A stretch of 64,000 nt of DNA from IMG/VR virus record IMGVR_UViG_3300025319_000005, positions 148,633 to 212,632 of that record; one strand, written 5' to 3'. Both the position numbers and the translations under genes were made by a program. Source of the stretch: a virus. The notes under the pieces are model-generated. The model did not search any database, was not told where the DNA came from, and worked only from the letters and a program-made list of their open reading frames with translations. Shown here one piece after another: positions 1 through 64,000 of this stretch (position 1 is the stretch's first letter; each line of letters opens with the position of its first letter).

Positions 1-239
1 TTATATAAATCTTCTTTTCTTAATTTCCCTTTTTTGTGAAGAGAAAGTAACCACTTTGAATATTGTCCTAACTTATCTGGAATTCCTTTTTTTATAGGAG
101 TTGTAGGGTCTGCTTTTATAATGTCGTAAAAAAAATCGAGACGAATATCTACATAGTACTTTTCGTATATGTCAGACACTTTTGACTCAGAGAGAATTCC
201 AGCCAATTCCTGCAGTCTTTTTTTGAGTTTGTCGTCCAT
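1..239 (-). CDS. Partial virion-type protein with capsid-targeting-like N-terminus
   Basis: The ATG is at 237-239 and the frame is open to the window edge (79 codons visible, no stop). The N-terminus reads MDDKLKKRLQELAGILSES, a basic amphipathic helix ending in ILSE like many other genes here. The remainder (YYVDIRLDFFYDIIKADPT...) is not recognised. CCTATTTA (246-253 on the minus strand) lies 6 nt upstream, the motif shared by probable late genes. I infer an internal virion protein; the function is unknown. Confidence 0.7.
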   Translation of the reverse strand, partial: MDDKLKKRLQELAGILSESKVSDIYEKYYVDIRLDFFYDIIKADPTTPIKKGIPDKLGQYSKWLLSLHKKGKLRKEDLY

Positions 240-245
240 TTCTTT

Positions 246-253
246 TAAATAGG
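246..253 (-). promoter_or_regulatory. CTATTTA-type late promoter motif
   Basis: On the minus strand this reads CCTATTTA, 6 nt before the ATG of the truncated gene. It is one of more than fifteen similar sites upstream of probable virion genes. Confidence 0.4.
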
Positions 254-265
254 AAATTAAAGAGG

Positions 266-289
266 AAAGTCAGGAAAAATCCTGACTTT
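266..289. terminator. Hairpin, possible terminator
   Basis: Ten-base-pair perfect stem (AAAGTCAGGA / TCCTGACTTT) with a 4-nt loop between two minus-strand genes. There is no long T-run on the minus strand, so terminator activity is only likely. Confidence 0.5.
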
Positions 290-348
290 TAACTTGATTT
301 TTGTTGAATATTATCGTGCAACTTTCGAAAAATTCATTTTGTTTATCC

Positions 349-618
349 TTATTTTCTCAATTTATAACCTTCCATAAAACTATCCCTACTTTTACCTGTA
401 TGTCCCCAATGTGATTTATCATTTTTATTGTTAGTAAAAAATTGCCAAGTAACTATTTCATCCCCTAATCCATTTGATTCAATTAAATGTTTAACAATCT
501 TAATTGAGTATTTTCGGTTAGGGTTATCATATATACCAATGGGATATTTTTTTGATATAATTTCCAATTCTTTTTTTAGTTTACTATCCATAATATTTTT
601 TGGTTTCCTATACACCAT
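349..618 (-). CDS. Hypothetical protein, 89 aa
   Basis: Small protein, rich in Lys/Asn, with no recognised domain. An internal ATG at 591 (MDSKLKKELEIISKKYP) is an equally good start because that N-terminus is a clean amphipathic helix. It is followed by the hairpin at 266-289. Function unknown. Confidence 0.6.
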   Translation of the reverse strand: MVYRKPKNIMDSKLKKELEIISKKYPIGIYDNPNRKYSIKIVKHLIESNGLGDEIVTWQFFTNNKNDKSHWGHTGKSRDSFMEGYKLRK

Positions 619-697
619 AAGGTTTTAACTTATAATTATAAAATTTACGAATTAAAATCCTGTCGAATTTTTTAATACTGCGCTTAGCCGATATACA

Positions 698-1732
698 TTA
701 TCTAATTTCAACATTAAGACGCTCAATTGAGGTGAATTTTATATTTTCTTGGATTTCATTTATTTCTGTATTTGTTAAAGTGCGATCATTTGATTGAAAA
801 ACTATTCTATAACACTTAGATTGTTTACCTGTTTTTGGGTGAGCAAATTCATCTATTAATGAAACATTTTCTATTAAATCGCCTCCATTTTCTCTCACAA
901 TTTCACAAAAATTATTATGAGCGAAATTAGTATCTGCCCAAAATGCCAAATCTCTGGATATTGGTGGATAACTTGAGTATTCCTTAAATTTAACTACATC
1001 TCCAGAAATAAATTGATTTATAAATCTTTCATCAGACGACCAAAAGTAACGTATGTCTGGTATTTCAAATAAGAGGATAGACAATCTTTCCAAACCTAAT
1101 CCAAAAGCAAATGCAGCTTTATTTTCTAAACCACAATTTTCCATAATTTTAGGTTGAACAACCCCTGCACCAAGAACCTCTAACCATTTTCCCTGAAACA
1201 TAACTTCAACTTCAAAAGATGGATGTGTAAAAGGAAAATAATCTTCATTGAAGCGGTATTCACAATTTGGAAAAAGAACATCAATAAGACCTTTTAATGT
1301 TTTTTTAAGTTCTTCTTCTGCGTTTTTTCCATCTTCAATTACACATACACCTTCCATTTGGTGAAAAACCGGATAATGAGAGCTGTCAATATCATCTTTC
1401 CGATACACATCACCTGTAACTAAAAATTTTGTATGACCAGCAGTTAATAATTCATTTTGGTGAGCCGATGTATGGGTTCGTAATATATGATTCTCATCAA
1501 AATAATAAGTATCACTCAATGAACGTGCAGGATGATCTTTTGGAATAAGTAGTTTATCAAAACAATTTTCAGTTGTAACCTTTGGATTTAAATCATCAAA
1601 TTTTTTATATTCATCTCCAAAGTAATCATAGATTTTTCTTTTAATAATTTCTAAAGGATGATTTTTTTGATTGTGTAAATTTCTGCCAATTTTAGCTTGG
1701 ATTCCGGGGGTAATGTTTGATTTAAATTCCAT
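698..1732 (-). CDS. Monomeric mitochondrial-type phenylalanyl-tRNA synthetase
   Basis: This would charge tRNA-Phe with phenylalanine using ATP. From the ATG at 1732 the protein has 344 residues. Class II motifs are visible: FHQMEG at about 123-128 (motif 2) and FGLGLERLSILLFEIPDIR followed by YFWSSDERF (motif 3). The last ~90 residues form an FDX-ACB anticodon-binding domain (GGDLIENVSLIDEFAHPKTG, then CYRI, then RTLTNTEI). In bacteria that domain is on PheT, not PheS. Catalytic core plus FDX-ACB in one short chain is the layout of mitochondrial PheRS (FARS2), and the wording of both domains matches that family closely. The 19 codons upstream of 1732 are AT-rich and not conserved-looking. The phage also encodes tRNA-Phe(GAA) at 36381-36457. 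Confidence 0.9.
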   Translation of the reverse strand: MEFKSNITPGIQAKIGRNLHNQKNHPLEIIKRKIYDYFGDEYKKFDDLNPKVTTENCFDKLLIPKDHPARSLSDTYYFDENHILRTHTSAHQNELLTAGHTKFLVTGDVYRKDDIDSSHYPVFHQMEGVCVIEDGKNAEEELKKTLKGLIDVLFPNCEYRFNEDYFPFTHPSFEVEVMFQGKWLEVLGAGVVQPKIMENCGLENKAAFAFGLGLERLSILLFEIPDIRYFWSSDERFINQFISGDVVKFKEYSSYPPISRDLAFWADTNFAHNNFCEIVRENGGDLIENVSLIDEFAHPKTGKQSKCYRIVFQSNDRTLTNTEINEIQENIKFTSIERLNVEIR

Positions 1733-1819
1733 AAAATAATTGTTTAATTGTTTTTTGTACAAATTTATAAAAATAATATTAATTAACAATATATTAAACG
1801 GAAATCTTTTTAGAATGTT

Positions 1820-2488
1820 TTAATCAAATTTCATATTCATTAGTTCTAACAATTCCTTGTCCATACTGTCAGAATATCCTGAGCTAAAAATGGCAAATTC
1901 CGTTATTAATTTTAAATATTTTGGAGACGGTTCTCCATTTGCCTTGCCCTTAGTCTGAATTGCCATTCCGGTATGAGTATCAATCTCAATTGTTACATGC
2001 GACTCATTCTTTTCGTCTCGTAAAGAAACTATTAACGAATTGCCTTGTTTCACTTTGGTAGTATATGTTCCTACGCAGTTTCTCATTGTTTCGCCTTCTG
2101 TTGCTAAATCTTCCACGTCCAAAAGAACAAAATAATGTATTCCATCACGGCATCTATATAATATTTTATCATCCTCTTCTTTTTCTTTATTTTTAATAGT
2201 TTCATCAAATTTCATGTCGTCATGCCATACTTGTGCCAGTACATAAGCCTCCAAAAAAGATAAAGATAAGATATTTGGCTTTTCTTTTTTTGCCCAATCT
2301 ATTATAAATAAAAATCCATCAAGATTATTCAGAAGAGTATCATCTTTCTTTACTTGACCTCCAATCCAAATATTAAATTTGTCAGTTCCGGATAAACGTC
2401 CGATTTCACTTATTTTTCTAACAAGCTCCTCATCAATTTTGAAGTTATCTAAGAGATATTTTTCTTTCTTTGTTAATTGCTCTGCCAT
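1820..2488 (-). CDS. PcfJ-like domain protein
   Basis: 222 aa. The central motif LATEGETMRNCVGTY followed by G-NSLIVSLRD, then HVTIEI and Q-x-KGKANGEPSPKY is the pattern of PcfJ-like proteins found on plasmids and phages (M-x-N/H-C-V/A/I-x-x-Y core). Two further paralogues with the same core occur at 13830-15941 and 41090-41824. The molecular role of the family is not established. It is 4 nt from the APS kinase gene, so probably cotranscribed with it. Confidence 0.65.
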   Translation of the reverse strand: MAEQLTKKEKYLLDNFKIDEELVRKISEIGRLSGTDKFNIWIGGQVKKDDTLLNNLDGFLFIIDWAKKEKPNILSLSFLEAYVLAQVWHDDMKFDETIKNKEKEEDDKILYRCRDGIHYFVLLDVEDLATEGETMRNCVGTYTTKVKQGNSLIVSLRDEKNESHVTIEIDTHTGMAIQTKGKANGEPSPKYLKLITEFAIFSSGYSDSMDKELLELMNMKFD

Positions 2489-2491
2489 AAT

Positions 2492-3208
2492 CTATTTCTT
2501 AATGTAATTCAAAATTTGCTTAGCACAATCCTCAACATTAAATTTTTGTGTATCAACAATAATCTCTGGGTTTAATGGAATTTCATAAGGTGCTGTATCG
2601 TGCACTCCTGTAAAATCCTTTATCTCCCCACTCCTCGCCTTTGCATACAACCCTTTAACGTCTCTTTGTTCACAAATACTCAAAGGTGTATTGACATATA
2701 TTTCAGTAAAATCCTTACTTATACTCCTTACATAATCTCTTGCTTCAGCATATGGAGAAATAAGACTTACGACAGGTATTATACCTTGACTTTGTAAATA
2801 AACTGCCATTTTTCCAACATCTTGATTGTGTCTTATTCTTGCAGCTTTATCAAAGCCATAATTTTTAAATATTTCTCTGATTTCATCTCCATCCAAAAGC
2901 ATGGCGGCATGACCACCTTCTTTCAGACGAGTTAAAACTTCTTTTGCTATCGTTGTTTTTCCAGAACATGAGAGCCCGGTAAAAAATAACATGCTCGTTC
3001 TATATTTTTTCTTTGTAAGTTTATCCCACACAATATCAAACCAATAATATGTAAGTATTTTTACAATATTTTCCACAAGGCCAAGCATTATGGAGAGTTT
3101 TATGTTTCCAGTAAGAAGAAAAGAAACAACAAATGTTACAACAAAAGAATAAATTCTGTAAATTACAGATTTTGTCATGTGTTTTATGTTAATTATTTTC
3201 CTTAGCAT
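2492..3208 (-). CDS. cysC: DUF2061 membrane domain fused to adenylylsulfate kinase
   Basis: Predicted to phosphorylate APS to PAPS, the universal sulfuryl donor. Residues ~12-64 form two hydrophobic helices of the DUF2061 type (IYRIYSFVVTFVVSFLLTG, then GLVENIVKILTYYWFDIVW), so the enzyme is likely tethered to the inner membrane. The kinase follows: P-loop GLSCSGKTT (78-86), LDGDEIR, RIRHNQDVG, and the C-terminal FTGVHDTAPYEIPLNPEIIVDT typical of CysC. The frame ends 3 nt from the PcfJ-like gene. An ATG at 3178 is an alternative start. A PAPS-using sulfotransferase lies at 12909-13826. Confidence 0.88.
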   Translation of the reverse strand: MLRKIINIKHMTKSVIYRIYSFVVTFVVSFLLTGNIKLSIMLGLVENIVKILTYYWFDIVWDKLTKKKYRTSMLFFTGLSCSGKTTIAKEVLTRLKEGGHAAMLLDGDEIREIFKNYGFDKAARIRHNQDVGKMAVYLQSQGIIPVVSLISPYAEARDYVRSISKDFTEIYVNTPLSICEQRDVKGLYAKARSGEIKDFTGVHDTAPYEIPLNPEIIVDTQKFNVEDCAKQILNYIKK

Positions 3209-3211
3209 TGT

Positions 3212-3478
3212 TTAAGAGTTCACTGTTATAGTTATTCTGCATTGTTGCTCATCTATTTCTTCTACCAAAAAATTTCCGGTAAGTATTTTCTTATCTTCAA
3301 ATCTTTTACCATTAATCATATAGTTTTTTCTGAAACTAAATGTATTATTATCTTCGTTCATATGAAACTCGCTCACAGTATAACAATTCATAACAACCCT
3401 CAATTTGTGTTGTATTGTAGTTCTTTTCCTTCTTTGAAATTTAGGAAAACTGAATAAAAATTGTTTTGTAGCTGGCAT
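3212..3478 (-). CDS. Hypothetical protein, 88 aa
   Basis: No recognised domain; basic N-terminal half, predicted beta-rich C-terminal half (ILTGNFLVEEIDEQQCRITITV). It shares its first base with the stop of the next gene upstream (3478), so translational coupling is likely. Internal ATGs make the exact start uncertain. Confidence 0.55.
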   Translation of the reverse strand: MPATKQFLFSFPKFQRRKRTTIQHKLRVVMNCYTVSEFHMNEDNNTFSFRKNYMINGKRFEDKKILTGNFLVEEIDEQQCRITITVNS

Positions 3479-4050
3479 TAATTTGAGTTATTATTTTTTT
3501 CTGCTTCTATTTTTCTTTTTTTTCTCATTTGATATTGTTCACGATACTTCTTTTTAAGTTGTGGTTTTGTTAGTGGCTTTCTACCGGCACCCTTTGGTCG
3601 ACCTCCTTTATTTGGAGTAGGTTCGATTACTTTAGTGGCATCTGAAACTTCCGGAGCTTCTTCGATTTTAGAAATGGGTTCAGTAACTATAAATTTAATT
3701 GAAGTACCTTCATTTTCAAGTTTGGGCTCTTTATATGGAAAATCATATATTGAGACATCTTCTTTTTGTGGTTTTGAAGTTTGTTCAAATATATCAAGAG
3801 CTTGTTCATTGACTGGGACAATAGGATATACTTGATACGAAATCATTCCAAATGGAACAGAAAAATTTTCTATGCTTTCAATATTCCCTTTTTTCCTTTG
3901 AATAATGATAGATTTTGTTTCTGTTCCAATATCATCAACGAGAATGCAGTTTCCATGAAATAATTCTACAGTTATGCTTTGGCTGTCTGTTTTCATAACA
4001 GATACATTTACTTTAATCCCCATTGGAGATATGTTTTTTATTAGTTTCAT
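3478..4050 (-). CDS. Hypothetical protein with AT-hook-like basic tail
   Basis: 190 aa. The N-terminal 120 residues look beta-rich and unrecognised. Residues ~148-190 contain GGRPKGAGRKP, an AT-hook-like motif, and then a Lys/Arg-rich coiled tail, suggesting DNA binding. A host-type promoter (TATGTTTG, 4071-4078) lies 21 nt upstream, so this gene probably heads an early operon running down to PheRS. Confidence 0.65.
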   Translation of the reverse strand: MKLIKNISPMGIKVNVSVMKTDSQSITVELFHGNCILVDDIGTETKSIIIQRKKGNIESIENFSVPFGMISYQVYPIVPVNEQALDIFEQTSKPQKEDVSIYDFPYKEPKLENEGTSIKFIVTEPISKIEEAPEVSDATKVIEPTPNKGGRPKGAGRKPLTKPQLKKKYREQYQMRKKRKIEAEKNNNSN

Positions 4051-4070
4051 TTGTAATTGATTTTATTATA

Positions 4071-4078
4071 CAAACATA
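4071..4078 (-). promoter_or_regulatory. Host-type -7 promoter element TATGTTTG
   Basis: Matches TAnnTTTG, the Bacteroidota -7 consensus, on the minus strand, 21 nt upstream of the ATG at 4050. Confidence 0.55.
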
Positions 4079-4096
4079 ACTAATTTAAAACAAAAA

Positions 4097-4132
4097 AGAA
4101 AGGCTCGCGATAAAAATTATGCGAACCTTTCT
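4097..4132 (-). terminator. Intrinsic terminator
   Basis: Stem AGAAAGG..GCGA / TCGC..CCTTTCT followed on the minus strand by TTTTTTG, just after the 592-aa virion gene. Confidence 0.8.
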
Positions 4133-4149
4133 AATACAAAAAAATATTA

Positions 4150-5928
4150 TTATTTAATATTCGGATTTGGAACAAAAACCTTTGAATTCAAATCTAAAAT
4201 GTATTTCTTATTCTCATTCAAAAAGTCTTTTTTATAGAATTTATACTCTAATTCAAATAAAGAGCCTGGTTTTTTCACGATTACAGTCTCTTCTGAATTG
4301 CTATTTATTTCCTTTACGTGTTCTTTGATAACTTTTATCGGCTCTTTGCATGGTTTTGAAGGAATAATTGGCTTACTTGTATAATCACATTCATTTAAGA
4401 ATTCATTAAGTTCTTCGTTCTCAACTATTGATTCATTAAGTTTGAAGCTTGTTAATTTTTTCCATCTTTCTTTTAAATATTCATCTGATGTTTTTTCTGT
4501 AACTAAGTATCTTTTATTTATTCCTTTTGCTTCATTTTCAGAAGTGGAGAACATTTTCTTTTTAGTTAAATCCAATCTTGCTTTTGGAGATTCGACAGAT
4601 TCATTTTTTATACCATGTTTTTTTAAACCTTTTGAGGCAAATTCTAATTCTTCCGGACTATTAACTTTGATTCCATCCATTCCAGGTGCTCCAATGATGT
4701 GGTTGTGTTTTAAGTTGTCTAAGTTTTTTTGAGGAACTGTTGTCCAAAAATTATCACCTTCATTCATAGAAACAATTTTATATCCTTCTGCTATTTTGGG
4801 TCTCTTATTTGCTTTTTGTTTACCATATGCAGTTTCTTTTACTGTTTTTTTAAATGCATTAGGCGTAAGATAAGCGCCAGCTCCTGCACCACTTGGTCCG
4901 GAAGCTGTAACTCCTGCTCCAGCGCCACCTTCTTCATTAAGTTCCTCTGCTTTTTCTGTTTTAGAAACATGAATTTTATCTATATGATTGAAAAGATCTT
5001 TTTTCTCAATAGGAGTAAGAGATTTAAAATCAGATGTTCCAAATTTCTTTTTCATTTGACTCTTCACTAAATCAATATATTCTTCTTTTCCCATTGCGCT
5101 ATTTTCAGCTCTTTCATTTAATTCTTTTTCATTTTTATCAAATAAAAGAGACTTCCCTTTTTCAGCTTTTTTATCGATTTTATCATAAGGACTTACTTTT
5201 GATAAAGGTTTAGTATTAGCATCTTTTATTGGTTTTATATTTTTTTCTTCTTTTTTTGATTCATTTATTGAGCCAAATAATTCTTCCGAAGAGGAAAATA
5301 TGCTTTTAAGTGTTAGTTTTTTCATTGATTGTTTATTTTCATTAACGATAGATGTTGTGCTTTTGTCAGTTTTATCTTCAACTCCAAGCTTAGTGTTTGA
5401 TAGATAACCTACTTCTTTTTTTGCAGCTTCTGAAAAAAGTTCTTTCATAGCTTTTTGTAATTCTGCTTTTTTAGAAGCGTCAGCAGAAATTGATTTAATA
5501 AAAGCATAAGCTGTTGTACTTTTACCTGAATATTTATTAGAATCTACTCCTCTAAAAAATCCAGCTTCTGTAGTTCTGTATTCAACATTAACCGTTTTGC
5601 CATTAAATTCGAAATTGATATCAGACTGAACTCTTTTTACACCAAGTATTACTTGCTTTTCTAAGCTTGATTTAGTTTTACCAGCAATTTTTATACTGAA
5701 TTTGTTTTGTTCAGTGCCGGTACCATAAGCTTTTCCAGTTCCGTAAAATCCAGCTTTCTTTTCATTTTTTTCAAATCCCATTTTGGAAAACGCATCTTCT
5801 GTTGTAGATTCAAGCAATTCTTTTGCAAGCTCTATAACACTTTCTTTTATTTCGACTCCCTGTTGAAAATCGTCAGTTCTTTTAACTTCTGGATTCGTAG
5901 AGGGTTCTTTATCTTTTGGATTAGCCAT
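4150..5928 (-). CDS. Large virion-type structural or internal protein
   Basis: 592 aa, Lys/Glu/Ser-rich, with long low-complexity and coiled regions and a Gly/Ala-rich patch (GAGAGVTASGPSGAGAGAYL, ~345-364). There is no enzyme motif. It resembles scaffold, core or internal proteins of large T4-like phages in composition. CTATTTAT lies 19 nt upstream and a strong terminator follows, so it is a single late transcription unit. Function inferred only. Confidence 0.6.
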   Translation of the reverse strand: MANPKDKEPSTNPEVKRTDDFQQGVEIKESVIELAKELLESTTEDAFSKMGFEKNEKKAGFYGTGKAYGTGTEQNKFSIKIAGKTKSSLEKQVILGVKRVQSDINFEFNGKTVNVEYRTTEAGFFRGVDSNKYSGKSTTAYAFIKSISADASKKAELQKAMKELFSEAAKKEVGYLSNTKLGVEDKTDKSTTSIVNENKQSMKKLTLKSIFSSSEELFGSINESKKEEKNIKPIKDANTKPLSKVSPYDKIDKKAEKGKSLLFDKNEKELNERAENSAMGKEEYIDLVKSQMKKKFGTSDFKSLTPIEKKDLFNHIDKIHVSKTEKAEELNEEGGAGAGVTASGPSGAGAGAYLTPNAFKKTVKETAYGKQKANKRPKIAEGYKIVSMNEGDNFWTTVPQKNLDNLKHNHIIGAPGMDGIKVNSPEELEFASKGLKKHGIKNESVESPKARLDLTKKKMFSTSENEAKGINKRYLVTEKTSDEYLKERWKKLTSFKLNESIVENEELNEFLNECDYTSKPIIPSKPCKEPIKVIKEHVKEINSNSEETVIVKKPGSLFELEYKFYKKDFLNENKKYILDLNSKVFVPNPNIK

Positions 5929-5947
5929 TTTTAATACTTCTTTGTTA

Positions 5948-5955
5948 ATAAATAG
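5948..5955 (-). promoter_or_regulatory. CTATTTAT late promoter motif
   Basis: Exact CTATTTAT on the minus strand, 19 nt before the ATG at 5928. Confidence 0.5.
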
Positions 5956-5994
5956 CAGAAAAATTGGAAAAGCTGTAATGTTCTGAAAACAAAA

Positions 5995-6016
5995 AATCCA
6001 GCAACATTGCTGGATT
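5995..6016 (-). terminator. Intrinsic terminator
   Basis: Ten-base-pair stem AATCCAGCAA / TTGCTGGATT followed on the minus strand by TTTTG; closes the operon ending at 6022. Confidence 0.75.
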
Positions 6017-6021
6017 AATTA

Positions 6022-6285
6022 TTAAATTAAATTTTTGCTTTTCCAAACCTCCCAAATATCTCTTTCTATGTCTGGAATACCAGGATTATCAAGATATAAC
6101 TTACCTTTATAAAGATAACCTTTGAATCTTTTTTTTGTTACAGATGATTCTAAAATGCCAAATCTATCTTTTTTATTAAAAGTTACAGTATCAAAAATCT
6201 TTTTAGCATTTAACCAAAATTTATAATTCCATATTGCATTTAAAATATAAAATCGCAGAGTAGAATATTTCCAGTTATTAACCAT
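6022..6285 (-). CDS. Hypothetical protein, 87 aa
   Basis: Aromatic-rich small protein (NNWKYSTLRFYILNAIWNY...). No domain recognised. It starts 3 nt after the stop of the membrane protein gene and ends at a terminator, so it is the last gene of the 7411-to-6022 operon. Confidence 0.6.
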   Translation of the reverse strand: MVNNWKYSTLRFYILNAIWNYKFWLNAKKIFDTVTFNKKDRFGILESSVTKKRFKGYLYKGKLYLDNPGIPDIERDIWEVWKSKNLI

Positions 6286-6288
6286 ATA

Positions 6289-6528
6289 CTAAAAAGGTAA
6301 AATTAAAGATATTGAACTACATATTAATAAAATACAAAATGCAGATAATAAAATCATTAAAGAAACAGAACTGAATGCCATTGCTCCAATCATAAATTTT
6401 TCAATTAAAGAACCAGATTCAGACTCTTGAGACTTTGTGAATTTTTTATATTCCTTTATTATAAAATAAGATACATATCCAAACGCTATACTTAATAGCG
6501 CTAAGAATATTTTAAGAATTATTATCAT
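6289..6528 (-). CDS. Small membrane protein, two TM helices
   Basis: 79 aa with hydrophobic segments at ~2-24 and ~48-77 separated by a charged loop. Size and topology would fit a holin or spanin accessory, but nothing specific supports that. It overlaps the preceding gene by 17 nt. Confidence 0.6.
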   Translation of the reverse strand: MIIILKIFLALLSIAFGYVSYFIIKEYKKFTKSQESESGSLIEKFMIGAMAFSSVSLMILLSAFCILLICSSISLILPF

Positions 6529-6835
6529 GGTTTTCTAAATTATTGTTTTCTTTTATTTGAGAAAATTGCTCTTGTAGTGCTGCTGTTATTTCGCCAACTT
6601 GTTTAGTAAATTGGTCTGGTTTTTCGTTCCCATTCTTTATAATTGTTAACGTTTCTATCGTTGATTCAATTTTAGAAAGTTCAGTAAAAAGATCAACAGC
6701 TTGATTAACAATACCGGATACTCCACTATCTGAAATATTTTTATTTAAAACCAAATCAAGTTGAGCCAAAACATTATCTCTTTGTGAATAAAGTTTTGAC
6801 TCCACGGCTTTTAAAATTAAATTTTCTTTTTCCAT
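6512..6835 (-). CDS. Hypothetical coiled-coil protein
   Basis: 107 aa, heptad-rich helices (VDLFTELSKIESTIETLTII), ending in a Asn-rich tail. No recognised family. Operon member between the 189-aa protein and the small membrane protein. Confidence 0.6.
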   Translation of the reverse strand: MEKENLILKAVESKLYSQRDNVLAQLDLVLNKNISDSGVSGIVNQAVDLFTELSKIESTIETLTIIKNGNEKPDQFTKQVGEITAALQEQFSQIKENNNLENHDNNS

Positions 6836-6841
6836 TGTATT

Positions 6842-7411
6842 TTACATATCTTCTAATTCAACTTGCTTCTTTCCTTTTTTTACTTTGCCTTCTTTTGCAA
6901 GTTTTTTCTCTTCTTTTCTTTCTTCTAAGTTTCTTCTACAGGCCAAATCGACTATCTCAGATGTACTCATTACTTTATCTGCTCCAAAGAAACGCATATT
7001 TGATTTGTATTCTTTTGAGTCCGGTGGGTTTTTACCAACTTTTTGTTTTTCCATATCACCCATGTCAATACCACAAAGAGCTTTGTCAAGCATAATTATT
7101 TTTTGTTCAGGAGTAATGTCCTTCCACACATCATAAAATACAGTTAAAATGAAGTCATAGGTATCATTAATCATTTTGTCCATATCATTTCTTTTGAAAA
7201 GATCAAACAATGAATAACTGCTTCCATCTTTTTTGGGTTTATCCGAATATAAGAATTTAATCCTATTTGGCTCGATGTACTCGTTGTGTTGTGTAGTTTT
7301 TTTGATATGATTAGCTATAAATAGCATCTCATCATCAGCATCTTCAAATTTTTCAATACTTTGAAAAACGGGGGTAGCATTTTTCAGCTTTAATTCTAAT
7401 TCTTTGTCCAT
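6842..7411 (-). CDS. Hypothetical conserved-looking phage protein
   Basis: 189 aa. The middle (FDLFKRNDMDKMINDTYDFI, then VFYDVWKDITPEQKIIMLDKAL) looks like a folded helical domain; the C-terminus is very Lys/Glu-rich. No catalytic motif. A host-type promoter (TATATTTG, 7439-7446) lies 28 nt upstream. Confidence 0.6.
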   Translation of the reverse strand: MDKELELKLKNATPVFQSIEKFEDADDEMLFIANHIKKTTQHNEYIEPNRIKFLYSDKPKKDGSSYSLFDLFKRNDMDKMINDTYDFILTVFYDVWKDITPEQKIIMLDKALCGIDMGDMEKQKVGKNPPDSKEYKSNMRFFGADKVMSTSEIVDLACRRNLEERKEEKKLAKEGKVKKGKKQVELEDM

Positions 7412-7438
7412 TGGATAATTTTTTATTTGTTTAGGTTA

Positions 7439-7446
7439 CAAATATA
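7439..7446 (-). promoter_or_regulatory. Host-type -7 promoter element TATATTTG
   Basis: TAnnTTTG match on the minus strand, 28 nt upstream of the ATG at 7411. Confidence 0.5.
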
Positions 7447-7476
7447 ATTAGCGCAAACGAGAAAATCAAATTTTTT

Positions 7477-9987
7477 TTATCTTTTAATTCTTGTGTTGAG
7501 AGGATTCATCAAAGTTTTTGTGTCAACTCCATCCTCAGGGTTTCTTATTTTTTTTTTGGTTTGATTTGAACTTTCTTGTGATTTTAATTGCTGTCTTACC
7601 CAATTTCTTCCAGCATTTCCGCCCCAAAGATTCCATTTTTGAATTAAAGGTGAATTATTGATGTTTTTTCCAGCAGCAAGCTCTTGATTAACAGCCTGCT
7701 CATTGTTTGTAAAAAAAGCCTCCATTCTCTTTAATTGAGCATGCGTCATAAGCTCTGCATTAGATAAAGAATTGGCTTTTTGAATGCCGGAGCCTTCATT
7801 CGAGGCATCTGATTGAACAAGTTTATTATTTTGAACAGCTTGTAGTGCTTGTTGAGCCGTTTTAATAACATCACCAGATGGTTTAAATGTAGCTACTGTA
7901 TTATCATTAGTGTCTGAATAACGAAAATTTCCACCTTCAAATAGGATTTTCCTAATAGTTGCTCTTACTTTTTCTTCAAATAAACTTTTCATAGTAACAT
8001 AATGTGCTAAATTTTCAAATGGAATAAAACCTTCCTTAACTCCTTTTTTTGTAAGTAATCTAATTTTAAATTTTCTGTTATGTATATTAGTCTCTAAAAC
8101 TTCTATAAAATCACCATCTGGCATTTTAACAGAATTTCTTTCGCCATTTTTACTTATAAATCCTAAATTTCTCAATATACGTCCTGCTTCTTCTGAGTTT
8201 TGCACAACTTCTGGAGTTGTTTGAAGTTGTTCCAAATCTTCTTCTAATAACCTCTCTATTTCTTCTTGCATATAGGATAAATCTTTTGGTTTCGGCCATA
8301 TATTTTGCCAAGCATCATCTAATCCATATCCATGTGCTCCTGTAATTTTATTTACATCAGAATCTTTTAAATCTTCAAAATCTTCAATAACATCATTTGA
8401 ATTAAAGTTTTTTTCAGCAATGTATCTTAAAAGTTTTGTCCAAGGAAAAGTAATAACATCAGTATTAAAATCTATTTTAAATCTTTGTTCTTTCCTTATC
8501 ATTTTATCCCTTACTTTTGCAAATTCATCTGATTTTTTTTCATAAATTTCAGATATATATATTCTTTTTATATCTTCTGAATTTGGAAGAAATTCATTAA
8601 TAAAATCCCAAATGCCTTCACCGTTATTACTTTCTTCGTCTATTGGTGTTTTTAAAAAATTTGATATTGTTTTTAATAATTTTTCATTTTGTTTTCCGAG
8701 CATATGGTAAGACATTTGTTTTTCTTCTCTACTTTCCCCTTCTTCTACTGCATAATGATTTTCAACATAATAAAATGCACTTTCATCCTCATCTGAAAAA
8801 CCTGCCCAATCTCTCCAATCATCACCAATATAAAGTTGAATTTCTTTATTATTAGCTTCAAAATTAGAATACATTTTTTTATCATTAAAATCACTGTATC
8901 CAAAAACGCTATGAGGCTCATCATAACCTCTCATTACTGCTATTATTTTCTGCATAAACATTGGTAATGATTTTATCTCTGCAGATTTTATTTTATAACC
9001 ATTTGCTAATTTTGCTATAGGAGATAAATTTTTTATTTCTTCATCAGTTAAAGGAATTTTGTGTTTTAATTTTAAATCAGGAGACATTTCTTTTATCTCT
9101 TCATCAGTTAAAGGAATTTTGAATTTTAATTTAGATTCAACAGGAATAGACATTAATTGCTCTTGATTTATGTCGATACCTAATAAATATCTATTTAATG
9201 GTAATATTTTTATGTTAAACAATGAAGAAATAAGCTTTTTAAAATCGGGATACATTTTAATAGTTTGATTAATAGTATTATTGTGACCAAAATCAATATT
9301 TAATATTTCGCCCAATTTAGATATTAAATCAGCAGATTTCATTGCTGAATTTTTATCTGGAACTTTATTAAAAGCACCTTGAAAATCGATTAATTCTTTT
9401 TTTGCTTTATCAAATTGAATAGCAATTTTCACAGAACCATCTTTATTAACAAGCATATAACCACCTTTACTTTTAACAAATTCTTTAGCTCTACCAATTT
9501 CAGAAAAACACCAACCCCTTTCTTCTCCCACTTTCATACAAAAGTTTTTATCTTTAACAATAATCCATTTAGAACCATCTGGATAATTTATTACTGCTTT
9601 TCCTCCAGATATTTCTTTTAAAGTTAGAGGGTCTATATTTTTACTTTCAAACCACTTAACTGCAGTTTCGTAAACTTTATCAAATGGCATATTTGATGGA
9701 AATTTTGGAAAATTAGATTGATTAATCCAATTTATTATAACTTTTAATCTTGCATCGTTTATAATTTTTTCATTCAATTTTAATTCAGAAGCAAACCAAG
9801 GTATGTATTGGTTTTGTTGAATCAAATTTTCATCTTCAGGATTTTTTACTGTTTTTTTAGAAAACTGAATAACGGTATTAATTATATCTTCAGGAACCCT
9901 TTGAGAACGAAGTTTATCTATTCTATTCTCATTAAGTAAACCTGCGAGTGACATTAATTTTGCTATATATTTTTCAGATAAATTCAT
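7477..9987 (-). CDS. 836-aa virion-type protein with capsid-targeting-like N-terminus
   Basis: The N-terminus MNLSEKYIAKLMSLAGLLNE ends in LLNE, the same tag style as other genes here. Residues ~130-230 (DGSKWIIVKD, then ERGWCFSEIG and VKIAIQFD) resemble a divergent PcfJ-like fold. Residues ~285-330 carry two near-identical 20-residue repeats (KIPLTDEEIK), mirrored by a 60-bp repeat in the DNA near 9037-9125. The C-terminal ~80 residues contain HAQLKRMEAFF and IQKWNLWGGNAGRNWV. No enzyme can be named. Likely an internal virion or DNA-injected protein. Confidence 0.65.
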   Translation of the reverse strand: MNLSEKYIAKLMSLAGLLNENRIDKLRSQRVPEDIINTVIQFSKKTVKNPEDENLIQQNQYIPWFASELKLNEKIINDARLKVIINWINQSNFPKFPSNMPFDKVYETAVKWFESKNIDPLTLKEISGGKAVINYPDGSKWIIVKDKNFCMKVGEERGWCFSEIGRAKEFVKSKGGYMLVNKDGSVKIAIQFDKAKKELIDFQGAFNKVPDKNSAMKSADLISKLGEILNIDFGHNNTINQTIKMYPDFKKLISSLFNIKILPLNRYLLGIDINQEQLMSIPVESKLKFKIPLTDEEIKEMSPDLKLKHKIPLTDEEIKNLSPIAKLANGYKIKSAEIKSLPMFMQKIIAVMRGYDEPHSVFGYSDFNDKKMYSNFEANNKEIQLYIGDDWRDWAGFSDEDESAFYYVENHYAVEEGESREEKQMSYHMLGKQNEKLLKTISNFLKTPIDEESNNGEGIWDFINEFLPNSEDIKRIYISEIYEKKSDEFAKVRDKMIRKEQRFKIDFNTDVITFPWTKLLRYIAEKNFNSNDVIEDFEDLKDSDVNKITGAHGYGLDDAWQNIWPKPKDLSYMQEEIERLLEEDLEQLQTTPEVVQNSEEAGRILRNLGFISKNGERNSVKMPDGDFIEVLETNIHNRKFKIRLLTKKGVKEGFIPFENLAHYVTMKSLFEEKVRATIRKILFEGGNFRYSDTNDNTVATFKPSGDVIKTAQQALQAVQNNKLVQSDASNEGSGIQKANSLSNAELMTHAQLKRMEAFFTNNEQAVNQELAAGKNINNSPLIQKWNLWGGNAGRNWVRQQLKSQESSNQTKKKIRNPEDGVDTKTLMNPLNTRIKR

Positions 9988-10001
9988 AGATAGTTAAATG
10001 A

Positions 10002-10460
10002 TTAATCGTTAACCATCTTTTTTAACATTGTTTTTATGTCTAATGGTTGCCTTGAATTAAAACCCATATTATTTAAATTCCAATTAATTTCTTCATAAAA
10101 TCCTAAATTATTAATAGGTGCACCTGAATCAATTGCTCTTTTTATGGCTAAACTTAAAGCCTCATTAGATTGAAGATAAGTATAATTTGGATTATACATT
10201 TTTACATTTTGTTCCGTGGTACTTGGCATGAATGTATTTACAGTCACCCCATTACTTGCATTATTAAGATTGGTTGCATTTTTTTGAGGATTTGTAATCC
10301 ACTCATCTATTCTTGCAATCTCCTTAAGTCTGCCTGCTTCTTTTAAAATAGCACTTTTATCCACCTTATTTTCAGTGGTTTCTTTTAAAATCTCGTTTTT
10401 TTCTTCAAAAGACTTAACGAGTTTTTTCATCCTATCTTTTTCGCTTGTATTTTTGTTCAT
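10002..10460 (-). CDS. Hypothetical protein, 152 aa
   Basis: Charged helical first 70 residues with two ILKE motifs (KNEILKETTE, SAILKEAGR), then an Asn-rich region and a C-terminal helix. The ILKE sites could be prohead-protease sites by analogy with T4. Lies 14 nt upstream of the 836-aa gene, same operon. Confidence 0.6.
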   Translation of the reverse strand: MNKNTSEKDRMKKLVKSFEEKNEILKETTENKVDKSAILKEAGRLKEIARIDEWITNPQKNATNLNNASNGVTVNTFMPSTTEQNVKMYNPNYTYLQSNEALSLAIKRAIDSGAPINNLGFYEEINWNLNNMGFNSRQPLDIKTMLKKMVND

Positions 10461-10478
10461 TTTTTATGATTTTTATAA

Positions 10479-10967
10479 TTACCAACTTACGAATCCACTT
10501 ATCGCTCCAGTATTAAAATTATCCCATCCTTTTGTTCTTGATTGATAATCTGATGTCGAATCTTTAGTAGATAACCCTATCATTCTGTCTGAATTTTTTG
10601 GCATGTCTTCATCTCCTATCAGCCCATTATATTCATCTACTATTTCTGACATAACTTTATTTACTGATTGCTGGTGATGTTTTAAAAACCAAACCACAAA
10701 ACCATATGTTGGATTTTCATCATCTTCTTGGCTTGTTCTTAGCCATTTAAAAAAGTTAATAGATTTTGTTTTAAATTGTGCATTTCTATTATCTTTTGTA
10801 GTGAAATCAATAATTATCACACCCTTCTCTGGTTTAATTTGTACATTAGAAACAGAACTAATATTATCAGGTGAAAATTTAGGTATTTCATTTCCTGTAT
10901 CTTCTGATTCTAAAATTATATTTGAAAGCCAGGATTTAACACTAAGTTTCTTATTAAGTTTTTTCAT
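10479..10967 (-). CDS. Virion-type protein with capsid-targeting-like N-terminus
   Basis: 162 aa. The N-terminus MKKLNKKLSVKSWLSNIILE is basic and ends in ILE. Residues 45-80 form beta strands (KGVIIIDFTTKDNRNAQFKT). No domain named. CTATTTAA (10987-10994) lies 19 nt upstream. Heads an operon with the 152-aa and 836-aa genes. Confidence 0.62.
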   Translation of the reverse strand: MKKLNKKLSVKSWLSNIILESEDTGNEIPKFSPDNISSVSNVQIKPEKGVIIIDFTTKDNRNAQFKTKSINFFKWLRTSQEDDENPTYGFVVWFLKHHQQSVNKVMSEIVDEYNGLIGDEDMPKNSDRMIGLSTKDSTSDYQSRTKGWDNFNTGAISGFVSW

Positions 10968-10986
10968 TACAAACTACGATTTAAGA

Positions 10987-10994
10987 TTAAATAG
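10987..10994 (-). promoter_or_regulatory. CTATTTAA late promoter motif
   Basis: Reads CTATTTAA on the minus strand, 19 nt before the ATG at 10967. Confidence 0.42.
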
Positions 10995-11015
10995 TCTGTA
11001 ATAACTTAAAAATGT

Positions 11016-11486
11016 TTAAAACTTCTTCATATAATATTGAATATTGGGAGCTATTTTAAGATCAAAAAGAGGAGCATTGGAAATTGTTAATGTTTTTTCA
11101 AATTCAGGAATTGATTCTTTAATGTCTTTTTTGATTGTTTTCCATCTTTCTACTACGAATTTTCCAAAATCAGATACAGAAATATTGTTTTTTATCAAAG
11201 TTATTTGTTTTTCCTTATCTGGCATGTTATACTGAACACATTCATCGGTATTTGAATCAAAAACTGTTACAAAACTTTCTCCAGACATAAATTTTTGTTT
11301 TAATTTAATTTTTGATTTAAATGTTATAAGTTGTTTAGTGTCTGTTGTTCTATCAAATCTTATTAAAGTTTTATCTTTTATTATAAAATAAGAAATTACT
11401 TTATCAGCCTTATTAAGTTCTATATAATTGTAAAGTTCGTTTTGCTGATTGTATTTGAAAATATATTTATTATTATTTTTTGGCAT
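11016..11486 (-). CDS. Hypothetical protein, 156 aa
   Basis: Start placed at ATG 11486 (MPKNNNKYIFKY); the eight codons before it are AT-rich. Beta-rich N-terminal half (KVISYFIIKDKTLIRFDRTT) and a helical C-terminus. No family recognised. Confidence 0.55.
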   Translation of the reverse strand: MPKNNNKYIFKYNQQNELYNYIELNKADKVISYFIIKDKTLIRFDRTTDTKQLITFKSKIKLKQKFMSGESFVTVFDSNTDECVQYNMPDKEKQITLIKNNISVSDFGKFVVERWKTIKKDIKESIPEFEKTLTISNAPLFDLKIAPNIQYYMKKF

Positions 11487-11510
11487 ATATTTGGTATTTT
11501 TATAAAACAA

Positions 11511-11677
11511 ACGAGTTTAGATGAGATTGGAAATAGTTAATAATTATTTGTTCTGCTTTTCTAAGTTTTTTTAAAAAAATTATAATTGTGAATGCGAATT
11601 TAAAGTTCACAAGATGATTCTGATGACACTATAATTGATGTTTTACTTGATAAAATATATTTAGAACATAAGAATAA
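11511..11677. other. Short intergenic region
   Basis: Very AT-rich with a T8/A7 run near 11565-11580. I see no gene, hairpin terminator or promoter match in it. Confidence 0.3.
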
Positions 11678-12634
11678 TTATTCCTTAAATATTTTAAAAT
11701 ATAGCTCTTCTATAGTTATGGAACATTTTTTATATTTCGAAGAATTTTTTCTCCATGTAATAAATTCAAGATTAGCAATATGCCCTATAACTTCAGGAGG
11801 AATATTGTTTCTGAAGCCCTCTGAAATTGAATATTTATGATCTAAATGATAAGCTCCTTCAGTTCTATAATTTCCTCTTTTCTCATGATGAATAAGTGAA
11901 CGTATTGGTTGTTTTTCTGTAATTGATTTGACTTTTCTATAATATTTTTGTCTTTCAGATAATGTTTTTTCATATTCCTCATAATTTAATCCTGTACGTT
12001 TAACAAAATCACATTCTGGACATCCTTGTTCGTGTCCTGTGTGTGCAAGTGGAATTTGAAGGAAGTCACCATGTTCTTTACAGGTTATAAATCCTTTTGT
12101 GTGATTATTAATATATATAAAATTTACATATGTATATTTATTTTTATGAATTGCATTTGAATCGTTTACAAACTTTTCATGTGTACCTCTTTGAGAGTTG
12201 CCTTTTTTTATTATTCCACATTCTGGACATCCTTGTTCTTGATTTAAATGAGCATCTGGAGTTTGTGAAAAACCTCCATGACTTGGACAAGTTATAATTC
12301 CTTTTGTGAAAGCATCAATATATATAAATTTATCGTATATATAAAAAGAATCATGAACATCATTTCCTTCTTTAACAAATGTTTCTTTTGTTTTTCTACA
12401 TCTATCTCCAACTAATTCATTTGCACATTTTTTACATCCATGAATACTCAAATGATTTCTTGGTAGTTGAGAAAAATCTCCGTGTTTTTCACAAGTAATT
12501 ATAATATGCGTATCCCAATTAACAAATATTGATTTAGGGTATGTATACAATTTATTATGAATATCATTTGCTCTTTCAATAAATGTTTCTGTTGTTATTT
12601 TTTCAATAACCAAACCGTTGTTATTCTTTAACAT
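11678..12634 (-). CDS. HNH homing endonuclease with three zinc-ribbon repeats
   Basis: 318 aa. Three tandem ~65-residue repeats of the DUF723 kind (iH...Y.Y...I.C..HG.F.Q.P..HL...GC..C) occupy residues ~18-220 and probably bind DNA through zinc. The C-terminus has AYHLDHKYSISEGF and HIANLEFITWRKNSSK, an H-N-H-like nuclease core. The gene overlaps the ribbon-helix-helix gene upstream by 14 nt. A free-standing mobile element by inference. Confidence 0.8.
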   Translation of the reverse strand: MLKNNNGLVIEKITTETFIERANDIHNKLYTYPKSIFVNWDTHIIITCEKHGDFSQLPRNHLSIHGCKKCANELVGDRCRKTKETFVKEGNDVHDSFYIYDKFIYIDAFTKGIITCPSHGGFSQTPDAHLNQEQGCPECGIIKKGNSQRGTHEKFVNDSNAIHKNKYTYVNFIYINNHTKGFITCKEHGDFLQIPLAHTGHEQGCPECDFVKRTGLNYEEYEKTLSERQKYYRKVKSITEKQPIRSLIHHEKRGNYRTEGAYHLDHKYSISEGFRNNIPPEVIGHIANLEFITWRKNSSKYKKCSITIEELYFKIFKE

Positions 12635-12785
12635 TTTTTATAAATTTTTTTTCAAGTATTTCACGTATGACTTCTGCTACGCTTATAAAGTTGTTTTTTT
12701 CAGAAGACCTTTTTATTGCTTCTCTTTTTAATTCTTCATGAAGCTCTTTTGACATTCTCATATTTAATTGAAAATTTTTTTTCAT
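12621..12785 (-). CDS. Ribbon-helix-helix DNA-binding protein
   Basis: Start chosen at ATG 12785 (MKKNFQLNMRMSKELHEELK). The ~54 residues give a beta strand (NFQLNMRM), a helix (KELHEELKREAIKR) and a second helix (ISVAEVIREILEKKF), the Arc/MetJ layout. It overlaps the HNH gene and probably controls this two-gene unit. A TATGTTTG promoter lies 25 nt upstream. Confidence 0.75.
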   Translation of the reverse strand: MKKNFQLNMRMSKELHEELKREAIKRSSEKNNFISVAEVIREILEKKFIKNVKE

Positions 12786-12809
12786 TGTTTTACAAGCTTT
12801 AGTGTTATA

Positions 12810-12817
12810 CAAACATA
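12810..12817 (-). promoter_or_regulatory. Host-type promoter TTTACA-16-TATGTTTG
   Basis: TATGTTTG on the minus strand with TTTACA 16 nt further upstream (12834-12839). It overlaps a CTATTTAT motif (12815-12822), so both promoter classes may act on the RHH-HNH unit. Confidence 0.55.
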
Positions 12818-12908
12818 AATAGTATAGAAAAAATGTAAACTCTTATTTAATTGTAATTAAGTGTTTATTTTTACTCATTAATTATTTATTTTTAAAAATA
12901 AAACAACA

Positions 12909-13826
12909 ATGCGTAAATTCAACATTATCGGAGGCATGCCTAGATGTGGCACAACTTTAGCTGGACAAATTTTAAATTCTAATCCGAATTTTCATGTGAC
13001 ACCAACTTCTTCAATTTTGGATTCATTAAAGAATATAAGAAGCACATTTAGTCACAACCCAACTTGGAAGGCTCAAGATAGATTAAAGCTTATGCCAAAT
13101 ATTAGAGCTTCTATGAAGGGGTTTTTAAATGGATTTTTTGAAAATGAAAATGTTGTGTTTGACAAAAACAGAGGTTGGTCAAATAATATTTCTTTATTAG
13201 ATGATGTTCTTGGAAATAATGACACAAAAATAATCTGGTTTTATAGAAATCCTGTTGAAATTATTTCTTCCATAGAAAGCCAACACAACAAGACAATACT
13301 TTTAGAAAACACTGATGAAGCTACTATTCCAGGAATGTTTATGTCGCTCGACCGGCGCATAGGAACGTATACAAATGAAGATGGATTAGTTGGACACCCA
13401 GTTGCCACATTGAAAGACGCGATTGAGATGGGATATCTTTCAAGAATTTTATTTGTAAAATACTATGATTTAACTAATAACACACAATTTGTTATGAACG
13501 CTATTCATCAATTTATAGGAGAAGATTTCTATGAATATGATTTAAAAAATGTTAAACAAACAACATATGAATTTGACGGGACTTATAATTATAAATTTCC
13601 ACACACAATAAAAGAAGGAGAGATAAAATGGAAAAAAGCAGATATGACTCTTCCTATGAAATATATACAAGCAATAAATGAAAGATTTTCCACTCTTAAT
13701 AAATTAATTTTTGAAGGTGATGTATCTGAATTTGCTGGAGAAGAATTTTCTTCACATCAATTAAATATTGTTATGCCACCAACACAACAAAATTCGGTTA
13801 TAGAACAAAATCCTTTTCAAATATAA
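12909..13826 (+). CDS. PAPS-dependent sulfotransferase
   Basis: 305 aa. Two PAPS-binding signatures are visible: the 5'-phosphosulfate loop GGMPRCGTT (8-16) and the 3'-phosphate motif IIWFYRNPVEIISS (~108-121). The enzyme would move sulfate from PAPS to an unknown acceptor such as a glycan or protein. There is no signal peptide or TM, so the predicted site is cytoplasmic. It is transcribed alone on the plus strand between two minus-strand units. With the DUF2061-APS kinase at 2492-3208 it forms a possible sulfation pathway. Confidence 0.88.
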   Translation: MRKFNIIGGMPRCGTTLAGQILNSNPNFHVTPTSSILDSLKNIRSTFSHNPTWKAQDRLKLMPNIRASMKGFLNGFFENENVVFDKNRGWSNNISLLDDVLGNNDTKIIWFYRNPVEIISSIESQHNKTILLENTDEATIPGMFMSLDRRIGTYTNEDGLVGHPVATLKDAIEMGYLSRILFVKYYDLTNNTQFVMNAIHQFIGEDFYEYDLKNVKQTTYEFDGTYNYKFPHTIKEGEIKWKKADMTLPMKYIQAINERFSTLNKLIFEGDVSEFAGEEFSSHQLNIVMPPTQQNSVIEQNPFQI

Positions 13827-13829
13827 TGT

Positions 13830-15941
13830 TTACAAATTATCATTATTATTTTGTAAATTCCTTATGAATTCAATAGGATTAACTCCTCCCAAATCTTCAA
13901 TACGTTGAATGTTTTGAATGAAATTATCTAAATTTAATTCAGATTCATTTCCTCTCGAAGTAGAAAGTCTTAAATCTGCAAGCTCTTTATAAGAAATTTC
14001 TTTTTCTTGTAAAAATTCCATTATATTAGTTTTAAATCGGTCAGAACCTTGTCTATTGCAAGTTGCTTTAACTTGGTCAAATTCTAATTTTCCATATTTA
14101 TCAGCTTTCAATCCAAGCATAAATTTTTCAGGTTCCCCTCCCTCTCTTTTTTCGTCAATATCTTCTACTATGCATAACACATATTGAGAATTAGAAACTC
14201 TATTTACATATGAGCCGGCACAATTTTTCATGTCCTGCGAAGCCTTAAGGAGTAATTCTGGTGTTCTTATCAATCTTACTTTTAAGTTTTTTTCATATTC
14301 TTCAAGAATTTTATATTGTGAAACAAAACTTACAAATTCTTTATTTTTAGCATCATTAGAAAGTAAATTAAAATGGTCAATTAATTTATTATGATATTCT
14401 TCTAATTCCTCTATTTTTTTTATTTTGTGGAATTCTTTATTTGAATCCCAGTTGAGCGCTCTAATCATTCTAAGACTATCGTCGTAACTCGTCAAATCAA
14501 AACTCTTCAATAAAGTATAATCTAAAGGTATTTTTGACAATTCTTCCTCATTTACTTCTTGAATTTGTTCTGTGTCTTTAATTAAAAATCTTTCTCTGGC
14601 ATATTTCAATTCAGTATTAGTTTTATTAAAAGAAAATAGTTTTTTTCTTTCTAAAGAACTTAAGGCCAACGAAATTATTTGATTAATTTTAAGCATATTC
14701 ATATCTGCTCTAAATTCTAAGCTATACCATAAATTAACTAATAAATTAACATTATTTTTTTTAACAAGTTCTATAAGTTCATTAAATGAAATGAATTTAG
14801 TATATTTTATTAAAATTTTATAATCAGAAAATCTTTCTATTATATTAAAAACATATGGGGAAACACTTTTTTCTTTTATGTCTTCACGCAAAAATCTTTC
14901 ACCATCTTTATTTTTTCCTGTTTGATTTTCATTGTTGTTAAATCTGGAAGCATCAAACTTAAACGTTACCTCTCTTCCGCTTTCAGCCTTAAATACATAA
15001 CCCATTTTTTCAGAATCATAAGCATCTAATTCTTTGCTTATTTCTTCGTTTTTATAATTTACAAGATAATTGAAAATTTTAAGAGGAGATGTTGCTCCAT
15101 TATCTGATAACTCTTGTGGATTAGGAAGTTTGCAATCATTCATCATATCAAAAAGAAATATAGTTCCTTTTGTTAATGCTATTGTAGATAAGTTTGAATA
15201 GCAAATTATTCCAAAAAATATTGAGGCTACTTTTATAATAATGTCCAGTCCTGATTTACCGACCATTTGACTCATTAATTCATCTATTATATTTATGTTC
15301 TGTGAATCGGATACAAAATTAGCCATTCTATTTATAAATAAATGAACATCAAATAATCGTTCAGTTGTCTTTACTTCTCCATAAAGAAAAAACTCTAAAA
15401 CAATTGACATCACCCTATCAAGATTAAATTCAATTTCTTCCTTGCTGAAATCTTTAAAATAAAGTTTTTTGGCAGTTTTATCAAATTTTATCCAAGATAA
15501 ACTTTCATTTAATTCTAAAGAAGGTTCATCTTTTGAAATGACGAAAGGCATTGACCTTTTTTTATCAAAATTTATTTTTGCTATAAATCTTTGTTTTATT
15601 AATTTAACATCATTTTCATCTTCATAAAAACAATATGACTCAAAAAATTGTTTTTCACATTCTTGAATAATTCCAGCCGTTTCCTTAGTTGAATAATCTG
15701 TATCGCATTTTTCGCATTTAAGAGAAAATCTGGCCATACTATTCTCATCGAATAAACCTGTAATATCACCTATATCAGCTCCTTCTTTTATACTTACTTT
15801 CATTTCTGAGGCTACGACCTTTCTATCTTGTTTGATTAAATGGCCACATTTACAAAAAAATAAATCTGTATCATTTTTTGCGTCATCATAATGAAAAGTA
15901 AACTTATTTAATATTTCTTCTTCTTTGATTAATTCTCTCAT
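13830..15941 (-). CDS. Large PcfJ-like protein with N-terminal zinc-binding region
   Basis: 703 aa. The N-terminal CKCG (~30) and CEKCD (~97) pairs suggest a zinc site. The PcfJ-like core is near residue 570: LLLKASQDMKNCAGSY, then VLCIVEDID and QVKATCNRQG. The region between is helical and unrecognised. Its stop is 3 nt from the sulfotransferase stop, convergent. The related proteins at 1820-2488 and 41090-41824 share the M-x-x-C-x-x-(Y) core. Confidence 0.65.
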   Translation of the reverse strand: MRELIKEEEILNKFTFHYDDAKNDTDLFFCKCGHLIKQDRKVVASEMKVSIKEGADIGDITGLFDENSMARFSLKCEKCDTDYSTKETAGIIQECEKQFFESYCFYEDENDVKLIKQRFIAKINFDKKRSMPFVISKDEPSLELNESLSWIKFDKTAKKLYFKDFSKEEIEFNLDRVMSIVLEFFLYGEVKTTERLFDVHLFINRMANFVSDSQNINIIDELMSQMVGKSGLDIIIKVASIFFGIICYSNLSTIALTKGTIFLFDMMNDCKLPNPQELSDNGATSPLKIFNYLVNYKNEEISKELDAYDSEKMGYVFKAESGREVTFKFDASRFNNNENQTGKNKDGERFLREDIKEKSVSPYVFNIIERFSDYKILIKYTKFISFNELIELVKKNNVNLLVNLWYSLEFRADMNMLKINQIISLALSSLERKKLFSFNKTNTELKYARERFLIKDTEQIQEVNEEELSKIPLDYTLLKSFDLTSYDDSLRMIRALNWDSNKEFHKIKKIEELEEYHNKLIDHFNLLSNDAKNKEFVSFVSQYKILEEYEKNLKVRLIRTPELLLKASQDMKNCAGSYVNRVSNSQYVLCIVEDIDEKREGGEPEKFMLGLKADKYGKLEFDQVKATCNRQGSDRFKTNIMEFLQEKEISYKELADLRLSTSRGNESELNLDNFIQNIQRIEDLGGVNPIEFIRNLQNNNDNL

Positions 15942-15998
15942 TTTTTGGATTGTTATTGTTCGCTTTTCAAATTTAAATCAAATAAAGTTAAAAAACAA

Positions 15999-16027
15999 AA
16001 ATCCGGACAGTAATACCATCCGGATTT
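15999..16027 (-). terminator. Intrinsic terminator
   Basis: Stem AAATCCGGA / TCCGGATTT followed by TTTTTGTTTTT on the minus strand; terminates the 16844-16047 gene. Confidence 0.8.
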
Positions 16028-16046
16028 CTAAATAAAAATTATTTTT

Positions 16047-16844
16047 TTATAAATTTTTCAACTCTTCGTTTATTTTTTTAAGCTCTTCTTCTAACATAGA
16101 TTTTTTTGCCATTTTACGAGCTTCTCTTCTGACTGTTTCGATTAATTCTTTTCTGGTATAGCTTTCTTTAAGTTCTACCTGAAGAGCTTCTTTAGGAGCA
16201 TCTTTTGGCTCCCCATCTTGATTGCTGTTACCTTGATCGGTTTCTATACCTTTCATAATAGGTGCTTCATCTTTTACAACAGGAGCCTTTTCTTTCACAA
16301 CGGCTTTAGCTTGACCAGCAGTAACACCTTTTCCACCTTTTGCAGCACCTGCCTCAACATATGTTTTTGTTTCTTTATCCGTAAGACCATCCATTGTATT
16401 CATTTCTTCTTTGTTTTTTTCAACAAATGGTGCAGAAACTTCTTTTTTTGGATTTTCTTTTTTGGATTCAAAAGTTGCGTTGTGTTGACCAGCAGTAACA
16501 CCTTTTCCGCCTTTTTCTGTGCCGGCTTTTACACTGACAGCGGTAGCAGCTTTTTGGTCACTACCTAAATTTTTAGCAGTTGAATTTAGTTTCACATCTG
16601 CCGGAGCAACTGATGGAGCTTTCCCTGTTTTAGATTCTGAATTTTTTGTGCTTTTAAAAACAAGAGCCTTATTAGAGTCTCCAAGACCATCATTTTTATT
16701 CATTTTTTGATCGATTGGACTCCCGAGAGATTTAATCTTTGCAGGTTGTTCTTTTTCTTCTGATAATTGTTTTTGGATATTTTTTGCTTCTGCAAGAACC
16801 ATTTTTTTAAAATCTTCTGCAGTGATTTTTTTTATATTTGCCAT
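16047..16844 (-). CDS. Low-complexity internal or scaffold-like virion protein
   Basis: 265 aa from ATG 16844 (MANIKKITAEDFKKMVLAEA, ending in VLAE like a capsid-targeting tag). The body is Lys/Glu/Ala/Gly-rich with a duplicated segment (GGKGVTAGQ twice, ~60 residues apart). The C-terminus is a charged helix with LIETVRREARKMAKKSML. ATATTTAT lies 18 nt upstream and a terminator follows. Composition resembles T4 prohead core and internal proteins; function inferred. Confidence 0.65.
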   Translation of the reverse strand: MANIKKITAEDFKKMVLAEAKNIQKQLSEEKEQPAKIKSLGSPIDQKMNKNDGLGDSNKALVFKSTKNSESKTGKAPSVAPADVKLNSTAKNLGSDQKAATAVSVKAGTEKGGKGVTAGQHNATFESKKENPKKEVSAPFVEKNKEEMNTMDGLTDKETKTYVEAGAAKGGKGVTAGQAKAVVKEKAPVVKDEAPIMKGIETDQGNSNQDGEPKDAPKEALQVELKESYTRKELIETVRREARKMAKKSMLEEELKKINEELKNL

Positions 16845-16904
16845 TTTTTCTATTGTTTTAGAATAAATATAGCGTGAAAAAAGGAAAATCAAGAATTTAA
16901 AGTG

Positions 16905-17396
16905 TTATTTAATCCATGGAAAATCTTTTCTGAACAATACTTTTGTTTTTTCATTTCTGTTTAAATCACTTTCTGTTATTTCTTTAAAATATTCTTCGGC
17001 AGTTTTTTTAAGAAGGACTATTTTATGCGTATCTAAATCCTCTTTAATAAAAGCAGTACTTCTATTTCTTCTAAGTAATTCATATTGTTGATATATTGAA
17101 TTAACTAAAACAGCCCAATTATTTTTAACTACTAAATCGAAATGCTTTAAAGCATGGCACGCTTCACACAAAAGAATAAACTCTGCAGTATCATGTTCAG
17201 TTCCATTCCACCATTGTAAATGTGCTTGTAATGACTCTTTATCGCCATTAGTGTATCCACAACCAAGACATGTATCTGAGCCGTTTTCAAAAACATCTTT
17301 TATAATTTCATTATATTTTTCTCTGCCTCCAGGTAGTGATTTTAAAAATTCCTTTTCAGAAGGAGAAATTGACGGTATTAACTTAAAATGTTTCAT
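16905..17396 (-). CDS. HNH-like zinc protein
   Basis: 163 aa with CLGCGYTN (~43-50) and CEACHALKHFD (~83-93) separated by an AHLQWWNG segment. Two CxxC pairs plus histidines fit an HNH or treble-clef fold. It may be a small endonuclease or a zinc-binding DNA protein. TATCTTTG (17415-17422) lies 19 nt upstream. Confidence 0.55.
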   Translation of the reverse strand: MKHFKLIPSISPSEKEFLKSLPGGREKYNEIIKDVFENGSDTCLGCGYTNGDKESLQAHLQWWNGTEHDTAEFILLCEACHALKHFDLVVKNNWAVLVNSIYQQYELLRRNRSTAFIKEDLDTHKIVLLKKTAEEYFKEITESDLNRNEKTKVLFRKDFPWIK

Positions 17397-17414
17397 ATTT
17401 GGATATTAACCAAA

Positions 17415-17422
17415 CAAAGATA
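17415..17422 (-). promoter_or_regulatory. Host-type -7 promoter element TATCTTTG
   Basis: TAnnTTTG match on the minus strand, 19 nt before the ATG at 17396; identical octamer to the tRNA-leader promoters. Confidence 0.5.
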
Positions 17423-17430
17423 GTAAAATA

Positions 17431-18012
17431 TTAGCTTTTAACAAAACCAACCTTAATATTATTATTAACAAACATAAAATAACAATTTTTTCCAGAATGT
17501 TTTAAACCGGTTGCTCTATAATTGAAAAACTTAGCATCTTTTCCTGAATAATTTTCAACATAAGAATTAGCTATTTCTTCGTTTTTCATATTAAATTCAA
17601 ACTCTTGTCTTGATATCGCTTTAATATTATCTTTGTTTTTAAGGCACATAAAATATGCGTAATTTTTATCGTCATATGAAGAATATGACCTTACCATAAG
17701 AAGCTTTCCTGATATATCTAATTCTTCCGGCCTGAAATAAAATTGCTCAAGATGTTTTTCACATTTTTCTAAAATACCTACCATCATAGTAAATACCTCT
17801 GGAAGCTCTATTTTTCTCTCTTTCCATAAATTTTCAATATTTATAACCATATTATACGCTTCGTCGTTCTGACTAATCCCATAAGCAAAATGAGGGTCAA
17901 ATTTTAGAGATTTTTCAAAAGCATGTATTCTGAAAACGTCAATTCTTTTTTCGTTTGATACTATAATAGTTCGTATAAGATTTTCTTTCATTTCATTTAA
18001 ATATGCATCCAT
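17431..18012 (-). CDS. Hypothetical protein, 193 aa
   Basis: Helical N-terminal half and a beta-rich C-terminal half (GKNCYFMFVNNNIKVGFVKS). Not recognised. Divergent from the 18106 gene. Confidence 0.6.
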   Translation of the reverse strand: MDAYLNEMKENLIRTIIVSNEKRIDVFRIHAFEKSLKFDPHFAYGISQNDEAYNMVINIENLWKERKIELPEVFTMMVGILEKCEKHLEQFYFRPEELDISGKLLMVRSYSSYDDKNYAYFMCLKNKDNIKAISRQEFEFNMKNEEIANSYVENYSGKDAKFFNYRATGLKHSGKNCYFMFVNNNIKVGFVKS

Positions 18013-18066
18013 AGTTCAAAATTAACATCAATTTTAAAATAGTGAACGGAAATTTGTTTTTTCTTA

Positions 18067-18074
18067 GTATTTAT
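18067..18074 (+). promoter_or_regulatory. GTATTTAT late promoter motif
   Basis: GTATTTAT 31 nt upstream of the ATG at 18106. Confidence 0.4.
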
Positions 18075-18105
18075 AAGAAAATATCTAAGATAAAATACAT
18101 AAACA

Positions 18106-18627
18106 ATGGAAAAGAAAATCATAAAAATATCAGCAAAGCAACTTCAAACAATAATTTCCGAAGAAGCGTCAAGATATAAAAAAGTTTTAGAACTTAAAAG
18201 AAAACAAAAATCAATTATATCCCAACTAAATGAAATGTATGAGGCTCAAGAACTTCAAGAGTTGATGGGTGGAGAAATTAATGTTGATGAGGGATTTAAA
18301 GAGATACTTCAAAAAGCTAAAAAAGCTATAGGAATGCAAACTCCAGAGGAAAAAAGAGAAGCAGCGTTAGCAAAAATAAATTCAAACAAAAATTTAAAGG
18401 CTAAATATGCAGAAGCATTATCGATAAGCTCAGAAAGAGGAGAAGCTTATATTAAGTATTGGGAAAAATGGCCAAATAGCAACGAAGGTGCAGAATGGGA
18501 TGAAGCTCAAAAAAATTATGTACCATTATCTGATGTTGGACTTTCTAATAGACCTTTAGCTCAAAGACTTGGAGCAGGAACAAGCTCTATGACTACTGGT
18601 GGCGGAGCTGGTGCTGTTAAAAAATAA
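18106..18627 (+). CDS. Virion-type protein with capsid-targeting-like N-terminus
   Basis: 173 aa. N-terminus MEKKIIKISAKQLQTIISEE ends in IISE. Mid-region contains an Ala/Lys helix; the C-terminus is Gly-rich (TGGGAGAVKK), like the GAGAG patches of other putative virion proteins here. No domain. Bidirectional terminator downstream. Confidence 0.65.
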   Translation: MEKKIIKISAKQLQTIISEEASRYKKVLELKRKQKSIISQLNEMYEAQELQELMGGEINVDEGFKEILQKAKKAIGMQTPEEKREAALAKINSNKNLKAKYAEALSISSERGEAYIKYWEKWPNSNEGAEWDEAQKNYVPLSDVGLSNRPLAQRLGAGTSSMTTGGGAGAVKK

Positions 18628-18650
18628 ACATATAAATATTTAAACATTAG

Positions 18651-18672
18651 AAAAGACTCCTCGGAGTCTTTT
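18651..18672. terminator. Bidirectional intrinsic terminator
   Basis: Perfect stem AAAAGACTCC / GGAGTCTTTT with a 2-nt centre between convergent genes; A/T runs on both sides serve both strands. Confidence 0.8.
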
Positions 18673-18677
18673 CTGTT

Positions 18678-19106
18678 TTAAGTAAGTGCTAATATTTTTT
18701 TATCTATTTCTGTTAATGAAGAAATTCCTTTTTCACTTATTTTATCCAATACAGCATCTGAATTGAGATTTTCTCTAATAAATGAAGTTGTCAAGTAATT
18801 TAAATAATCTTTTTTCGATTCTCCAGATATTTCTAATGAATTACCAAATAAAACAAACTTTGTGATGTCTTCATAGGAAAAATTAATTTCACATCTCAAA
18901 TATTCGGTAAATAATTTTTCAATTGTCGAATCATCAACAACTGCATACATTGCTTCAAATCCTTCTTTTGTAGTAAATTCAATACATTCAAAAGAATTAT
19001 ATAACTCACATAATTCCACTACATAAGAATCTTCAAGTTTTCCAACAATTGTTTCCATTTGTTTAACTGTGTGTTTTGTTATTACTTTAATGAATTTCAT
19101 AATCAT
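18678..19106 (-). CDS. Hypothetical protein with C-terminal DKISEKG helix-hairpin
   Basis: 142 aa. The last 30 residues (VLDKISEKGISSLTEIDKKI) match the short helical motif that ends many Bacteroidota proteins (DUF6576-like, iLDKIs..G..SL...E...L). The rest is unrecognised. ATG 19100 is an alternative start. GTATTTAT lies upstream (19116-19123). Confidence 0.55.
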   Translation of the reverse strand: MIMKFIKVITKHTVKQMETIVGKLEDSYVVELCELYNSFECIEFTTKEGFEAMYAVVDDSTIEKLFTEYLRCEINFSYEDITKFVLFGNSLEISGESKKDYLNYLTTSFIRENLNSDAVLDKISEKGISSLTEIDKKILALT

Positions 19107-19177
19107 TAGTTTTTAATAAATACTAATCCTTTCCTATTAAAACGAATTTTAGCACAATTTGTTGCAAAATTTTAAAT

Positions 19178-19444
19178 TTAAGAGAATATCATTCTCGTAT
19201 TTGATTGGAAAATACAATAATAATCTCCATCTTCGTATTTTGTATTCCAAATACCATTTTTTGTTTTTTCATCCCACTCAGCAACAGCTTCTTGTTTTGA
19301 TACATTTTTTGTTATATCAATCCATAAATTATCAAATCTGTCATATAGCCTTACAATATATTCTTCTTTTTCTTCTAAAGAATCAATAATTCGATGACGT
19401 TCTAATATTCTTTGATTCTTTTCATACTTTGTTCTTTTGCTCAT
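19178..19444 (-). CDS. Hypothetical protein, 88 aa
   Basis: Charged N-terminal helix then a beta-rich part (EEYIVRLYDRFDNLWIDITK). Starts 1 nt after the stop of the Dam-like gene, so it is in the same operon. Confidence 0.55.
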   Translation of the reverse strand: MSKRTKYEKNQRILERHRIIDSLEEKEEYIVRLYDRFDNLWIDITKNVSKQEAVAEWDEKTKNGIWNTKYEDGDYYCIFQSNTRMIFS

Positions 19445-19445
19445 A

Positions 19446-20102
19446 TTATTTACAGTTTTTTAAATAAACACATTCCATATGTTTTTTATTAGTTCCCATC
19501 ATCTCTTTTAATGATTTAAAATTTAACCATTTATCATTTTGATTACCACAAACTATAACCTGTGTATCTAAAGAATTTATTATATTTTTAAGCTTATCAT
19601 AATCAACTTTCCAATATGTGTATTTGTGAGATTGAACGGAATAAGGTGGGTCTATAAAATATGTGAAATTTTCATTTACTGGCATGGTCATAGCATCCTT
19701 TTGATAAATTTTCCAATGTTTTATTTTATATACTTCGCCTGCAATCCTTTTTCTATCTTTTTCCCACGTACTCCTTACGCTCATTATGTTATTTGGTCGC
19801 GCCGCTCCCCTATTTCCTTGATAACCTATTAACCACCTTTCTTCATTACTTAAACTTTTTATGGTTCGTAAATCAAAACCAGGAGGAGCATCTGGTAAAT
19901 TTAAAATATCATTTGCAGTTGCACCTTGCAAATATTTCCAGATTTTAAAAACTTTATCATATGTTTCATAAAGAATTACATTTTTTTCAAAATATTCTAA
20001 TGAATATCTTGCAAATCCAGCAAATGGCTCTATAATAGTGTCTTTTTCTGGAGCTGGATAACATCCTTTGACTTTCGATTTGGTACCGTAATAGCTAATC
20101 AT
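19446..20102 (-). CDS. dam: DNA adenine-N6 methyltransferase (Dam/D12 class)
   Basis: 218 aa, shorter than typical Dam (about 270). SAM-binding start ISYYGTKSK and IIEPFAGFARYSLEYF (motif I), catalytic motif YFIDPPYS (DPPY, ~156). The region between is short, so target recognition may be reduced. It would methylate adenine in phage DNA to avoid host restriction. TATTTTTG (20128-20135) lies 25 nt upstream. Confidence 0.85.
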   Translation of the reverse strand: MISYYGTKSKVKGCYPAPEKDTIIEPFAGFARYSLEYFEKNVILYETYDKVFKIWKYLQGATANDILNLPDAPPGFDLRTIKSLSNEERWLIGYQGNRGAARPNNIMSVRSTWEKDRKRIAGEVYKIKHWKIYQKDAMTMPVNENFTYFIDPPYSVQSHKYTYWKVDYDKLKNIINSLDTQVIVCGNQNDKWLNFKSLKEMMGTNKKHMECVYLKNCK

Positions 20103-20127
20103 GTTTTTATGTTTTTAATTGTTTATG

Positions 20128-20135
20128 CAAAAATA
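20128..20135 (-). promoter_or_regulatory. Host-type -7 promoter element TATTTTTG
   Basis: TAnnTTTG match on the minus strand, 25 nt before the Dam-like ATG. Confidence 0.4.
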
Positions 20136-20190
20136 CTATTTTTTTATTAACATTGTTGTTTGCTGGATATTTTTTAATTAAAATTGCACT

Positions 20191-20976
20191 ATGGAAAATA
20201 ATGTTACAAAAATAGAAAAAGAAGGCGTTTCATATATATGTGCCCCTGATTTAAAAAAACAACATATTAACAAATTCATAAGCTTCACTCCGTTTGAGAT
20301 AGAAAGATGCGCTCAATTTTCTATTGATATGATGAACAATAAGAACAAACCCAGAGGAAAACACGCAAAAGAAAACAGGCAAAGAGATGATGAAGAATAT
20401 CTTTTCAACTGGTTTATTGGCTCATTGGGAGAAGTTGCAACCTATAACAAAGCATTAAAATCAACAATAGATTGTTCTCCAGTTGATTTAACAATGATTG
20501 AAGGTTTTGATAATCAAGATTTTATATTTTTTGATAAATTTCCGATAAGCGTAAAATCGACTAAGCATTATGGAGGAAACATGTTATTAGAAGACGATAA
20601 ATATGATTTAGACGCACTTTATTTGCATAGTGAAGGTGGTAAAACTACTCCTTTGGAAGTAACTGCATTTATAGGCGTTGCAGTTGGATTAGATAAATAT
20701 AGATTTGATGAAGGTCTTAAAAAAGAAGATTACAAAAAATTTCTAATGTCATTAAACCCAAAATATCACATTTATGGTTTTTTAGGAAAAAATGATTTAA
20801 AAAAAGAAAAGGAAAAAGGGAATCTTTTTTTAAAACACACAATAATAAGCGGAAAAACAAAAATGGAAGAAAATAATGTTGTTATACGTTTAGATGCATT
20901 AAGACCATTTGAAGGGCTCATAAAATTAAAAGAAAAAATTTTAAAAGAAAAAAATGAAGAAATTGAAATTAGGTAG
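20191..20976 (+). CDS. Putative restriction endonuclease, PD-(D/E)XK-like
   Basis: 261 aa. GSLGEVATYNKAL (~75-87), a following D (PVDLTMIEG) and FPISVKSTKHYGG (~114-126) form an E...D...xxK arrangement typical of PD-(D/E)XK restriction enzymes. The gene overlaps the cytosine methyltransferase by 23 nt in the same direction, the usual arrangement of a type II R-M pair. The nuclease assignment rests on motif and context, not on a recognised family. Alternative: a phage DNA-degradation nuclease protected by the partner methylase. Confidence 0.6.
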   Translation: MENNVTKIEKEGVSYICAPDLKKQHINKFISFTPFEIERCAQFSIDMMNNKNKPRGKHAKENRQRDDEEYLFNWFIGSLGEVATYNKALKSTIDCSPVDLTMIEGFDNQDFIFFDKFPISVKSTKHYGGNMLLEDDKYDLDALYLHSEGGKTTPLEVTAFIGVAVGLDKYRFDEGLKKEDYKKFLMSLNPKYHIYGFLGKNDLKKEKEKGNLFLKHTIISGKTKMEENNVVIRLDALRPFEGLIKLKEKILKEKNEEIEIR

Positions 20977-21895
20977 TCTATACTCTGGAGTAGAAGGGAT
21001 AGGGTTAGGATTTGAACAGGCTGGTTCAGAAACTTTATGGGCAAATGAAATGGATGCGAACGCATGCAAAACAATAATGGCTAATTTCAACAACAAAGTA
21101 TATGAATGTAAAGTTGAAGAATTAAAACCAGATTCTTTGGTGCCAGTTGATATTTTAACTGCAGGTTTTCCATGCCAGAGCTTCAGTATTGCTGGATATC
21201 AAAAAGGGTTTGAAGATGAAAGGGGACATCATTTTTTTGAAGTTATTCGATTAGCAAAAATAATTAAACCAAAAGTAATATTTCTTGAAAATGTTAAAAA
21301 CCTTAAATCACACGACAAAGGTAAAACATTTCAAATAATGTGCGATACACTTACTAATATTGGTTATAATTTTAAATACGATATTTTAAATACATACGAA
21401 TATGGAAATATTCCACAAAACAGAGAGCGAATTTATATAGTCTGTTTTAGAAATGATTTAGATATAACAAAATTTGAATTTCCAAATAAAATACCTTTAA
21501 CCTTATCTTTTGAAGAGTTATTAGAAAATAATGTAGATGAAAAATTTTATTATAGAGAAGATAAATACAACTACACACAATTAGCAGAAACAATGACCAA
21601 AACAGATACTGTTTATCAATGGAGAAGAGTCTATGCTAGGGAGAACAAAAAAGGATTATGTCCAACGTTAACCGCAAACATGGGAACTGGAGGTCACAAT
21701 GTTCCGCTTATTTTAACAAAAGAAGGAATAAGAAAATTAACTCCAAGAGAATGTTTTAATTTACAAGGTTTTCCGTTGAATTTTATTTTACCAGATAAAA
21801 TGTCTAATGCTCAATTGTACAAGCAGGCAGGAAATAGCGTAAGTGTTCCAGTAATCAAAAGAATAGCTGAAAACATATTAAATGCATTGAATTAA
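20954..21895 (+). CDS. dcm: DNA cytosine-C5 methyltransferase
   Basis: 313 aa with all key m5C motifs: LGSLYSGVEGIGLGFEQAG (I), GFPCQSFS with catalytic Cys (IV), FLENVKNL with ENV (VI), QNRERIYIVCF (VIII), and C-terminal LTPRECFNLQGFP and QAGNSVSVPV (IX-X). Target recognition lies between ~180 and 245. Overlaps the putative nuclease gene. Full length for the family. Confidence 0.95.
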   Translation: MKKLKLGSLYSGVEGIGLGFEQAGSETLWANEMDANACKTIMANFNNKVYECKVEELKPDSLVPVDILTAGFPCQSFSIAGYQKGFEDERGHHFFEVIRLAKIIKPKVIFLENVKNLKSHDKGKTFQIMCDTLTNIGYNFKYDILNTYEYGNIPQNRERIYIVCFRNDLDITKFEFPNKIPLTLSFEELLENNVDEKFYYREDKYNYTQLAETMTKTDTVYQWRRVYARENKKGLCPTLTANMGTGGHNVPLILTKEGIRKLTPRECFNLQGFPLNFILPDKMSNAQLYKQAGNSVSVPVIKRIAENILNALN

Positions 21896-22137
21896 TATTC
21901 AATTTCTCCTGATTTATAAACCGTGAATGTTGTTGAAATATACTGTATCGGTTTTGTGACTTTAACATTAATATACATTACGCCTTTATTTTTTTCTGGA
22001 TATTTTTCAAATATTACAAATCTGGTGTTTTCATCATGATTAGCGAAATGCATTTCATCAATTTTGTAATCACCCGTAGCTAATAGTTCAACAATTTTGC
22101 CAACAGAATTTAATGATTCATCATTATTTTTTTTCAT
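21892..22137 (-). CDS. Hypothetical protein with TRFVIFEKY motif
   Basis: 81 aa. Contains NTRFVIFEKYPEK, a motif shared with the next two genes upstream. Overlaps its neighbour by 4 nt. Perhaps arose by duplication of a capsid-protein fragment; function unknown. Confidence 0.55.
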   Translation of the reverse strand: MKKNNDESLNSVGKIVELLATGDYKIDEMHFANHDENTRFVIFEKYPEKNKGVMYINVKVTKPIQYISTTFTVYKSGEIEY

Positions 22138-22385
22138 GATTTCATATTTTTAAACATTAAGCTTTCCATTGAGACTTGAAATTCTGTTTCAAATACAGGA
22201 CTAGCCACTAAATCATAAGAAAATAATGAAATATCTATTTCACTTGTATAAATTCCAGGACTTACAAACATTTTAGGACTAGCCCACCAAATAGGAACGT
22301 TTCCATAACAATCAAATTTGGGAGTATAATAACGTCTACCAAAGTATTTTTCAATTATAACAAATCTTGTAAATATGTTTTCCAT
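22134..22385 (-). CDS. Hypothetical protein with TRFVIIEKY motif
   Basis: 83 aa. N-terminus MENIFTRFVIIEKYFGRRYY carries the shared (T/S)RxV(I/L)(F/I)EKY motif. Aromatic-rich, no known domain. In an operon with the capsid-like gene. Confidence 0.55.
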   Translation of the reverse strand: MENIFTRFVIIEKYFGRRYYTPKFDCYGNVPIWWASPKMFVSPGIYTSEIDISLFSYDLVASPVFETEFQVSMESLMFKNMKS

Positions 22386-22391
22386 TATTTA

Positions 22392-23210
22392 TTACAAATT
22401 TCTATTTCTACCATCAAATATCATCATCATCTCTGTAGAACCGCTTCTTACTGGGATAAAATAATCATTTTCAAATACTATGCTATTTAAACTAGTTGAG
22501 CCTGATACATTATTGTTCCACCGATTAACTTTTGGTTTATATTTTTCAAAAAGAACAATTCTTGAATAAACATCTTCTCTTTCAAATGTGTAATCAAAAT
22601 AATTTAACATTCCAGTAGATGCTGATAATGGTTGAACCGGGACGAGATCAAGAGCTATAGTTTGTGCAAAAACTTGCCTTATCATAGGAAATACTATTCC
22701 GTCAAAATTTGTTTCTTCCTTTTTTTTCTTGAATATTTTATTCCAGATAGAAACAAAAAATGATTTTATTTTTAAGAATATCTTTTTCCACTTAGAGTCA
22801 AAACTTCTACTACTAACACCAATAATAGAAGATGAAAATTTACGTATTAAATCATTAGTTTCTTTTGTAGTTAATTTTCCAACCGGAACTGTATATGTTC
22901 TTTGTATCGGACTATTAACATCATTTATAAAACAAGATGCTTGATTTTCATATAATTGAACAATATTACTTTTTTGATAACCGTGTAAACCATCAAGGAA
23001 TCCTGAGTTTTTCCAATTTTTATAAATAATCTTTCTTTGATTTTCTAAATCTATGGATTTGTTGTGTTTTTCAAAGAGAACTTCTCTGGTTTCAGAACTG
23101 CTTTCTTCTTCTACTTTTTTGGTTTCATTTACGAGATTTGTCCAATTACTAATAACATTGAACACAGAATTATCTCTTTCGGTTATTTTTATATCTAAAG
23201 GCATGTGCAA
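22392..23210 (-). CDS. Truncated T4 gp23-type major capsid protein paralogue
   Basis: 272 aa. Two signatures from the N-terminal part of gp23-family capsid proteins occur in order: YKNWKNSGFLDGLHGYQK plus LYENQASCFIND (~63-98), then FPMIRQVFAQTIALDLVPVQ and PLSASTGMLNYFDY (~178-215). Full gp23 proteins are about 500 aa; here the fold-defining remainder is missing and ~55 unrelated residues follow, with SRIVLFEKYKPK. TREVLFEKH occurs near residue 40. Could be an accessory capsid protein or a decayed duplicate. Confidence 0.7.
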   Translation of the reverse strand: MHMPLDIKITERDNSVFNVISNWTNLVNETKKVEEESSSETREVLFEKHNKSIDLENQRKIIYKNWKNSGFLDGLHGYQKSNIVQLYENQASCFINDVNSPIQRTYTVPVGKLTTKETNDLIRKFSSSIIGVSSRSFDSKWKKIFLKIKSFFVSIWNKIFKKKKEETNFDGIVFPMIRQVFAQTIALDLVPVQPLSASTGMLNYFDYTFEREDVYSRIVLFEKYKPKVNRWNNNVSGSTSLNSIVFENDYFIPVRSGSTEMMMIFDGRNRNL

Positions 23211-23257
23211 TTTTAACTTATATTTTTGTTAAAATCAATTTTTTAGTTGCCTATTTT

Positions 23258-23725
23258 TTAGTCACCTTTTGTAGAAATGTTTTTTTCTTGGTTTCTGGTA
23301 AGTTCGTTTTCTACACCTATAGATATGCTTCTAAAAGATTCTGGCGATTTTTCAATAATTTTTAAAATACTTTCAAAATCAAATCTTTGAGCCGAAAATT
23401 GTTTTGGCTTATTTAAACTTCCACCAACGTCAACTTTCCATACATACCATTTTGTATCTGGCTCTGTGTATATTACTTTGGATTTTTCCCAATTCTGAAT
23501 AGCTTCTTCTCCTGTGTTTGAAACTGAATTTGATGGCCAGGAACTTGGGATATTAATACTTTTCTTAATTTCGTAAACTTCTGGCTTATTGCTATAATGA
23601 ACCAAATCAATTAATTTCAACAAAAAATAGTTCATTTCTTCAGTAGAATATTCTCCTGGTTTTGATGTGTTTTCAAAATATGATTCGAAAAGACACTTTC
23701 TTATTATTTTTCTAATTTGTTCCAT
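23258..23725 (-). CDS. Virion-type protein with capsid-targeting-like N-terminus
   Basis: 155 aa. MEQIRKIIRKCLFESY has the R/K-rich helix and LFE end seen repeatedly in the window. Body unrecognised. CTATTTAT lies 5 nt upstream, in a divergent arrangement with the 2H phosphoesterase gene. Confidence 0.62.
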   Translation of the reverse strand: MEQIRKIIRKCLFESYFENTSKPGEYSTEEMNYFLLKLIDLVHYSNKPEVYEIKKSINIPSSWPSNSVSNTGEEAIQNWEKSKVIYTEPDTKWYVWKVDVGGSLNKPKQFSAQRFDFESILKIIEKSPESFRSISIGVENELTRNQEKNISTKGD

Positions 23726-23730
23726 TGATG

Positions 23731-23757
23731 ATAAATAGATTTAAAATTCTATTTATC
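23731..23757. promoter_or_regulatory. Divergent pair of CTATTTAT motifs
   Basis: ATAAATAG (23731-23738) and CTATTTAT (23750-23757) form an inverted pair between divergent genes; each octamer is 5 nt from a start codon. The right-hand copy is followed by CTTTG, giving TATCTTTG as well. Confidence 0.5.
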
Positions 23758-23762
23758 TTTGT

Positions 23763-24218
23763 ATGAGAAACATCAGAAAAATGATAAGGAAAATCTTAAT
23801 AGAGGAATCAAAACCCACGGTTGTTTATTCTGCTGTTGTTATTGAGAAACTTGAAGGTATTGGGAAGTTGGATTTGATTTTTAGTAAGTACATCGAAAAC
23901 GGTTGGCAAAAACCGGTTCATTATCATATGACAATCGGACCGGGAAAATTTCCTGAGAGCTTGTATTTAAAAGGAGATTTAGATAAAGAAGTAACATTAG
24001 AAATAACGTCTGTAGGAATTTCAGAAAATGCTATAGCATTGGGAGTTTCAGGATATTATTCAAGAAATGACAATCCACACATTACTATTGCTTTCAATAA
24101 AGAAAACGGAGGAAATCCGGAAGATAGCAAAGTGATTGAAAATTGGGGACATATTGATAATTTTTATGTGACTGGAATAATAAGAGAAGTTGGCGAAAAT
24201 AATTTAGTTATTAAATAA
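23763..24218 (+). CDS. 2H phosphoesterase with capsid-targeting-like N-terminus
   Basis: 151 aa. MRNIRKMIRKILIEES is the tag-like N-terminus. Two HxT motifs follow, HYHMTIGPG (HMT at 55-57) and NPHITIAFN (HIT at 106-108), the catalytic signature of 2H phosphoesterases, which cleave 2',3'- or 3',5'-cyclic phosphates. The wording around them resembles the cyclic phosphodiesterase domain of tRNA ligases. Length and motif number also fit Acb1, the phage enzyme that degrades CBASS cyclic oligonucleotides. Either tRNA repair or defence evasion is possible. Confidence 0.75.
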   Translation: MRNIRKMIRKILIEESKPTVVYSAVVIEKLEGIGKLDLIFSKYIENGWQKPVHYHMTIGPGKFPESLYLKGDLDKEVTLEITSVGISENAIALGVSGYYSRNDNPHITIAFNKENGGNPEDSKVIENWGHIDNFYVTGIIREVGENNLVIK

Positions 24219-24222
24219 TTAG

Positions 24223-24301
24223 TACCTTCAATAGGATTCGAACCTACATTTTCAGCTCCGTTACACTTATTGAGTCCGTAGCTCAATGTGGCTATAAAGG
24301 C
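24223..24301 (-). tRNA. Degenerate or atypical tRNA, anticodon uncertain
   Basis: A good T-arm (GTAGG-TTCGAAT-CCTAT) and an acceptor stem (GCCTTTA / TGAAGGT with two G-U pairs, A73) are present, 79 nt in all. The middle does not fold as a normal D-arm plus anticodon arm. The best hairpin TTGAG-CTACGGA-CTCAA would give anticodon ACG (Arg) but sits 10 nt too early. It abuts the stop codon of an HNH gene, so it may have been damaged by that insertion. Confidence 0.4.
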
Positions 24302-24302
24302 A

Positions 24303-24989
24303 TTATATTAATTCATATCGTTTTGCCCACTTTCTCACCGCAACATCACTAACTCCAAATTTTCTACCAAGTGCACAATATGAATTATTTTCTATCATTT
24401 CTTTTAATTCTTCTTTAGAGGGTCTGTTTTTTACTTTTCTAAAATTTAATCTAGGTACATATTTTCTCGTTGTTTTTTTATTTGTTTTATTTTTTTTTGC
24501 ATTTTTTCTGTCTACGCCAATTTTACCACGGCAATGAGTTTCTAATGTGAAATTGCAGTTTGGACATAAAAATCTTAAGTTTTCTAATCTATTATCATTA
24601 TTTATTCCGTTTTCGTGGTCAATAATTAAACTAATTTTTTTACCTCTCCATATTTCTCCTTGTCCACATTCTTTACATTCATATTCTATCATGTTATTAT
24701 CTCGTATTCTTTTTTTTAAACAAGCCCTTGCAACAGAACTGTTTTCACAAAAAATTTCTTCATCACTTTTCCTTAATAATCTGTCTTCATTAAACATTTT
24801 TTTAGCAAAATCACTACGGTTTAAAAAATGAGAAGTATCTATTGACCATTTATTTAAATTTGTTTTAAGTATTTTATAAGATGAAGAAGAATCGCTTCTT
24901 CCAGATTTTACTATAACATCTCTAAATGTGATGCTTTCAGATACTAATTTTTGTAATTCTTCTTTTGTATATTCTTTATGTTCTTTCAT
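24303..24989 (-). CDS. HNH homing endonuclease
   Basis: 228 aa. Classical HNH core: CKECGQ (~108), LIIDHENGINNDNRLENLRF, then CPNCN. A C-terminal helix-turn-helix (ALGRKFGVSDVAVRKWAKRY) probably binds DNA. It lies between tRNA-Cys and the atypical tRNA, inside the tRNA cluster. A hairpin (TTCTAAC...GTTAGAA) ends 4 nt before the ATG and may limit its translation. Confidence 0.88.
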   Translation of the reverse strand: MKEHKEYTKEELQKLVSESITFRDVIVKSGRSDSSSSYKILKTNLNKWSIDTSHFLNRSDFAKKMFNEDRLLRKSDEEIFCENSSVARACLKKRIRDNNMIEYECKECGQGEIWRGKKISLIIDHENGINNDNRLENLRFLCPNCNFTLETHCRGKIGVDRKNAKKNKTNKKTTRKYVPRLNFRKVKNRPSKEELKEMIENNSYCALGRKFGVSDVAVRKWAKRYELI

Positions 24990-24990
24990 A

Positions 24991-25022
24991 ATTCTAACTT
25001 ATTTTAATGTAAATAGGTTAGA
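24991..25022 (-). promoter_or_regulatory. Hairpin before homing endonuclease start
   Basis: Minus-strand stem TTCTAAC / GTTAGAA with an 18-nt loop containing CCTATTTA, ending a few nt before the ATG at 24989. It could act as the end of the tRNA-Cys transcript or as a translational block. Confidence 0.4.
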
Positions 25023-25046
25023 ATTTTTTAATAAAGTAAATAGTTG

Positions 25047-25122
25047 AGGATAAGAAGAGAATTAAACTCCTGTTAAATATGTTTTGCAGACATATCCCGA
25101 TTTCAACATTGGGTACTTATCC
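25047..25122 (-). tRNA. tRNA-Cys(GCA)
   Basis: 76 nt. Acceptor GGATAAG/CTTATCC, anticodon arm TATGT-CTGCAAA-ACATA, discriminator U73 as required for Cys. Cys codon TGT is present in the leader of this cluster. Confidence 0.93.
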
Positions 25123-25139
25123 TTGTAAAAATTAAAAAA

Positions 25140-25403
25140 GTAAAATCCTAAGTATAGCCGCGATTTTGTTCTATCTCATCATTTATCTGAAGGTATTGCT
25201 ACCAACTGGAGACTTTAAACGTCTACCACGCACCTACCCGACTATCAACAACGTAAAGGTTCCCCGTCTACAGTCTGTTTGGCTTGCATCCTATGTTGCG
25301 GAAGTACATACGCTATTTGTTATAGCTTCTTCCTCCTTTTAAAAGATGTCGCGAACTTCCTCTCGATTTTAAGAATCGAGCGATGAGTCCTTCAGGATTT
25401 TAC
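25140..25403 (-). ncRNA. rnpB: RNase P RNA
   Basis: About 264 nt. The ends form a perfect 10-bp P1 helix (GTAAAATCCT at 25140-25149 with AGGATTTTAC at 25394-25403). On the minus strand GAGGAAGTTCGCGA near the 5' end (CR-I) pairs with TCGCGGCT near the 3' end (CR-V) to form P4, keeping the conserved bulged U. Other bacterial signatures are present: CGCAACATAGGATGCAAGCC, then GATAAATGATGAGATAGAAC before the 3' P4 strand. It is shorter than E. coli M1 RNA (377 nt). It lies among tRNA genes and presumably matures them with the host or a phage protein subunit. Confidence 0.93.
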
Positions 25404-25411
25404 TTTTCTTG
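25400..25411 (-). other. Shared linker CAAGAAAAGTAA
   Basis: The 12-mer CAAGAAAAGTAA joins tRNA-Thr to the RNase P RNA. The same 12-mer joins tRNA-Ile to the second structured RNA (26001-26012). A processing or leader element is likely. Confidence 0.5.
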
Positions 25412-25483
25412 AGGCTCCACTGACAATCGATGTCAGGACTCAAATTTACAAGATTCGTGTTTTGCCACTTAAACTACGGAGCC
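25412..25483 (-). tRNA. tRNA-Thr(TGT)
   Basis: 72 nt. Acceptor GGCTCCG/TGGAGCC, anticodon arm CGAAT-CTTGTAA-ATTTG, T-arm CTGAC-ATCGATT-GTCAG. Immediately precedes rnpB. Confidence 0.9.
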
Positions 25484-25499
25484 ATTATTTGTTCTTATG

Positions 25500-25573
25500 T
25501 GGAATCTACCGGCATTGAACCGGTCTCTCAGGCGTGCAAGGCAAGTGTTCTAAGCCAAATGAACTAAGACCCC
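25500..25573 (-). tRNA. tRNA-Ala(TGC)
   Basis: 74 nt. Acceptor GGGGTCT/AGATTCC contains the G3-U70 pair that identifies tRNA-Ala, with A73. Loop CTTGCAC gives TGC, though the anticodon stem has two mismatches. T-arm ACCGG-TTCAATG-CCGGT. Confidence 0.82.
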
Positions 25574-25614
25574 AATTTAATTTGTTCAAAGTACAAATTA
25601 TTAAAAACTTTTGG

Positions 25615-25687
25615 CGAGTATGACCGGTCCTGACCCGGCGACCTCCTCATAGACAGTGAGGCATTCTTCCAACTGAACTACACACTC
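25615..25687 (-). tRNA. tRNA-Asp(GTC)
   Basis: 73 nt. Acceptor GAGTGTG/CATACTC, anticodon arm CCTCA-CTGTCTA-TGAGG, G73 as in other Asp tRNAs, followed by CCA. Confidence 0.92.
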
Positions 25688-25700
25688 ATTATTTTTTAAA

Positions 25701-26007
25701 AAAGTAAGACGCCATTTCGCTGATAGCGTTTTTTGTGTTCTGTTTAATGCGCCAAAGAACATCTGATTATGTTCAGCATTTAGCGTTCATGCTTGGTTAT
25801 TATAACATACTAACATTCCTAATATTGTCTGATTACCTATTTTGAGTTTGCATAGTAGGTTGATTTTTATTTCCAGGGTAAAAATCAACAAACAAACCTA
25901 ACGTCTGATAAACTTTATTTTTCATCCGGTAAACGTTTTGTACATTGTTTAGTTCATTAGGCTAAAACAACACGTCTTTTTCACGGACAACATTAGTAAC
26001 TTACTTT
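25701..26007 (-). ncRNA. Structured RNA of unknown class, about 307 nt
   Basis: A gene-free stretch between tRNA-Ile and tRNA-Asp. The ends pair (AAAGTAAG at 26000-26007 with CTTACTTT at 25701-25708). An internal 10-bp hairpin TTGATTTTTA / TAAAAATCAA with loop CCCTGGAAA is strong. It lacks tmRNA features (no terminal T-arm, no plausible tag frame) and RNase P signatures. It is preceded by the same 12-nt linker as rnpB. Phage RNAs such as GOLLD and ROOL also sit beside tRNAs but are far longer. Identity unknown. Confidence 0.6.
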
Positions 26008-26012
26008 TCTTG

Positions 26013-26086
26013 TAGTGCATCTGAGAATTGAACTCAGTACTTCCACGTTATCGGCGTGGCACTCTGGACCGATGAGTTAATGCACT
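26013..26086 (-). tRNA. tRNA-Ile(GAT) with unusual C33
   Basis: 74 nt. Acceptor AGTGCAT/ATGCACT, A73, anticodon stem CCACG/CGTGG. The loop is CCGATAA, so position 33 is C instead of the almost universal U. Confidence 0.85.
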
Positions 26087-26100
26087 GTTTTTATTTAAAG

Positions 26101-26173
26101 TCTAGGTGGCCTGCTCCGACCAGGCGGTCTCCAGTTCCCAAAACTGGCGGATTTCCAACTTTCCCACACCTAG
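26101..26173 (-). tRNA. tRNA-Pro(TGG)
   Basis: 73 nt. Acceptor CTAGGTG/CACCTAG, anticodon arm CCAGT-TTTGGGA-ACTGG, T-arm GCCTG-GTCGGAG-CAGGC, A73. Confidence 0.9.
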
Positions 26174-26211
26174 AAATTTTGTTTATCTTTCCAAACTGTC
26201 TTTTAATAAGA

Positions 26212-26274
26212 GTTCAAGCTCGGTTATCCACCGATTCGAAGGACTGCATTAGCCTTCTCTGCAGACACTTGAAC
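26212..26274. other. tRNA-sized structured element
   Basis: 63 nt closed by a perfect 7-bp stem (GTTCAAG/CTTGAAC). Inside are GAAGG/CCTTC and TCGG/CCGA hairpins. It has the outline of a tRNA but no anticodon arm with U33. Perhaps a decayed tRNA or a stable spacer RNA like T4 RNAs C and D. Confidence 0.45.
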
Positions 26275-26279
26275 ATTGG

Positions 26280-26352
26280 AGCGAAAAACCAGGTTCAAAC
26301 TGGCGACCCCCAGAGTGGAAATCTGGCGCTCTATCAACTGAGCTATTTTCGC
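26280..26352 (-). tRNA. tRNA-Gly(TCC)
   Basis: 73 nt. Acceptor GCGAAAA/TTTTCGC, D-arm TAGCTCAGTTGATAGAGC, anticodon arm CCAGA-TTTCCAC-TCTGG, U73 followed by CCA. Confidence 0.93.
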
Positions 26353-26362
26353 TTATGTATAT

Positions 26363-26428
26363 AATTCTCTCAGACCATATTACCAAGATTTACTTTGGAC
26401 TCACCGTATTTTAAAAGTGAGCAGAATT
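26363..26428. other. tRNA-sized structured element
   Basis: 66 nt closed by AATTCT/AGAATT, with inner hairpins GCTCAC/GTGAGT and CCAA/TTGG. No anticodon. Second element of this kind in the cluster. Confidence 0.4.
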
Positions 26429-26441
26429 GTATTTAATTAAA

Positions 26442-27389
26442 TTATTCTAATAATAATTCATCAATTGTTAAAATTGAATTTAAATTATCTATTGTTTTTT
26501 TAAATATCATTTTAACATTAATGTTGTTTTGTTCTAATACTAAACTCATTTTTGTTTTATCTATTATTGAATAATATCCTTTAGTTTCTATGTATAAGTT
26601 AAAATTTGGCAAATAAAAATCTGGCACATACGTTTTTTCAACACCTTCTTTAATATATTGAATATATATTTTTCTAATCCACAATATTTTATTGTCATTT
26701 AACCATTGCGACATTTTTAATTCATATTTTCCTCTTAAAGAATATTCTTCACCAATAATATTTTTTTGTTTATAAAATTTCACATGTTTAAAATTGTTAC
26801 TTATTTCATTTTCTTCTAACATCTTGGAGTGAGATTTGCTAATTTTCGATTTTTGTTCAGAAGAAAGTGGCTTTCCTAATTGGTGATGTATTCTCTTACC
26901 AGTAGCATACATTTCTTTTTGTTGCTCAGATGCTTTATTTACCCTATTATCAGTTTCCTTTGTAAGTCCTCTTGACCATCCCATTTTTGATTTAGTCTCT
27001 GCATTACTGTATTTTTTATTTTTATATTCAACTCCATCCGGTGTATGCATTTGAAATATATGACCACATATACCAAGTTTGTGAAATATTAATTCGCAAT
27101 GAGGACATTTATATTTATCTACATCAACTTTCCAAGATTCATCTACTGTTATTTGTTTTTTATTAACTGTATTACATTTATTATAATGCCTTTCAAAATT
27201 AGAAACAGAAATATTTTTATTACATTTATCACAACATTTTGTGTTTTTAGGTTTTCCAAGTAAAGAAATACTTAAATTTTTTAATCTTTCTTTTAACTTT
27301 GGATTAGATTCACAATTTACTATATGAGCACCAAATTGTTGTGGGATCTCAAACTCAAAAGACTCTTTGCAATGCGGACAAGTTTTCAT
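26442..27389 (-). CDS. Homing endonuclease: zinc fingers, NUMOD3 and PD-(D/E)XK nuclease
   Basis: 315 aa. CPHC...H...C (4-25), CDKC...H..C (53-71) and CPHC...H...H (~95-115) are zinc fingers. MGWSRGLTKETDNRV and LSSEQKSKISKSHSK are NUMOD3-like DNA-binding segments. The C-terminus (RGKYELKMSQWL, then YVPDFYLPNFNLYIETKGYY) is a PD-(D/E)XK core with D...ExK. It is inserted in tRNA cluster 1 and has CTATTTAT 11 nt upstream (27401-27408). Confidence 0.85.
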   Translation of the reverse strand: MKTCPHCKESFEFEIPQQFGAHIVNCESNPKLKERLKNLSISLLGKPKNTKCCDKCNKNISVSNFERHYNKCNTVNKKQITVDESWKVDVDKYKCPHCELIFHKLGICGHIFQMHTPDGVEYKNKKYSNAETKSKMGWSRGLTKETDNRVNKASEQQKEMYATGKRIHHQLGKPLSSEQKSKISKSHSKMLEENEISNNFKHVKFYKQKNIIGEEYSLRGKYELKMSQWLNDNKILWIRKIYIQYIKEGVEKTYVPDFYLPNFNLYIETKGYYSIIDKTKMSLVLEQNNINVKMIFKKTIDNLNSILTIDELLLE

Positions 27390-27400
27390 ACTTTTTTATT

Positions 27401-27408
27401 ATAAATAG
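27401..27408 (-). promoter_or_regulatory. CTATTTAT late promoter motif
   Basis: Within TTTTTTATACTATTTATA on the minus strand, 11 nt before the ATG at 27389; the same extended sequence occurs in both tRNA leader regions. Confidence 0.5.
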
Positions 27409-27458
27409 TATAAAAAATTGCAGGTTAGAAAATTGTTAGCACGTTATTGTTTTTTGAG

Positions 27459-27541
27459 TGGGAGTTGATGGAGACGAGCCACCCGAGTTTTAAAACAACC
27501 GATTTACAGTCGGTCCCGCTACCCCTACGGAATAAACTCCC
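27459..27541 (-). tRNA. tRNA-Tyr(GTA)
   Basis: 83 nt, class II. Acceptor GGGAGTT/AACTCCC, anticodon arm ACCGA-CTGTAAA-TCGGT, long variable arm, A73. Confidence 0.92.
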
Positions 27542-27553
27542 ATTTTAATGTTG

Positions 27554-27625
27554 CACAGACGGTTATAATCGAAATAACTACGTGTAGTTTTTGGAGAACT
27601 CACCGACACCAAGCCTGTCGTCTGT
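27554..27625 (-). tRNA. tRNA-Trp(CCA), D-arm atypical
   Basis: 72 nt. Acceptor ACAGACG/CGTCTGT, G73 as in Trp, loop CTCCAAA with CCA anticodon on a 4-bp stem, T-arm GTTAT-TTCGATT-ATAAC. The D-arm does not pair well, so efficiency is uncertain. Confidence 0.75.
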
Positions 27626-27664
27626 ATTTTATCTATTTTTTAAGCTGTAAGATAATTAGCTAAG

Positions 27665-27736
27665 TAGCGAAAACTGGAATCGAACCAATGTAGACACAGC
27701 TTATGAGACTGGTGGGAAACCAACATCCTTTTCGCA
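27665..27736 (-). tRNA. tRNA-Met(CAT), possible initiator
   Basis: 72 nt. Anticodon loop CTCATAA; T-arm ATTGG-TTCGATT-CCAGT. The 1-72 pair is T-T, a mismatch like that of bacterial initiators, but the three G-C pairs of the fMet anticodon stem are missing. Could be elongator, initiator or Ile2. Confidence 0.75.
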
Positions 27737-27749
27737 ATATATTTTTTTG

Positions 27750-27822
27750 TAGCCCCTGCCGGTCCTGACCCGACGACTTCATTCATGTAAAAAATGCACT
27801 CTACCAACTGAGTTAAGGGGCT
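27750..27822 (-). tRNA. tRNA-Lys(TTT)
   Basis: 73 nt. Acceptor AGCCCCT/AGGGGCT, D-arm TAACTCAGTTGGTAGAGT, loop TTTTTAC on a stem with one mismatch, T-arm GTCGG-GTCAGGA-CCGGC, A73. Confidence 0.82.
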
Positions 27823-27827
27823 ATTAG

Positions 27828-27901
27828 TAGCATATATCAGAATCAAACTGATGACCTTCCTCATATGAAAAGGACGCTCTAATCAACTGAGCTAATATGC
27901 T
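27828..27901 (-). tRNA. tRNA with CAT anticodon (Met or Ile2)
   Basis: 74 nt. Acceptor AGCATAT/ATATGCT, anticodon arm TCCTT-TTCATAT-GAGGA, T-arm ATCAG-TTTGATT-CTGAT, A73. The leader of this cluster has ATG but no ATA codon, which favours Met. Confidence 0.85.
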
Positions 27902-27911
27902 ATTTAAAAAG

Positions 27912-27983
27912 AGCGGGTGATGAGGATTAAACTCACGGCCTCATCCTTGGCAAGGATGCGCTCTATCGCTGAGCTACACCCGC
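27912..27983 (-). tRNA. tRNA-Gly(GCC)
   Basis: 72 nt. Acceptor GCGGGTG/CACCCGC, anticodon arm CATCC-TTGCCAA-GGATG, U73. First tRNA after attenuator 1. Confidence 0.93.
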
Positions 27984-28058
27984 TTTTTTGATTATCAATA
28001 TGTCAAATAACTCTGCAAACTTTTAAGTCATTGCTCGACTTGTAAACTTTTTAAGCAA

Positions 28059-28095
28059 CAAAAAACCCGAACCTTTTTTAAGTCCGGGTGTGTTA
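28059..28095 (-). terminator. Attenuator terminator of tRNA cluster 1
   Basis: Minus strand CCCGGAC (28082-28088) pairs with GTTCGGG (28066-28072), followed by TTTTTTGTTG. The bases just 5' (TAACACACCC, 28086-28095) can instead pair perfectly over 10 bp with GGGTGTGTTA (28147-28156) inside the leader reading frame, so terminator and antiterminator exclude each other. Confidence 0.85.
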
Positions 28096-28128
28096 TGTTG
28101 TTTCCCTTTTAAGTTTTTATATCTTACT

Positions 28129-28257
28129 TCATGAAACAAAATGTTTTAACACACCCATATTATCGCGGCTATAATCGCCAGGGGTAATACACGCATACCC
28201 GACTGTCGGCATGACTGCCCAAATCGTTGTAATTGTTGTATGTGTTAAATTTTTCAT
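28129..28257 (-). CDS. Leader peptide of tRNA cluster 1
   Basis: 42 codons from ATG 28257 to TGA 28129. Codons 9-29 read ITTIWAVMPTVGYACITP then GDY. These contain Ile, Thr, Trp, Ala, Met, Pro, Gly, Tyr, Cys and Asp, each served by a tRNA in the downstream cluster, plus two Val. Both Gly isoacceptors have a matching codon (GGG for TCC, GGC for GCC). The antiterminator strand lies in codons 34-37, after this stretch, so a stall at any of these codons leaves it free. Promoter 81 nt upstream of the ATG. Confidence 0.75.
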   Translation of the reverse strand: MKNLTHTTITTIWAVMPTVGYACITPGDYSRDNMGVLKHFVS

Positions 28258-28283
28258 TGAAGATGTTTTCTTTTTAATTAAAC

Positions 28284-28291
28284 TTAAATAG
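28284..28291 (-). promoter_or_regulatory. CTATTTAA motif in leader region 1
   Basis: Part of AATTTTTTATACTATTTAA, conserved with the cluster 2 leader; 26 nt before the leader ATG. A possible second, late promoter. Confidence 0.45.
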
Positions 28292-28337
28292 TATAAAAAA
28301 TTATTTTCTCAAATATTTCTTTCGACCAATTATAACG

Positions 28338-28370
28338 CAAAGATATAATTAAAGTTTAATAAAAAGCAAA
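28338..28370 (-). promoter_or_regulatory. Host-type promoter of tRNA cluster 1
   Basis: Minus strand TTTG (28367-28370), 21 nt spacer, TATCTTTG (28338-28345): a full match to the Bacteroidota consensus. About 60 bp around it are almost identical to the cluster 2 promoter. Confidence 0.8.
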
Positions 28371-28399
28371 TTTATTTTCATTTATTTTTTATTTAACTT

Positions 28400-28462
28400 G
28401 TAAAATCCTGATATTCAGCTAAATAATTTTTTGTAAAATCCTAAACATAATCGTAAAATCCT
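28400..28462. repeat. Three direct repeats of GTAAAATCCT
   Basis: Copies at 28400-28409, 28433-28442 and 28453-28462. The same decamer is the P1 strand of the RNase P RNA (25140-25149). They lie just upstream of the cluster 1 promoter on the minus strand and could be operator sites. Confidence 0.5.
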
Positions 28463-28503
28463 GTCATTGATAATATTAAACAAAAAATCCACAATTTTTT
28501 TAA

Positions 28504-28560
28504 GCAAGGGAGCCAACGAATTTATTCGTTGGAGTATGTCAGTCAATAATATTTCCTTGC
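28504..28560. other. Structured element after the DUF5679-like gene
   Basis: Outer stem GCAAGG/CCTTGC encloses a perfect 8-bp hairpin CCAACGAA-TTTA-TTCGTTGG. It may end the 28773-28570 transcript; a T-run (TTAAAAAAA region) is only nearby. Confidence 0.5.
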
Positions 28561-28569
28561 AATTTGTTT

Positions 28570-28773
28570 TTACCAACCTTCTTTAGCAACTCCGGATGCA
28601 ACTGCAGCTTCTGCGTTAGCAGAGCTCATTATAGCACACATTTTATGTCCTTCTTTAGTTTCTCCTTTACATACGTATCCACCTTTTGCGTTTTTAGATA
28701 TGATAGGATTAACGAAAGTTTGTTTGCTTTTTAATTTCATACAATATCCTTCTAATACGATTAATGTGCTCAT
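28570..28773 (-). CDS. DUF5679-like small protein
   Basis: 67 aa. The pattern LEGYCMKLKSKQTFVNPIIS then GGYVCKGETKEGHKMCAIMS follows the DUF5679 zinc-ribbon layout (YC.kCk.k..m.np..., KGtCp.CGtkm), but the paired cysteines are mostly replaced. The C-terminus ANAEAAVASGV is shared with the paralogue at 30168-30368. CATATTTAT lies 22 nt upstream. Role unknown; possibly virion-associated. Confidence 0.65.
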   Translation of the reverse strand: MSTLIVLEGYCMKLKSKQTFVNPIISKNAKGGYVCKGETKEGHKMCAIMSSANAEAAVASGVAKEGW

Positions 28774-28877
28774 GATTTTTAGTTTTAAGTTTTTTATAAA
28801 TATGAAATATTTTATAAAACAAGTTTTAATATATGTTTATGTTCTAAATTAGCTTATATTTATATAAAAACAAGCTC

Positions 28878-29631
28878 ATGAAAAATTTAAAAAAAATAAT
28901 AGAAGAAACAGTAAGTAAAGTTCTGGGTGAAGGCGATTTTTTAACACATCAAATAAAAAATTCAATAAGCGTGTTAAATAATGTTTTCAAAGACAACTTA
29001 GTTGCAAAGATAAACGAAACAAATGATAAAGATAAACGAAACAAATGATAGTGTTATTGATGTTTATATTAAGAAATACAATATAAATGCATTAACAAAA
29101 ATAGATAAAACGATAGAAAATTTAGGATATTTTATTTCTATTTTTAGTATAAATGGATTTCAAAAGAAATTTAACAAAGATTCATTTTTTAAAAAAATAA
29201 AAGACTTAAAAGAATTAACTCCAATATACCTAAAGCTGGAGAAAAAAATGGACTCAAATGAAGATATAGATACAATTATCCCATCTATGTTATATCACAT
29301 TACACATGAAAGACATCTCGCAAAAATCAAGAAAATAGGTTTAGTTCCAAAATCTAAATCTAAAAAATCAGCTCATCCTGAAAGAATATATTTAGCGTGG
29401 AATGAAGAATCTGCTATAAAATTAGTAAAAGAATTTTCAGATTTAGAATACGAATTTGAACATAATTATGTTTTATTAAAAATTGACACAAGTAAAATTT
29501 CTGAGTTTAGACGTGATAAAAATTTCAAATTACATAATGACCCAAACTTTACAGATGGTTATTTTACATATGATAATATACCTCCTGCTGCAATAAATTT
29601 TGAAAATATGAAATTAATAAACCTTGAATAA
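28878..29631 (+). pseudogene. ADP-ribosyltransferase-like gene split by a 22-bp duplication
   Basis: The 5' part (28878-29045) encodes MKNLKKIIEETVSKVLGEGD, a capsid-targeting-like tag, and runs to VAKINETND before shifting frame. The 3' part is open from 29023 to 29631. A tandem duplication of 22 nt (29006-29027 and 29028-29049) causes the shift; removing one copy restores one ~244-aa protein. The C-terminal half (PSMLYHITHERHLAKIKKIG, then HPERIYLAWNEESA and TDGYFTYDNIPPAAI) resembles ADP-ribosyltransferase/KptA-type folds. The undamaged form would parallel T4 Alt, a packaged ADP-ribosyltransferase. Confidence 0.7.
29006..29049 (+). repeat. 22-bp tandem duplication
   Basis: Two exact adjacent copies of a 22-mer beginning AAAGATAAACGAAAC; since 22 is not a multiple of 3 it breaks the reading frame. 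Confidence 0.95.
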
Positions 29632-29632
29632 T

Positions 29633-30163
29633 ATGAGTTTGTTAGAAAAAATTAAAATAGAAAGATTTATTTCGGAAGATATTGACGAAGTTAAACAGTT
29701 AATTAAAAACATACATTCAAAAATCTGTTTTAATGAAACAAATATTCACATTTATAATAATTTAATGTATAAACTTTTTTTTAACGGTTATAGTTTTCTT
29801 TTGGATTTTTCATTAAAAGTAACATATAGAAAAAAAATAATAGGAGTTATGTTATTATCTGACTTTTCGTTTTATTGGCTATTAGAAACATATAAAGAAG
29901 ATGACAAAAACATAAGCAAAAAAATAAAAAAATATAAGAACAAAGAAGGTTTAAGGAGTGTTTTTTTTGGAATTGATAGGAAATATCAAAAAAAAGGATT
30001 AGGCTCTAAAATGATTGAATATATACAAAAAAACTATAAGCAGTTTGATTATTTGTGGGGAATTCAACATAAAGAGATTTCAAATATGGAATTTTTCTTA
30101 AAAAGAAGAAAAGTTGTTGCAGAAATAGGAAATTCCGTATATACTGTGCAGGATTTGAAATAA
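29633..30163 (+). CDS. GNAT-family acetyltransferase
   Basis: ATG at 29633 follows the previous stop (29629-29631) by 1 nt; an upstream TTG at 29624 is less likely. About 176 aa. KIIGVMLLSDFSFYWLLE gives the central strands and FFGIDRKYQKKGLGSKMIEYI (~113-133) is the acetyl-CoA loop (Q-x-x-G-x-G/A type). Substrate unknown. Translationally coupled to the split ART-like gene. Confidence 0.75.
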   Translation: MSLLEKIKIERFISEDIDEVKQLIKNIHSKICFNETNIHIYNNLMYKLFFNGYSFLLDFSLKVTYRKKIIGVMLLSDFSFYWLLETYKEDDKNISKKIKKYKNKEGLRSVFFGIDRKYQKKGLGSKMIEYIQKNYKQFDYLWGIQHKEISNMEFFLKRRKVVAEIGNSVYTVQDLK

Positions 30164-30167
30164 AAGC

Positions 30168-30368
30168 TTAAAACCCTTCTTTAGTAACTCCAGATGCTAC
30201 GGCAGCTTCTGCGTTGGCTTTACTCATTAATAGACTCATCTTATGTCCATCTTTACTTTCGCCCTTTGCAATGTACCCACCCTTTTTAGTTAAGCTAATA
30301 ACAGCATTAACCATTACTCCCTTTGATTTTGTCTTAAGACAATAAGCCTCTAATACTACTTTTTCCAT
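30168..30368 (-). CDS. DUF5679-like small protein, paralogue
   Basis: 66 aa, clearly related to the product of 28570-28773 (YCLKTKSKGVMVNAVISL, GGYIAKGESKDGHKMSLLMS, ANAEAAVASGVTKEG). All but one Cys of the zinc-ribbon pattern are lost. Confidence 0.65.
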   Translation of the reverse strand: MEKVVLEAYCLKTKSKGVMVNAVISLTKKGGYIAKGESKDGHKMSLLMSKANAEAAVASGVTKEGF

Positions 30369-30406
30369 TTTTTTTGGTTTTATAGTAAATATTAAAAATT
30401 TTTATT

Positions 30407-30754
30407 TTAAGTCGGTGATGTTATTAATTGAAATTTAGTAGGATGCGACAATCTATAATCAACTTGTCTTTCATCAACATATTCTCGATAATTAACATAA
30501 CCTTTAACATATGGAGTTACGCGAGCATCGAAAAAAATAACATCTCCGTTATTTAACGCTCCTAATTTCTCAAATCCTTTTGTTTTGTTAAACCACAAAT
30601 GGTCAGTAACAATTTTATCAGACTTATCCTTAATATCTTTTAAGAGTATTGTTTCTACAGGATATCCATGATAATTCTTCTTTGTTCCAAATTTCTCAAA
30701 TATTCCACTAAATCTGTCCCGTATATTTTCTATTTTTTCTAAATCTTTTCTCAT
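30407..30754 (-). CDS. Hypothetical OB-fold-like protein
   Basis: 115 aa. RDRFSGIFEKFGTKKNYHGY, TILLKDIKD, DHLWFNKTKGFEKLGALNNG, DVIFFDARVTPYVKGY and a C-terminal DYRLSHPTKFQLI suggest a five-stranded OB-like barrel. Overlaps nadD by 4 nt. Function unknown. Confidence 0.55.
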   Translation of the reverse strand: MRKDLEKIENIRDRFSGIFEKFGTKKNYHGYPVETILLKDIKDKSDKIVTDHLWFNKTKGFEKLGALNNGDVIFFDARVTPYVKGYVNYREYVDERQVDYRLSHPTKFQLITSPT

Positions 30755-31323
30755 TGATAAAACCCTTTTCTTTTTATATAATTAGCAACTTGCGGTGCTA
30801 AAAAATCTTTCACATCTCTATTTTCCTTTATCTCGTTTCGGATAAATGTGGAAGACATTTCAATTAAATTAACATCAAACATTTTTACTTTTGGATGTAA
30901 AATTAGATTACCGCCATCGCTGGAGCTACGTGAATATACATAAATTTGATATTCTTCAAGTATTTTTTGATAATCTTTCCACTTGTGTAAGTTTTCTAAA
31001 TTATCAGTTCCCATTATTATAACAAATTCATTTTCTTTAAATGTTTCTTTTAATAAATTGAGCGTATCTATAGTATACGAAGGTTTTGATAAATTAAATT
31101 CAATATCACTGGCTCTCATATGTTCATTATCAATTAATGCCATATTAACCATTTTTAACCTTTCTTTTTCTGATAGTAGAGAATTTTTATCCTTGAGAGG
31201 ATTGTGAGGAGATATTATAAACCACACACATTCCAATTCGGTATGTTCAAGCATGTAAGACGCCAATATTGTGTGACCGTTGTGGATTGGATTAAAACTA
31301 CCGAAGAATAAACCTATTTTCAT
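30751..31323 (-). CDS. nadD: Nicotinate-nucleotide adenylyltransferase
   Basis: 190 aa from ATG 31323. It joins NaMN and ATP to give deamido-NAD. HxGH signature in LFFGSFNPIHNGHT (4-17), SPHNPLKDK, GTDNLENLHKWKDY, and C-terminal MSSTFIRNEI (ISSTxIR-like). Full length for the family. It could refill the NAD pool that ADP-ribosyltransferases and NAD-depleting defences consume. Confidence 0.92.
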   Translation of the reverse strand: MKIGLFFGSFNPIHNGHTILASYMLEHTELECVWFIISPHNPLKDKNSLLSEKERLKMVNMALIDNEHMRASDIEFNLSKPSYTIDTLNLLKETFKENEFVIIMGTDNLENLHKWKDYQKILEEYQIYVYSRSSSDGGNLILHPKVKMFDVNLIEMSSTFIRNEIKENRDVKDFLAPQVANYIKRKGFYQ

Positions 31324-31379
31324 ATGTGATATTATTAAACGAAGATAATCATTATAATGTTGCAACTAACTTTTTTAAA

Positions 31380-31387
31380 CTATTTAT
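31380..31387 (+). promoter_or_regulatory. CTATTTAT late promoter motif
   Basis: Exact CTATTTAT, 18 nt before the ATG at 31406. Confidence 0.5.
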
Positions 31388-31405
31388 TGAAAAAAGAAAT
31401 ATAAA

Positions 31406-32779
31406 ATGAATAATAAAGAACTAAGAAAATCGATAAGAAGGATTTTAAAGGAAAATCTTGAAAATTCTGATTGGGTGAATGCCAGTGATGCTCAAAAAGC
31501 TGCAATGCAAGATATAGACTCAGAAGATGAATTTGAACACTTAGGAACTAATAGGTTTGAAAAAGATTTTGATGTTGAAGATTTTCTATATGATTTAGAA
31601 GCTCAAAAAAATATGTCTGAGCCATCTGTAAAAAGATTAGAAAAACAAATTGGGCAATTAAAAAGATTTGGAAAGGGTTCTTTGAATGAATTATCGCCAG
31701 AAATAAGACAATCCGCACTTAAAAAAGCTGTTGATTATATTGAACAACCTGGAGATACCTATCATAAAGACCCGCTCCAATATATTAAGAAAAAAAACCA
31801 AGCAAATTCATTTATTTCTCATGTTAATCCTGAGTTAAAAAAAGAAGCTATGGAAATAGCAAAAATGATAGATGTAAATTGTGAAAGTCGTATAGAAAAA
31901 GAAGCGGTAGGAAGTACACTTGAACCAAATGTTGTATTATATTTTGGTCAAAACATTGCAGATTTAAGTAATCAAATACTTAAAATTGCCATTAAAAAAG
32001 ATAATCATACATGGGAAACCAAAAAATTTATTCCTGAAAATATTCAAAGAAGATTGGCTAATTTTATAAAAAAGATTCAAACAAAAGAAATATCTAGTCC
32101 AGTTAAACAATTGAATGAGAGATTTCTTGGTGGATGGCATTATTTCGCAACTCCAGAAGGTAAAGAAGAATATATTAAAGACCTCGAGTCTAAAAAGATT
32201 AATGCAAAAGGAGAAGAATTAGAGCAAATTGAAAAAGAACTTAAAAAGTTAAAATCAATAAAACCAAAATCCTTAAAAGAAGAAACATCAAAACTTGACA
32301 AGCCAAAAGATTCTGCAGGAAATTCAATATCATCCGGAGTGAGAGTTGAAGATTTAGAGTCGGGTAGTGCTGGACGAGTTGAGAGATTTGGTATTGACGA
32401 CAAAGGACAATTAACAGTTCATGTTGCTTGGATAACAAAATATGGACAGATAGCTCCAAAGTCCATTGTTTATCCCAAAAATATAATTGTTAAAGATTCT
32501 GCAAAAAAGATAACAGACGAAGGAATTAAAGATACTTTAAAAAATATTTATAAAGAATTGAATCCTATTGAAAAATGGAAACAAATGAAAGAAAATCGTA
32601 AAAAGCTCGAAAAAGAAGTTAGTGATTTACGAAGAGAAGTTTCTGAAAAGGAAAAAGAATTAGAAAAAATAGTGAATAGTAATCATATTAAAGCTGATGT
32701 AAGTAATGATGTTGACGAAGGAATTGGAGCTGGATTATCACTTCCAATAAAAAAAGGAGCCGGAAGCAGATTTAAATAA
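31406..32779 (+). CDS. Virion-type protein with capsid-targeting-like N-terminus
   Basis: 457 aa. N-terminus MNNKELRKSIRRILKEN ends in ILKE. Mostly charged helix with coiled coil near 405-440. Residues ~300-360 (SGVRVEDLESGSAGRVERFG, then VHVAWITKYGQIAPKSIVYP) look like a small beta barrel. The Gly-rich end GIGAGLSLPIKKGAGS is like other putative virion proteins. No enzyme motif. Confidence 0.65.
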   Translation: MNNKELRKSIRRILKENLENSDWVNASDAQKAAMQDIDSEDEFEHLGTNRFEKDFDVEDFLYDLEAQKNMSEPSVKRLEKQIGQLKRFGKGSLNELSPEIRQSALKKAVDYIEQPGDTYHKDPLQYIKKKNQANSFISHVNPELKKEAMEIAKMIDVNCESRIEKEAVGSTLEPNVVLYFGQNIADLSNQILKIAIKKDNHTWETKKFIPENIQRRLANFIKKIQTKEISSPVKQLNERFLGGWHYFATPEGKEEYIKDLESKKINAKGEELEQIEKELKKLKSIKPKSLKEETSKLDKPKDSAGNSISSGVRVEDLESGSAGRVERFGIDDKGQLTVHVAWITKYGQIAPKSIVYPKNIIVKDSAKKITDEGIKDTLKNIYKELNPIEKWKQMKENRKKLEKEVSDLRREVSEKEKELEKIVNSNHIKADVSNDVDEGIGAGLSLPIKKGAGSRFK

Positions 32780-32786
32780 AACTATT

Positions 32787-33800
32787 TTGGAAAATAAGTT
32801 AAGAAAATATATTCAAAAAATCCTTCAAGAATCTTTAAATACAGAAGACATTCCTGAAGACATCCCCATTAAAAAAGATTTAAAATTCACTGAGACCTCA
32901 AGAGGTTCGCATCATGGCCAGCAGGATTTAACAGCTTATGCCACAATAGAGGGAATAGTAGTTGGCTATGTTGAATATTCTATATTTCAGAACGAAATCC
33001 ACATAGAAATGATTGAAGTTGTTGAAGAACAAAAAAGACAAGGAATAGCAACAAAATTATTTCATTTTATAAGACTTAAAAATTCTGGTATGAAAATTAT
33101 TCCAGGATATTCAACCGAAGAAGGAAGTAAATTTTATAATGCTTATAAAAGCAAAAAACTAAAAGAAGATATAAATGTTCCTATAAATGTTGGAGATACC
33201 GTTCTTGGTGGCCGTTTTAAAAATAAAAAAATTATTATTAAAGATATAGGAAAGTCAGATAAGGGCGACATTACAATTAATGACAAGCCTCTTTTAAAAG
33301 TTAGGATTCCAAAGAAAATAAATGAAGAAAAATTGACATGTTTATATATTCATGGTTTAGGAGCTGAAATATCTGATGATATTAAAAATTCTCTTTCCAA
33401 ATACAATCTCATATATCCCAAAATAAACTACGACAAAACAACAAAACCATATTATCAATGTTTAGAAATATTAAATAAAGATAAGGTGGATTTTATAATA
33501 GGTCATTCTATAGGTGGAGTTATGGGTTATTATTTAGCTAAAGAAACAAATATTCCAGCTTTATTATTATGTCCGGCATTTGGAGATGAATATAAAGTTC
33601 TCACAAGTAAGTTAGTTAAAGATAATAACCCAAAAATAGTTGTTATCATAGGAAAAAAAGATGATGAAGTTGATAATAAAAAAGTTAAATCCACTTTAGA
33701 AAATCAACCCAATTGTGTTATTAAAGAATTAAATATCGGACATGATATTACAGAAAAAAATCTGATTTTATTTGCTGATGGTTTTGTTGAAAATTTATAA
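32787..33800 (+). CDS. GNAT-alpha/beta hydrolase fusion with capsid-targeting-like N-terminus
   Basis: 337 aa from a TTG start that preserves the tag MENKLRKYIQKILQES. Residues ~35-125 are a GNAT domain (VVEEQKRQGIATKLFHFIRL). A short beta linker (VGDTVLGGRFKNKKIIIKD) follows. From ~185 an alpha/beta hydrolase begins: YIHGLGAE, nucleophile elbow GHSIGG (Ser), KKDDEV (Asp) and GHDIT (His), a YqiA-like esterase triad. It starts 7 nt after the previous stop, same operon. Substrates unknown. Confidence 0.72.
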   Translation: MENKLRKYIQKILQESLNTEDIPEDIPIKKDLKFTETSRGSHHGQQDLTAYATIEGIVVGYVEYSIFQNEIHIEMIEVVEEQKRQGIATKLFHFIRLKNSGMKIIPGYSTEEGSKFYNAYKSKKLKEDINVPINVGDTVLGGRFKNKKIIIKDIGKSDKGDITINDKPLLKVRIPKKINEEKLTCLYIHGLGAEISDDIKNSLSKYNLIYPKINYDKTTKPYYQCLEILNKDKVDFIIGHSIGGVMGYYLAKETNIPALLLCPAFGDEYKVLTSKLVKDNNPKIVVIIGKKDDEVDNKKVKSTLENQPNCVIKELNIGHDITEKNLILFADGFVENL

Positions 33801-33827
33801 TTGAAATTATTATTTTTTAATATAAAG

Positions 33828-33900
33828 TGCTTCCAGTTGGACTTGAACCAACGACCCGAAAATTAAGAATTTCCTACTCTACCATCTGAGCTATGAAAGC
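33828..33900 (-). tRNA. tRNA-Lys(CTT)
   Basis: 73 nt. Acceptor GCTTTCA/TGGAAGC, D-arm TAGCTCAGATGGTAGAGT, anticodon arm GGAAA-TTCTTAA-TTTTC, A73. Confidence 0.92.
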
Positions 33901-33927
33901 AATAATTTATAATGTATTATAGATATA

Positions 33928-33976
33928 TGTTGAGTAAAATCCACAGAATGTTCTATTTTATGGATTGTGCTCAACA
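33928..33976. other. Structured spacer element between tRNA-Lys genes
   Basis: 49 nt closed by TGTTGAG/CTCAACA with inner AATCCA/TGGATT and AGAA/TTCT pairs. Not a tRNA. Similar in size to the elements at 26212 and 26363. Confidence 0.45.
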
Positions 33977-33988
33977 AATATGTAATTG

Positions 33989-34062
33989 TGTGTCCGACAA
34001 GATTTGAACTTGTGACCTCCGCATTAAAAGTGCGGTATTCTAACCAGCTGAATTACGAACAC
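33989..34062 (-). tRNA. tRNA-Lys(TTT)
   Basis: 74 nt. Acceptor GTGTTCG/CGGACAC, anticodon arm CCGCA-CTTTTAA-TGCGG, T-arm ACAAG-TTCAAAT-CTTGT, A73. Confidence 0.93.
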
Positions 34063-34066
34063 ATAG

Positions 34067-34153
34067 TGTACCCAGAAAGATTCGAACTTTCAACGGCCTT
34101 TCGGCTCCCCACAGGGTAAAAACCTGTTGCTCTACCAATTGAGCCATGGGTAC
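34067..34153 (-). tRNA. tRNA with TTT anticodon and long variable arm
   Basis: 87 nt. Acceptor GTACCCA/TGGGTAC, D-stem GCTC/GAGC, anticodon arm ACAGG-TTTTTAC-CCTGT, T-arm GAAAG-TTCGAAT-CTTTC, A73. The variable region is 19 nt with a GCC-GAAA-GGC hairpin, a class II feature not expected for Lys. Confidence 0.85.
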
Positions 34154-34157
34154 AAAT

Positions 34158-34194
34158 AAAAAAGCCTGAATCTACACAGAGACTCAGGCTTTTT
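34158..34194 (-). terminator. Attenuator terminator before the tRNA-Lys trio
   Basis: Eleven-base-pair stem AAAAAGCCTGA / TCAGGCTTTTT with T6 following, placed between a Lys-rich leader peptide and three tRNA-Lys genes. The AAAAAG of its 5' arm can pair alternatively with CTTTTT just after the leader stop. Confidence 0.8.
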
Positions 34195-34209
34195 GGACTT
34201 ATAAAAAAG

Positions 34210-34275
34210 TCAATGAGCTATCGTCCCCGGAGACCAGGGTTTCTTAGATTTTTTTATTTTGATTATTGTTAACAT
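34210..34275 (-). CDS. Lys-rich leader peptide
   Basis: 21 codons: MLTIIKIKKSKKPWSPGTIA then His, stop TGA. Five of the first twelve codons are Lys (AAA x4, AAG x1), matching the TTT and CTT anticodons of the three downstream tRNAs. A CCCTGG-TCT-CCGGGG hairpin lies in its second half. The strong terminator begins 16 nt after the stop. Confidence 0.65.
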   Translation of the reverse strand: MLTIIKIKKSKKPWSPGTIAH

Positions 34276-34386
34276 TTTGTTTATTTTTTTAAATTAAAAA
34301 GAGCCCACACTCAACTGGTGGCTAATTTTTATGAACGAGTATTACCCAAGTTCTGTCATCCACTATGACAAATTTCTATTGTTATT
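34276..34386. other. Gene-free region with small hairpins
   Basis: Contains AGCCCAC/GTGGCT (about 34306-34330) and GTCAT/ATGAC (about 34356-34370) hairpins. No clear promoter or tRNA seen. Confidence 0.35.
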
Positions 34387-34739
34387 TTAACCTTGAATAT
34401 CTTGACATTCCGTGATGTTATAGGTCTTTATAAAATCCTTACCATCAGTTATTATTAAATCCAAGTTACTTGAATAGTACCCGTTATTAGAACCGTGTCC
34501 AGCTATTTTTACAGAATGTCCTTGTATTGGAATTAATTCAATTCCGTAATCAGGAATTCTTTTGAAGAAATCATCATTTGTTAAATCAAATTCTAATCCT
34601 TCAAATCAGCGATTGTTAAATCATCTAATGTTAATGAATGTGATTCACAACAATCTGATTCATGATTTGAATATAACTTTACTTCATTTTCAAATTCAAT
34701 TGCATCTGAGTCAACTTTTACTACTTTTAATTTGTTCAT
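34387..34739 (-). pseudogene. DUF7448-like gene with a one-base frameshift
   Basis: Frame 1 runs from ATG 34739 (MNKLKVVKVDSDAIEFENEV, then SNHESDCCESHSLTLDDLTI) to a TAG at 34593. The neighbouring frame continues with FEGLEFDLTNDDFFKRIPDY, then HGSNNGYYSSNLDLIITDG and TECQDIQG to a TAA at 34387. Adding one T to a T3 run at 34603-34605 fuses them (ADFEGLEF). The whole matches the DUF7448 pattern (SDCC..h, FEGLeF, GSNNGYYS). ATG 34739 avoids overlap with tRNA-His. Confidence 0.75.
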
Positions 34740-34754
34740 TTTATTTATGTTTTT

Positions 34755-34829
34755 GGGTGCTATATCGGCTACGACCCGATTACCTTCTGTACCACAAACA
34801 GACACTCTACCAATTGAGCTAATAACACC
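34755..34829 (-). tRNA. tRNA-His(GTG), no encoded G-1
   Basis: 75 nt. Acceptor GGTGTTA/TAGCACC, anticodon arm TCTGT-TTGTGGT-ACAGA, C73. The base at -1 is T, so the G-1 needed by HisRS is not encoded. Confidence 0.9.
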
Positions 34830-34842
34830 ATATTAAATTTGT

Positions 34843-35613
34843 TTAAAATACAAATTTTAAGACTTTAATATTATTTACTTTTTCACTATATCCAAAATTT
34901 CTAATTTCATCATGTATTTCTATGTGACAATTTGCACAAACCATAATACATTTATCAACTTCTACTTTTAATCTTTCAAAACCATAAGATTTGCCACCAA
35001 TAGTAAAATCTTTTTCACTTGGATTTGTATGATGAAATTGTAAAACTGATGTTGATTTATTATATCCACAACATTCACATTTCCATCCTTTATATTCAAT
35101 TAATCTAATTTTACTTCTTTTTCTCCAATCTATAACAGCCTGACTTTTGGTTTTAGTTTTTTGTCTTTTTTTATTTGTTTTAATCAAATCATCAGAAATG
35201 TAATTTCTAATTGTTGTCCTATCTACCTTAAAATAAGCGGCTGTTTTTCTTAAAGACTTACTTTCTATATAAAAATTAACAACTTCTATTTCAATAAGTT
35301 CTTTTTTCTTAAATGTACCACTTGATTTATTTAATCCATACAAATTACATATTTTAATTAACTTATCTTCTCCAATGTCCAAAATTGACCTTATTTCGTC
35401 ATAGCTTTTCAATTCTCTTCTGTAAGCAATTATTTTGTTTATAACTTCATCAGTTATTCCAATTAAAAAACTGTTTCTTACTCCGCCAAGTCCAACATTA
35501 TTTATGTGATAAGACACAGTGCTTTTTGAACACTTTAATTGTTCAACTATTTCTTTTATAGTTGAGCCTTTTTCTCTTAAAGAGATAATTTTATTTTTCA
35601 AACCTTTATCCAT
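34843..35613 (-). CDS. HNH homing endonuclease with helix-turn-helix repeats
   Basis: 256 aa from ATG 35613 (MDKGLKNKIISLREKG). Two or more HTH units precede the nuclease (IKEIVEQLKCSKSTVSYHIN; LRKTAAYFKVDRTTIRNYIS). HNH core: CECCGYNKS, LQFHHTNPSEKDF, CANCHIEIH. Inserted between tRNA-His and tRNA-Asn. ATATTTAT lies 20 nt upstream (35634-35641). Confidence 0.87.
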   Translation of the reverse strand: MDKGLKNKIISLREKGSTIKEIVEQLKCSKSTVSYHINNVGLGGVRNSFLIGITDEVINKIIAYRRELKSYDEIRSILDIGEDKLIKICNLYGLNKSSGTFKKKELIEIEVVNFYIESKSLRKTAAYFKVDRTTIRNYISDDLIKTNKKRQKTKTKSQAVIDWRKRSKIRLIEYKGWKCECCGYNKSTSVLQFHHTNPSEKDFTIGGKSYGFERLKVEVDKCIMVCANCHIEIHDEIRNFGYSEKVNNIKVLKFVF

Positions 35614-35684
35614 ATTATTAACTTTATTTGTTAATAAATATGGGATAAAATTCAAAAAAACAAAATTTATTTCAAAGAACGTTG

Positions 35685-35756
35685 CGGACCCGCCTGGACT
35701 TGAACCAGAAAACGCAGATTAACAATCTGAAGTGATACCAATTTCACCACAGGTCC
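35685..35756 (-). tRNA. tRNA-Asn(GTT)
   Basis: 72 nt. Acceptor GGACCTG/CGGGTCC, anticodon loop TTGTTAA on CAGA/TCTG, T-arm TCTGG-TTCAAGT-CCAGG, G73. Confidence 0.92.
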
Positions 35757-35762
35757 CAATAT

Positions 35763-36083
35763 TTATTTTTTAATTTCTTCTTTAGTAATAGAATCACCAA
35801 CCTCTATTACTTTGCCAAAAACTTTTTTTGTCCAACCATTTATTCCTCCTTTATTATTTCCTATTAAACAACCTTTTTGTGCATTAATTGCTTTTACTAA
35901 ATGTGTGTAGAAATTGCCGTGCACTTTCGCATAGACTATATCTCCTACTTTAACTTCATCTATTGTAATTGGGGCAATTTTATGTTCTTGTCCCGACTTA
36001 ATTAAAGGAACCATTGAGTTTCCTTTTTCACTGGTGACGAAAGTCTCACCGTTTTGTAATCTTTCTAATTTATAATTTCTCAT
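35763..36083 (-). CDS. S24/S26-like serine peptidase domain protein
   Basis: 106 aa. GNSMVPLIKSGQ (Ser at ~23) and VKVGDIVYAKVHGNFYTHLV-K (Lys ~64) match the Ser-Lys dyad layout of LexA/UmuD/signal-peptidase-like phage proteins; CLIGNNKGGINGW follows as usual. There is no DNA-binding domain or TM, so it is more like the small stand-alone phage members. It lies inside tRNA cluster 2. Confidence 0.7.
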   Translation of the reverse strand: MRNYKLERLQNGETFVTSEKGNSMVPLIKSGQEHKIAPITIDEVKVGDIVYAKVHGNFYTHLVKAINAQKGCLIGNNKGGINGWTKKVFGKVIEVGDSITKEEIKK

Positions 36084-36102
36084 TTTTTATTATTTGTTTT
36101 GG

Positions 36103-36188
36103 CGGAAAACGGGCAAATCGAATACCATTCAAATTAACGAACCTCTCGCTTAGCAGGCGGAGACAACTCCCTGGTTGTTTCGTTTTCC
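36103..36188 (-). tRNA. tRNA-Ser(GCT)
   Basis: 86 nt, class II. Acceptor GGAAAAC/GTTTTCC, loop CTGCTAA, long variable arm, T-arm GGTA-TTCGATT-TGCC, G73 followed by CCA. Confidence 0.9.
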
Positions 36189-36215
36189 ATTTATTATTTC
36201 AAAGAACATTTTTTG

Positions 36216-36301
36216 CAGAGGCTAAGAGAGTTCAACTCTTACAACCTTTTCAAGTCCTAGCTATTTTCAAGATAGTGTACCTCCGTCAACTGGGAGCCTC
36301 T
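36216..36301 (-). tRNA. tRNA-Ser(TGA)
   Basis: 86 nt, class II. Acceptor AGAGGCT/AGCCTCT, loop CTTGAAA, long variable arm, T-arm AAGAG-TTGAACT-CTCTT, G73. Confidence 0.92.
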
Positions 36302-36380
36302 ATGTTTGCCTATTAACTCTATCACTCACCTAAACGGTGGATTACAGAACTTCGGCAGGATTTTATTCCTGTTCAGTTAG

Positions 36381-36457
36381 TGGAGATTGCCAGAATTGAA
36401 CTGGCGTTAATTTCACGGTTCTTCAAACCGCAGCTAGACCGTCTCAGCTAAATCTCC
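36381..36457 (-). tRNA. tRNA-Phe(GAA)
   Basis: 77 nt. Acceptor GGAGATT/AATCTCC, anticodon arm GCGGT-TTGAAGA-ACCGT, T-arm GCCAG-TTCAATT-CTGGC, A73. First tRNA after attenuator 2; probable substrate of the phage PheRS. Confidence 0.93.
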
Positions 36458-36483
36458 ATTATTTTCAAAAAACGTTATAAAAC

Positions 36484-36518
36484 AAAAAACCCGAACTCTT
36501 TTGTAAGTCCGGGTGTGT
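36484..36518 (-). terminator. Attenuator terminator of tRNA cluster 2
   Basis: Minus strand CCCGGACT (36506-36513) pairs with AGTTCGGG (36490-36497), followed by T6. ACACACCCG (36510-36518) can instead pair over 9 bp with CGGGTGTGT (36563-36571) in the leader frame. Near-identical to attenuator 1. Confidence 0.85.
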
Positions 36519-36542
36519 TTATGTTGTTTTAATTTTAATCTT

Positions 36543-36632
36543 TTACGATTCAAAAGGACAATACACACCCGCTCGGCTTTTATTACTAAAACTCGATTTG
36601 TTAAAATGCTTATGTGTATTATTTGTTGTCAT
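36543..36632 (-). CDS. Leader peptide of tRNA cluster 2
   Basis: 29 codons from ATG 36632 to TAA 36543. Codons 4-18 read NNTHKHFNKSSFSNK: Asn, His, Lys, Phe and Ser, the exact specificities of cluster 2, with only Thr extra. Lys codons include AAG and AAA (CTT and TTT tRNAs); Ser codons include TCG and AGT/AGC (TGA and GCT tRNAs). The antiterminator strand covers codons 20-23. No Trp, Met, Ile, Pro, Cys, Asp or Tyr codon precedes it. Confidence 0.75.
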   Translation of the reverse strand: MTTNNTHKHFNKSSFSNKSRAGVYCPFES

Positions 36633-36651
36633 TTTGTATTCTTAATATTCT

Positions 36652-36659
36652 TTAAATAG
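36652..36659 (-). promoter_or_regulatory. CTATTTAA motif in leader region 2
   Basis: Lies in TTTTTTATACTATTTAA, conserved with leader region 1; 19 nt before the leader ATG. Confidence 0.45.
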
Positions 36660-36704
36660 TATAAAAAATTATTTTTCTAAAAATTCTTATTATCAATTAT
36701 AACG

Positions 36705-36736
36705 CAAAGATATAATTAAAGTTTCAAAAAAGCAAA
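36705..36736 (-). promoter_or_regulatory. Host-type promoter of tRNA cluster 2
   Basis: Minus strand TTTG (36733-36736), 20-nt spacer, TATCTTTG (36705-36712). The downstream CGTTATAATTG is identical to cluster 1. Confidence 0.8.
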
Positions 36737-36809
36737 TTTATTTTGATTTATTTTTTATTTCATTAAAAAAGGTATCTCGGGTTTTCTGATAATTTGCCGT
36801 TGTCATACT

Positions 36810-36828
36810 GATTAGAGTCGAACTAATC
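36810..36828 (-). other. T-arm-like hairpin
   Basis: GATTAG-TTCGACT-CTAATC on the minus strand looks exactly like a tRNA T-arm, but no acceptor or anticodon arm can be built around it. It may be a tRNA remnant. The rest of 36740-36955 shows no gene I can support. Confidence 0.4.
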
Positions 36829-36955
36829 GTGTTGCGTTTCTACATTTCTACAATTTACATTTTTACAAAGTCGGCCTTTTTGATTCTATTGCCTTTTCCA
36901 TAAGGATGTCTTGTGAGACTTGTTTTTTGTATTTATCTCCTTTCGAAGTTAATTA

Positions 36956-37042
36956 CTATGAACGTTTTTTAGAAACTTTCTTGAAACTATCTGGTGTATC
37001 GTCACCTGAACCTATCCGGTAAATGTTGCCGGAACCATCCAT
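36956..37042 (-). CDS. Small protein, 28 aa
   Basis: Reads MDGSGNIYRIGSGDDTPDSF then KKVSKKRS, stop TAG. The composition is protein-like rather than random AT-rich translation. It starts 18 nt after the stop of the 37597-37061 gene, so it is probably cotranscribed. No family recognised. Confidence 0.5.
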   Translation of the reverse strand: MDGSGNIYRIGSGDDTPDSFKKVSKKRS

Positions 37043-37060
37043 ACTGGCCCGAGAATGTTT

Positions 37061-37597
37061 TTATTCAGAACTCATAAGAGATTCTAAATCTACATGAGAA
37101 AAAGAAAGCTCTATTGTTTTTTGATTTAATATTTCAATTTCATTTTGAGTGGTTCTGTACTTTGTTTTGAAGTGTGAAATTTTACTTTTCACTTCCGTAG
37201 AAGTAACAGCCGGAATATATTCAACTTTTATTGATTTTCTTGTTCCGTTTCCAAGGTTCTCAAATTTTGTTGTTTTTGTTGGTTTAGTGCGAGCTAATGC
37301 ATTTTCATAAATTGATAATAGCAATTTGTTATTATGCATAGAGCGAACTTTATTGTCTACTTGATTTTCTTTGTTAAAAGAAGAAATCTTTGAATTTATT
37401 TCTTCAGAAAATCCAAGGGCTTTTTCCAAACGAGAAACAGCTTCTCCAAATTTTTTAATATCTGCCTCATCAGTAATGACCTGGTCATCTTCTTTAGTTG
37501 AACCAAGTGGAGCTCTAAAAGTTTCACTTTGAATAGATTGAACTGATTTAGAAATTTCATTTTTAAGTCTTAGTGCTTCTGATACAGTAATGTTCAT
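37061..37597 (-). CDS. Hypothetical coiled-coil protein
   Basis: 178 aa, helical throughout (VSEALRLKNEISKSVQSIQS; ISHFKTKYRTTQNEIEILNQ). No enzyme motif. TACATTTG (37632-37639) lies 35 nt upstream. Function unknown. Confidence 0.6.
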   Translation of the reverse strand: MNITVSEALRLKNEISKSVQSIQSETFRAPLGSTKEDDQVITDEADIKKFGEAVSRLEKALGFSEEINSKISSFNKENQVDNKVRSMHNNKLLLSIYENALARTKPTKTTKFENLGNGTRKSIKVEYIPAVTSTEVKSKISHFKTKYRTTQNEIEILNQKTIELSFSHVDLESLMSSE

Positions 37598-37631
37598 GAT
37601 GATATATTTTAATTATTTATTGTTTGGGATA

Positions 37632-37639
37632 CAAATGTA
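37632..37639 (-). promoter_or_regulatory. Host-type -7 promoter element TACATTTG
   Basis: TAnnTTTG match on the minus strand, 35 nt before the ATG at 37597. Confidence 0.45.
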
Positions 37640-37663
37640 ATAATAAATTTAATACAAACAAAT

Positions 37664-37813
37664 TTATTTACATTTTTCTTCTTTAGATAACTCTTCTATA
37701 ATAACAGAAAGTTGTCCACATGCGGCACCGTTGTTAATTTCTGATTGAGTTGCCACTGCTACGGCATATTCAAAACCGCTTTCTTCTAATTGTTTTTTTA
37801 TTTCTTCGTTCAT
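37664..37813 (-). CDS. Small acidic protein, 49 aa
   Basis: MNEEIKKQLEESGFEYAVAV, then a middle with NNGAACGQLSV and a Glu/Lys end. ATG 37813, stop 37664. Located just downstream of the radical SAM gene in the same orientation. No family recognised, but coding character is clear. Confidence 0.6.
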   Translation of the reverse strand: MNEEIKKQLEESGFEYAVAVATQSEINNGAACGQLSVIIEELSKEEKCK

Positions 37814-37825
37814 TTTTTTGTTTTT

Positions 37826-38713
37826 TTAAATTAAAGTTAAACCGTTAAATCCAAATTTTAAATTCTTACCATTAAATACAACTAAATTAGAAGGATGTTC
37901 TGGCTTTAAAACGCATCTTGAGTATGCTTTTACAACCTCTATATCTAATTTTTCTGGTATATATAAATAGTTATTACATTTACAACTATCAAAATAATTC
38001 CATTGTTTTGATAATAACATTCTTTTCGTTTTAAAATCAAAACTCGAAAAGTCTATAAAATTTTCTTTACAAAAGTCATTAATTTTCATCAAAGAAACAA
38101 ATCCAACATCATATATTTTTAAAAAATTTGCAAATTCTAAAAATTCGTATATTTCTTTCTCAGAATCAATATTGTTTTTAATTAGATTACAACTTAAATG
38201 TAGTAAGTTTTTGTTAATTAATTTTTCTTGAGCTCTTTTTAACTCTACGGTAGATAATGCCTTAAAACCTAAAATTTCATTATTCTTAACATCTTCATAG
38301 TGATGTCTACTAATAGAAATGCTATCAAAATTATTTATTTCGCCATTCTCGAATAAATTTAATAATTGAAATCCATTTGTGTTCATTACAAGAAATGTTT
38401 CCGGAAAGTAAAATCGAATTAAATCAATTATTTTATAAAGTTTTTTTAGTTCTAAAGTTGGTTCACCTCCAGTGATTGATATTTTTTTAACTTCAATTTC
38501 TTCTTTTAATGAAATTAAAGTTTGTTCAAATTTTTCAAAATCAAAAGCGTTTGCTACATTTTTAAACTCACAAAAAGAACAATTTGCGTTACATCCATTT
38601 AATTGAACATATAAATTAATATACGGTTCCGTTATTGGAACCATTTCACAGCCATTTAATGAACAGTTATGAGATTTTAAATCTATAGTTTTCCCAAAAA
38701 TAGTTGTTTGCAT
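37826..38713 (-). CDS. Radical SAM protein
   Basis: 295 aa. The 4Fe-4S/SAM motif CNANCSFC is at ~40-47, followed by KKISITGGEPTLEL (GGE). Extra cysteines before (CSLNGCE, ~17-22) and after (CKC ~240, C ~262) suggest auxiliary cluster binding. Starts 3 nt after the small Cys-tailed peptide gene and is followed by a 49-aa gene. It may modify that peptide or a nucleotide; substrate unknown. Confidence 0.85.
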   Translation of the reverse strand: MQTTIFGKTIDLKSHNCSLNGCEMVPITEPYINLYVQLNGCNANCSFCEFKNVANAFDFEKFEQTLISLKEEIEVKKISITGGEPTLELKKLYKIIDLIRFYFPETFLVMNTNGFQLLNLFENGEINNFDSISISRHHYEDVKNNEILGFKALSTVELKRAQEKLINKNLLHLSCNLIKNNIDSEKEIYEFLEFANFLKIYDVGFVSLMKINDFCKENFIDFSSFDFKTKRMLLSKQWNYFDSCKCNNYLYIPEKLDIEVVKAYSRCVLKPEHPSNLVVFNGKNLKFGFNGLTLI

Positions 38714-38715
38714 TT

Positions 38716-39027
38716 TTAACAGTGGCTAAAATTACTTGTTTTACCTCCTCTACCACACGGATCTACATCAGAAGAATTAGAAGAAGATTTTCTCTTTAAG
38801 TCTTCAATTTCTTTTTTTAATTTTTCCAACTCTAAACATTTTTTATCTAATTCAATTTGTGTTTTACACTTTAATTTGAATTCTTTCAAAACTGCTTCTG
38901 AAATTTGCCCAGTATCAACAAGTGTTTTTTCTGCTGCTTCAACAAAAGTTTCCATATCGTTTGGGTGAGTTTTAGAAAAAAATTTATAATATTCTTCCAA
39001 AAATGCTATTTCGTCTTTTTTTGCCAT
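38716..39027 (-). CDS. Putative precursor peptide with Cys/Gly-rich tail
   Basis: 103 aa. The first ~80 residues are a charged helical leader (LKKEIEDLKRKSS). The tail SDVDPCGRGGKTSNFSHC is quite different and Cys/Gly/Ser-rich. It lies between two radical SAM genes with 2-7 nt spacing. That is the usual setting of a ribosomally made, post-translationally modified peptide, but the family is not one I recognise. Confidence 0.55.
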   Translation of the reverse strand: MAKKDEIAFLEEYYKFFSKTHPNDMETFVEAAEKTLVDTGQISEAVLKEFKLKCKTQIELDKKCLELEKLKKEIEDLKRKSSSNSSDVDPCGRGGKTSNFSHC

Positions 39028-39034
39028 GTTGTTT

Positions 39035-39820
39035 TTATTTTAAATTTACACCTTCAATAACTCCTTCTCCAAGATGGTTATTATTAGAAACTTCATTTGG
39101 ATTTATAGGACTTAATTTAATGAAAAAATTGTCCTTATCAAAATTTTCTTTTAATTTATCAATATTAAAATCACTTTCATCAACTAAAGTCATGTTTAAA
39201 GTAGTTTTTAAGTTGCTGAAAGTTTTTATTTTTCCAAGTTCTGAAATTGTCATTTTCTTTTTGTATGGAATTAGCCAATTTCTTTTTTCATCTTCCAGTG
39301 AATGCAAAGATACTTGAAGAGTGATATTATCTTTTATCCAACTAAAATCAGCATCTTTAATTCCAATTGTAGAAACATAATGATGGGTATTTGAATACAA
39401 ACTTGTAATTCTACGAATTGCTTCTTTAACATTTTCAACATTAAGTCCGAAATCACCCATTCTGGTATAATTAATTTTAAACTCCTGGCTTTTAGATGGA
39501 TCAATATCTTTATTTTTTTCAATGACAAACATTACTTGTTCAACTATTTCCTGAGCTGTTAAATTTCTCCATTTTTTCATTTGTCCAGTTGCACAAAATT
39601 TACAACGAATAGGACATCCTGACATTACGCTTACACCAATCATATAGCGCTCTTTTCGACTTCCTAAATTTTCATCTTTTAAAAAATTTTGGTGTTTACC
39701 TATTGCGTTTTTTGTGTAAAATGGAAGAAATGTATCAGTGGTTTCTATCAACATTCCATCTTTTAACTTTAAACAATACACGGCTCCATTTGAGAATTCT
39801 TTTTTACCGGCGATTTCCAT
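39035..39820 (-). CDS. RlmN/Cfr-like radical SAM protein, truncated
   Basis: 261 aa. GCPIRCKFCATGQMKKWRNL with the CxxxCxxC motif, then LTAQEIVEQV and LQVSLHSLEDEKRNWLIPYK are hallmarks of RlmN/Cfr rRNA/tRNA adenosine methyltransferases. Family members are usually 340-390 aa and need a C-terminal methyl-carrier Cys. This one ends early and lacks it, so a different reaction or an inactive enzyme is possible. Confidence 0.8.
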   Translation of the reverse strand: MEIAGKKEFSNGAVYCLKLKDGMLIETTDTFLPFYTKNAIGKHQNFLKDENLGSRKERYMIGVSVMSGCPIRCKFCATGQMKKWRNLTAQEIVEQVMFVIEKNKDIDPSKSQEFKINYTRMGDFGLNVENVKEAIRRITSLYSNTHHYVSTIGIKDADFSWIKDNITLQVSLHSLEDEKRNWLIPYKKKMTISELGKIKTFSNLKTTLNMTLVDESDFNIDKLKENFDKDNFFIKLSPINPNEVSNNNHLGEGVIEGVNLK

Positions 39821-39821
39821 A

Positions 39822-40070
39822 TTATTCTAATTCTTTCTTAATTTTTAATTTAGCTTGTTGCCTGGTTCTGTGTTTTTCAACCTTTTTTTCAGTTTTAATA
39901 TCTGCTCTTTCTCTTTTAGCATCTCCTATATTATCATAATTTTCATAAGAAGTATTATGGTCTATAAAAGCCGGAGTATTACGTTTATCTCCGGTTAAAC
40001 AATAAGGTTTCATTTTCCTTTGTTTTATCCAGTTTTTTATTTTTTTGTTTATTTTTTTAGTTCTGCTCAT
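39822..40070 (-). CDS. Small basic protein
   Basis: 82 aa, Lys/Arg-rich at both ends with a central YCLTGDKRNTPAFIDHNTSY. Starts 24 nt after the HNH gene and ends 1 nt before the RlmN-like gene. Possibly nucleic-acid binding; no family recognised. Confidence 0.55.
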   Translation of the reverse strand: MSRTKKINKKIKNWIKQRKMKPYCLTGDKRNTPAFIDHNTSYENYDNIGDAKRERADIKTEKKVEKHRTRQQAKLKIKKELE

Positions 40071-40094
40071 ATTTAAAAAGTTGCAAATTATTCT

Positions 40095-41000
40095 TTAATG
40101 TCTTTGTGGGTCTATTTTTTTATGACAATTAACACAACAAGTTATTCCATCAATATTTTCATGTTCTTTTATTACTAATATAATTAAATTTTCAAATTCC
40201 TCATTATTTAATTCTGCTATTTTCCTTCCACTTAATATACCTAAAACTATATCATTAAATGATTTACTTTTATGATGCACTTCCAATTCTCTATTTTTAA
40301 CAAAACAAAATTGACATGTAAAATCATCTCTTATCAATATTGGTTTTACCCATACTGGATATAATCTTGTTCGTATAACTTGATTTCTTTCTCTATTTCC
40401 TTTCCAAAACCAATGTTTTTCTCCGGTTACTTTCTTTATTCTTCCAGACGTATAGCCTTCAATTAGTGATTTTGAAACTTTTTCTTTTGTTTCTTCATTT
40501 TTCATTGGATTTTTATTACCCTTCATTCTGTCTGAATTTAATTTTGATACTTGTTTTTTAGTTAATCTTTTCTTTTTAACAGTTCTTCCATATTTTTTTA
40601 TAGATGGATTATTGTCAGATTTCATTAAATCCACTATTTTCTTTTTATTTTTTTTCTTACATTTTTCACATTTTTTTCCTAATATTATTCTGGATTTTGT
40701 TTTTGTTGCATTTCTTTTTACAGTAGCATAAATTTTGTTACACTGTGGACATTTTATTTTTTTTTCTACAGTTTTATAATTGTTATGTTTGGTACCTTTA
40801 CATTTCTCACACAAAACTTGATGTTTTGTTCCTGTAAATTTGTTTAAACAATACTTACACTCTTTATCTTCATGTCTTTGCTTGTAGTTTTCTGATGCTA
40901 TCTTATTAGAAAGTATTCTTCTACATTCCTTAGAACAAATTTGCTGAACTTTTGTTCCTACAAATTTAGCATTACATATTACACAATTTTTATCTTCCAT
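40095..41000 (-). CDS. HNH homing endonuclease with zinc ribbons and NUMOD3
   Basis: 301 aa. Several CxxC ribbons (CVICNAKF..C..EC; CKYCLNKF..C..C; CPQC...CEKC) lead to a NUMOD3-like stretch (NPMKNEETKEKVSKSL). The nuclease core is CQFCFVKNRELEVHHKSKSF then NLIILVIKEHENIDG and CVNCHKKID. Free-standing mobile element by inference. Confidence 0.87.
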   Translation of the reverse strand: MEDKNCVICNAKFVGTKVQQICSKECRRILSNKIASENYKQRHEDKECKYCLNKFTGTKHQVLCEKCKGTKHNNYKTVEKKIKCPQCNKIYATVKRNATKTKSRIILGKKCEKCKKKNKKKIVDLMKSDNNPSIKKYGRTVKKKRLTKKQVSKLNSDRMKGNKNPMKNEETKEKVSKSLIEGYTSGRIKKVTGEKHWFWKGNRERNQVIRTRLYPVWVKPILIRDDFTCQFCFVKNRELEVHHKSKSFNDIVLGILSGRKIAELNNEEFENLIILVIKEHENIDGITCCVNCHKKIDPQRH

Positions 41001-41089
41001 ATTATTTACACCAACTTAACATACGTGTCAATTGTAAATATATGTGAATTTTATTTCAAAACAAATTATTAATAAAATGTTGTGAATTT

Positions 41090-41824
41090 TTACTGAAAAG
41101 CTGGCAATAAATCAGAAACTTCTGATTCGTGAAGTATTATTCCATTTTGGGCACAGAATTTTATAATTGACAAACAACTGTCTTTTTGGGCAGGATGGTT
41201 TCCATATGCCTTTAATTGATTGAAATATAACTGATGTTTCTCAGACTCTTGTCTTCTAACACATCCCAATGTAAGTCTTTCATTTGTTTTGTCATTAAAA
41301 ACACGAAAACCTATATAATGTTTTTCAATTACATAATTATAATATGAAGCAATGCAATGATTCATTGTTGAGCCTTCATGATTTAATTCGTCAATAGTTG
41401 CAATCAACTCTATTCTAATATCTCCATATGCACCTGATAATTTAACGAATGGAGCTACTGCTTTTTTAAACTCTTCAGCGAGTTTTTTATCTAAACTTCC
41501 ATCGGTTTTAAACTCGGATACAAGTTTATTATGAAGAATTTCAACAGAATATTTATTGAGATTTAAAATTTCATTTTCGTCTCTACCATAAATCTTTAAC
41601 ATGCGAACTGTGTCTACATATATCGTCAAATAATCTTTACCAGACACAGAAGGTTCATTCATACCTTGAGTGAAAAATGATTGTATTTGTTCAAAAGATA
41701 AAATTTCACCATCACCAAAATTACAATTTAATCTCAGGAAGAATTTTTCAATATCTTCTTCAGTGGAAAATTGTTTTAATATTTCTATTTGGTCCGGTGT
41801 TATTTTTTTGAGAGTTTCGGTCAT
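41090..41824 (-). CDS. PcfJ-like domain protein
   Basis: 244 aa. Core ELNHEGSTMNHCIASYYNYV at ~158-177 with GFRVF and RLTLGCVRR following. Third copy of the family in the window. Between the HNH gene and the SNF2 helicase. Confidence 0.6.
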   Translation of the reverse strand: MTETLKKITPDQIEILKQFSTEEDIEKFFLRLNCNFGDGEILSFEQIQSFFTQGMNEPSVSGKDYLTIYVDTVRMLKIYGRDENEILNLNKYSVEILHNKLVSEFKTDGSLDKKLAEEFKKAVAPFVKLSGAYGDIRIELIATIDELNHEGSTMNHCIASYYNYVIEKHYIGFRVFNDKTNERLTLGCVRRQESEKHQLYFNQLKAYGNHPAQKDSCLSIIKFCAQNGIILHESEVSDLLPAFQ

Positions 41825-41872
41825 GAATATTTTTTACTTAATTAAACGATAAAGTTAATAAAATGTTTCCAA

Positions 41873-43774
41873 TTAACTTTTTTTATTTAAAAATATCTTT
41901 ATCAAATCTTTAAATACGGTACTTTCTACTTTATTTGATTGCGTAAACGTTTCTTCACCATCTAAAACTTTGGAAATAACTTTTTCTTTTTCTTTCAATA
42001 AATTCATTATATCTTCATCAATAGTTTCGCAGCAGTATAGTGTGATAATTTGTACATTGCCAATTGTTGTTGCTCTATGAATTCTGTCATGAGCTTGCGT
42101 ATTAATGCTTGGACTGAATGACTGAGAAATCACAATAGCAGTATTTGCTATAGTGAGTGTTATCCCAACCGAGGCGGCGCCTAAACTTCCAAGAAACACC
42201 ATAACTTCACTATCTTTATCCATGAATTTTTGAACTGCTTCATTCTTTTCATCCATTGATTTCTTACCGGTAAAAACCACCGATTTATTACCAAAGTATT
42301 GATGTAATTCGTCAATGTTTTTTAAAAATTCTGCAAATACAACAATTTTTTCACCATTTTCAATATAATTTTCAATTATCTCAATGGCTTGTTTTGTCTT
42401 TATGGAGCAAGTTATTTGTTTTAGTTTTTGGGCTTTAGCTAAGTATCCCAATTCGGTTTCTACTTCTGTAATTTCATCAACAACACCTTTTTCAGCTTTT
42501 TTATATTCTCGCCACTGTTCCAAAGAAAGTTCAATAGGAATGTCGGTAAAAGTTTTTGGAGGTAAATGCTTAAGGATGTCTTCTTTTTTTCTTCTTATAA
42601 AATATGGAGATATTCTTTCGCTTAATTCTTCTAAATTAGAATTTCCACTAAAATCCCAATATCCATATTCATTTTCGTGACCATTACAATATCTAACACC
42701 AAAATGATGCTGATTTTTAAATTCATCTGGAGCTATCATATTTAATAGAGGAAATAGTTCGTAGCTCCTATTTAAAATAGCGGTTCCCGACATGAGAATC
42801 TTCCTTTTAATGCTTTTAAAAGCCTTTCTTGAAATTTTGGAACGAGCACTATCCATGTTTTTTAAATAATGTGCTTCATCAAATATTATTAAATCATAAT
42901 CCTCTACCCTTAGTTCAACGTCGTCTTTTTTAATAAATTCCAAAGCATCAGCCTTAGTTTTTATCGATTTTTGTCTTTTACAGTTTGGACATTCTTTGTA
43001 TTTTTTCCTATCATTAATTTCAATAAATCCACATTTTGGCGTTGTGCATTTGTGAGAAAAATTATATCTTATAAAACTCTCAAGACTTTCATAATTAATA
43101 ATATGAAATAAACTTTCTTCTTTTGTATATACTACTTCATTTGATTTTCTTCTTGGTTTCCATTTATACACAAAGGCTTTTTCATTAGAAAACTTTAAAA
43201 CTTCATTTCTAAAATTTAATTTAAGACTGGCCGGCATAATTGCTAAAATTTTTTTGTCTTTTTTTGTCATTATACCATACAAAATACTCTCTAAACTTTT
43301 ACCGGTTCCTGGTTCATCACCGATTATGGCCAATCCTCTACTTTTATCACAGAAAATAGCTGCTTGTTTTTGATATTCATACGGTTCTATTTTCATAAAG
43401 CCCCAATCAATAACAGAAGTGTCTATTGTTTCGTATTTGGCCTGAAGTGCTTCTTTTTTTGTTTTTAGTCTCAATTCAAATTCCTTCTTCAACTTTTCAA
43501 CATCTTCCGGCTCCATATTCGTAAACTTGAACTTCAAATTATTAGACTTAATAAAATCAATAATTTTAGCCAAAGCAGCTTCATTAACTACGCGATACCA
43601 ATCATTGAATATTGTTCCGTCTTCTTTCCTAACAGAATCCATTTTGGTTTGTTGTTGGTCTTTAGGCAAGGACTTAATAAACTCAGACAACGATTTATTA
43701 AAATGAAAATAAGGCTTAATAAAATTAAACCTTACTTCAAAATTTGTTCTTAATTTTTTTATTTCTATTGACAT
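41873..43774 (-). CDS. SNF2-family DNA helicase/translocase
   Basis: 633 aa. Walker A variant DEPGTGKS (153-160), DEAH box (IIFDEAHYLKN), SGTAI, a zinc ribbon insert (CTTPKCGF...CPNCKRQ), and the C-terminal lobe with FTGKKSMDEKNEAV, GITLTIANTAIV and DRIHRATTIG (motif VI). Closest in style to SMARCAL1/HARP-type translocases. Likely remodels replication forks or recombination intermediates. Confidence 0.9.
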   Translation of the reverse strand: MSIEIKKLRTNFEVRFNFIKPYFHFNKSLSEFIKSLPKDQQQTKMDSVRKEDGTIFNDWYRVVNEAALAKIIDFIKSNNLKFKFTNMEPEDVEKLKKEFELRLKTKKEALQAKYETIDTSVIDWGFMKIEPYEYQKQAAIFCDKSRGLAIIGDEPGTGKSLESILYGIMTKKDKKILAIMPASLKLNFRNEVLKFSNEKAFVYKWKPRRKSNEVVYTKEESLFHIINYESLESFIRYNFSHKCTTPKCGFIEINDRKKYKECPNCKRQKSIKTKADALEFIKKDDVELRVEDYDLIIFDEAHYLKNMDSARSKISRKAFKSIKRKILMSGTAILNRSYELFPLLNMIAPDEFKNQHHFGVRYCNGHENEYGYWDFSGNSNLEELSERISPYFIRRKKEDILKHLPPKTFTDIPIELSLEQWREYKKAEKGVVDEITEVETELGYLAKAQKLKQITCSIKTKQAIEIIENYIENGEKIVVFAEFLKNIDELHQYFGNKSVVFTGKKSMDEKNEAVQKFMDKDSEVMVFLGSLGAASVGITLTIANTAIVISQSFSPSINTQAHDRIHRATTIGNVQIITLYCCETIDEDIMNLLKEKEKVISKVLDGEETFTQSNKVESTVFKDLIKIFLNKKS

Positions 43775-43781
43775 ATACTTT

Positions 43782-44372
43782 TTAATCCCACCAATGATTT
43801 ATTCTTTCGTTCAATACTTTAAACAACAATTCTTGACATCTTTTTTGATTAAAATCAGCTAACATCATTGCTAACTTTTTTTTGCTTGATGTTAAATTTC
43901 TATCTTGTTTAAGAACTTTTTTTACACTTGCTTTGTGTTTTCCAAAATAATCATCAAATTTTTCCCATACAGGGATAATATCCAACTCATGACAATCTGC
44001 ATGTTCCTCAGATTGAATCCAATTAAAATCATCTTTACAATAATCCATATATTCCATACTATAATATTCTTCTTGAACTTTTTCTATCAAATTAAGGCAT
44101 AATGTAATGTCTTTATTAAGAGCTTCTACTCCTGTATGTCTATTTGCCTCAACAAGATATTTGCGTTGCTGTAATAGCTTAAATTTGATTATTTCAAAAA
44201 TATAGTGGTCATCCCAATTTTTATCTTTATAAATAATCGGAATCCAAGTAATAATAGATTTAATTCCTTCAATAAATTGATTTAACCAAATAGGTAAATA
44301 TCTTTTTATTGACTTTCTATTCCAAGCAGAATCTGCTGGAACCTGTAATTGTTTATGTTGTTTTGTTTCCAT
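43782..44372 (-). CDS. Hypothetical conserved-looking phage protein
   Basis: 196 aa, Trp/Tyr-rich (SIKRYLPIWLNQFIEGIKSI, then WIPIIYKDKNWDDHYIFEII). All-helical by eye. Ends 7 nt before the SNF2 start, so probably cotranscribed. TTATTTAT lies 8 nt upstream. Function unknown. Confidence 0.6.
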   Translation of the reverse strand: METKQHKQLQVPADSAWNRKSIKRYLPIWLNQFIEGIKSIITWIPIIYKDKNWDDHYIFEIIKFKLLQQRKYLVEANRHTGVEALNKDITLCLNLIEKVQEEYYSMEYMDYCKDDFNWIQSEEHADCHELDIIPVWEKFDDYFGKHKASVKKVLKQDRNLTSSKKKLAMMLADFNQKRCQELLFKVLNERINHWWD

Positions 44373-44450
44373 TTTATATTATAAATAACCGTAAATGCAA
44401 ATAAAACTGTTTTTAATGTAAAATGCAATGTTCGTTTAATAAATTATTAG

Positions 44451-44458
44451 ATATTTAT
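44451..44458 (+). promoter_or_regulatory. ATATTTAT late promoter motif
   Basis: 20 nt before the ATG at 44479. Confidence 0.42.
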
Positions 44459-44478
44459 AAGAATAAAACCATATTAAC

Positions 44479-44982
44479 ATGTCATTAGAAATAAAAAGAA
44501 GTGAACTCGATTCCTTAATTCAGGAAGAGGTTTTAAAACAAAATAAGAAACTTGCTTTAGAAAGCAAAAAAAATAAGATATTAAAAAGCTTAAATGAGCT
44601 TGATGGTTCCGGCCAAAACACAGCAGGCGAACTTAATGCTGCTGTATCCACTCCAACACCAAGCACTCCACCTCCAAGCACTCCAGCACCGAGTGAAGCT
44701 GGAAAAAAAGAAGAAAAACAAGAAAGCATTTTTGATGCTAAGCCCGGAGAAACAGTTATTTTCAACTTTCAGGATGTAACAATCAAAGTACAAAGGCAAT
44801 TGGACGATTTATTTCGTGTGGTTGATGCTTCTGAGAGTAAAAAACTTAAAGATGGGGATTATGTAAAAATTCAAGGAAATGATACTCTTGCTAATGGTAA
44901 AAAGTTTAAATTTATAATCTTAAGACAAGCATTAAATTATGAATCAAATCCGCTACAATCTTGGAAAGTAATTAAAAATTAA
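44479..44982 (+). CDS. Virion-type protein with capsid-targeting-like N-terminus
   Basis: 167 aa. MSLEIKRSELDSLIQEEV is the tag-like start (LIQE). A Pro/Ser/Thr linker (STPTPSTPPPSTPAPS) separates it from a C-terminal beta-rich domain (GETVIFNFQDVTIKVQRQLD). No known family. Strong terminator downstream. Confidence 0.65.
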   Translation: MSLEIKRSELDSLIQEEVLKQNKKLALESKKNKILKSLNELDGSGQNTAGELNAAVSTPTPSTPPPSTPAPSEAGKKEEKQESIFDAKPGETVIFNFQDVTIKVQRQLDDLFRVVDASESKKLKDGDYVKIQGNDTLANGKKFKFIILRQALNYESNPLQSWKVIKN

Positions 44983-45002
44983 CTAACCACAGTTAAAGAA
45001 TT

Positions 45003-45037
45003 AAAAACCCTCTCAATTTATCGTTGAGAGGGTTTTT
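45003..45037. terminator. Bidirectional intrinsic terminator
   Basis: Stem AAAAACCCTCTCAA / TTGAGAGGGTTTTT (14 bp) with a 7-nt loop between convergent genes. Confidence 0.9.
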
Positions 45038-45056
45038 GTTGTTAAAAGCTTTATTT

Positions 45057-45641
45057 TTACAATCCGGCCAATCTTCTCATTCTTTCTCCGCTATTCATTA
45101 TGGTATCTTTTCTACTTGTATTAATTCTTGAAGCTTTGTTTTTGCTATTATTACTATTTCCGACAAGAAGTCCTTCTGACATAGGTGGCGGACCTTGAAC
45201 TGGAGCTTCTGGTGTATTGTTAGATTCTGGTCCGGCTAAATCAGGTGTTTGCTCTGGTTGAGAAAGCGTATCTCCACCTTCTTTTGGTTCAGTTATTGAT
45301 TTAGCAACTTCTCCCTGCCATGATTTGAAAAAGTCATATAGATTAGCTGGAATTTTATAATTATTTTCATCAAGACTCATTTTAGACTCAACGAAAACTC
45401 CATTCGTCACAGAGAAACTCCATTTAAGATAATTGTCAGATTTTAAAATAATTGTTCCTGACCACAAGGAATCAACTCCGCTTTCTCCATTGTAAAATTT
45501 CATAGAATATCCATTATCCTGTTTGTCAAATTTAACAAGAGGACTAACTTTTTCTCTAAAATCATTTTCCCATTTTATAACTTCTGCCTTTGTTATCTTT
45601 GGTGCTTGCGTTTCTTTTGGTATTGTGTTTTCTGGTTCCAT
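45057..45641 (-). CDS. Virion-type protein, C-terminal RMRRLAGL
   Basis: 194 aa. Folded N-terminal region (NGYSMKFYNGESGVDSLWSG), a Pro/Glu/Ser linker, and the ending SGERMRRLAGL, a C-terminal counterpart of the LAGL-type tags at other N-termini. First gene of a late-looking block. Unknown role. Confidence 0.6.
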   Translation of the reverse strand: MEPENTIPKETQAPKITKAEVIKWENDFREKVSPLVKFDKQDNGYSMKFYNGESGVDSLWSGTIILKSDNYLKWSFSVTNGVFVESKMSLDENNYKIPANLYDFFKSWQGEVAKSITEPKEGGDTLSQPEQTPDLAGPESNNTPEAPVQGPPPMSEGLLVGNSNNSKNKASRINTSRKDTIMNSGERMRRLAGL

Positions 45642-45655
45642 TTTAATTTTTTTTG

Positions 45656-45835
45656 TTAAGCTTTCATGCCGGCTCTAAATAAATATTCATCTATCTCGCC
45701 CTCATCTTTAAGTGCTGGATTAAATACTTGTTTAAGCGGATTCATTGGAAGTTGTTTTTCAGGCTCTCGAATAGTCTCGTTAGCTACTTTTGTAACTTCT
45801 GCTTCAATTAACTTTAATAATTCTTTCTTTGTCAT
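45656..45835 (-). CDS. Small protein with capsid-targeting-like N-terminus
   Basis: 59 aa from ATG 45835 (MTKKELLKLIEAEV). An upstream TTG (45850) would add five residues. The ATG overlaps the stop region of the next gene, supporting coupling. Body unrecognised. Confidence 0.55.
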   Translation of the reverse strand: MTKKELLKLIEAEVTKVANETIREPEKQLPMNPLKQVFNPALKDEGEIDEYLFRAGMKA

Positions 45836-45836
45836 T

Positions 45837-46052
45837 TTATAATTCTTCAATAAAATAATTAGCCTTTAACCAAAGGGTTTTATAATGTTTTTTTAATAAA
45901 TCTTTTATAATGGTTTTGACTTTTTCTTCATCAGTGATTTTTCCATCTTTTATTCTACTTTTTAATTCTGTATCTAAAACGTCTTTAATCAAGTCTTTTA
46001 TTTCAGTCTTGGTCATTTCTGTTTCTAATATTATTTGTGTTTTTGTATTCAT
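45837..46052 (-). CDS. Small helical protein, 71 aa
   Basis: Helical and charged (TEIKDLIKDVLDTELKSRIK, then DEEKVKTIIKDLLKKHYKTL). ATG 46016 is an alternative start. Contains IILE and VLDTE, compatible with the tag style. Unknown role. Confidence 0.55.
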   Translation of the reverse strand: MNTKTQIILETEMTKTEIKDLIKDVLDTELKSRIKDGKITDEEKVKTIIKDLLKKHYKTLWLKANYFIEEL

Positions 46053-46058
46053 TATATA

Positions 46059-46922
46059 TTATAATTTAGAATATTCCCATTTAAATCCACCAGCAGTATA
46101 TTTATTATTTTTTAAACATTTTGATATTTGTTTTCTTGAAACATTTAATGTTTCAAAAGCGTTTTTTATACTTCTAAAACAATTTATAAAAACACCATTT
46201 TTATCCAATTGATTTATTTTCTTGGTATTTTTTGGAATATTTCCAATTCTTTTATATGGCTCAAAAATAAAATTTTTAATTTCACATTCATAACACCAAT
46301 AAAAACCTCCGGCACTTTTTCCATTTTTTTTACAACACCTACTTAATGATGAGTTATTTATTCCTGTTATATATTCAGCCTCTGTTAGTGATTTGAATTT
46401 TTGTATTATTTCTCCAGTTTTTATATTAATCTGTATTATCCCTTTAAAAAAATTTTCATTTTTCTGACCAAGATGAGATTCTCTTAAATTTTCAATATGA
46501 GAATCTGAAAAAATAATTCCTTTTTTATTATCTGACATTAATTTTTTTGTTTCCTCAGAATGTTTCCTGTTTGTACTTGAAATTGATATTCTCTTTTTTG
46601 TTTCTTCGGAGTGTTTAAAATTTATAGCCCCTGTTCCTTTCGCATTTGCATTAACAAGTTTAAAACCCCATACTTTAAATTGGCAAATCCAATATTGCTC
46701 CCAAAATTCCCAATCATTATTATCTACAATATCTAATATTTCGAAAATTGGAAATAATTTCTGTTTCCGCAATGATTTAATCCAATTAACTCTATAACTT
46801 CTTCCTTTTTTGTCTTTTTTGTGAGAGCGAAACCTAACCTTTGGATTAATTGTTTTTCCAACATATCTCACTTGTTGAGTATTGGGGTCAGTCAAAGTGT
46901 ATATATAACAAAGATTATCCAT
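46059..46922 (-). CDS. GIY-YIG homing endonuclease
   Basis: 287 aa. GIY-YIG domain at ~4-95 (CYIYTLTDP...VRYVGKT, then RFRSHKKD and E-QYWI). Two NUMOD3 motifs (KHSEETKKRISIS; KHSEETKKLMSD) and two NUMOD1/HTH-type repeats (FKSLTEAEYITGINNSSLSR; FRSIKNAFETLNVSRKQISK) follow. Its ATG overlaps the endolysin stop, a typical free-standing homing gene position. Confidence 0.92.
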   Translation of the reverse strand: MDNLCYIYTLTDPNTQQVRYVGKTINPKVRFRSHKKDKKGRSYRVNWIKSLRKQKLFPIFEILDIVDNNDWEFWEQYWICQFKVWGFKLVNANAKGTGAINFKHSEETKKRISISSTNRKHSEETKKLMSDNKKGIIFSDSHIENLRESHLGQKNENFFKGIIQINIKTGEIIQKFKSLTEAEYITGINNSSLSRCCKKNGKSAGGFYWCYECEIKNFIFEPYKRIGNIPKNTKKINQLDKNGVFINCFRSIKNAFETLNVSRKQISKCLKNNKYTAGGFKWEYSKL

Positions 46923-47829
46923 TAAATTCTTTTGAAAGCTTATTAAGTATGTTTATAATATTTTTATTAGGAAAAATATCAGATTTATCAAGTCTCACAT
47001 TACAATGAGTAAAAATTCCAGGCAATGTATTATCAATTACTGCTTGATTATATTCAAACCAATTATAATCAAAAGAAGTTTGAACCTTTATTTTATAAGT
47101 TTTTATTAAAACTCTTAATAATTTTTCAACATTAGATATCTGAGTATCTGTGAAGTTTTCAAAAAAACTATAACCCCTAAATGGTTTATCTAATTTTAGA
47201 ACATTCGCTTCTGGGACTTCTTTATTTACATAATTATAGTATTTTCCGTCTTTAAAAGTTAATGGACCCCAAGAACAGATTTCTATTCCTATAGAAGTTC
47301 TATCTAATCTTCCGTTGGTACCTTTAAGACCTAAGTGATAACTATAATATTTGGGGTCAAAACATTCATAAACTTCACCTGTATTTCTATCTATAACAAA
47401 TGCTGTTGATACAGTTGTTTCATCAGCATTCCATCCTCCAATTACATTTTTCGCAATTGGACCACCAGCTGTAAAATGCAGAAATATTTGCGTTTTAGAA
47501 GTTTCTTTTTTAATGTATTGAGCATCAGGTTGTCTTATGCTTTTATTTACTACTAAATCGCCATAATTAACAGGTGGTTGAACTTTTAATGGAGAAAGTG
47601 ATGGATTGCCAGTGAGTTCTGATTTAGACTTTAATAAATTATAAGTAATTTGTCCAACTATTCCATCGGCTTTAAGATTATTGTGAGATTGAAAATCAAT
47701 AACACCCAATTCGGTTCTTGAGCCAAAATCTCCATCTATTATTAAGTCATAACCATTTAATGAAAGTAGTTTTTGTACTTCAGATACAGTTTCGTTTCTA
47801 TCTCCTTTTTTTACTGGTAAATTAGCCAT
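46915..47829 (-). CDS. Endolysin: peptidoglycan-binding domain plus N-acetylmuramoyl-L-alanine amidase
   Basis: 304 aa. Residues ~4-70 are a PG_binding_1 domain (VSEVQKLLSLNGYDLIIDGD FGSRTELGV). The amidase_2 domain follows: zinc ligand His in IFLHFTAGG (~118), YHLGLKGTN, GIEICSWG and the later HCNVRLDKSDIFP. It cuts the amide between MurNAc and L-Ala during lysis. No signal peptide, so it needs a holin. CTATTTAT lies 14 nt upstream (47844-47851). Confidence 0.93.
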   Translation of the reverse strand: MANLPVKKGDRNETVSEVQKLLSLNGYDLIIDGDFGSRTELGVIDFQSHNNLKADGIVGQITYNLLKSKSELTGNPSLSPLKVQPPVNYGDLVVNKSIRQPDAQYIKKETSKTQIFLHFTAGGPIAKNVIGGWNADETTVSTAFVIDRNTGEVYECFDPKYYSYHLGLKGTNGRLDRTSIGIEICSWGPLTFKDGKYYNYVNKEVPEANVLKLDKPFRGYSFFENFTDTQISNVEKLLRVLIKTYKIKVQTSFDYNWFEYNQAVIDNTLPGIFTHCNVRLDKSDIFPNKNIINILNKLSKEFNG

Positions 47830-47843
47830 ATGCTTATTTTGTA

Positions 47844-47851
47844 ATAAATAG
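47844..47851 (-). promoter_or_regulatory. CTATTTAT late promoter motif
   Basis: Exact match on the minus strand, 14 nt before the endolysin ATG, fitting late expression. Confidence 0.52.
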
Positions 47852-47888
47852 GCTAAAATTCTTTGATTCTTATTTAATTCTTAATATA

Positions 47889-48329
47889 TTATAATTCCAA
47901 ATACATATAAATTTCCCCTTTTCTTTTATGATATTCTTTAAAACCAAATTTTTCATAAATTCTTATTGCTACTGAATTTCCTTCATAAACTCCTAAAATA
48001 GCAATATCTATATTTTTCTTTTTCATTTGTTTAATCGCTTCTTTTAAAAGTAATTTACTATAACCTTTTCCTCTAAATTCTTTACCAACACTAACATCAG
48101 ATACTATACATAATTTTTTATTTTTAAAGTAAGAAATTGCCAATCGGTCAAAATGAAATTCTTTATAAATTTTATAAAACAACATTATTTGTCCAATTAT
48201 ATCCATTTTTGATGATAAAGAAACCCTATCATATCCTTGGTCTTCATGACTATAAAATTTAAGAGTAGGAGAGTCTAAAGTTTTTTTAACTTCTTCTTTT
48301 ATAATGATTTTTAGTTTCGATAGGTTCAT
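47889..48329 (-). CDS. GNAT acetyltransferase with capsid-targeting-like N-terminus
   Basis: 146 aa. MNLSKLKIIIKEEVKKTLDS is the tag-like start. GNAT core: LCIVSDVSVGKEFRGKGYSK (acetyl-CoA loop RGKGYS) and GNSVAIRIYEKFGFKEYHKR, typical RimI-like ending. Substrate unknown. CTATTTAT 5 nt upstream. Confidence 0.8.
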   Translation of the reverse strand: MNLSKLKIIIKEEVKKTLDSPTLKFYSHEDQGYDRVSLSSKMDIIGQIMLFYKIYKEFHFDRLAISYFKNKKLCIVSDVSVGKEFRGKGYSKLLLKEAIKQMKKKNIDIAILGVYEGNSVAIRIYEKFGFKEYHKRKGEIYMYLEL

Positions 48330-48334
48330 CAGAA

Positions 48335-48342
48335 ATAAATAG
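48335..48342 (-). promoter_or_regulatory. CTATTTAT late promoter motif
   Basis: Exact match on the minus strand, 5 nt before the ATG at 48329. Confidence 0.45.
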
Positions 48343-48349
48343 CGATAAA

Positions 48350-48763
48350 TTATTCTTTTAAAATCCCTGACAGTTTTCTCATTCTTAAGCGCTCCCCTTC
48401 AAGAGTTAATCCACGTAGTATTATAGAGTCATCAAAAAACTCAAAAAAATCCTTAATTTCTTTTGTGGATTGTTCGTATATTTTAGACTTAAATTCAGAA
48501 TTAAAATCGGCGTCTTTAGTAGTATTTAAAAATTCATTCAGGAAAGTTTCAACATTTCTTTCTTTCATTTCCAGAGAGGGAAACTCTTTTCCGTTTTTTG
48601 ATATATTAAAATTAATTGATTTAGAACCTTTATCGCTAAGTCCGGAACCCTTCAAAATATAATGGTCATTAGTAAAATCGTCTTGATATATTACTTCTAA
48701 AATTATCTCAGGAGCTTCGGACTTTATTTGCGCCTGAACTTTATGTTCTATGGCTTTTTTCAT
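48350..48763 (-). CDS. Virion-type protein, C-terminal RMRKLSGILKE
   Basis: 137 aa. Beta-rich centre (ILEVIYQDDFTNDHYILKGS), ending in ERLRMRKLSGILKE, so the tag-like peptide is at the C-terminus. Overlaps the upstream gene by 4 nt. Confidence 0.6.
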   Translation of the reverse strand: MKKAIEHKVQAQIKSEAPEIILEVIYQDDFTNDHYILKGSGLSDKGSKSINFNISKNGKEFPSLEMKERNVETFLNEFLNTTKDADFNSEFKSKIYEQSTKEIKDFFEFFDDSIILRGLTLEGERLRMRKLSGILKE

Positions 48764-49512
48764 TTTTTCTTCATTGTTACCGGCGTTAATTTAAAAAATT
48801 TGCCATCAATTTTAGCAATGTCTTCTCTTACCATTTCTGCTTTTTTTACTTTTTCATTTTCCTTTATAAGACTTGGAACGGAAACTAATAATTCACTCAT
48901 AAATTTTTTCATAAGATTAGAAGAAATTTCAGTTATTGTTCTTTTTAATTCAACTTCATTTATAAGCTTATATCCTTCTGGAACATTTTGAGTCCTATTA
49001 GTTTGATTTTCATTTAAAAGAACTTGTCCATTTCCTTGTTTAGCTTTATTTTGCTTTTCTGCAAGTCTATTTTTGATGTCCGTGAAAAAATCTGTACCAT
49101 TATTTTCTGATTCCACATCAGATGAATAACTTCTTGTAGGAGAAGAAGCTCTTTCAAATGTATCGCTTGATGGGGTGTTATCTCCATATAATGCTTTTTC
49201 ATAAGCATCAAAACTTGGACCTGAAACTGATGGTTTTGCTATACTTTCTGCTATTTGTTTTTGTTGAGGTTGGCCTGGAATATTTTTCTTAACAGGAAGT
49301 TCAAGTGGAATAAATCCATTTTGAGCTTTTTCTTTTTCGATAAAAGTATTTATTTCTTCTTTCTTTTTACCATTTTTTATTTCCATAAGCTTTCTTGCAA
49401 ATTCAGTATTTCTAACCGGAAGTTGAACTGTAGCTGGGTCAACAGGAGACATTGGAAGTGGAATTCCCATATCTTTAAATTTTTTTAATCTATCTTCGTT
49501 AATATTAGCCAT
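48760..49512 (-). CDS. Virion-type protein, 250 aa
   Basis: Pro/Ser-rich and largely disordered N-terminal two thirds (PLPMSPVDPATVQLPV), then helical (EVELKRTITEISSNLMKKFM) and a short C-terminal IAKIDGKFFKLTPVTMKKK. No family recognised. Same operon as the 137-aa protein. Confidence 0.6.
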   Translation of the reverse strand: MANINEDRLKKFKDMGIPLPMSPVDPATVQLPVRNTEFARKLMEIKNGKKKEEINTFIEKEKAQNGFIPLELPVKKNIPGQPQQKQIAESIAKPSVSGPSFDAYEKALYGDNTPSSDTFERASSPTRSYSSDVESENNGTDFFTDIKNRLAEKQNKAKQGNGQVLLNENQTNRTQNVPEGYKLINEVELKRTITEISSNLMKKFMSELLVSVPSLIKENEKVKKAEMVREDIAKIDGKFFKLTPVTMKKK

Positions 49513-49537
49513 TTTGTTTTATTTACTATTAAATATA

Positions 49538-49927
49538 TTAAAAATCATCAAAATCTTCCTCTTCTCCTTCTTCTTCTGAAATATTACCTTCACCTGATAA
49601 CTTATCAGTCAATATAGTCACATTAGAAACAACCCACTCATGAATTAATTTAATTTGATTTTTTTCTAATATATTTTTAAATTTTTCAATTTCATAACTT
49701 AACATATCGGCTTTTAATGTTAATATATTTCCTATTCTTCCATATTTTCTAAATTTTATACCTCTACCTATTTTTTCAAACATTAATTCTTTAAATTCTA
49801 TATAACTGCTTTGTTCTAATTCTTGATAAGATACATTATCTCCATAACATTCTTCAAATGCATTCATAGAAGAAAAATATTGTAAATCAATAAGGACGCA
49901 CGTAGTACTAAGTCTTTCTGGTTTCAT
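49538..49927 (-). CDS. Hypothetical protein with acidic tail
   Basis: 129 aa. Compact N-terminal region (TCVLIDLQYFSSMNAFEECY) and a very acidic end (EEEGEEEDFDDF) like ssDNA-binding or scaffold proteins. No OB-fold signature can be claimed. ATG overlaps the neighbour's stop. Confidence 0.55.
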   Translation of the reverse strand: MKPERLSTTCVLIDLQYFSSMNAFEECYGDNVSYQELEQSSYIEFKELMFEKIGRGIKFRKYGRIGNILTLKADMLSYEIEKFKNILEKNQIKLIHEWVVSNVTILTDKLSGEGNISEEEGEEEDFDDF

Positions 49928-50211
49928 TATTTGTATTTTAGTTTAATTACTTGAATATTTTCTTCATCCCACCAAGCATAATAATTAGGATAAATATTTT
50001 TTTCAGTTATAAAAAGCTTTTCTATTTGTTCGGATATTTTTATTTTATTGAACTTATTGGTAAGTTTCTCCTTCTCCAAGTTAACAACCTTGTCTTTAGT
50101 TTCTATTTTAGCAAGCTCTCTTTTGGCTTGCTTAAACTCAACTTTTAAAGAATCTACAATTTCTTTCTTAAATTTTTTTTGATTTTCTAATATTTGCTTC
50201 CTGCTGTGCAT
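49927..50211 (-). CDS. Hypothetical coiled-coil protein
   Basis: 94 aa from ATG 50211 (MHSRKQILENQKKFKKEIVD). A host-type TATATTTG element (50221-50228) lies 9 nt upstream, making the longer start at 50256 unlikely. Charged coiled coil, ending NYYAWWDEENIQVIKLKYK. Confidence 0.6.
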   Translation of the reverse strand: MHSRKQILENQKKFKKEIVDSLKVEFKQAKRELAKIETKDKVVNLEKEKLTNKFNKIKISEQIEKLFITEKNIYPNYYAWWDEENIQVIKLKYK

Positions 50212-50220
50212 AGATAAGTT

Positions 50221-50228
50221 CAAATATA
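50221..50228 (-). promoter_or_regulatory. Host-type -7 promoter element TATATTTG
   Basis: TAnnTTTG on the minus strand, 9 nt before the ATG at 50211. Confidence 0.4.
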
Positions 50229-50287
50229 AGCTGTCATTATTTAATGTAAAGGGCAAACAATTTTGTTATAATTCCGTTTAAACAACT

Positions 50288-50890
50288 ATGAGTCAGCCGG
50301 CAATTAAAGAAAAACAAGAAAAAGTTAAGAATACGCCATGGACAAACATTGGTATAAAGGTGGATTTGTGTTCATTTTTGACGAGGAAAGTATTAACTGA
50401 AAAGTTTTCTCCTCAAAAAGCTAAAAAAATAGAAATGCGTAATTTCTTTATTTCGAAGATTGATGGGTGTGAATTATACGTGAATGATATCTATCCTGAT
50501 TACATATTTTACATTAAAAATATCAATGGAAATAATGAGATTTTAATGGAAAAAAGTGAAAAAAACAAGACGTTTTATATAAAATATACCGGTATTTGGT
50601 CAGTTTTCGAGAGCCTGTACCTACTTGAATACTCTGATATTCAATCATTTACACAGATTGCCCTTGAAGAGCTCCTAAAATTACAAGGGTATAAAACTCT
50701 CCGCGGGATTCAATGCGTACATTACGGCCTTGAAGAGCTCCTAAAATTACAAGGGTATAAAACACGGCATCGGGGACAGGCTATTTTGCAAGTCCTTGAA
50801 GAGCTCCTAAAATTACAAGGGTATAAAACTGATTGCCCTACAACAATACTTTTTCCTTCCCTTGAAGATGGTCTAAAATCTAACGATTAA
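50288..50890 (+). CDS. Hypothetical protein whose frame runs through a CRISPR array
   Basis: Residues 1-125 (MSQPAIKEKQEKVKNTPWTN to SDIQSFTQI) look like a small folded protein of unknown type. From ~126 the frame reads the CRISPR repeats as LEELLKLQGYKT three times with unrelated 10-residue spacers. The stop (TAA, 50888-50890) lies in the degenerate last repeat. Repeat plus spacer is 66 nt, a multiple of three, so the frame stays open. The real protein may end earlier in evolution and the array may have been captured here. Confidence 0.6.
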   Translation: MSQPAIKEKQEKVKNTPWTNIGIKVDLCSFLTRKVLTEKFSPQKAKKIEMRNFFISKIDGCELYVNDIYPDYIFYIKNINGNNEILMEKSEKNKTFYIKYTGIWSVFESLYLLEYSDIQSFTQIALEELLKLQGYKTLRGIQCVHYGLEELLKLQGYKTRHRGQAILQVLEELLKLQGYKTDCPTTILFPSLEDGLKSND

Positions 50891-50895
50891 AAAAC
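50662..50895 (+). CRISPR. Mini CRISPR array: three perfect repeats, one degenerate, three spacers
   Basis: 36-nt repeats at 50662-50697, 50728-50763 and 50794-50829 are identical (start CCTTGAAGAGCTCC, end AAGGGTATAAAAC). Spacers of exactly 30 nt lie at 50698-50727, 50764-50793 and 50830-50859 and share nothing. A fourth, degenerate repeat (50860-50895) keeps CCTTGAAGA, CTAAAAT and the final AAAAC, as expected at the distal end of a plus-strand array. 36/30 spacing is usual for subtypes II-C and VI; the end resembles Cas13a handles. No cas effector is in the window. Confidence 0.93.
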
Positions 50896-51738
50896 TTCGC
50901 AACTTTCTGAACACCCATTGCTTATATCTAAGTCATTGCCATTAATATCGAATTGTTCATATTTTGTAGCGTCGTCCATGGCTTTTTCAAATGGTTCCTT
51001 GCTTAAATCTATTATTTCCTGAGCCATCATATTTTTTCTGAAAAATCTTAATTTTTTTTCTGTATTTCCATATTTTTCTTCCATTCTTTTAGGAAAATCA
51101 AAATATTCCGGATTTTCAACAGCTATAGTAAGATGTTTTCTTAAACTTTTTTTCCAACACCACTTACAGTTTCCTTGATAACCTTTAAGTTCTAATCTGA
51201 ATGGCATTTGATTCCAAAAGAAATTTATTTTTTGTTTTGTCATCGGCATAATTGAAACCAATGGATAAAAAAGTTTTTCTTCTGCAAATTTTTCATTTAC
51301 CCGGTCTATCTCATCTACTCTGATTCCGATTGCTGTTTCATAGTCTCTTTTTTTCCAACCAATAGACCTGGCATAATGTTTTATTGGAACCTGTTTTAAC
51401 TCCCTTGTGCAGTGTGGAAATTTTATACTTGGTATTGTGTATTTTTTTATTACTTCTTCAAATGGTTCGCCTTTGCGACTAGCAGTTTCGAATGTTACGA
51501 TTTTACTTTTTGTTCCTTTTCCTTTTTCAGAAACAACATCTGCCTCAATCCAAACTACTGGAAAACCAAAATGGTCAGAACATTTTTGAACGAAGTCTAA
51601 AGTTTGTTCATTCTCTTCTCCAGTGTTGGCAAATACAAAAATCATATCATATTCATCTTGCTTATTCTTCCAAAGCCACTGAGCCATAAAACCAGATGTT
51701 TCACCTCCACTAAAACTTACTAATAATTTTTTTTTCAT
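50887..51738 (-). CDS. PAPS-reductase-like PP-loop protein
   Basis: 283 aa. PP-loop SFSGGETSGFMAQWLW (8-23) and FANTGEENEQTLDF, then HCTRELKQVPIKHYAR and CKWCWKK identify a PAPS reductase/N-type ATP-pyrophosphatase family member, common in phages. True PAPS reductases reduce PAPS to sulfite; phage homologues may instead do nucleic-acid thiolation or another adenylation. Its last codons overlap the terminal CRISPR repeat, convergent with the plus-strand gene. Coupled to the 57-aa gene at its start. Confidence 0.82.
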   Translation of the reverse strand: MKKKLLVSFSGGETSGFMAQWLWKNKQDEYDMIFVFANTGEENEQTLDFVQKCSDHFGFPVVWIEADVVSEKGKGTKSKIVTFETASRKGEPFEEVIKKYTIPSIKFPHCTRELKQVPIKHYARSIGWKKRDYETAIGIRVDEIDRVNEKFAEEKLFYPLVSIMPMTKQKINFFWNQMPFRLELKGYQGNCKWCWKKSLRKHLTIAVENPEYFDFPKRMEEKYGNTEKKLRFFRKNMMAQEIIDLSKEPFEKAMDDATKYEQFDINGNDLDISNGCSESCEVF

Positions 51739-51912
51739 TTATTTAAAATCACAATTTTCCTTGATCCAATTAATCCAATTTTCAGACACCCTATTAACTG
51801 ATTCATATTCTTCTTCGGTCATCACAGGTTTTATTATTGTATTTTTCGCAATGACTAATGGTGTTATTTTTCCAAAAATATATTCTGAATTTATTGATTC
51901 TTCTTTTTTCAT
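51739..51912 (-). CDS. Small protein, 57 aa
   Basis: Begins MKKEESINSEYIFGKITPLV and ends WINWIKENCDFK. ATG 51912, stop TAA 51739, directly abutting the PAPS-reductase-like ATG at 51738 and 6 nt from the nuclease stop. Clearly coding by position; function unknown. Confidence 0.6.
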   Translation of the reverse strand: MKKEESINSEYIFGKITPLVIAKNTIIKPVMTEEEYESVNRVSENWINWIKENCDFK

Positions 51913-51918
51913 TATAAT

Positions 51919-52863
51919 TTAATTATATAAAACTTTTACATCTTCTCCTTTTTCTATTGAAATTCTTCTTTCTCTATGTTCATCAAGCATGTATTTGTAT
52001 TGATTTTCATTGTTATTACATAATGTAGGATTTGATTTATATTGACAAAAGAAACAGTCTTTTTTTCTGTCAACACATTTAGCTTTTTGAAAGTCTTTAT
52101 TAATGTGTATATCTCGTAATGTGTTAGCCACAAGAGTTACTGCTTCATTAATGTCATCATTCGTTGAGAAGATTTCTACCGGCTGTATAGCTCCAAATCC
52201 TAATTCTGGACATTTTTTGCTTTTTAATCGATTTAGAACAATGTATTTACAATCAATTTCATCCATAGGTACATTGAATTTTCTTGAATAAAAATATTTA
52301 TATAATCTCATTTGAGCCACAAATATTTTATCTTTCTTTTTCTTTTGTACATCCCACTGTTCGGAACTGGACTTCCAATCAATAATTAATATTCTTCCAG
52401 TTTTTTTATCTTTTAAAATCAAATCTATAAATCCTTTAAAATGAAAATTATTAAATAAATTTTCATAAAGAAGCATTTCTACGCCTATCAAATCGTATTT
52501 TTCAAGTATTTTTTCAGTGGATAAGAGTCGTAGTATATGTTCACCTTGTTCAGTGAATGATTCTACGTTTTCATAATCTTTTGTATTCATCATTTTATCC
52601 ATCATTTCTTTTGTGAAATATTCTTTAAAATGAGCTATTCTTCCTTCTAAATTTATTTTATCTCTAACTCCAATTTCTAAAGCCGAATGTATTGCACTTC
52701 CAAATATCAAGTGAATAGACGTAGGAGAAACTGCTAATTTTAAATATTTCTCAAGTAAATGTTTATGACCACATCCTCTGAATTGTGTTAATTCGCTAAA
52801 ACTTATGTGTATAAGATTAGGATTTTTACTTTTAATCTCTTCGTATTCTGTGTTTTTGTCCAT
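51919..52863 (-). CDS. Cas4/RecB-like PD-(D/E)XK exonuclease
   Basis: 314 aa. SFSELTQFRGCGHKHLLEKY with the first Cys, then FGSAIHSALE, nuclease core FKGFIDLILKD...ILIIDWKSS (D...DxK), and a C-terminal Cys trio C..CFFCQY..LC that would complete a 4Fe-4S cluster. This is the Cas4/AddB-like nuclease layout found both in phage replication modules and beside CRISPR systems. The CRISPR mini-array is about 1 kb away but separated by two genes. Confidence 0.87.
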   Translation of the reverse strand: MDKNTEYEEIKSKNPNLIHISFSELTQFRGCGHKHLLEKYLKLAVSPTSIHLIFGSAIHSALEIGVRDKINLEGRIAHFKEYFTKEMMDKMMNTKDYENVESFTEQGEHILRLLSTEKILEKYDLIGVEMLLYENLFNNFHFKGFIDLILKDKKTGRILIIDWKSSSEQWDVQKKKKDKIFVAQMRLYKYFYSRKFNVPMDEIDCKYIVLNRLKSKKCPELGFGAIQPVEIFSTNDDINEAVTLVANTLRDIHINKDFQKAKCVDRKKDCFFCQYKSNPTLCNNNENQYKYMLDEHRERRISIEKGEDVKVLYN

Positions 52864-52899
52864 AAATTCAAAAATAACTGGTTTTTATGTTAAAAACAA

Positions 52900-52907
52900 C
52901 TATTTAT
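52900..52907 (+). promoter_or_regulatory. CTATTTAT late promoter motif
   Basis: Exact match, 26 nt before the ATG at 52934. Confidence 0.5.
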
Positions 52908-52933
52908 ATTATATAAACTAAAAATAATTTACA

Positions 52934-53278
52934 ATGAAACTAAATTTAAAAATGTGGAAAGATATTCTTACCGAAAAAGTTGGTACTGAAAAATTGTATT
53001 CTCAAGGAAGAGTGTATTTGTTATTTTCCGTAATAGCTTATTATATAACTTTGGGTTTTGTTACTTGGAAGGCTTTAAAGCCAACAATTGACATAGCCGA
53101 GCCAACACTAAATACAATAATAGATGCGTTACAATGGGCAATTTTACTTTTCGCTTCGTATTCTATGGGAACTAAAGTGATTGGCGGAGTTAAAACCGTA
53201 TTAGGAAAAACACCACAATTACCGCAAGAACCAGTTGTTGTTCCTAAAGATGAAAACGTTGATAACGCCGGAGCATAA
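52934..53278 (+). CDS. Small membrane protein, holin candidate
   Basis: 114 aa. Two hydrophobic segments (YLLFSVIAYYITLGFVTW, ~28-45; ALQWAILLFASYSMGTKVIG, ~65-84) and a Pro-rich cytoplasmic tail. The N-terminus MKLNLKMWKDILTEKVG ends in ILTE like the tagged proteins. Holin function is possible but unproven; a virion membrane protein is the alternative. Confidence 0.55.
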   Translation: MKLNLKMWKDILTEKVGTEKLYSQGRVYLLFSVIAYYITLGFVTWKALKPTIDIAEPTLNTIIDALQWAILLFASYSMGTKVIGGVKTVLGKTPQLPQEPVVVPKDENVDNAGA

Positions 53279-53282
53279 TTAA

Positions 53283-54035
53283 ATGTTGATTAGCGAATCA
53301 TATAAAAACAGATTAAGAGAACTTGCTGGAATAAAAATAATTTCAGAAGCAAATGGAGACGATGAAAGAACGGCAGCTTTTGCTATGAGCAATCAAAGAG
53401 TTCCTTATAATAAAGATTTAATGATTCAAGCAATTGAAGAAGGTAGAGAAGTTGGTATTTTATTTCAAAGTAATAATGAGAAATATAAAATGCCAGTAGC
53501 TAAGTACAGAACAATCTTTCCGGTTTGTTTAGGCACGTCTAAAGCTGGTAAACAGGTAATTAGAGCTGTACATAAAATAGGTCAGTCAGAGTCAGCCGCT
53601 TTAAAAACTGGAAAAAGAAGCCAAGAAGTAAAAGACGAGTGGAGAATGTTTAAAGTGTCTAATATTAAATCGATGTGGATGACTGGAAAATTTTTCAGTA
53701 TTCCGCCAAAAAATTACAATGCAGCAGATAAAGGGATGGTGAACATAGAAGTGGCGGCAGATTTCGATAAAATACAGAAATTTCAATCTGAACTTATTAA
53801 AAACATGGGAATTGAGGGTAGACCAAAACCAAATATTATTCCCTTATTTAAAGAACCAGAACAAGTCATAAATCCTGAACAACAAACAGATGCCATAAAA
53901 GAACCTAAACCTAAAAAGGCAAAAGGTACAATAACGCCGATAAAGACAATACCAACTCCATCATCAAGAGTTAAAAAAACAATTCCACCACCTCCTACAA
54001 TAGCAAGAAAACAAAAAAAGAAAGACAACATTTAA
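53283..54035 (+). CDS. Tagged protein with WYL-like domain
   Basis: 250 aa. MLISESYKNRLRELAGIKII then SEANG gives the LAGI/IISE tag. Residues ~55-145 follow a WYL-like pattern: AIEEGREVGILFQSNNEKYK, R-TIFPVCLG, VIRAVHKIGQ, EWRMFKVSNIKSMWMTGKFF. WYL domains sense ligands, often nucleic acids. The tail is Pro/Lys-rich (IPPPPTIARKQKKK; ~235-250). Starts 4 nt after the membrane protein gene. Confidence 0.6.
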   Translation: MLISESYKNRLRELAGIKIISEANGDDERTAAFAMSNQRVPYNKDLMIQAIEEGREVGILFQSNNEKYKMPVAKYRTIFPVCLGTSKAGKQVIRAVHKIGQSESAALKTGKRSQEVKDEWRMFKVSNIKSMWMTGKFFSIPPKNYNAADKGMVNIEVAADFDKIQKFQSELIKNMGIEGRPKPNIIPLFKEPEQVINPEQQTDAIKEPKPKKAKGTITPIKTIPTPSSRVKKTIPPPPTIARKQKKKDNI

Positions 54036-54046
54036 GTTTCCTTTTC

Positions 54047-54685
54047 TTATTTACAGAAGTGGTCGGCTGCATAGCTTGCTGCCCACGAACATGGTTTAAC
54101 CTCTAAATTAAATCCCAAATATTTCATGTAGTTTTTTGCTTCCTGAATCACGCCTGATGATTTATATTGAATACTTAAGTTATAATCAGAGTGCACCTCA
54201 AAATTAATTTTATTTTTCTTTAAAAAAGGTTTAAGATTTCTCACAACTTCGCCGGTTATATCAGTTTCCCTTAATAATCTATATCTGTAATCATACATTT
54301 TAGGAAGGTCAAACCTTGATACGACAACGTGTGCACCGTTACCATCTACGTATAATACAATCACAGACACAAACCTTGTGTAAGAAAGATAGCTTTGAGA
54401 ATCTGTTCCAAAAAAAATGGAAATTTCTTTTTCTATTTTAGAAATCTTTTGTTTTTCCTTTTCTACTGTTATGAAATTTAAAATGTAATCCTTTATATCA
54501 CAATCAATTTTTGTAAGGTGTTTTTCTTCTCCTTGTTCGGTTTTCCAAACGAAGTTATATCTATCACTTATAACATACTTATTATTAATTGTTTCACCCC
54601 AATTCAATGGAGGTGTGGAATTATATAGTAAATCACTCTTTTCTTTTAATTCTTTAAAAAAATCCTTATTATATCTTTTTGCCAT
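54047..54685 (-). CDS. DUF458-like RNase H-fold protein
   Basis: 212 aa from ATG 54685 (MAKRYNKDFFKELKEK). FFGTDSQSYLSYTRFVSVIV is the RNase H-like first strand with Asp; GAHVVVSRF, E-TDITGEVV, FEVHSDYNLS (second acidic site) and KPCSWAASYAADHFC complete the YkuK/DUF458 pattern. Predicted nuclease-like fold with uncertain activity. Confidence 0.75.
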   Translation of the reverse strand: MAKRYNKDFFKELKEKSDLLYNSTPPLNWGETINNKYVISDRYNFVWKTEQGEEKHLTKIDCDIKDYILNFITVEKEKQKISKIEKEISIFFGTDSQSYLSYTRFVSVIVLYVDGNGAHVVVSRFDLPKMYDYRYRLLRETDITGEVVRNLKPFLKKNKINFEVHSDYNLSIQYKSSGVIQEAKNYMKYLGFNLEVKPCSWAASYAADHFCK

Positions 54686-54713
54686 TTTATTTCCATTCTT
54701 TATAATTATTAAA

Positions 54714-54739
54714 AAAGGCAGAGAAAACTCCCTGCCTTT
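54714..54739 (-). terminator. Intrinsic terminator
   Basis: Stem AAAGGCAG / CTGCCTTT with T6 on the minus strand; follows the 99-aa gene and separates it from the DUF458-like gene. Confidence 0.8.
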
Positions 54740-54765
54740 GAACAACGCATTGTGGTTAATTGTTC

Positions 54766-55065
54766 CTATTGCTGTGCATTAAAATGTTCAGCAAGAGCAG
54801 TTGTTGATACAACAAATTCTTCTTCTTTTTTTGATTCTTTTTCAGCAGAAGTCATTCCACTTGGATTTTCAACAATTGTCAATCCTTGCTTCCAGTTAGA
54901 TAATCTTTTTCGGAAACCCATCATTACACTTTCTTGAATTTCGTTACTTTGTGATTGTAATTTTTTAGAAAGTTTTGGTATAATGTTTTTATACCCGGCA
55001 TGTCTCGCTCTTGATTTAAGCTCAAGAAGCTCTAATTCAATTTCTGCTATTTTTTCTTGTTTCAT
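54766..55065 (-). CDS. Hypothetical protein, 99 aa
   Basis: Helical (KQEKIAEIELELLELKSRAR) with a Ser/Glu-rich tail. Not recognised. Ends at a terminator; probably cotranscribed with the 90-aa gene. Confidence 0.6.
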   Translation of the reverse strand: MKQEKIAEIELELLELKSRARHAGYKNIIPKLSKKLQSQSNEIQESVMMGFRKRLSNWKQGLTIVENPSGMTSAEKESKKEEEFVVSTTALAEHFNAQQ

Positions 55066-55076
55066 AATATATTTTT

Positions 55077-55349
55077 TTATTTCATTTTTCTACAATCAGT
55101 TGGAAAAACCTTTATGGAGTTAGCATAGATGTCATAAGTTGCATGAACTATGTCCAATACATACTTTTGGCCATCCGCATCTGATGTTATACATTTTCCT
55201 TCTCCATCCGGATGTCTAAATGCTTTCAACACCTTGGATGTTGCATCGTTAAAACTTTCCTGTTCTTCATACACCAATTCTACTGGATTCCATTTTCCAG
55301 TTGATTTATTAAATTCTGGCGTTTCAAAAGTATACCCTAAATATTCCAT
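55077..55349 (-). CDS. Hypothetical protein, 90 aa
   Basis: Compact mixed protein (GKCITSDADGQKYVLDIVHA). TATCTTTG (55380-55387) lies 31 nt upstream. No domain named. Confidence 0.6.
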   Translation of the reverse strand: MEYLGYTFETPEFNKSTGKWNPVELVYEEQESFNDATSKVLKAFRHPDGEGKCITSDADGQKYVLDIVHATYDIYANSIKVFPTDCRKMK

Positions 55350-55379
55350 ATATTAAAATTATTTGTTTGTTTGCTTCAA

Positions 55380-55387
55380 CAAAGATA
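55380..55387 (-). promoter_or_regulatory. Host-type -7 promoter element TATCTTTG
   Basis: TAnnTTTG on the minus strand, 31 nt before the ATG at 55349. Confidence 0.5.
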
Positions 55388-55421
55388 TAGAGTAGTATTT
55401 AAAAAACCAAGAAATTTTAAA

Positions 55422-55865
55422 TTATTCTATAATATTAAAAAAGAAATACGGAATTATTGGGGAATCTTCTCTATAATCACAATCGAAAGTATAACCTTTA
55501 TAGATAACATCTAAATCAAATTGTCTATGTTCATTTCCTAAACCATCTAAAAGATATATTTTTATTATATTAACTCTCTCAAAATCATGAATCCATTCTT
55601 TAATATGAATAGCAGTACTTATTTTTATTGTTTTTTCATTGTTGAAATTTGAGATGAAAAATCCTTGTATATTATCATTATTAATTATTTCATCGTCGAT
55701 TTGCATTTCTACTATAAATCTATTTTTTCTTAAAAAGTCCATAGTAAAAAACAACGGTAATCCATAACGTTTCAACATGCCATCTTTAGAAATGTTGTGA
55801 CCACAAGAAACCTTTTCTATAAATACTGATCTTTTTCTACCTATATAAGTTTCATTGCTGTCCAT
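55422..55865 (-). CDS. Hypothetical protein, 147 aa
   Basis: Beta-rich (FIVEMQIDDEIINNDNIQGF; YKGYTFDCDYREDSPIIPYF). Overlaps the stop of the upstream gene by 14 nt. No family recognised. Confidence 0.6.
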   Translation of the reverse strand: MDSNETYIGRKRSVFIEKVSCGHNISKDGMLKRYGLPLFFTMDFLRKNRFIVEMQIDDEIINNDNIQGFFISNFNNEKTIKISTAIHIKEWIHDFERVNIIKIYLLDGLGNEHRQFDLDVIYKGYTFDCDYREDSPIIPYFFFNIIE

Positions 55866-56607
55866 TAAACCACTTATCTTTATACTTTAGTATTTTTTGC
55901 ATCTTTATAGCATCTAATATTAAGCCTTTTCCATTATTCAATGTTATGGTGTAGTTTTTTGATAAAGCGTTCTCTAAAGCCTCAAAACTAAGTCTTGTTC
56001 CCTCTATGGAAAAGCCTCTTTCTGTGAATTTCACATCAAATGGTCTTTGTGAAGTTTTATCAAATTTAACCAAATAAGCTTTGTTTGAAGGTAATGATTC
56101 AGTGGGGGTTTGAACTGGTGCCTGAACTGGCGAACTTTGTTCTGCAAACGTTCTTTTTATTATTGGTGCTGACATTTTTTTTATTACTTTCTTTATATGT
56201 TCTGTTATGGCAGAAGTTTGTGTTGTTGTCTGTGAACTTACATCCGGTTGATTTGAAATATTTTGTTGCATTTTTGAAAGTTTTATTTTATCTTCCGCTT
56301 TTTTCTTTTGGTCTTCGACACTTTTTTTCATTGTATCAAGTTTTTTCATTTTTTCTTTCTGAGCTTTCATATTTAGACCTTCTGCATTTCTTTTGTTTGG
56401 TTCCTTTAATGCACTCATCATTTTCACAGAACCTTGAATAGATAAATTGGATTGTGTTTTTTCATCATCAATGAAAGAATCCATTTTGTCAAAAGTACTT
56501 AATGTTTCTTCATCACTTTTTTCATCATCTTCCTGCTCTTGTTCTTTGATTATTTTATTAATTTCAAAAAGAACAGCTTTATCCATATATCTTAAACCAG
56601 ATTTCAT
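55852..56607 (-). CDS. Virion-type protein with tag-like N-terminus
   Basis: 251 aa if started at ATG 56607 (MKSGLRYMDKAVLFEINKII); ATG 56586 is the alternative. LFE and IIKE sites lie in the first 25 residues. Lys/Gln-rich coiled middle, then a C-terminal folded part (VKFTERGFSIEGTRLSFEAL). CTATTTAT at 56612-56619. Confidence 0.6.
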   Translation of the reverse strand: MKSGLRYMDKAVLFEINKIIKEQEQEDDEKSDEETLSTFDKMDSFIDDEKTQSNLSIQGSVKMMSALKEPNKRNAEGLNMKAQKEKMKKLDTMKKSVEDQKKKAEDKIKLSKMQQNISNQPDVSSQTTTQTSAITEHIKKVIKKMSAPIIKRTFAEQSSPVQAPVQTPTESLPSNKAYLVKFDKTSQRPFDVKFTERGFSIEGTRLSFEALENALSKNYTITLNNGKGLILDAIKMQKILKYKDKWFNGQQ

Positions 56608-56611
56608 AATA

Positions 56612-56619
56612 ATAAATAG
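56612..56619 (-). promoter_or_regulatory. CTATTTAT late promoter motif
   Basis: Exact match on the minus strand; 4 nt before ATG 56607 or 25 nt before ATG 56586. Confidence 0.45.
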
Positions 56620-56628
56620 CATTAAAAA

Positions 56629-56658
56629 AGGAAAGGCCACCATAAACCGGCAACCTTT
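56629..56658 (-). terminator. Intrinsic terminator
   Basis: AAAGG...CCTTT stem with inner GCC/GGC pairing and T6 after it on the minus strand, downstream of the 58-aa basic gene. Confidence 0.6.
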
Positions 56659-56684
56659 CAATTCTACTTGTTTTAAGATTAAAA

Positions 56685-56861
56685 CTACTTTTGACCAAAT
56701 AGGTCTTTCATATGTTTCTCAAATTTCTTTTCAGCAATTTTCCTGGCATCTACCAATTCTTTTTTTCTTACATGCTTAACTTTTTGCGTAGCTTTGAGTC
56801 TTTTATTTCTTTTAAGTCCTCTTTTTTGAGTGGCTTTTTTCTTATTAGCTGGTTTTTTCAT
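56685..56861 (-). CDS. Small highly basic protein, 58 aa
   Basis: MKKPANKKKATQKRGLKRNK then a Lys/Arg helix ending MKDLFGQK. About 40% Lys/Arg. ATG 56861, stop TAG 56685. Likely DNA or RNA binding, perhaps DNA-condensing in the virion. Confidence 0.6.
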   Translation of the reverse strand: MKKPANKKKATQKRGLKRNKRLKATQKVKHVRKKELVDARKIAEKKFEKHMKDLFGQK

Positions 56862-56912
56862 AATTCTTTTTTTGATAAAAATAAAGCCAAAACAAACTAA
56901 AGTAAAGAACTA

Positions 56913-58553
56913 TTATCTACGATTTATTTCATCTCTAACTTGTGCCGCTTTTCTATAGTCTTCATATTCTAAAGCTTTCTCAAGTTCGATGTTTAATTCA
57001 TCTATATTCATATCAGTTACATTTTTTGTCGGAGCCGGTCCTTTTTCTTCTTCTGGAGTTCTCGTTAATAAATCTTCTTGATTTCTACCTAACAAAGCTG
57101 CTATTTCATCTTCATGTTCTGGAGGAAACATATCTTCTGGTTCAGGAATTTCCTCTCCTTGATTCTCATATGCTTCAATTTCACCACTTACAAGTCTTAC
57201 TATTTGTTTTATTTTTTCTATAGCTCTTGGTCCGTCATGAATTGTGTCATCCATTAATGTCATAAATTCGTCAGGTTCCATTGAGGCCATTTTATTAAGA
57301 ACATAAGCTATTATGGTATAATCTTCACCTTCTTCGACAACAACAAACGATAATGCATCATGAAGATATTTCCAAAATTGAGGTCCAATTAATTTTAACC
57401 AATGCTCATCATAATAAGAATCAGCCTGTTTAACAACTTCTTTAGCCAAAGGTTCTCCATGTTTTTCTTGAATGTCTGACAAATGTTGTAAAAACAAGAT
57501 TTCAACTGCAGCTTTTGCTACTTCATGTAAAAGAACTGGAAATATAATAGCCGTTGCTTCTGCTTTCACTTCATCTCCTTGAGTATCTAACTTAGAACTT
57601 CCCCACATCTGTCTTGCTCCAAATGATTGTTCTACTGGCATTTTCCACATAAATATTTCAACATTTGGCATCATTTTATTATATAAAGGATAAAGTCTTG
57701 GGTCAATTCCATCTAATGCATTTTTTATTTCATCAAAAACTTTATGTGCTCTATATCCGGCACCCATCATAAGAGTATTGCTTACAATTCTCTTATTTAC
57801 ATGTTTTTTTATAATTTCTAATTCTTCTGGAGTAAACTGTTGTGCAACTTCTTCTTCTGGATCATCGTTATCTTCAGGTGGTTCGATTTCACCTGGGTTT
57901 TTTAATTTAGCATCAATCATTTGCATCACTTCATCAGAAAGACCAAATTTTCTTTTCACAATTTCTTTAGCTAAATTTTCTAATGCCCCTCTATTTCTTC
58001 TTTCATAAGTAAGAATCATATTAAGAGCATTTTGAATTTCCATCATGCTCATTGAACCGACGTCACCTAAAGTTCTTACAATTGATTTAAATTCTTCACT
58101 TCCTATTTTTTCAATAGTACTTTGGTCAAGTCTTTGTTTTGAAAATAATTCAACATTACCAAAAGGCGTTTCTGATTGTCCTTGAATTCCACTTCTGATT
58201 GATGGATGTGGCTCGTGTTCTCCTGGGTCAATATCCATTGGAGCCTCTTTTATAAGGCGCTTCATTCTGGATTTTTCTTTTTCTAACTTAGCCATTTTAA
58301 CCCACTCATTAAGAAATTCTTCTGTTTTTATAGAATTTTGAATTTCTTTCTTTTTAGCTTTAGGATTTGGCTTTGGAAAAGTTCCGGGCTTAGGTATCTT
58401 AATAGGATTTGGACGTCTTTCTCTTTGTGGAGTTATTACCGGAGCTGGCTTAGTTGTTGGAGCAGGCTGTGCACCATTTTCTTTTAAAAATTTTTTGACT
58501 CCCTCTGAAATAAACTTTTGAAGTTGTTTTTTGGTAAGTTTTATGTTTTTCAT
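56913..58553 (-). CDS. Large virion-type protein with tag and C-terminal UVR motif
   Basis: 546 aa. MKNIKLTKKQLQKFISEGVK ends the tag with FISE. A Pro/Lys linker follows. Residues ~325-350 contain PVLLHEVAKAAVEILFLQHL, an HExxK helix reminiscent of phage metallopeptidase-like or structural proteins. The last 30 residues (IDELNIELEKALEYEDYRKA then AQVRDEI) match the UVR motif of UvrB/UvrC and Clp proteins. CTATTTAA lies 23 nt upstream. Confidence 0.65.
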   Translation of the reverse strand: MKNIKLTKKQLQKFISEGVKKFLKENGAQPAPTTKPAPVITPQRERRPNPIKIPKPGTFPKPNPKAKKKEIQNSIKTEEFLNEWVKMAKLEKEKSRMKRLIKEAPMDIDPGEHEPHPSIRSGIQGQSETPFGNVELFSKQRLDQSTIEKIGSEEFKSIVRTLGDVGSMSMMEIQNALNMILTYERRNRGALENLAKEIVKRKFGLSDEVMQMIDAKLKNPGEIEPPEDNDDPEEEVAQQFTPEELEIIKKHVNKRIVSNTLMMGAGYRAHKVFDEIKNALDGIDPRLYPLYNKMMPNVEIFMWKMPVEQSFGARQMWGSSKLDTQGDEVKAEATAIIFPVLLHEVAKAAVEILFLQHLSDIQEKHGEPLAKEVVKQADSYYDEHWLKLIGPQFWKYLHDALSFVVVEEGEDYTIIAYVLNKMASMEPDEFMTLMDDTIHDGPRAIEKIKQIVRLVSGEIEAYENQGEEIPEPEDMFPPEHEDEIAALLGRNQEDLLTRTPEEEKGPAPTKNVTDMNIDELNIELEKALEYEDYRKAAQVRDEINRR

Positions 58554-58576
58554 GGTCTCAGTATTATGATTTACAT

Positions 58577-58584
58577 TAAATAGG
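58577..58584 (-). promoter_or_regulatory. CCTATTTA late promoter motif
   Basis: On the minus strand, 23 nt before the ATG at 58553. Confidence 0.42.
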
Positions 58585-58609
58585 TCAAATTAATGTGTTT
58601 TCATAATCA

Positions 58610-58699
58610 TTAAAACAATTCTATTTCTCCAAAAGATATTGCTTTTAACAAATCATCAATAGTTTGAAGTTGCTCTTTGGTAAAATCCTTTTTTGCCAC
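58610..58699 (-). CDS. Small protein, 29 aa, GTG start
   Basis: Reads (V/M)AKKDFTKEQLQTIDDLLKA then ISFGEIELF, stop TAA. A CTATTTAAT motif about 15 nt upstream supports the GTG start. Small helical protein of unknown function. Confidence 0.5.
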   Translation of the reverse strand: MAKKDFTKEQLQTIDDLLKAISFGEIELF

Positions 58700-58731
58700 T
58701 ATAAATTGTTTTTATTAAATAGTTTTAAATT

Positions 58732-58762
58732 AAGAAACCATCTTTTTTAGAGATGGCTTCTT
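58732..58762 (-). terminator. Hairpin, probable terminator of nrdJ
   Basis: AAGAA-CCATCT / AGATGG-TTCTT stem just after the NrdJ stop. The T-run on the minus strand is short. Confidence 0.6.
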
Positions 58763-58782
58763 TGGTTAACGATAGGTTAAAA

Positions 58783-61353
58783 TTATGAACATTTGCTTGA
58801 GGAACAATTTATGCAAACAACGCACCCTTCTTGATAAACAAGTGTATTTTTAGCATTGCAATTAGAACAGGTTTCTGTACTTTTTTCACCATCTAATATG
58901 TATTTTTTTAAAGTTCTACCAATTGCTCTTGCAAAAGATGTTATATTTCCCTCTGATTTATTTAGTTGTTCAACAATGAATTTTATATCAGAACCATGTC
59001 TCAATGAAAGCGAAATCATACGAGTTAAAGCCTCTTGTTCATCAGTTTCAAAGTGCTCTACAATATTTTCAATTATCATTCCATCTGCATCAAGGTCATA
59101 TCTTCCTCTTTTCACTTTTGTAAGAGTGCCATTTTTTAATTTTACCGGTAAGTGGATGGATTTTTCTTTAAAAGTAAAAACCTCATAAGGTTCTTCTGAA
59201 AGAAGCCCAACAAGAACAATCCATTTTTTACCATCGGTTGTTACGTGATATATATCACATGGTAGTGTTTTTGGTCTATGTGGAGCTGTTGTTTTATTAA
59301 TTTTATTTGATTTTTCTTCTTCTTTTTTTTCTGCTGAACCAAGAACTTCTGTCATTGTTCCTGCTCTATATGTAGTTCCTCCTTTTACGGTTTTAGTGTT
59401 AAATAAATCCATATATAGTTTTTTGAAATTTTCAAATGGGTAATCACTTGGTATATTTACCGTTTTACTCATTGCTGAATCAATATATTTAGACATAACC
59501 TCCATTGTTTTTGAGTGTTCGTCAATTCCTAACTGAACAGTTGTTGCCGCCCATTCAGCAGTATTTTCCCATTTGTTTTTTAATTCAAGGAAACGAACAG
59601 CATAATCTTTAACAACAGTTTCTCTTAATAGCCCTCTTGATTTATCAATCTTCCAAGAATATCCATCAAAATCTGTTTTTAATAAATTTTCATCCCCTTC
59701 CTTAATCCATTTCCACGACTGTAAGTTATCTGAATTAAGAGAAGATGGTTGTGTATTAAAGGCTTTATTCTCCCAATCAATATTGGAAGGCACAACAAGA
59801 CCTTCTGGTGGATAAGGCATCATTGTCGTTCTTGTATACGTAGGCATAAATACTGGTTCTAAACCACCACTTACAACATTTGCAAAAATAGAAGAGTTTC
59901 CTGTCGGTTGAATAGAAAGTAAGTGGGAATTTCTGATTCCATATCTTTCAATCATAGATTGAGTTTCAGTGGAAAGATTTGAAATAAATTTACTTGCAAG
60001 ATATTTTTCTTTATCAAATAATGGAAATGCTCCTTTTTCTTTTGCAATTAAAGAAGACGCCTGATAAGATTCATTTGCTATAAATTTCATTAGATTTTCT
60101 GTTATTTCTAAAGCGTAATCAGAACCATATCTTATATTTAACATCATTAAAGCTGAACCATATCCCATAATTCCAAGTCCAATTCTTCTTTTGCTTTTTA
60201 GATTTTCTTTTTGAGAGTCAAGAGGTACACTAGTTATATCATTAACATTATCCATGAAACGTATTGCTATTGGTATTATTTCTTTAATTTTTTTATAATC
60301 CCAATCTTTTTTTTCAAAATCAATAAATTGCGTTAAATTTATTGAGCCAAGTAAACAGACACCGCCAGTTGGAAGTAATTGTTCACCACAAGGATTACTT
60401 GCTGATATATATTCATTATAATATAAATTATTTAATCTATTAATTGTATCAACGAAAAGAACTCCTGGTTCATTTCTGTTATATGTGGATTTCATTATTA
60501 AATCCCATAATTCATTTGCATTTTTATAAGTTTTATAAATAATTACTGGATAACCTTTTTCTTTCCATTTTTTCAGGTTTCCATCCCACTCTTTATTATA
60601 TATATCTTTATTAAAATCAAAATCAGGAAATTCCAAATTCCAAGGAAGATTATTTTGTACAGATTTCATAAATTCATCCGTTATTAAAAGTGACATATTA
60701 AATTTTGTCAACCTTCCAGGTGTTTGTTTTGCTGTTATAAACTCCTCAATATCAGGATGATAACACGACATTGTTACCATCTGGGCACCTTTTCTTATTT
60801 TTCCTTTTGCTTTTTCGTTTTTTGACTTTTTACCACTTCCTTCTGTTATCACAGCAGATTGTGTATCCCACATATCAAGCATTCTAACAGAACCAGGACT
60901 TTCATTCCCAATCCCTTCAATAAATCCACCTCTTGGCCTCATTGTATCAGCACAAAATCCATAACCACCTTCAGACTTTAAAATAAGAGCTTGTCTTCTT
61001 AAAGCCGACAAGATTCCTTCCATAGAATCTCTGTCTTCTCCAACGAATCCATCTACAAAACAATTAATATAAGTGGTGCCCTTTATTCCGGTTCCAGCAT
61101 TTGATGTAATTCTTCCTCCTGGAACGAATTTAAAATCTTCAAGCGCCCACATAAACTGATTTGTCCAATATTCTTGATTTAATTCTACTTTTGCTAAATC
61201 TTTAGCAACCCTCAATTGAGTTTCATCAATTGTTTCATTTAAATATTTATATGTTTGTTCATAAATTTCTTTACTAAATTCATCTACAAATTTCGTCCCT
61301 TTTATTTCTTTTAATTTTCCTTTTGTTTGATTTTCCATTGTTTCTATTGCCAT
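58783..61353 (-). CDS. nrdJ: Class II (B12-dependent) ribonucleotide reductase
   Basis: 856 aa. It makes deoxynucleotides for replication using adenosylcobalamin instead of a tyrosyl radical subunit. Active-site pieces: YINCFVDG with the redox Cys, NPCGEQLLPTGGVCLLGSIN (the N-x-C-x-E core and second Cys), GIMGYGSALMML, and SIQPTGNSSIFANV. The C-terminus carries a 100-residue extension and a zinc ribbon CSNC...CINC with a final CS pair that likely shuttles electrons. Single-gene enzyme, so no NrdB is needed. Confidence 0.93.
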   Translation of the reverse strand: MAIETMENQTKGKLKEIKGTKFVDEFSKEIYEQTYKYLNETIDETQLRVAKDLAKVELNQEYWTNQFMWALEDFKFVPGGRITSNAGTGIKGTTYINCFVDGFVGEDRDSMEGILSALRRQALILKSEGGYGFCADTMRPRGGFIEGIGNESPGSVRMLDMWDTQSAVITEGSGKKSKNEKAKGKIRKGAQMVTMSCYHPDIEEFITAKQTPGRLTKFNMSLLITDEFMKSVQNNLPWNLEFPDFDFNKDIYNKEWDGNLKKWKEKGYPVIIYKTYKNANELWDLIMKSTYNRNEPGVLFVDTINRLNNLYYNEYISASNPCGEQLLPTGGVCLLGSINLTQFIDFEKKDWDYKKIKEIIPIAIRFMDNVNDITSVPLDSQKENLKSKRRIGLGIMGYGSALMMLNIRYGSDYALEITENLMKFIANESYQASSLIAKEKGAFPLFDKEKYLASKFISNLSTETQSMIERYGIRNSHLLSIQPTGNSSIFANVVSGGLEPVFMPTYTRTTMMPYPPEGLVVPSNIDWENKAFNTQPSSLNSDNLQSWKWIKEGDENLLKTDFDGYSWKIDKSRGLLRETVVKDYAVRFLELKNKWENTAEWAATTVQLGIDEHSKTMEVMSKYIDSAMSKTVNIPSDYPFENFKKLYMDLFNTKTVKGGTTYRAGTMTEVLGSAEKKEEEKSNKINKTTAPHRPKTLPCDIYHVTTDGKKWIVLVGLLSEEPYEVFTFKEKSIHLPVKLKNGTLTKVKRGRYDLDADGMIIENIVEHFETDEQEALTRMISLSLRHGSDIKFIVEQLNKSEGNITSFARAIGRTLKKYILDGEKSTETCSNCNAKNTLVYQEGCVVCINCSSSKCS

Positions 61354-61456
61354 TTGTTTTAATTTATTTTTTGTTGAATTAAATAATAAGTATTTTTCTT
61401 AATGTTCAGAGAAAAGAGGATAGTCCTAAAAAGAAATGCTAAAATAATAGAATATT

Positions 61457-61894
61457 TTAATTACGATTTCTAATTTGAGCTTCCATAGTTAACGCCTTAA
61501 TGCCGGATTTTATATTTGCGTTATTTTCATCTTCTATTTGTATATCTATTTTTGAAGTGTCAAAGATCATTCTTAACGAATATCCATCTTCTCCATTTCT
61601 GTTTTTTAAAACCATCATTGTGGCTTTCTTAATAACTTTATCCTCATCTGGTCTCGCAATTCCTAAAATAATATCAGCTGTTTGTGCTTTACCAAGGCTT
61701 TCAGAGATTGTATCGAGACCGAACTTGTCTTTATTCATTGAACTATTATGAGTGTAAATGTCATTTGCAAAAAACATATGTGCATCCTCCACTGTTATAT
61801 CAACAGTTTCTTCTTCTCCAATTAATTCTATGGACATTATTTCATCTTCTAAAATGTCTATTATTGACTCACTTACTATATTCTGTTTTTTCAT
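61457..61894 (-). CDS. Split intein C-half plus C-terminal part of gp41-like helicase
   Basis: 145 aa. Residues 1-50 (MKKQNIVSESIIDILEDEIM to AHMFFANDIYTHN) are an intein C-fragment: block F AHMFFAND and block G YTHN before Ser+1. The extein continues SSMNKDKFGLDTISES and ends the RecA-like helicase core (DIILGIARPDED, KNRNGEDG). Splicing in trans with the product of 63165-63956 would rebuild the helicase. It overlaps the endonuclease stop by 26 nt. Closest known relatives by wording are the gp41-1 and gp41-8 split inteins. Confidence 0.92.
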   Translation of the reverse strand: MKKQNIVSESIIDILEDEIMSIELIGEEETVDITVEDAHMFFANDIYTHNSSMNKDKFGLDTISESLGKAQTADIILGIARPDEDKVIKKATMMVLKNRNGEDGYSLRMIFDTSKIDIQIEDENNANIKSGIKALTMEAQIRNRN

Positions 61895-63121
61895 TTTTTA
61901 TAAAATTTATACATTTTTCTATTATTTGTTTTTTGTCGTTTTTATAATCTAACTCTGGTATTCTTAACACTTCATATCCTTTACTAATTAAAAAACAATC
62001 TCTCAAAATATCTCTTTCTTTTTGTTTCGTGGATGAATGCCAAAAATCACCATCAAATTCTATTATTTTATTTTCAAATTTAAAATCCACACTTATAACA
62101 TATATATCATTTTGATATGTATAAAAAACATGTTCCTCATTAAGTTCTGCAAAATAACATTTACTTTTTTCGAATTCATCAATTTGTTCATATATGCTCC
62201 AAAACAATTCTTGTGATATTTTACTATAATTTTTTAAAAATCTTCCATTAATAATAAGCTGTGTAAATCGTTCTTGTCTTTTTATGGGACCAACAATTGG
62301 ACCATACCTTTCTATATAACCCTCAACAGAATTTGAATAAGAAACTTTTTTACAATATTCTTCGTATCTTTTTTTGCCATCAACCTCACCGTATCTTTTT
62401 TTAAATGCTTTTAAACTTGTTTTATCCATTGATTTGCAATATTTTTCATATTCATCTTTACCTTTTTCTTCGCCATGCTTTTCAATATACGTTTCAAGAG
62501 AATTTTTGACATTCTAATTGAATTTTCATTCCAAATTCTTGTACCTTCTTCTTCTCCATATATCTCAATGCGCCTTTCTAATGTGGACCCATTTTTCCAA
62601 TCTCCTTTTTCTTTTTTCTTTTGAATTCCGACTCTCCATTTCTCTAAATAAGAATTCCATCTTTTTAAACCCTCTTCTTCTCCATATCTTTCGGTCATTA
62701 TTTCTAATGATACACTTCTTTTACTTTTTCTAATTTCATCCCAAATTTTATTACCCTCATCTTCTCCTAATTTAACAATAAGTTTTTCAAGAGTGACAAC
62801 ACATTTTTCATTTTTTTCATCAAATTGCTTTTGACCCTCAACCTCTCCATATCTTAATATGAAAGATTCTAATGATGATGAATTTCTATTAAATTTTTCT
62901 TTTATTAATTTTATTCTCGTTATCCAATCACATTCTATATTATTTATTATAAAGTCTACTATTAATTTAAAATTGTTATGTATAAAAATTTTATTAAATT
63001 CTTCTATAATATTTGTTAATTGTTCTTTTTGAAACTCATTAATTTTATTAACATCTAAACATTTTAAAGATTTAATATTTAATAATTCTTCTATTGTTTT
63101 AAACTTTTTTATTTTTTCCAT
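61869..63121 (-). pseudogene. Vsr-like homing endonuclease inside the split intein, frameshifted
   Basis: Start at ATG 63121 (MEKIKKFKTIEELL), with CTATTTAT 4 nt upstream. Repeated ~35-residue units (ERYGEEEGLKRW-like) occupy the N-terminal 60%. The frame breaks at an A-run (62503-62507): adding one base joins RMSK to NSLETYIEKHGEEKG, another repeat. The C-terminus, open from 62429 to 61869, has IIEFDGDFWHSSTKQKERD and YEVLRIPELD, a Vsr/EDxHD-type nuclease core. It sits exactly between the intein halves, as in known fractured genes. Confidence 0.8.
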
Positions 63122-63125
63122 ACAT

Positions 63126-63133
63126 ATAAATAG
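63126..63133 (-). promoter_or_regulatory. CTATTTAT late promoter motif
   Basis: Exact match on the minus strand, 4 nt before the ATG of the homing endonuclease. Confidence 0.45.
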
Positions 63134-63164
63134 TATGAAAATAAAATTTTGAGAGCGACACAAA

Positions 63165-63956
63165 CTACTTTTTAGAAAATAAAAAATCTCCTTTTGATAA
63201 TCCGCTTTCTATAGATTTATATTCATTATTTTTTATTGGAAAAAAATGTTTTGAAGAACATAATATTTCCTTTCCGCTTTTTAGTTTAATTTTATACACA
63301 CTTTGTTTTTCAATTGGGAAAATATTAATTACTTTTTTAAAACCAAGATGTGTCAAAATTAAATCATTAACTTTTAAGTATTGTATTTCTTTTTTACCAT
63401 CTGGAGTATCAATTAGAGAATTTAACCCTAAACATCTTCCACTCTGAGAAGCTGTCCAGATTGGAATATTCATTTCCATTGCCATTCCTCTCAGACCTTC
63501 ATAAATTGAAGTCAGTGCAAATCTTTTTTCTGAAAAACTTGATGTAGCCTTCATTATGTCAGCATAATCAATAATAATTACATCTGGCACAATACCTTCT
63601 CTTTCTAAAACTTTAAGATGCGATTTAATAGTATTTAAAGACGCTGAACCAGTTGGAAATTCCTTAATTATAAGATTTCCACCTTGTTTTGAAATTTCTA
63701 AAAGAGTTTCTCTTATTACATCAGGATATTCAATAACATCTTTTAAAGGTAAACCGGTTAAACACGAATCTATTCTATTGCCAATAGCACTTTCCTGTAA
63801 CTCGAGTGTATAATATATTACTTGTTTTCCTGCCTTTAATGCAGTACACGCAAATTTTACTAACATCATGGATTTTCCTCCACCAGTTGGAGAAAGTATA
63901 ATTCCAAGCTCTCCACCAGCAAGACCTCCACCTATTTTTGAATCAAGACCACTCAT
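63165..63956 (-). CDS. gp41-like replicative helicase N-part plus split intein N-half
   Basis: 263 aa visible. Helicase core: Walker A SPTGGGKSMML (~22-32), YYTLELQE, Walker B VIIIDYADIM, and WTASQSGR at the splice site. Residues 176-263 (CLGLNSLIDTPDGKKEIQYL to LFSKK, 88 aa) are an intein N-fragment with Cys1 and block B CSSKHFFP. The true helicase start is further upstream: KKYRTPIPA precedes the ATG in frame, then a TGA occurs at 63990-63992. That suggests a frameshift or another break at the A7 run (63978-63984). Confidence 0.9.
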   Translation of the reverse strand: MSGLDSKIGGGLAGGELGIILSPTGGGKSMMLVKFACTALKAGKQVIYYTLELQESAIGNRIDSCLTGLPLKDVIEYPDVIRETLLEISKQGGNLIIKEFPTGSASLNTIKSHLKVLEREGIVPDVIIIDYADIMKATSSFSEKRFALTSIYEGLRGMAMEMNIPIWTASQSGRCLGLNSLIDTPDGKKEIQYLKVNDLILTHLGFKKVINIFPIEKQSVYKIKLKSGKEILCSSKHFFPIKNNEYKSIESGLSKGDFLFSKK

Positions 63957-64000
63957 TGCCGGAATTGGAGTTCTATATTTTTTTATTAATCAAAAATAGG

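Follow-up and report, generated by a model that had tools for sequence, protein, structure and literature searches.

What phage tRNA genes are for has been an open question for more than 50 years, and the locus studied here raises it in a particular form, namely what a short open reading frame (ORF) followed by a terminator does ahead of a phage tRNA cluster. Phage tRNA clusters are thought to replace host-depleted tRNAs as a defence against host tRNA-cleaving systems (PMC10264068), and huge phages are reported to carry arrays with as many as 67 tRNA genes (PMC7162821). The window, i.e., the whole stretch of 64,000 nucleotides that we analysed, corresponds to positions 148633-212632 of a viral record of 212,632 bases. 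The original prediction, made from the letters of the window, placed a host-type promoter, a 42-codon leader ORF and a terminator with a T tract upstream of tRNA cluster 1, and all of these elements were recovered on the minus strand (Table 1). Terminator 1 was the best-scoring terminator within 8 kb; it starts 39 nt after ORF 1, and the next gene is tRNA-Gly(GCC). The pairing that had been proposed between a segment inside the leader frame and the bases upstream of the terminator proved to be exact, TAACACACCC (28095-28086) being the complement of GGGTGTGTTA (28156-28147) over 10 bp. Together with region 1 and the terminator, this pairing completes the four-region order of a classical attenuator.

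Codons 9-29 of leader 1 specify only Ile, Thr, Trp, Ala, Val, Met, Pro, Gly, Tyr, Cys and Asp, as had been read before, and nothing else. This set is identical to the set of tRNA isotypes found in cluster 1 (11/11). The earlier tRNA list for this cluster held for all isotypes but one, because the gene taken for tRNA-Lys is tRNA-Val(TAC) (27749-27822) and no Lys tRNA is present there. Among 5,623 windows of 21 amino acids from twelve proteins of the same phage, none fell wholly within the leader 1 set, and the frequency of the set raised to the 21st power was 4e-8.

Table 1. Features of the two cassettes, of the probable third cassette and of the tRNA clusters in the window (positions are those of the window).
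Feature	Position	Strand	Sequence or remark
Leader 1 promoter, Bacteroidota type	28337..28370	-	-33 TTTG 28370-28367, 21-nt spacer, -7 TATCTTTG; from sequence
Leader peptide ORF 1	28129..28257	-	42 codons, ATG 28257 to stop 28129, MKNLTHTTITTIWAVMPTVGYACITPGDYSRDNMGVLKHFVS
Leader 1 region 1, codons 4-6	28240..28249	-	TTTAACACAT / TTAACACA; pairable with region 2
Leader 1 control codons 9-29	28171..28233	-	between regions 1 and 2
Leader 1 region 2, antiterminator 5' half	28147..28156	-	GGGTGTGTTA; within leader frame, codons 34-37
Leader 1 region 3	28086..28095	-	TAACACACCC; overlaps 5' arm of terminator
Intrinsic terminator 1 (regions 3:4)	28059..28089	-	ACCCGGACTT-AAAAA-AGGTTCGGGT at 28089-28065, then T tract
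tRNA cluster 1	25046..27983	-	ARAGORN (default and relaxed), Rfam
tRNA-Gly(GCC)	27983-27911	-	cluster 1
tRNA-Met	27901-27827	-	cluster 1
tRNA-Val(TAC)	27822-27749	-	cluster 1
tRNA Met/CAT	27736-27664	-	cluster 1; second CAT, relaxed ARAGORN
tRNA-Trp	27625-27553	-	cluster 1; relaxed ARAGORN
tRNA-Tyr	27541-27458	-	cluster 1; relaxed ARAGORN
tRNA-Gly(TCC)	26352-26277	-	cluster 1
tRNA-Pro	26173-26100	-	cluster 1
tRNA-Ile(GAT)	26086-26012	-	cluster 1
tRNA-Asp	25687-25612	-	cluster 1
tRNA-Ala	25573-25499	-	cluster 1
tRNA-Thr	25483-25411	-	cluster 1
tRNA-Cys	25122-25046	-	cluster 1
Leader 2 promoter -7 block	36703..36714	-	TATATCTTTGCG
Leader peptide ORF 2	36543..36632	-	MTTNNTHKHFNKSSFSNKSRAGVYCPFES
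Leader 2 control codons 7-19	36614-36576	-	His, Lys, Phe, Asn, Ser only
Leader 2 region 1	about 36620-36613	-	AATACACA; partner of region 2
Leader 2 region 2	36561..36570	-	GGGTGTGTAT
Leader 2 region 3	36518-36511	-	ACACACCC
Intrinsic terminator 2	36489..36514	-	
tRNA cluster 2	33827..36457	-	
tRNA-Phe	36457-36380	-	cluster 2
tRNA-Ser(TGA)	about 36300-36216	-	cluster 2; read by eye
tRNA-Ser(GCT)	36188-36100	-	cluster 2
tRNA-Asn	35756-35684	-	cluster 2
tRNA-His	34828-34755	-	cluster 2
tRNA-Lys	34153-34066	-	cluster 2
tRNA-Lys	34062-33988	-	cluster 2
tRNA-Lys(CTT)	33900-33827	-	cluster 2
Probable leader peptide ORF 3	34210..34275	-	MLTIIKIKKSKKPWSPGTIAH, Lys-rich; precedes three Lys tRNAs
Intrinsic terminator 3	34161..34192	-	AAAGCCTGAGTCT-CTGTGT-AGATTCAGGCTTT

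The window contains a second cassette of the same kind. The control codons of leader 2 read, in order, His Lys His Phe Asn Lys Ser Ser Phe Ser Asn Lys Ser, and the amino acids so specified are exactly the isotypes of cluster 2 (5/5); no 13-amino-acid window out of 5,719 from proteins of the same phage lay wholly in this set (chance, 3e-7). The promoters and terminators of cassettes 1 and 2 are near-identical, and their tRNA and codon sets are disjoint. At the level of sequence, no other single observation is as clear as these two copies of one cassette, whose codons have been rewritten for tRNA sets that do not overlap. A third cassette is probable ahead of the three Lys tRNAs, where the pairing of regions 2 and 3 is weak (p=0.17).

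Related contigs were found via the class II ribonucleotide reductase encoded at 58783-61353, and tRNAs were then located in them. A helicase-based search for relatives returned the same contig only, and searches with exact DNA patterns of the cassette returned one near-identical fragment and no relative, because the sequences diverge while the architecture persists. In the first clusters of relatives, viewed by eye, the leader codons mirrored the tRNAs as they do in the window. Leaders were collected by a mechanical rule, namely a terminator at most 1.5 kb upstream of a tRNA and an ATG-initiated ORF, 12-60 codons long, whose end lies 15-50 nt ahead of the terminator stem; the statistic was the fraction of codons cognate to a leader's own cluster, with double centring, compared with permutations. 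The discovery set of 24 leader-cluster pairs, which was not blind, gave z=10.3, above all 200,000 permutations. With rule and statistic unchanged, a validation set of 21 pairs from new genomes gave z=8.5 (0/200,000). For all 45 leaders, among which homologous ones are not independent samples, z was 13.9 (0/200,000 permutations), and permutation within genomes only (10 genomes, 41 leaders) gave 0/100,000. Isotype coverage was 92% for a leader's own cluster versus 60% for other clusters. Note that tRNA genes miscalled by the gene finder (e.g., in G011) were left as called, so that the tests are conservative, and that three leaders judged to be false (G018, a CDS tail; MKGSDISE... of W04; MVGLVKR... 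of phage G) were left out of the positional test described below and kept in the permutation tests.

By this rule, the codon mirror was found in related huge phages, in three records of 636-735 kb, and in two isolates, namely Bacillus phage G and Agrobacterium phage Atu_ph07. LR756502 has MTTSFQQQQQQQINRTD ahead of four Gln tRNAs and MKTTIKNTSSRSRSSKSGEVRLYS ahead of Arg, four Ser and Arg; LR756501 has MNNILHINLLNSLCLLGIKLIG ahead of five Leu tRNAs; and LR756504 has MKAMILSLCLSLSLSLQKLGVVGVCKVIS ahead of Leu, Leu, Ser, Cys, Ser, Ser, Leu, Leu. We take the records LR756500-LR756511 and LR745206 to come from the deposit of Al-Shayeb et al. 2020 (PMC7162821). The rule yielded no leader in the tRNA-rich phages W05, W06, G037, T5, XacN1 and CBB. 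Conservation of the leader frame, the pairing and the codon match in related phages had been named beforehand as a test of the attenuator model, and the model passed it. The multi-codon mirror of the original prediction was likewise borne out, but it is not unique to this phage, being present in other huge phages. On the reverse strand of G027 L050 (~2616-2680), the ORF MKKFMTIYIPFYPIYIPYRG lies directly ahead of Pro, Tyr and Ile tRNAs, which its codons mirror; no U-tract terminator follows it, and it perhaps has a different output.

Two leaders belong to isolated phages. In Bacillus phage G, gp86 (58381-58515) has 44 residues and no assigned function and lies 69 nt before tRNA-Cys. It reads MMKCSWFEFDTDFTDVFYCEYTFYSLYTFLD..., the tRNAs below it are Cys, Asp, Phe, Tyr, Glu, Thr, Leu, Ser and Trp, and 27/28 codons are cognate versus a background of 0.50 (P=9e-8). 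In Agrobacterium phage Atu_ph07, 21/22 codons of AUZ95228 are cognate, and the 2:3 helix is strong. A candidate leader, MQRSLQTYWTSIHTEIKESQMVDPFALGCNLGRT of G048, has all 20 amino acids in 34 residues above a cluster of ~19 isotypes, whereas only 0.05% of windows of this length from proteins of the window phage hold all 20. Among the KVP40-group Vibrio phages (KVP40 178804-178917, minus strand, and L216-L221), an ORF of the form MTHS..LRSDFLRSEFVYLANP..QKWD is kept with in-frame indels. It is 37 residues long and contains 18-19 of the amino acids; together with a conserved terminator, it precedes a cluster that holds tRNAs of all isotypes, on the tRNA-Pro side. As to an attenuator leader, these features are suggestive only.

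When the leaders were aligned where region 2 begins, cognate codons proved to be concentrated and not evenly scattered. Their fraction was 0.71-0.80 at codons -12 to -4, 0.36 at codons -3 to -1 and 0.22 (expected, 0.23) inside region 2; at leader codons 2-3 it was 0.14. Such a placement is what the sequences should present if a waiting ribosome must leave region 2 uncovered. The 2:3 duplex was stronger with a leader's own terminator than across leaders (-13.9 versus -9.2 kcal/mol, 0/200,000), and taken singly it was not significant in 15/28 leaders, including leader 3, G027, G070 and W03. The 1:2 pairing was also specific as a set (-7.1 versus -5.5, 0/100,000); it was clear in about one third of the leaders, and in leader 1 it is weaker than the 2:3 pairing. 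The terminators are strong and follow 18-50 nt after nearly every leader, the exception being G027 L050.

Folding of the leader 1 transcript was predicted with the RNA cut before region 4, the ribosome masked and the A-site codon varied. The predicted probability of the antiterminator was ~0.9 as long as the A site had not passed codon 30 and ~0 from codon 32 onward, a limit that matches control codons 9-29. The truncated transcript without a ribosome also formed 2:3, and the region 1 protector is therefore weak there. Cut-transcript folding was used instead of equilibrium folding of the full leader, which was uninformative as a test of the ribosome effect, because the terminator was mostly favoured at any position of the ribosome mask. 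Since the terminator wins at equilibrium, the mechanism must be kinetic; timing matters in known attenuators too (PMC1183508).

Judged from codon choice, the leaders appear to be matched to individual tRNA species and not simply to amino acids, because their Ile and Arg codons and their decodability in general follow the tRNAs present. Specifically, leaders over clusters with only Ile(GAT) (or AAT) used ATT/ATC in 22/24 Ile codons, whereas those over clusters with only Ile(TAT) used ATA in 11/15 (p=5e-5). Arg codons showed the same trend (p=0.02), the direction agreed without significance for Ser (p=0.1) and for Leu (p=0.33), and in a broader test 137/209 codons were decodable versus 117 expected (z=2.9). 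Leader codons would also offer a way to infer which tRNAs an operon encodes and to recover genes that gene finders overlook: in G011, two tRNA genes were spotted in this way, namely Glu(TTC), which had been called Cys, and Ile(TAT), which had been called Leu. In G044 (L163, reverse strand, 2622-2696), the leader MRTITIITTIKKAIKYRHVTRVLI has Ile as ATA only in its control stretch and the cluster has a CAT-anticodon tRNA, suggesting from codon usage that this tRNA is Ile2 (lysidine) and not Met.

With the match over 45 leaders, the specific 2:3 pairing and codons placed to expose region 2, the attenuator reading of leader 1 is supported, and we consider it very probable that the cassettes are ribosome-mediated transcription attenuators ahead of phage tRNA operons. 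The codon/tRNA matching, the codon position and the specific 2:3 and 1:2 pairings are read from the sequences themselves; that the leader cassettes are transcribed and translated, that ribosomes stall, that transcription terminates and in which direction the operon responds are what we infer. Because tRNAs are not translated, any effect of leader translation on them would have to come through their transcription or the fate of the RNA. In the proposed mechanism, the leader ORF would be translated while RNA polymerase transcribes the leader. If all sensed tRNAs are present and charged, the ribosome would enter region 2, 3:4 would fold, and transcription would stop before the tRNA genes. If any one sensed tRNA is scarce, the ribosome would wait on that codon, upstream of region 2; the free region 2 could then capture region 3, the terminator would be blocked, and the whole tRNA cluster would be transcribed. 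When the leader is not translated, region 1 could occupy region 2 and the terminator would form. Control codons kept matched to the downstream tRNAs would thus make an OR-gated, isoacceptor-level shortage sensor for replacing missing tRNAs, and the natural trigger may plausibly be host tRNA cleavage by defence systems, given PMC10264068.

Other explanations of the same observations were weighed. A 42-codon leader could be picked by eye among the many ORFs of a 64-kb window, and the discovery set was formalised only after some leaders had been viewed; however, the validation leaders, selected and scored with everything fixed, and the within-genome permutations speak against coincidence or shared base composition, as does the positional profile, which drops to background inside region 2. 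A chance origin of the match was rejected on the permutations and the validation, and its remaining probability is negligible. A small functional peptide whose composition tracks the cluster by accident, with a plain upstream terminator behind it, would fit the annotation of some leaders as hypothetical proteins (phage G gp86, Atu_ph07 AUZ95228) and the peptide-level conservation of the KVP40-group ORF. On the other hand, leaders of different clusters share the cassette architecture and no peptide sequence, and even where one genome has paralogous cassettes, their residues change with the tRNAs nearby, the motifs SFQQQQQQQ, SLCLSLSLSL and AYYYEE tracking Gln, Leu/Ser and Tyr/Glu clusters, respectively; we regard this explanation as very improbable.

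Direct binding of uncharged tRNA by the leader RNA in the manner of a T-box would likewise sense tRNA supply and control transcription, but the match spans 10-25 consecutive in-frame codons and not one specifier. No T-box match was obtained in the window (E<=1) or in nine related loci (E<=1e-4), a T-box or other known cis-regulatory RNA was rejected for lack of a match, and binding of this type is, in our estimate, extremely improbable. Translation might also sense tRNA supply with an output other than intrinsic termination, such as Rho access, transcript decay or tRNA precursor processing, and the equilibrium preference for the terminator, the G027 L050 leader and the several weak 2:3 helices would all agree with this. 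Such an output is nevertheless unlikely for the leaders in general, since nearly every leader has its strong intrinsic terminator close behind, the 2:3 pairing is specific to the leader's own terminator, and the codons sit exactly upstream of region 2.

The cassettes can be compared with known systems. Known leader attenuators sense one to three amino acids (two or three in thr and ilv) and control biosynthetic enzymes. The trp, his, leu, thr, ilvGMEDA, ilvBN and pheA attenuators have, like the cassettes described here, a short leader ORF with regulatory codons, overlapping 2:3 and 3:4 pairings and an intrinsic terminator before the first gene; their 1:2 pairing has a counterpart that is clear in about one third of the present leaders. 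Unlike them, the present leaders would sense up to 11 isotypes (in one candidate, all 20 amino acids in 34 codons), precede tRNA genes rather than biosynthetic or synthetase genes, are phage-borne and are apparently tuned to isoacceptors. T-box riboswitches also sense tRNA charging and control transcription termination, as proposed here, but bind one uncharged tRNA directly without translation. While the mechanism is known, the multi-isoacceptor sensor over tRNA genes appears to be new. In the open-access literature, we came across no account of leader attenuation at the tRNA operons of phages; PMC10264068 does not mention attenuation, Bacillus phage G or KVP40, and the huge-phage paper PMC7162821 has no mention of leaders or attenuation. 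The work in PMC10264068 deals with tRNA sequence and resistance, whereas the elements described here would tie expression to depletion itself.

If this is true, phage tRNAs would be supplied on demand to replace missing ones rather than as a constant codon supplement, and a single attenuator could track at least ten tRNA species simultaneously; the operons seem to ask whether their own tRNAs run short. As Bacillus phage G and Atu_ph07 are cultured, the question can be put to a direct test. A wider reading, which we hold to be evenly balanced, is that jumbo phages of several bacterial phyla may share a modular, rapidly reprogrammed sensor cassette that has been copied ahead of different tRNA sets, with codons rewritten at isoacceptor resolution up to all-20-amino-acid leaders (G048, possibly G070 and the KVP40 group), turning tRNAs on only when host tRNAs are destroyed or exhausted, e.g., by anticodon nucleases.

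Several further features were seen beside the cassettes. Between tRNA-Thr and tRNA-Cys of cluster 1 (25139-25400, minus strand), the class A model of bacterial RNase P RNA is matched over its full length but weakly (39.2 bits versus a gathering threshold of 100; E 2e-9), and no such match was found in nine related loci; an RNase P RNA-like phage gene within a tRNA operon would be notable. Non-coding RNA-like stretches without an Rfam match lie at 25700-25990, between tRNA genes, and at 36760-37060, upstream of leader 2 (both minus strand). A degenerate tRNA-like sequence (24223-24301, minus strand; 34.6 bits), with an anticodon read as His-GTG or Arg-ACG, lies downstream of cluster 1, and ORFs that by eye look like HNH-type endonucleases lie inside the tRNA clusters (24303-24989, 26442-27389 and 34843-35655, minus strand). 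In addition, tRNAs with anticodon CTA (amber suppressor type) occur in L052 (G027), L056 (G032), L076 (LR756501), L170 (G036), L205 (XacN1) and L212 (CBB), often isolated or paired, in related as well as unrelated jumbo phages.
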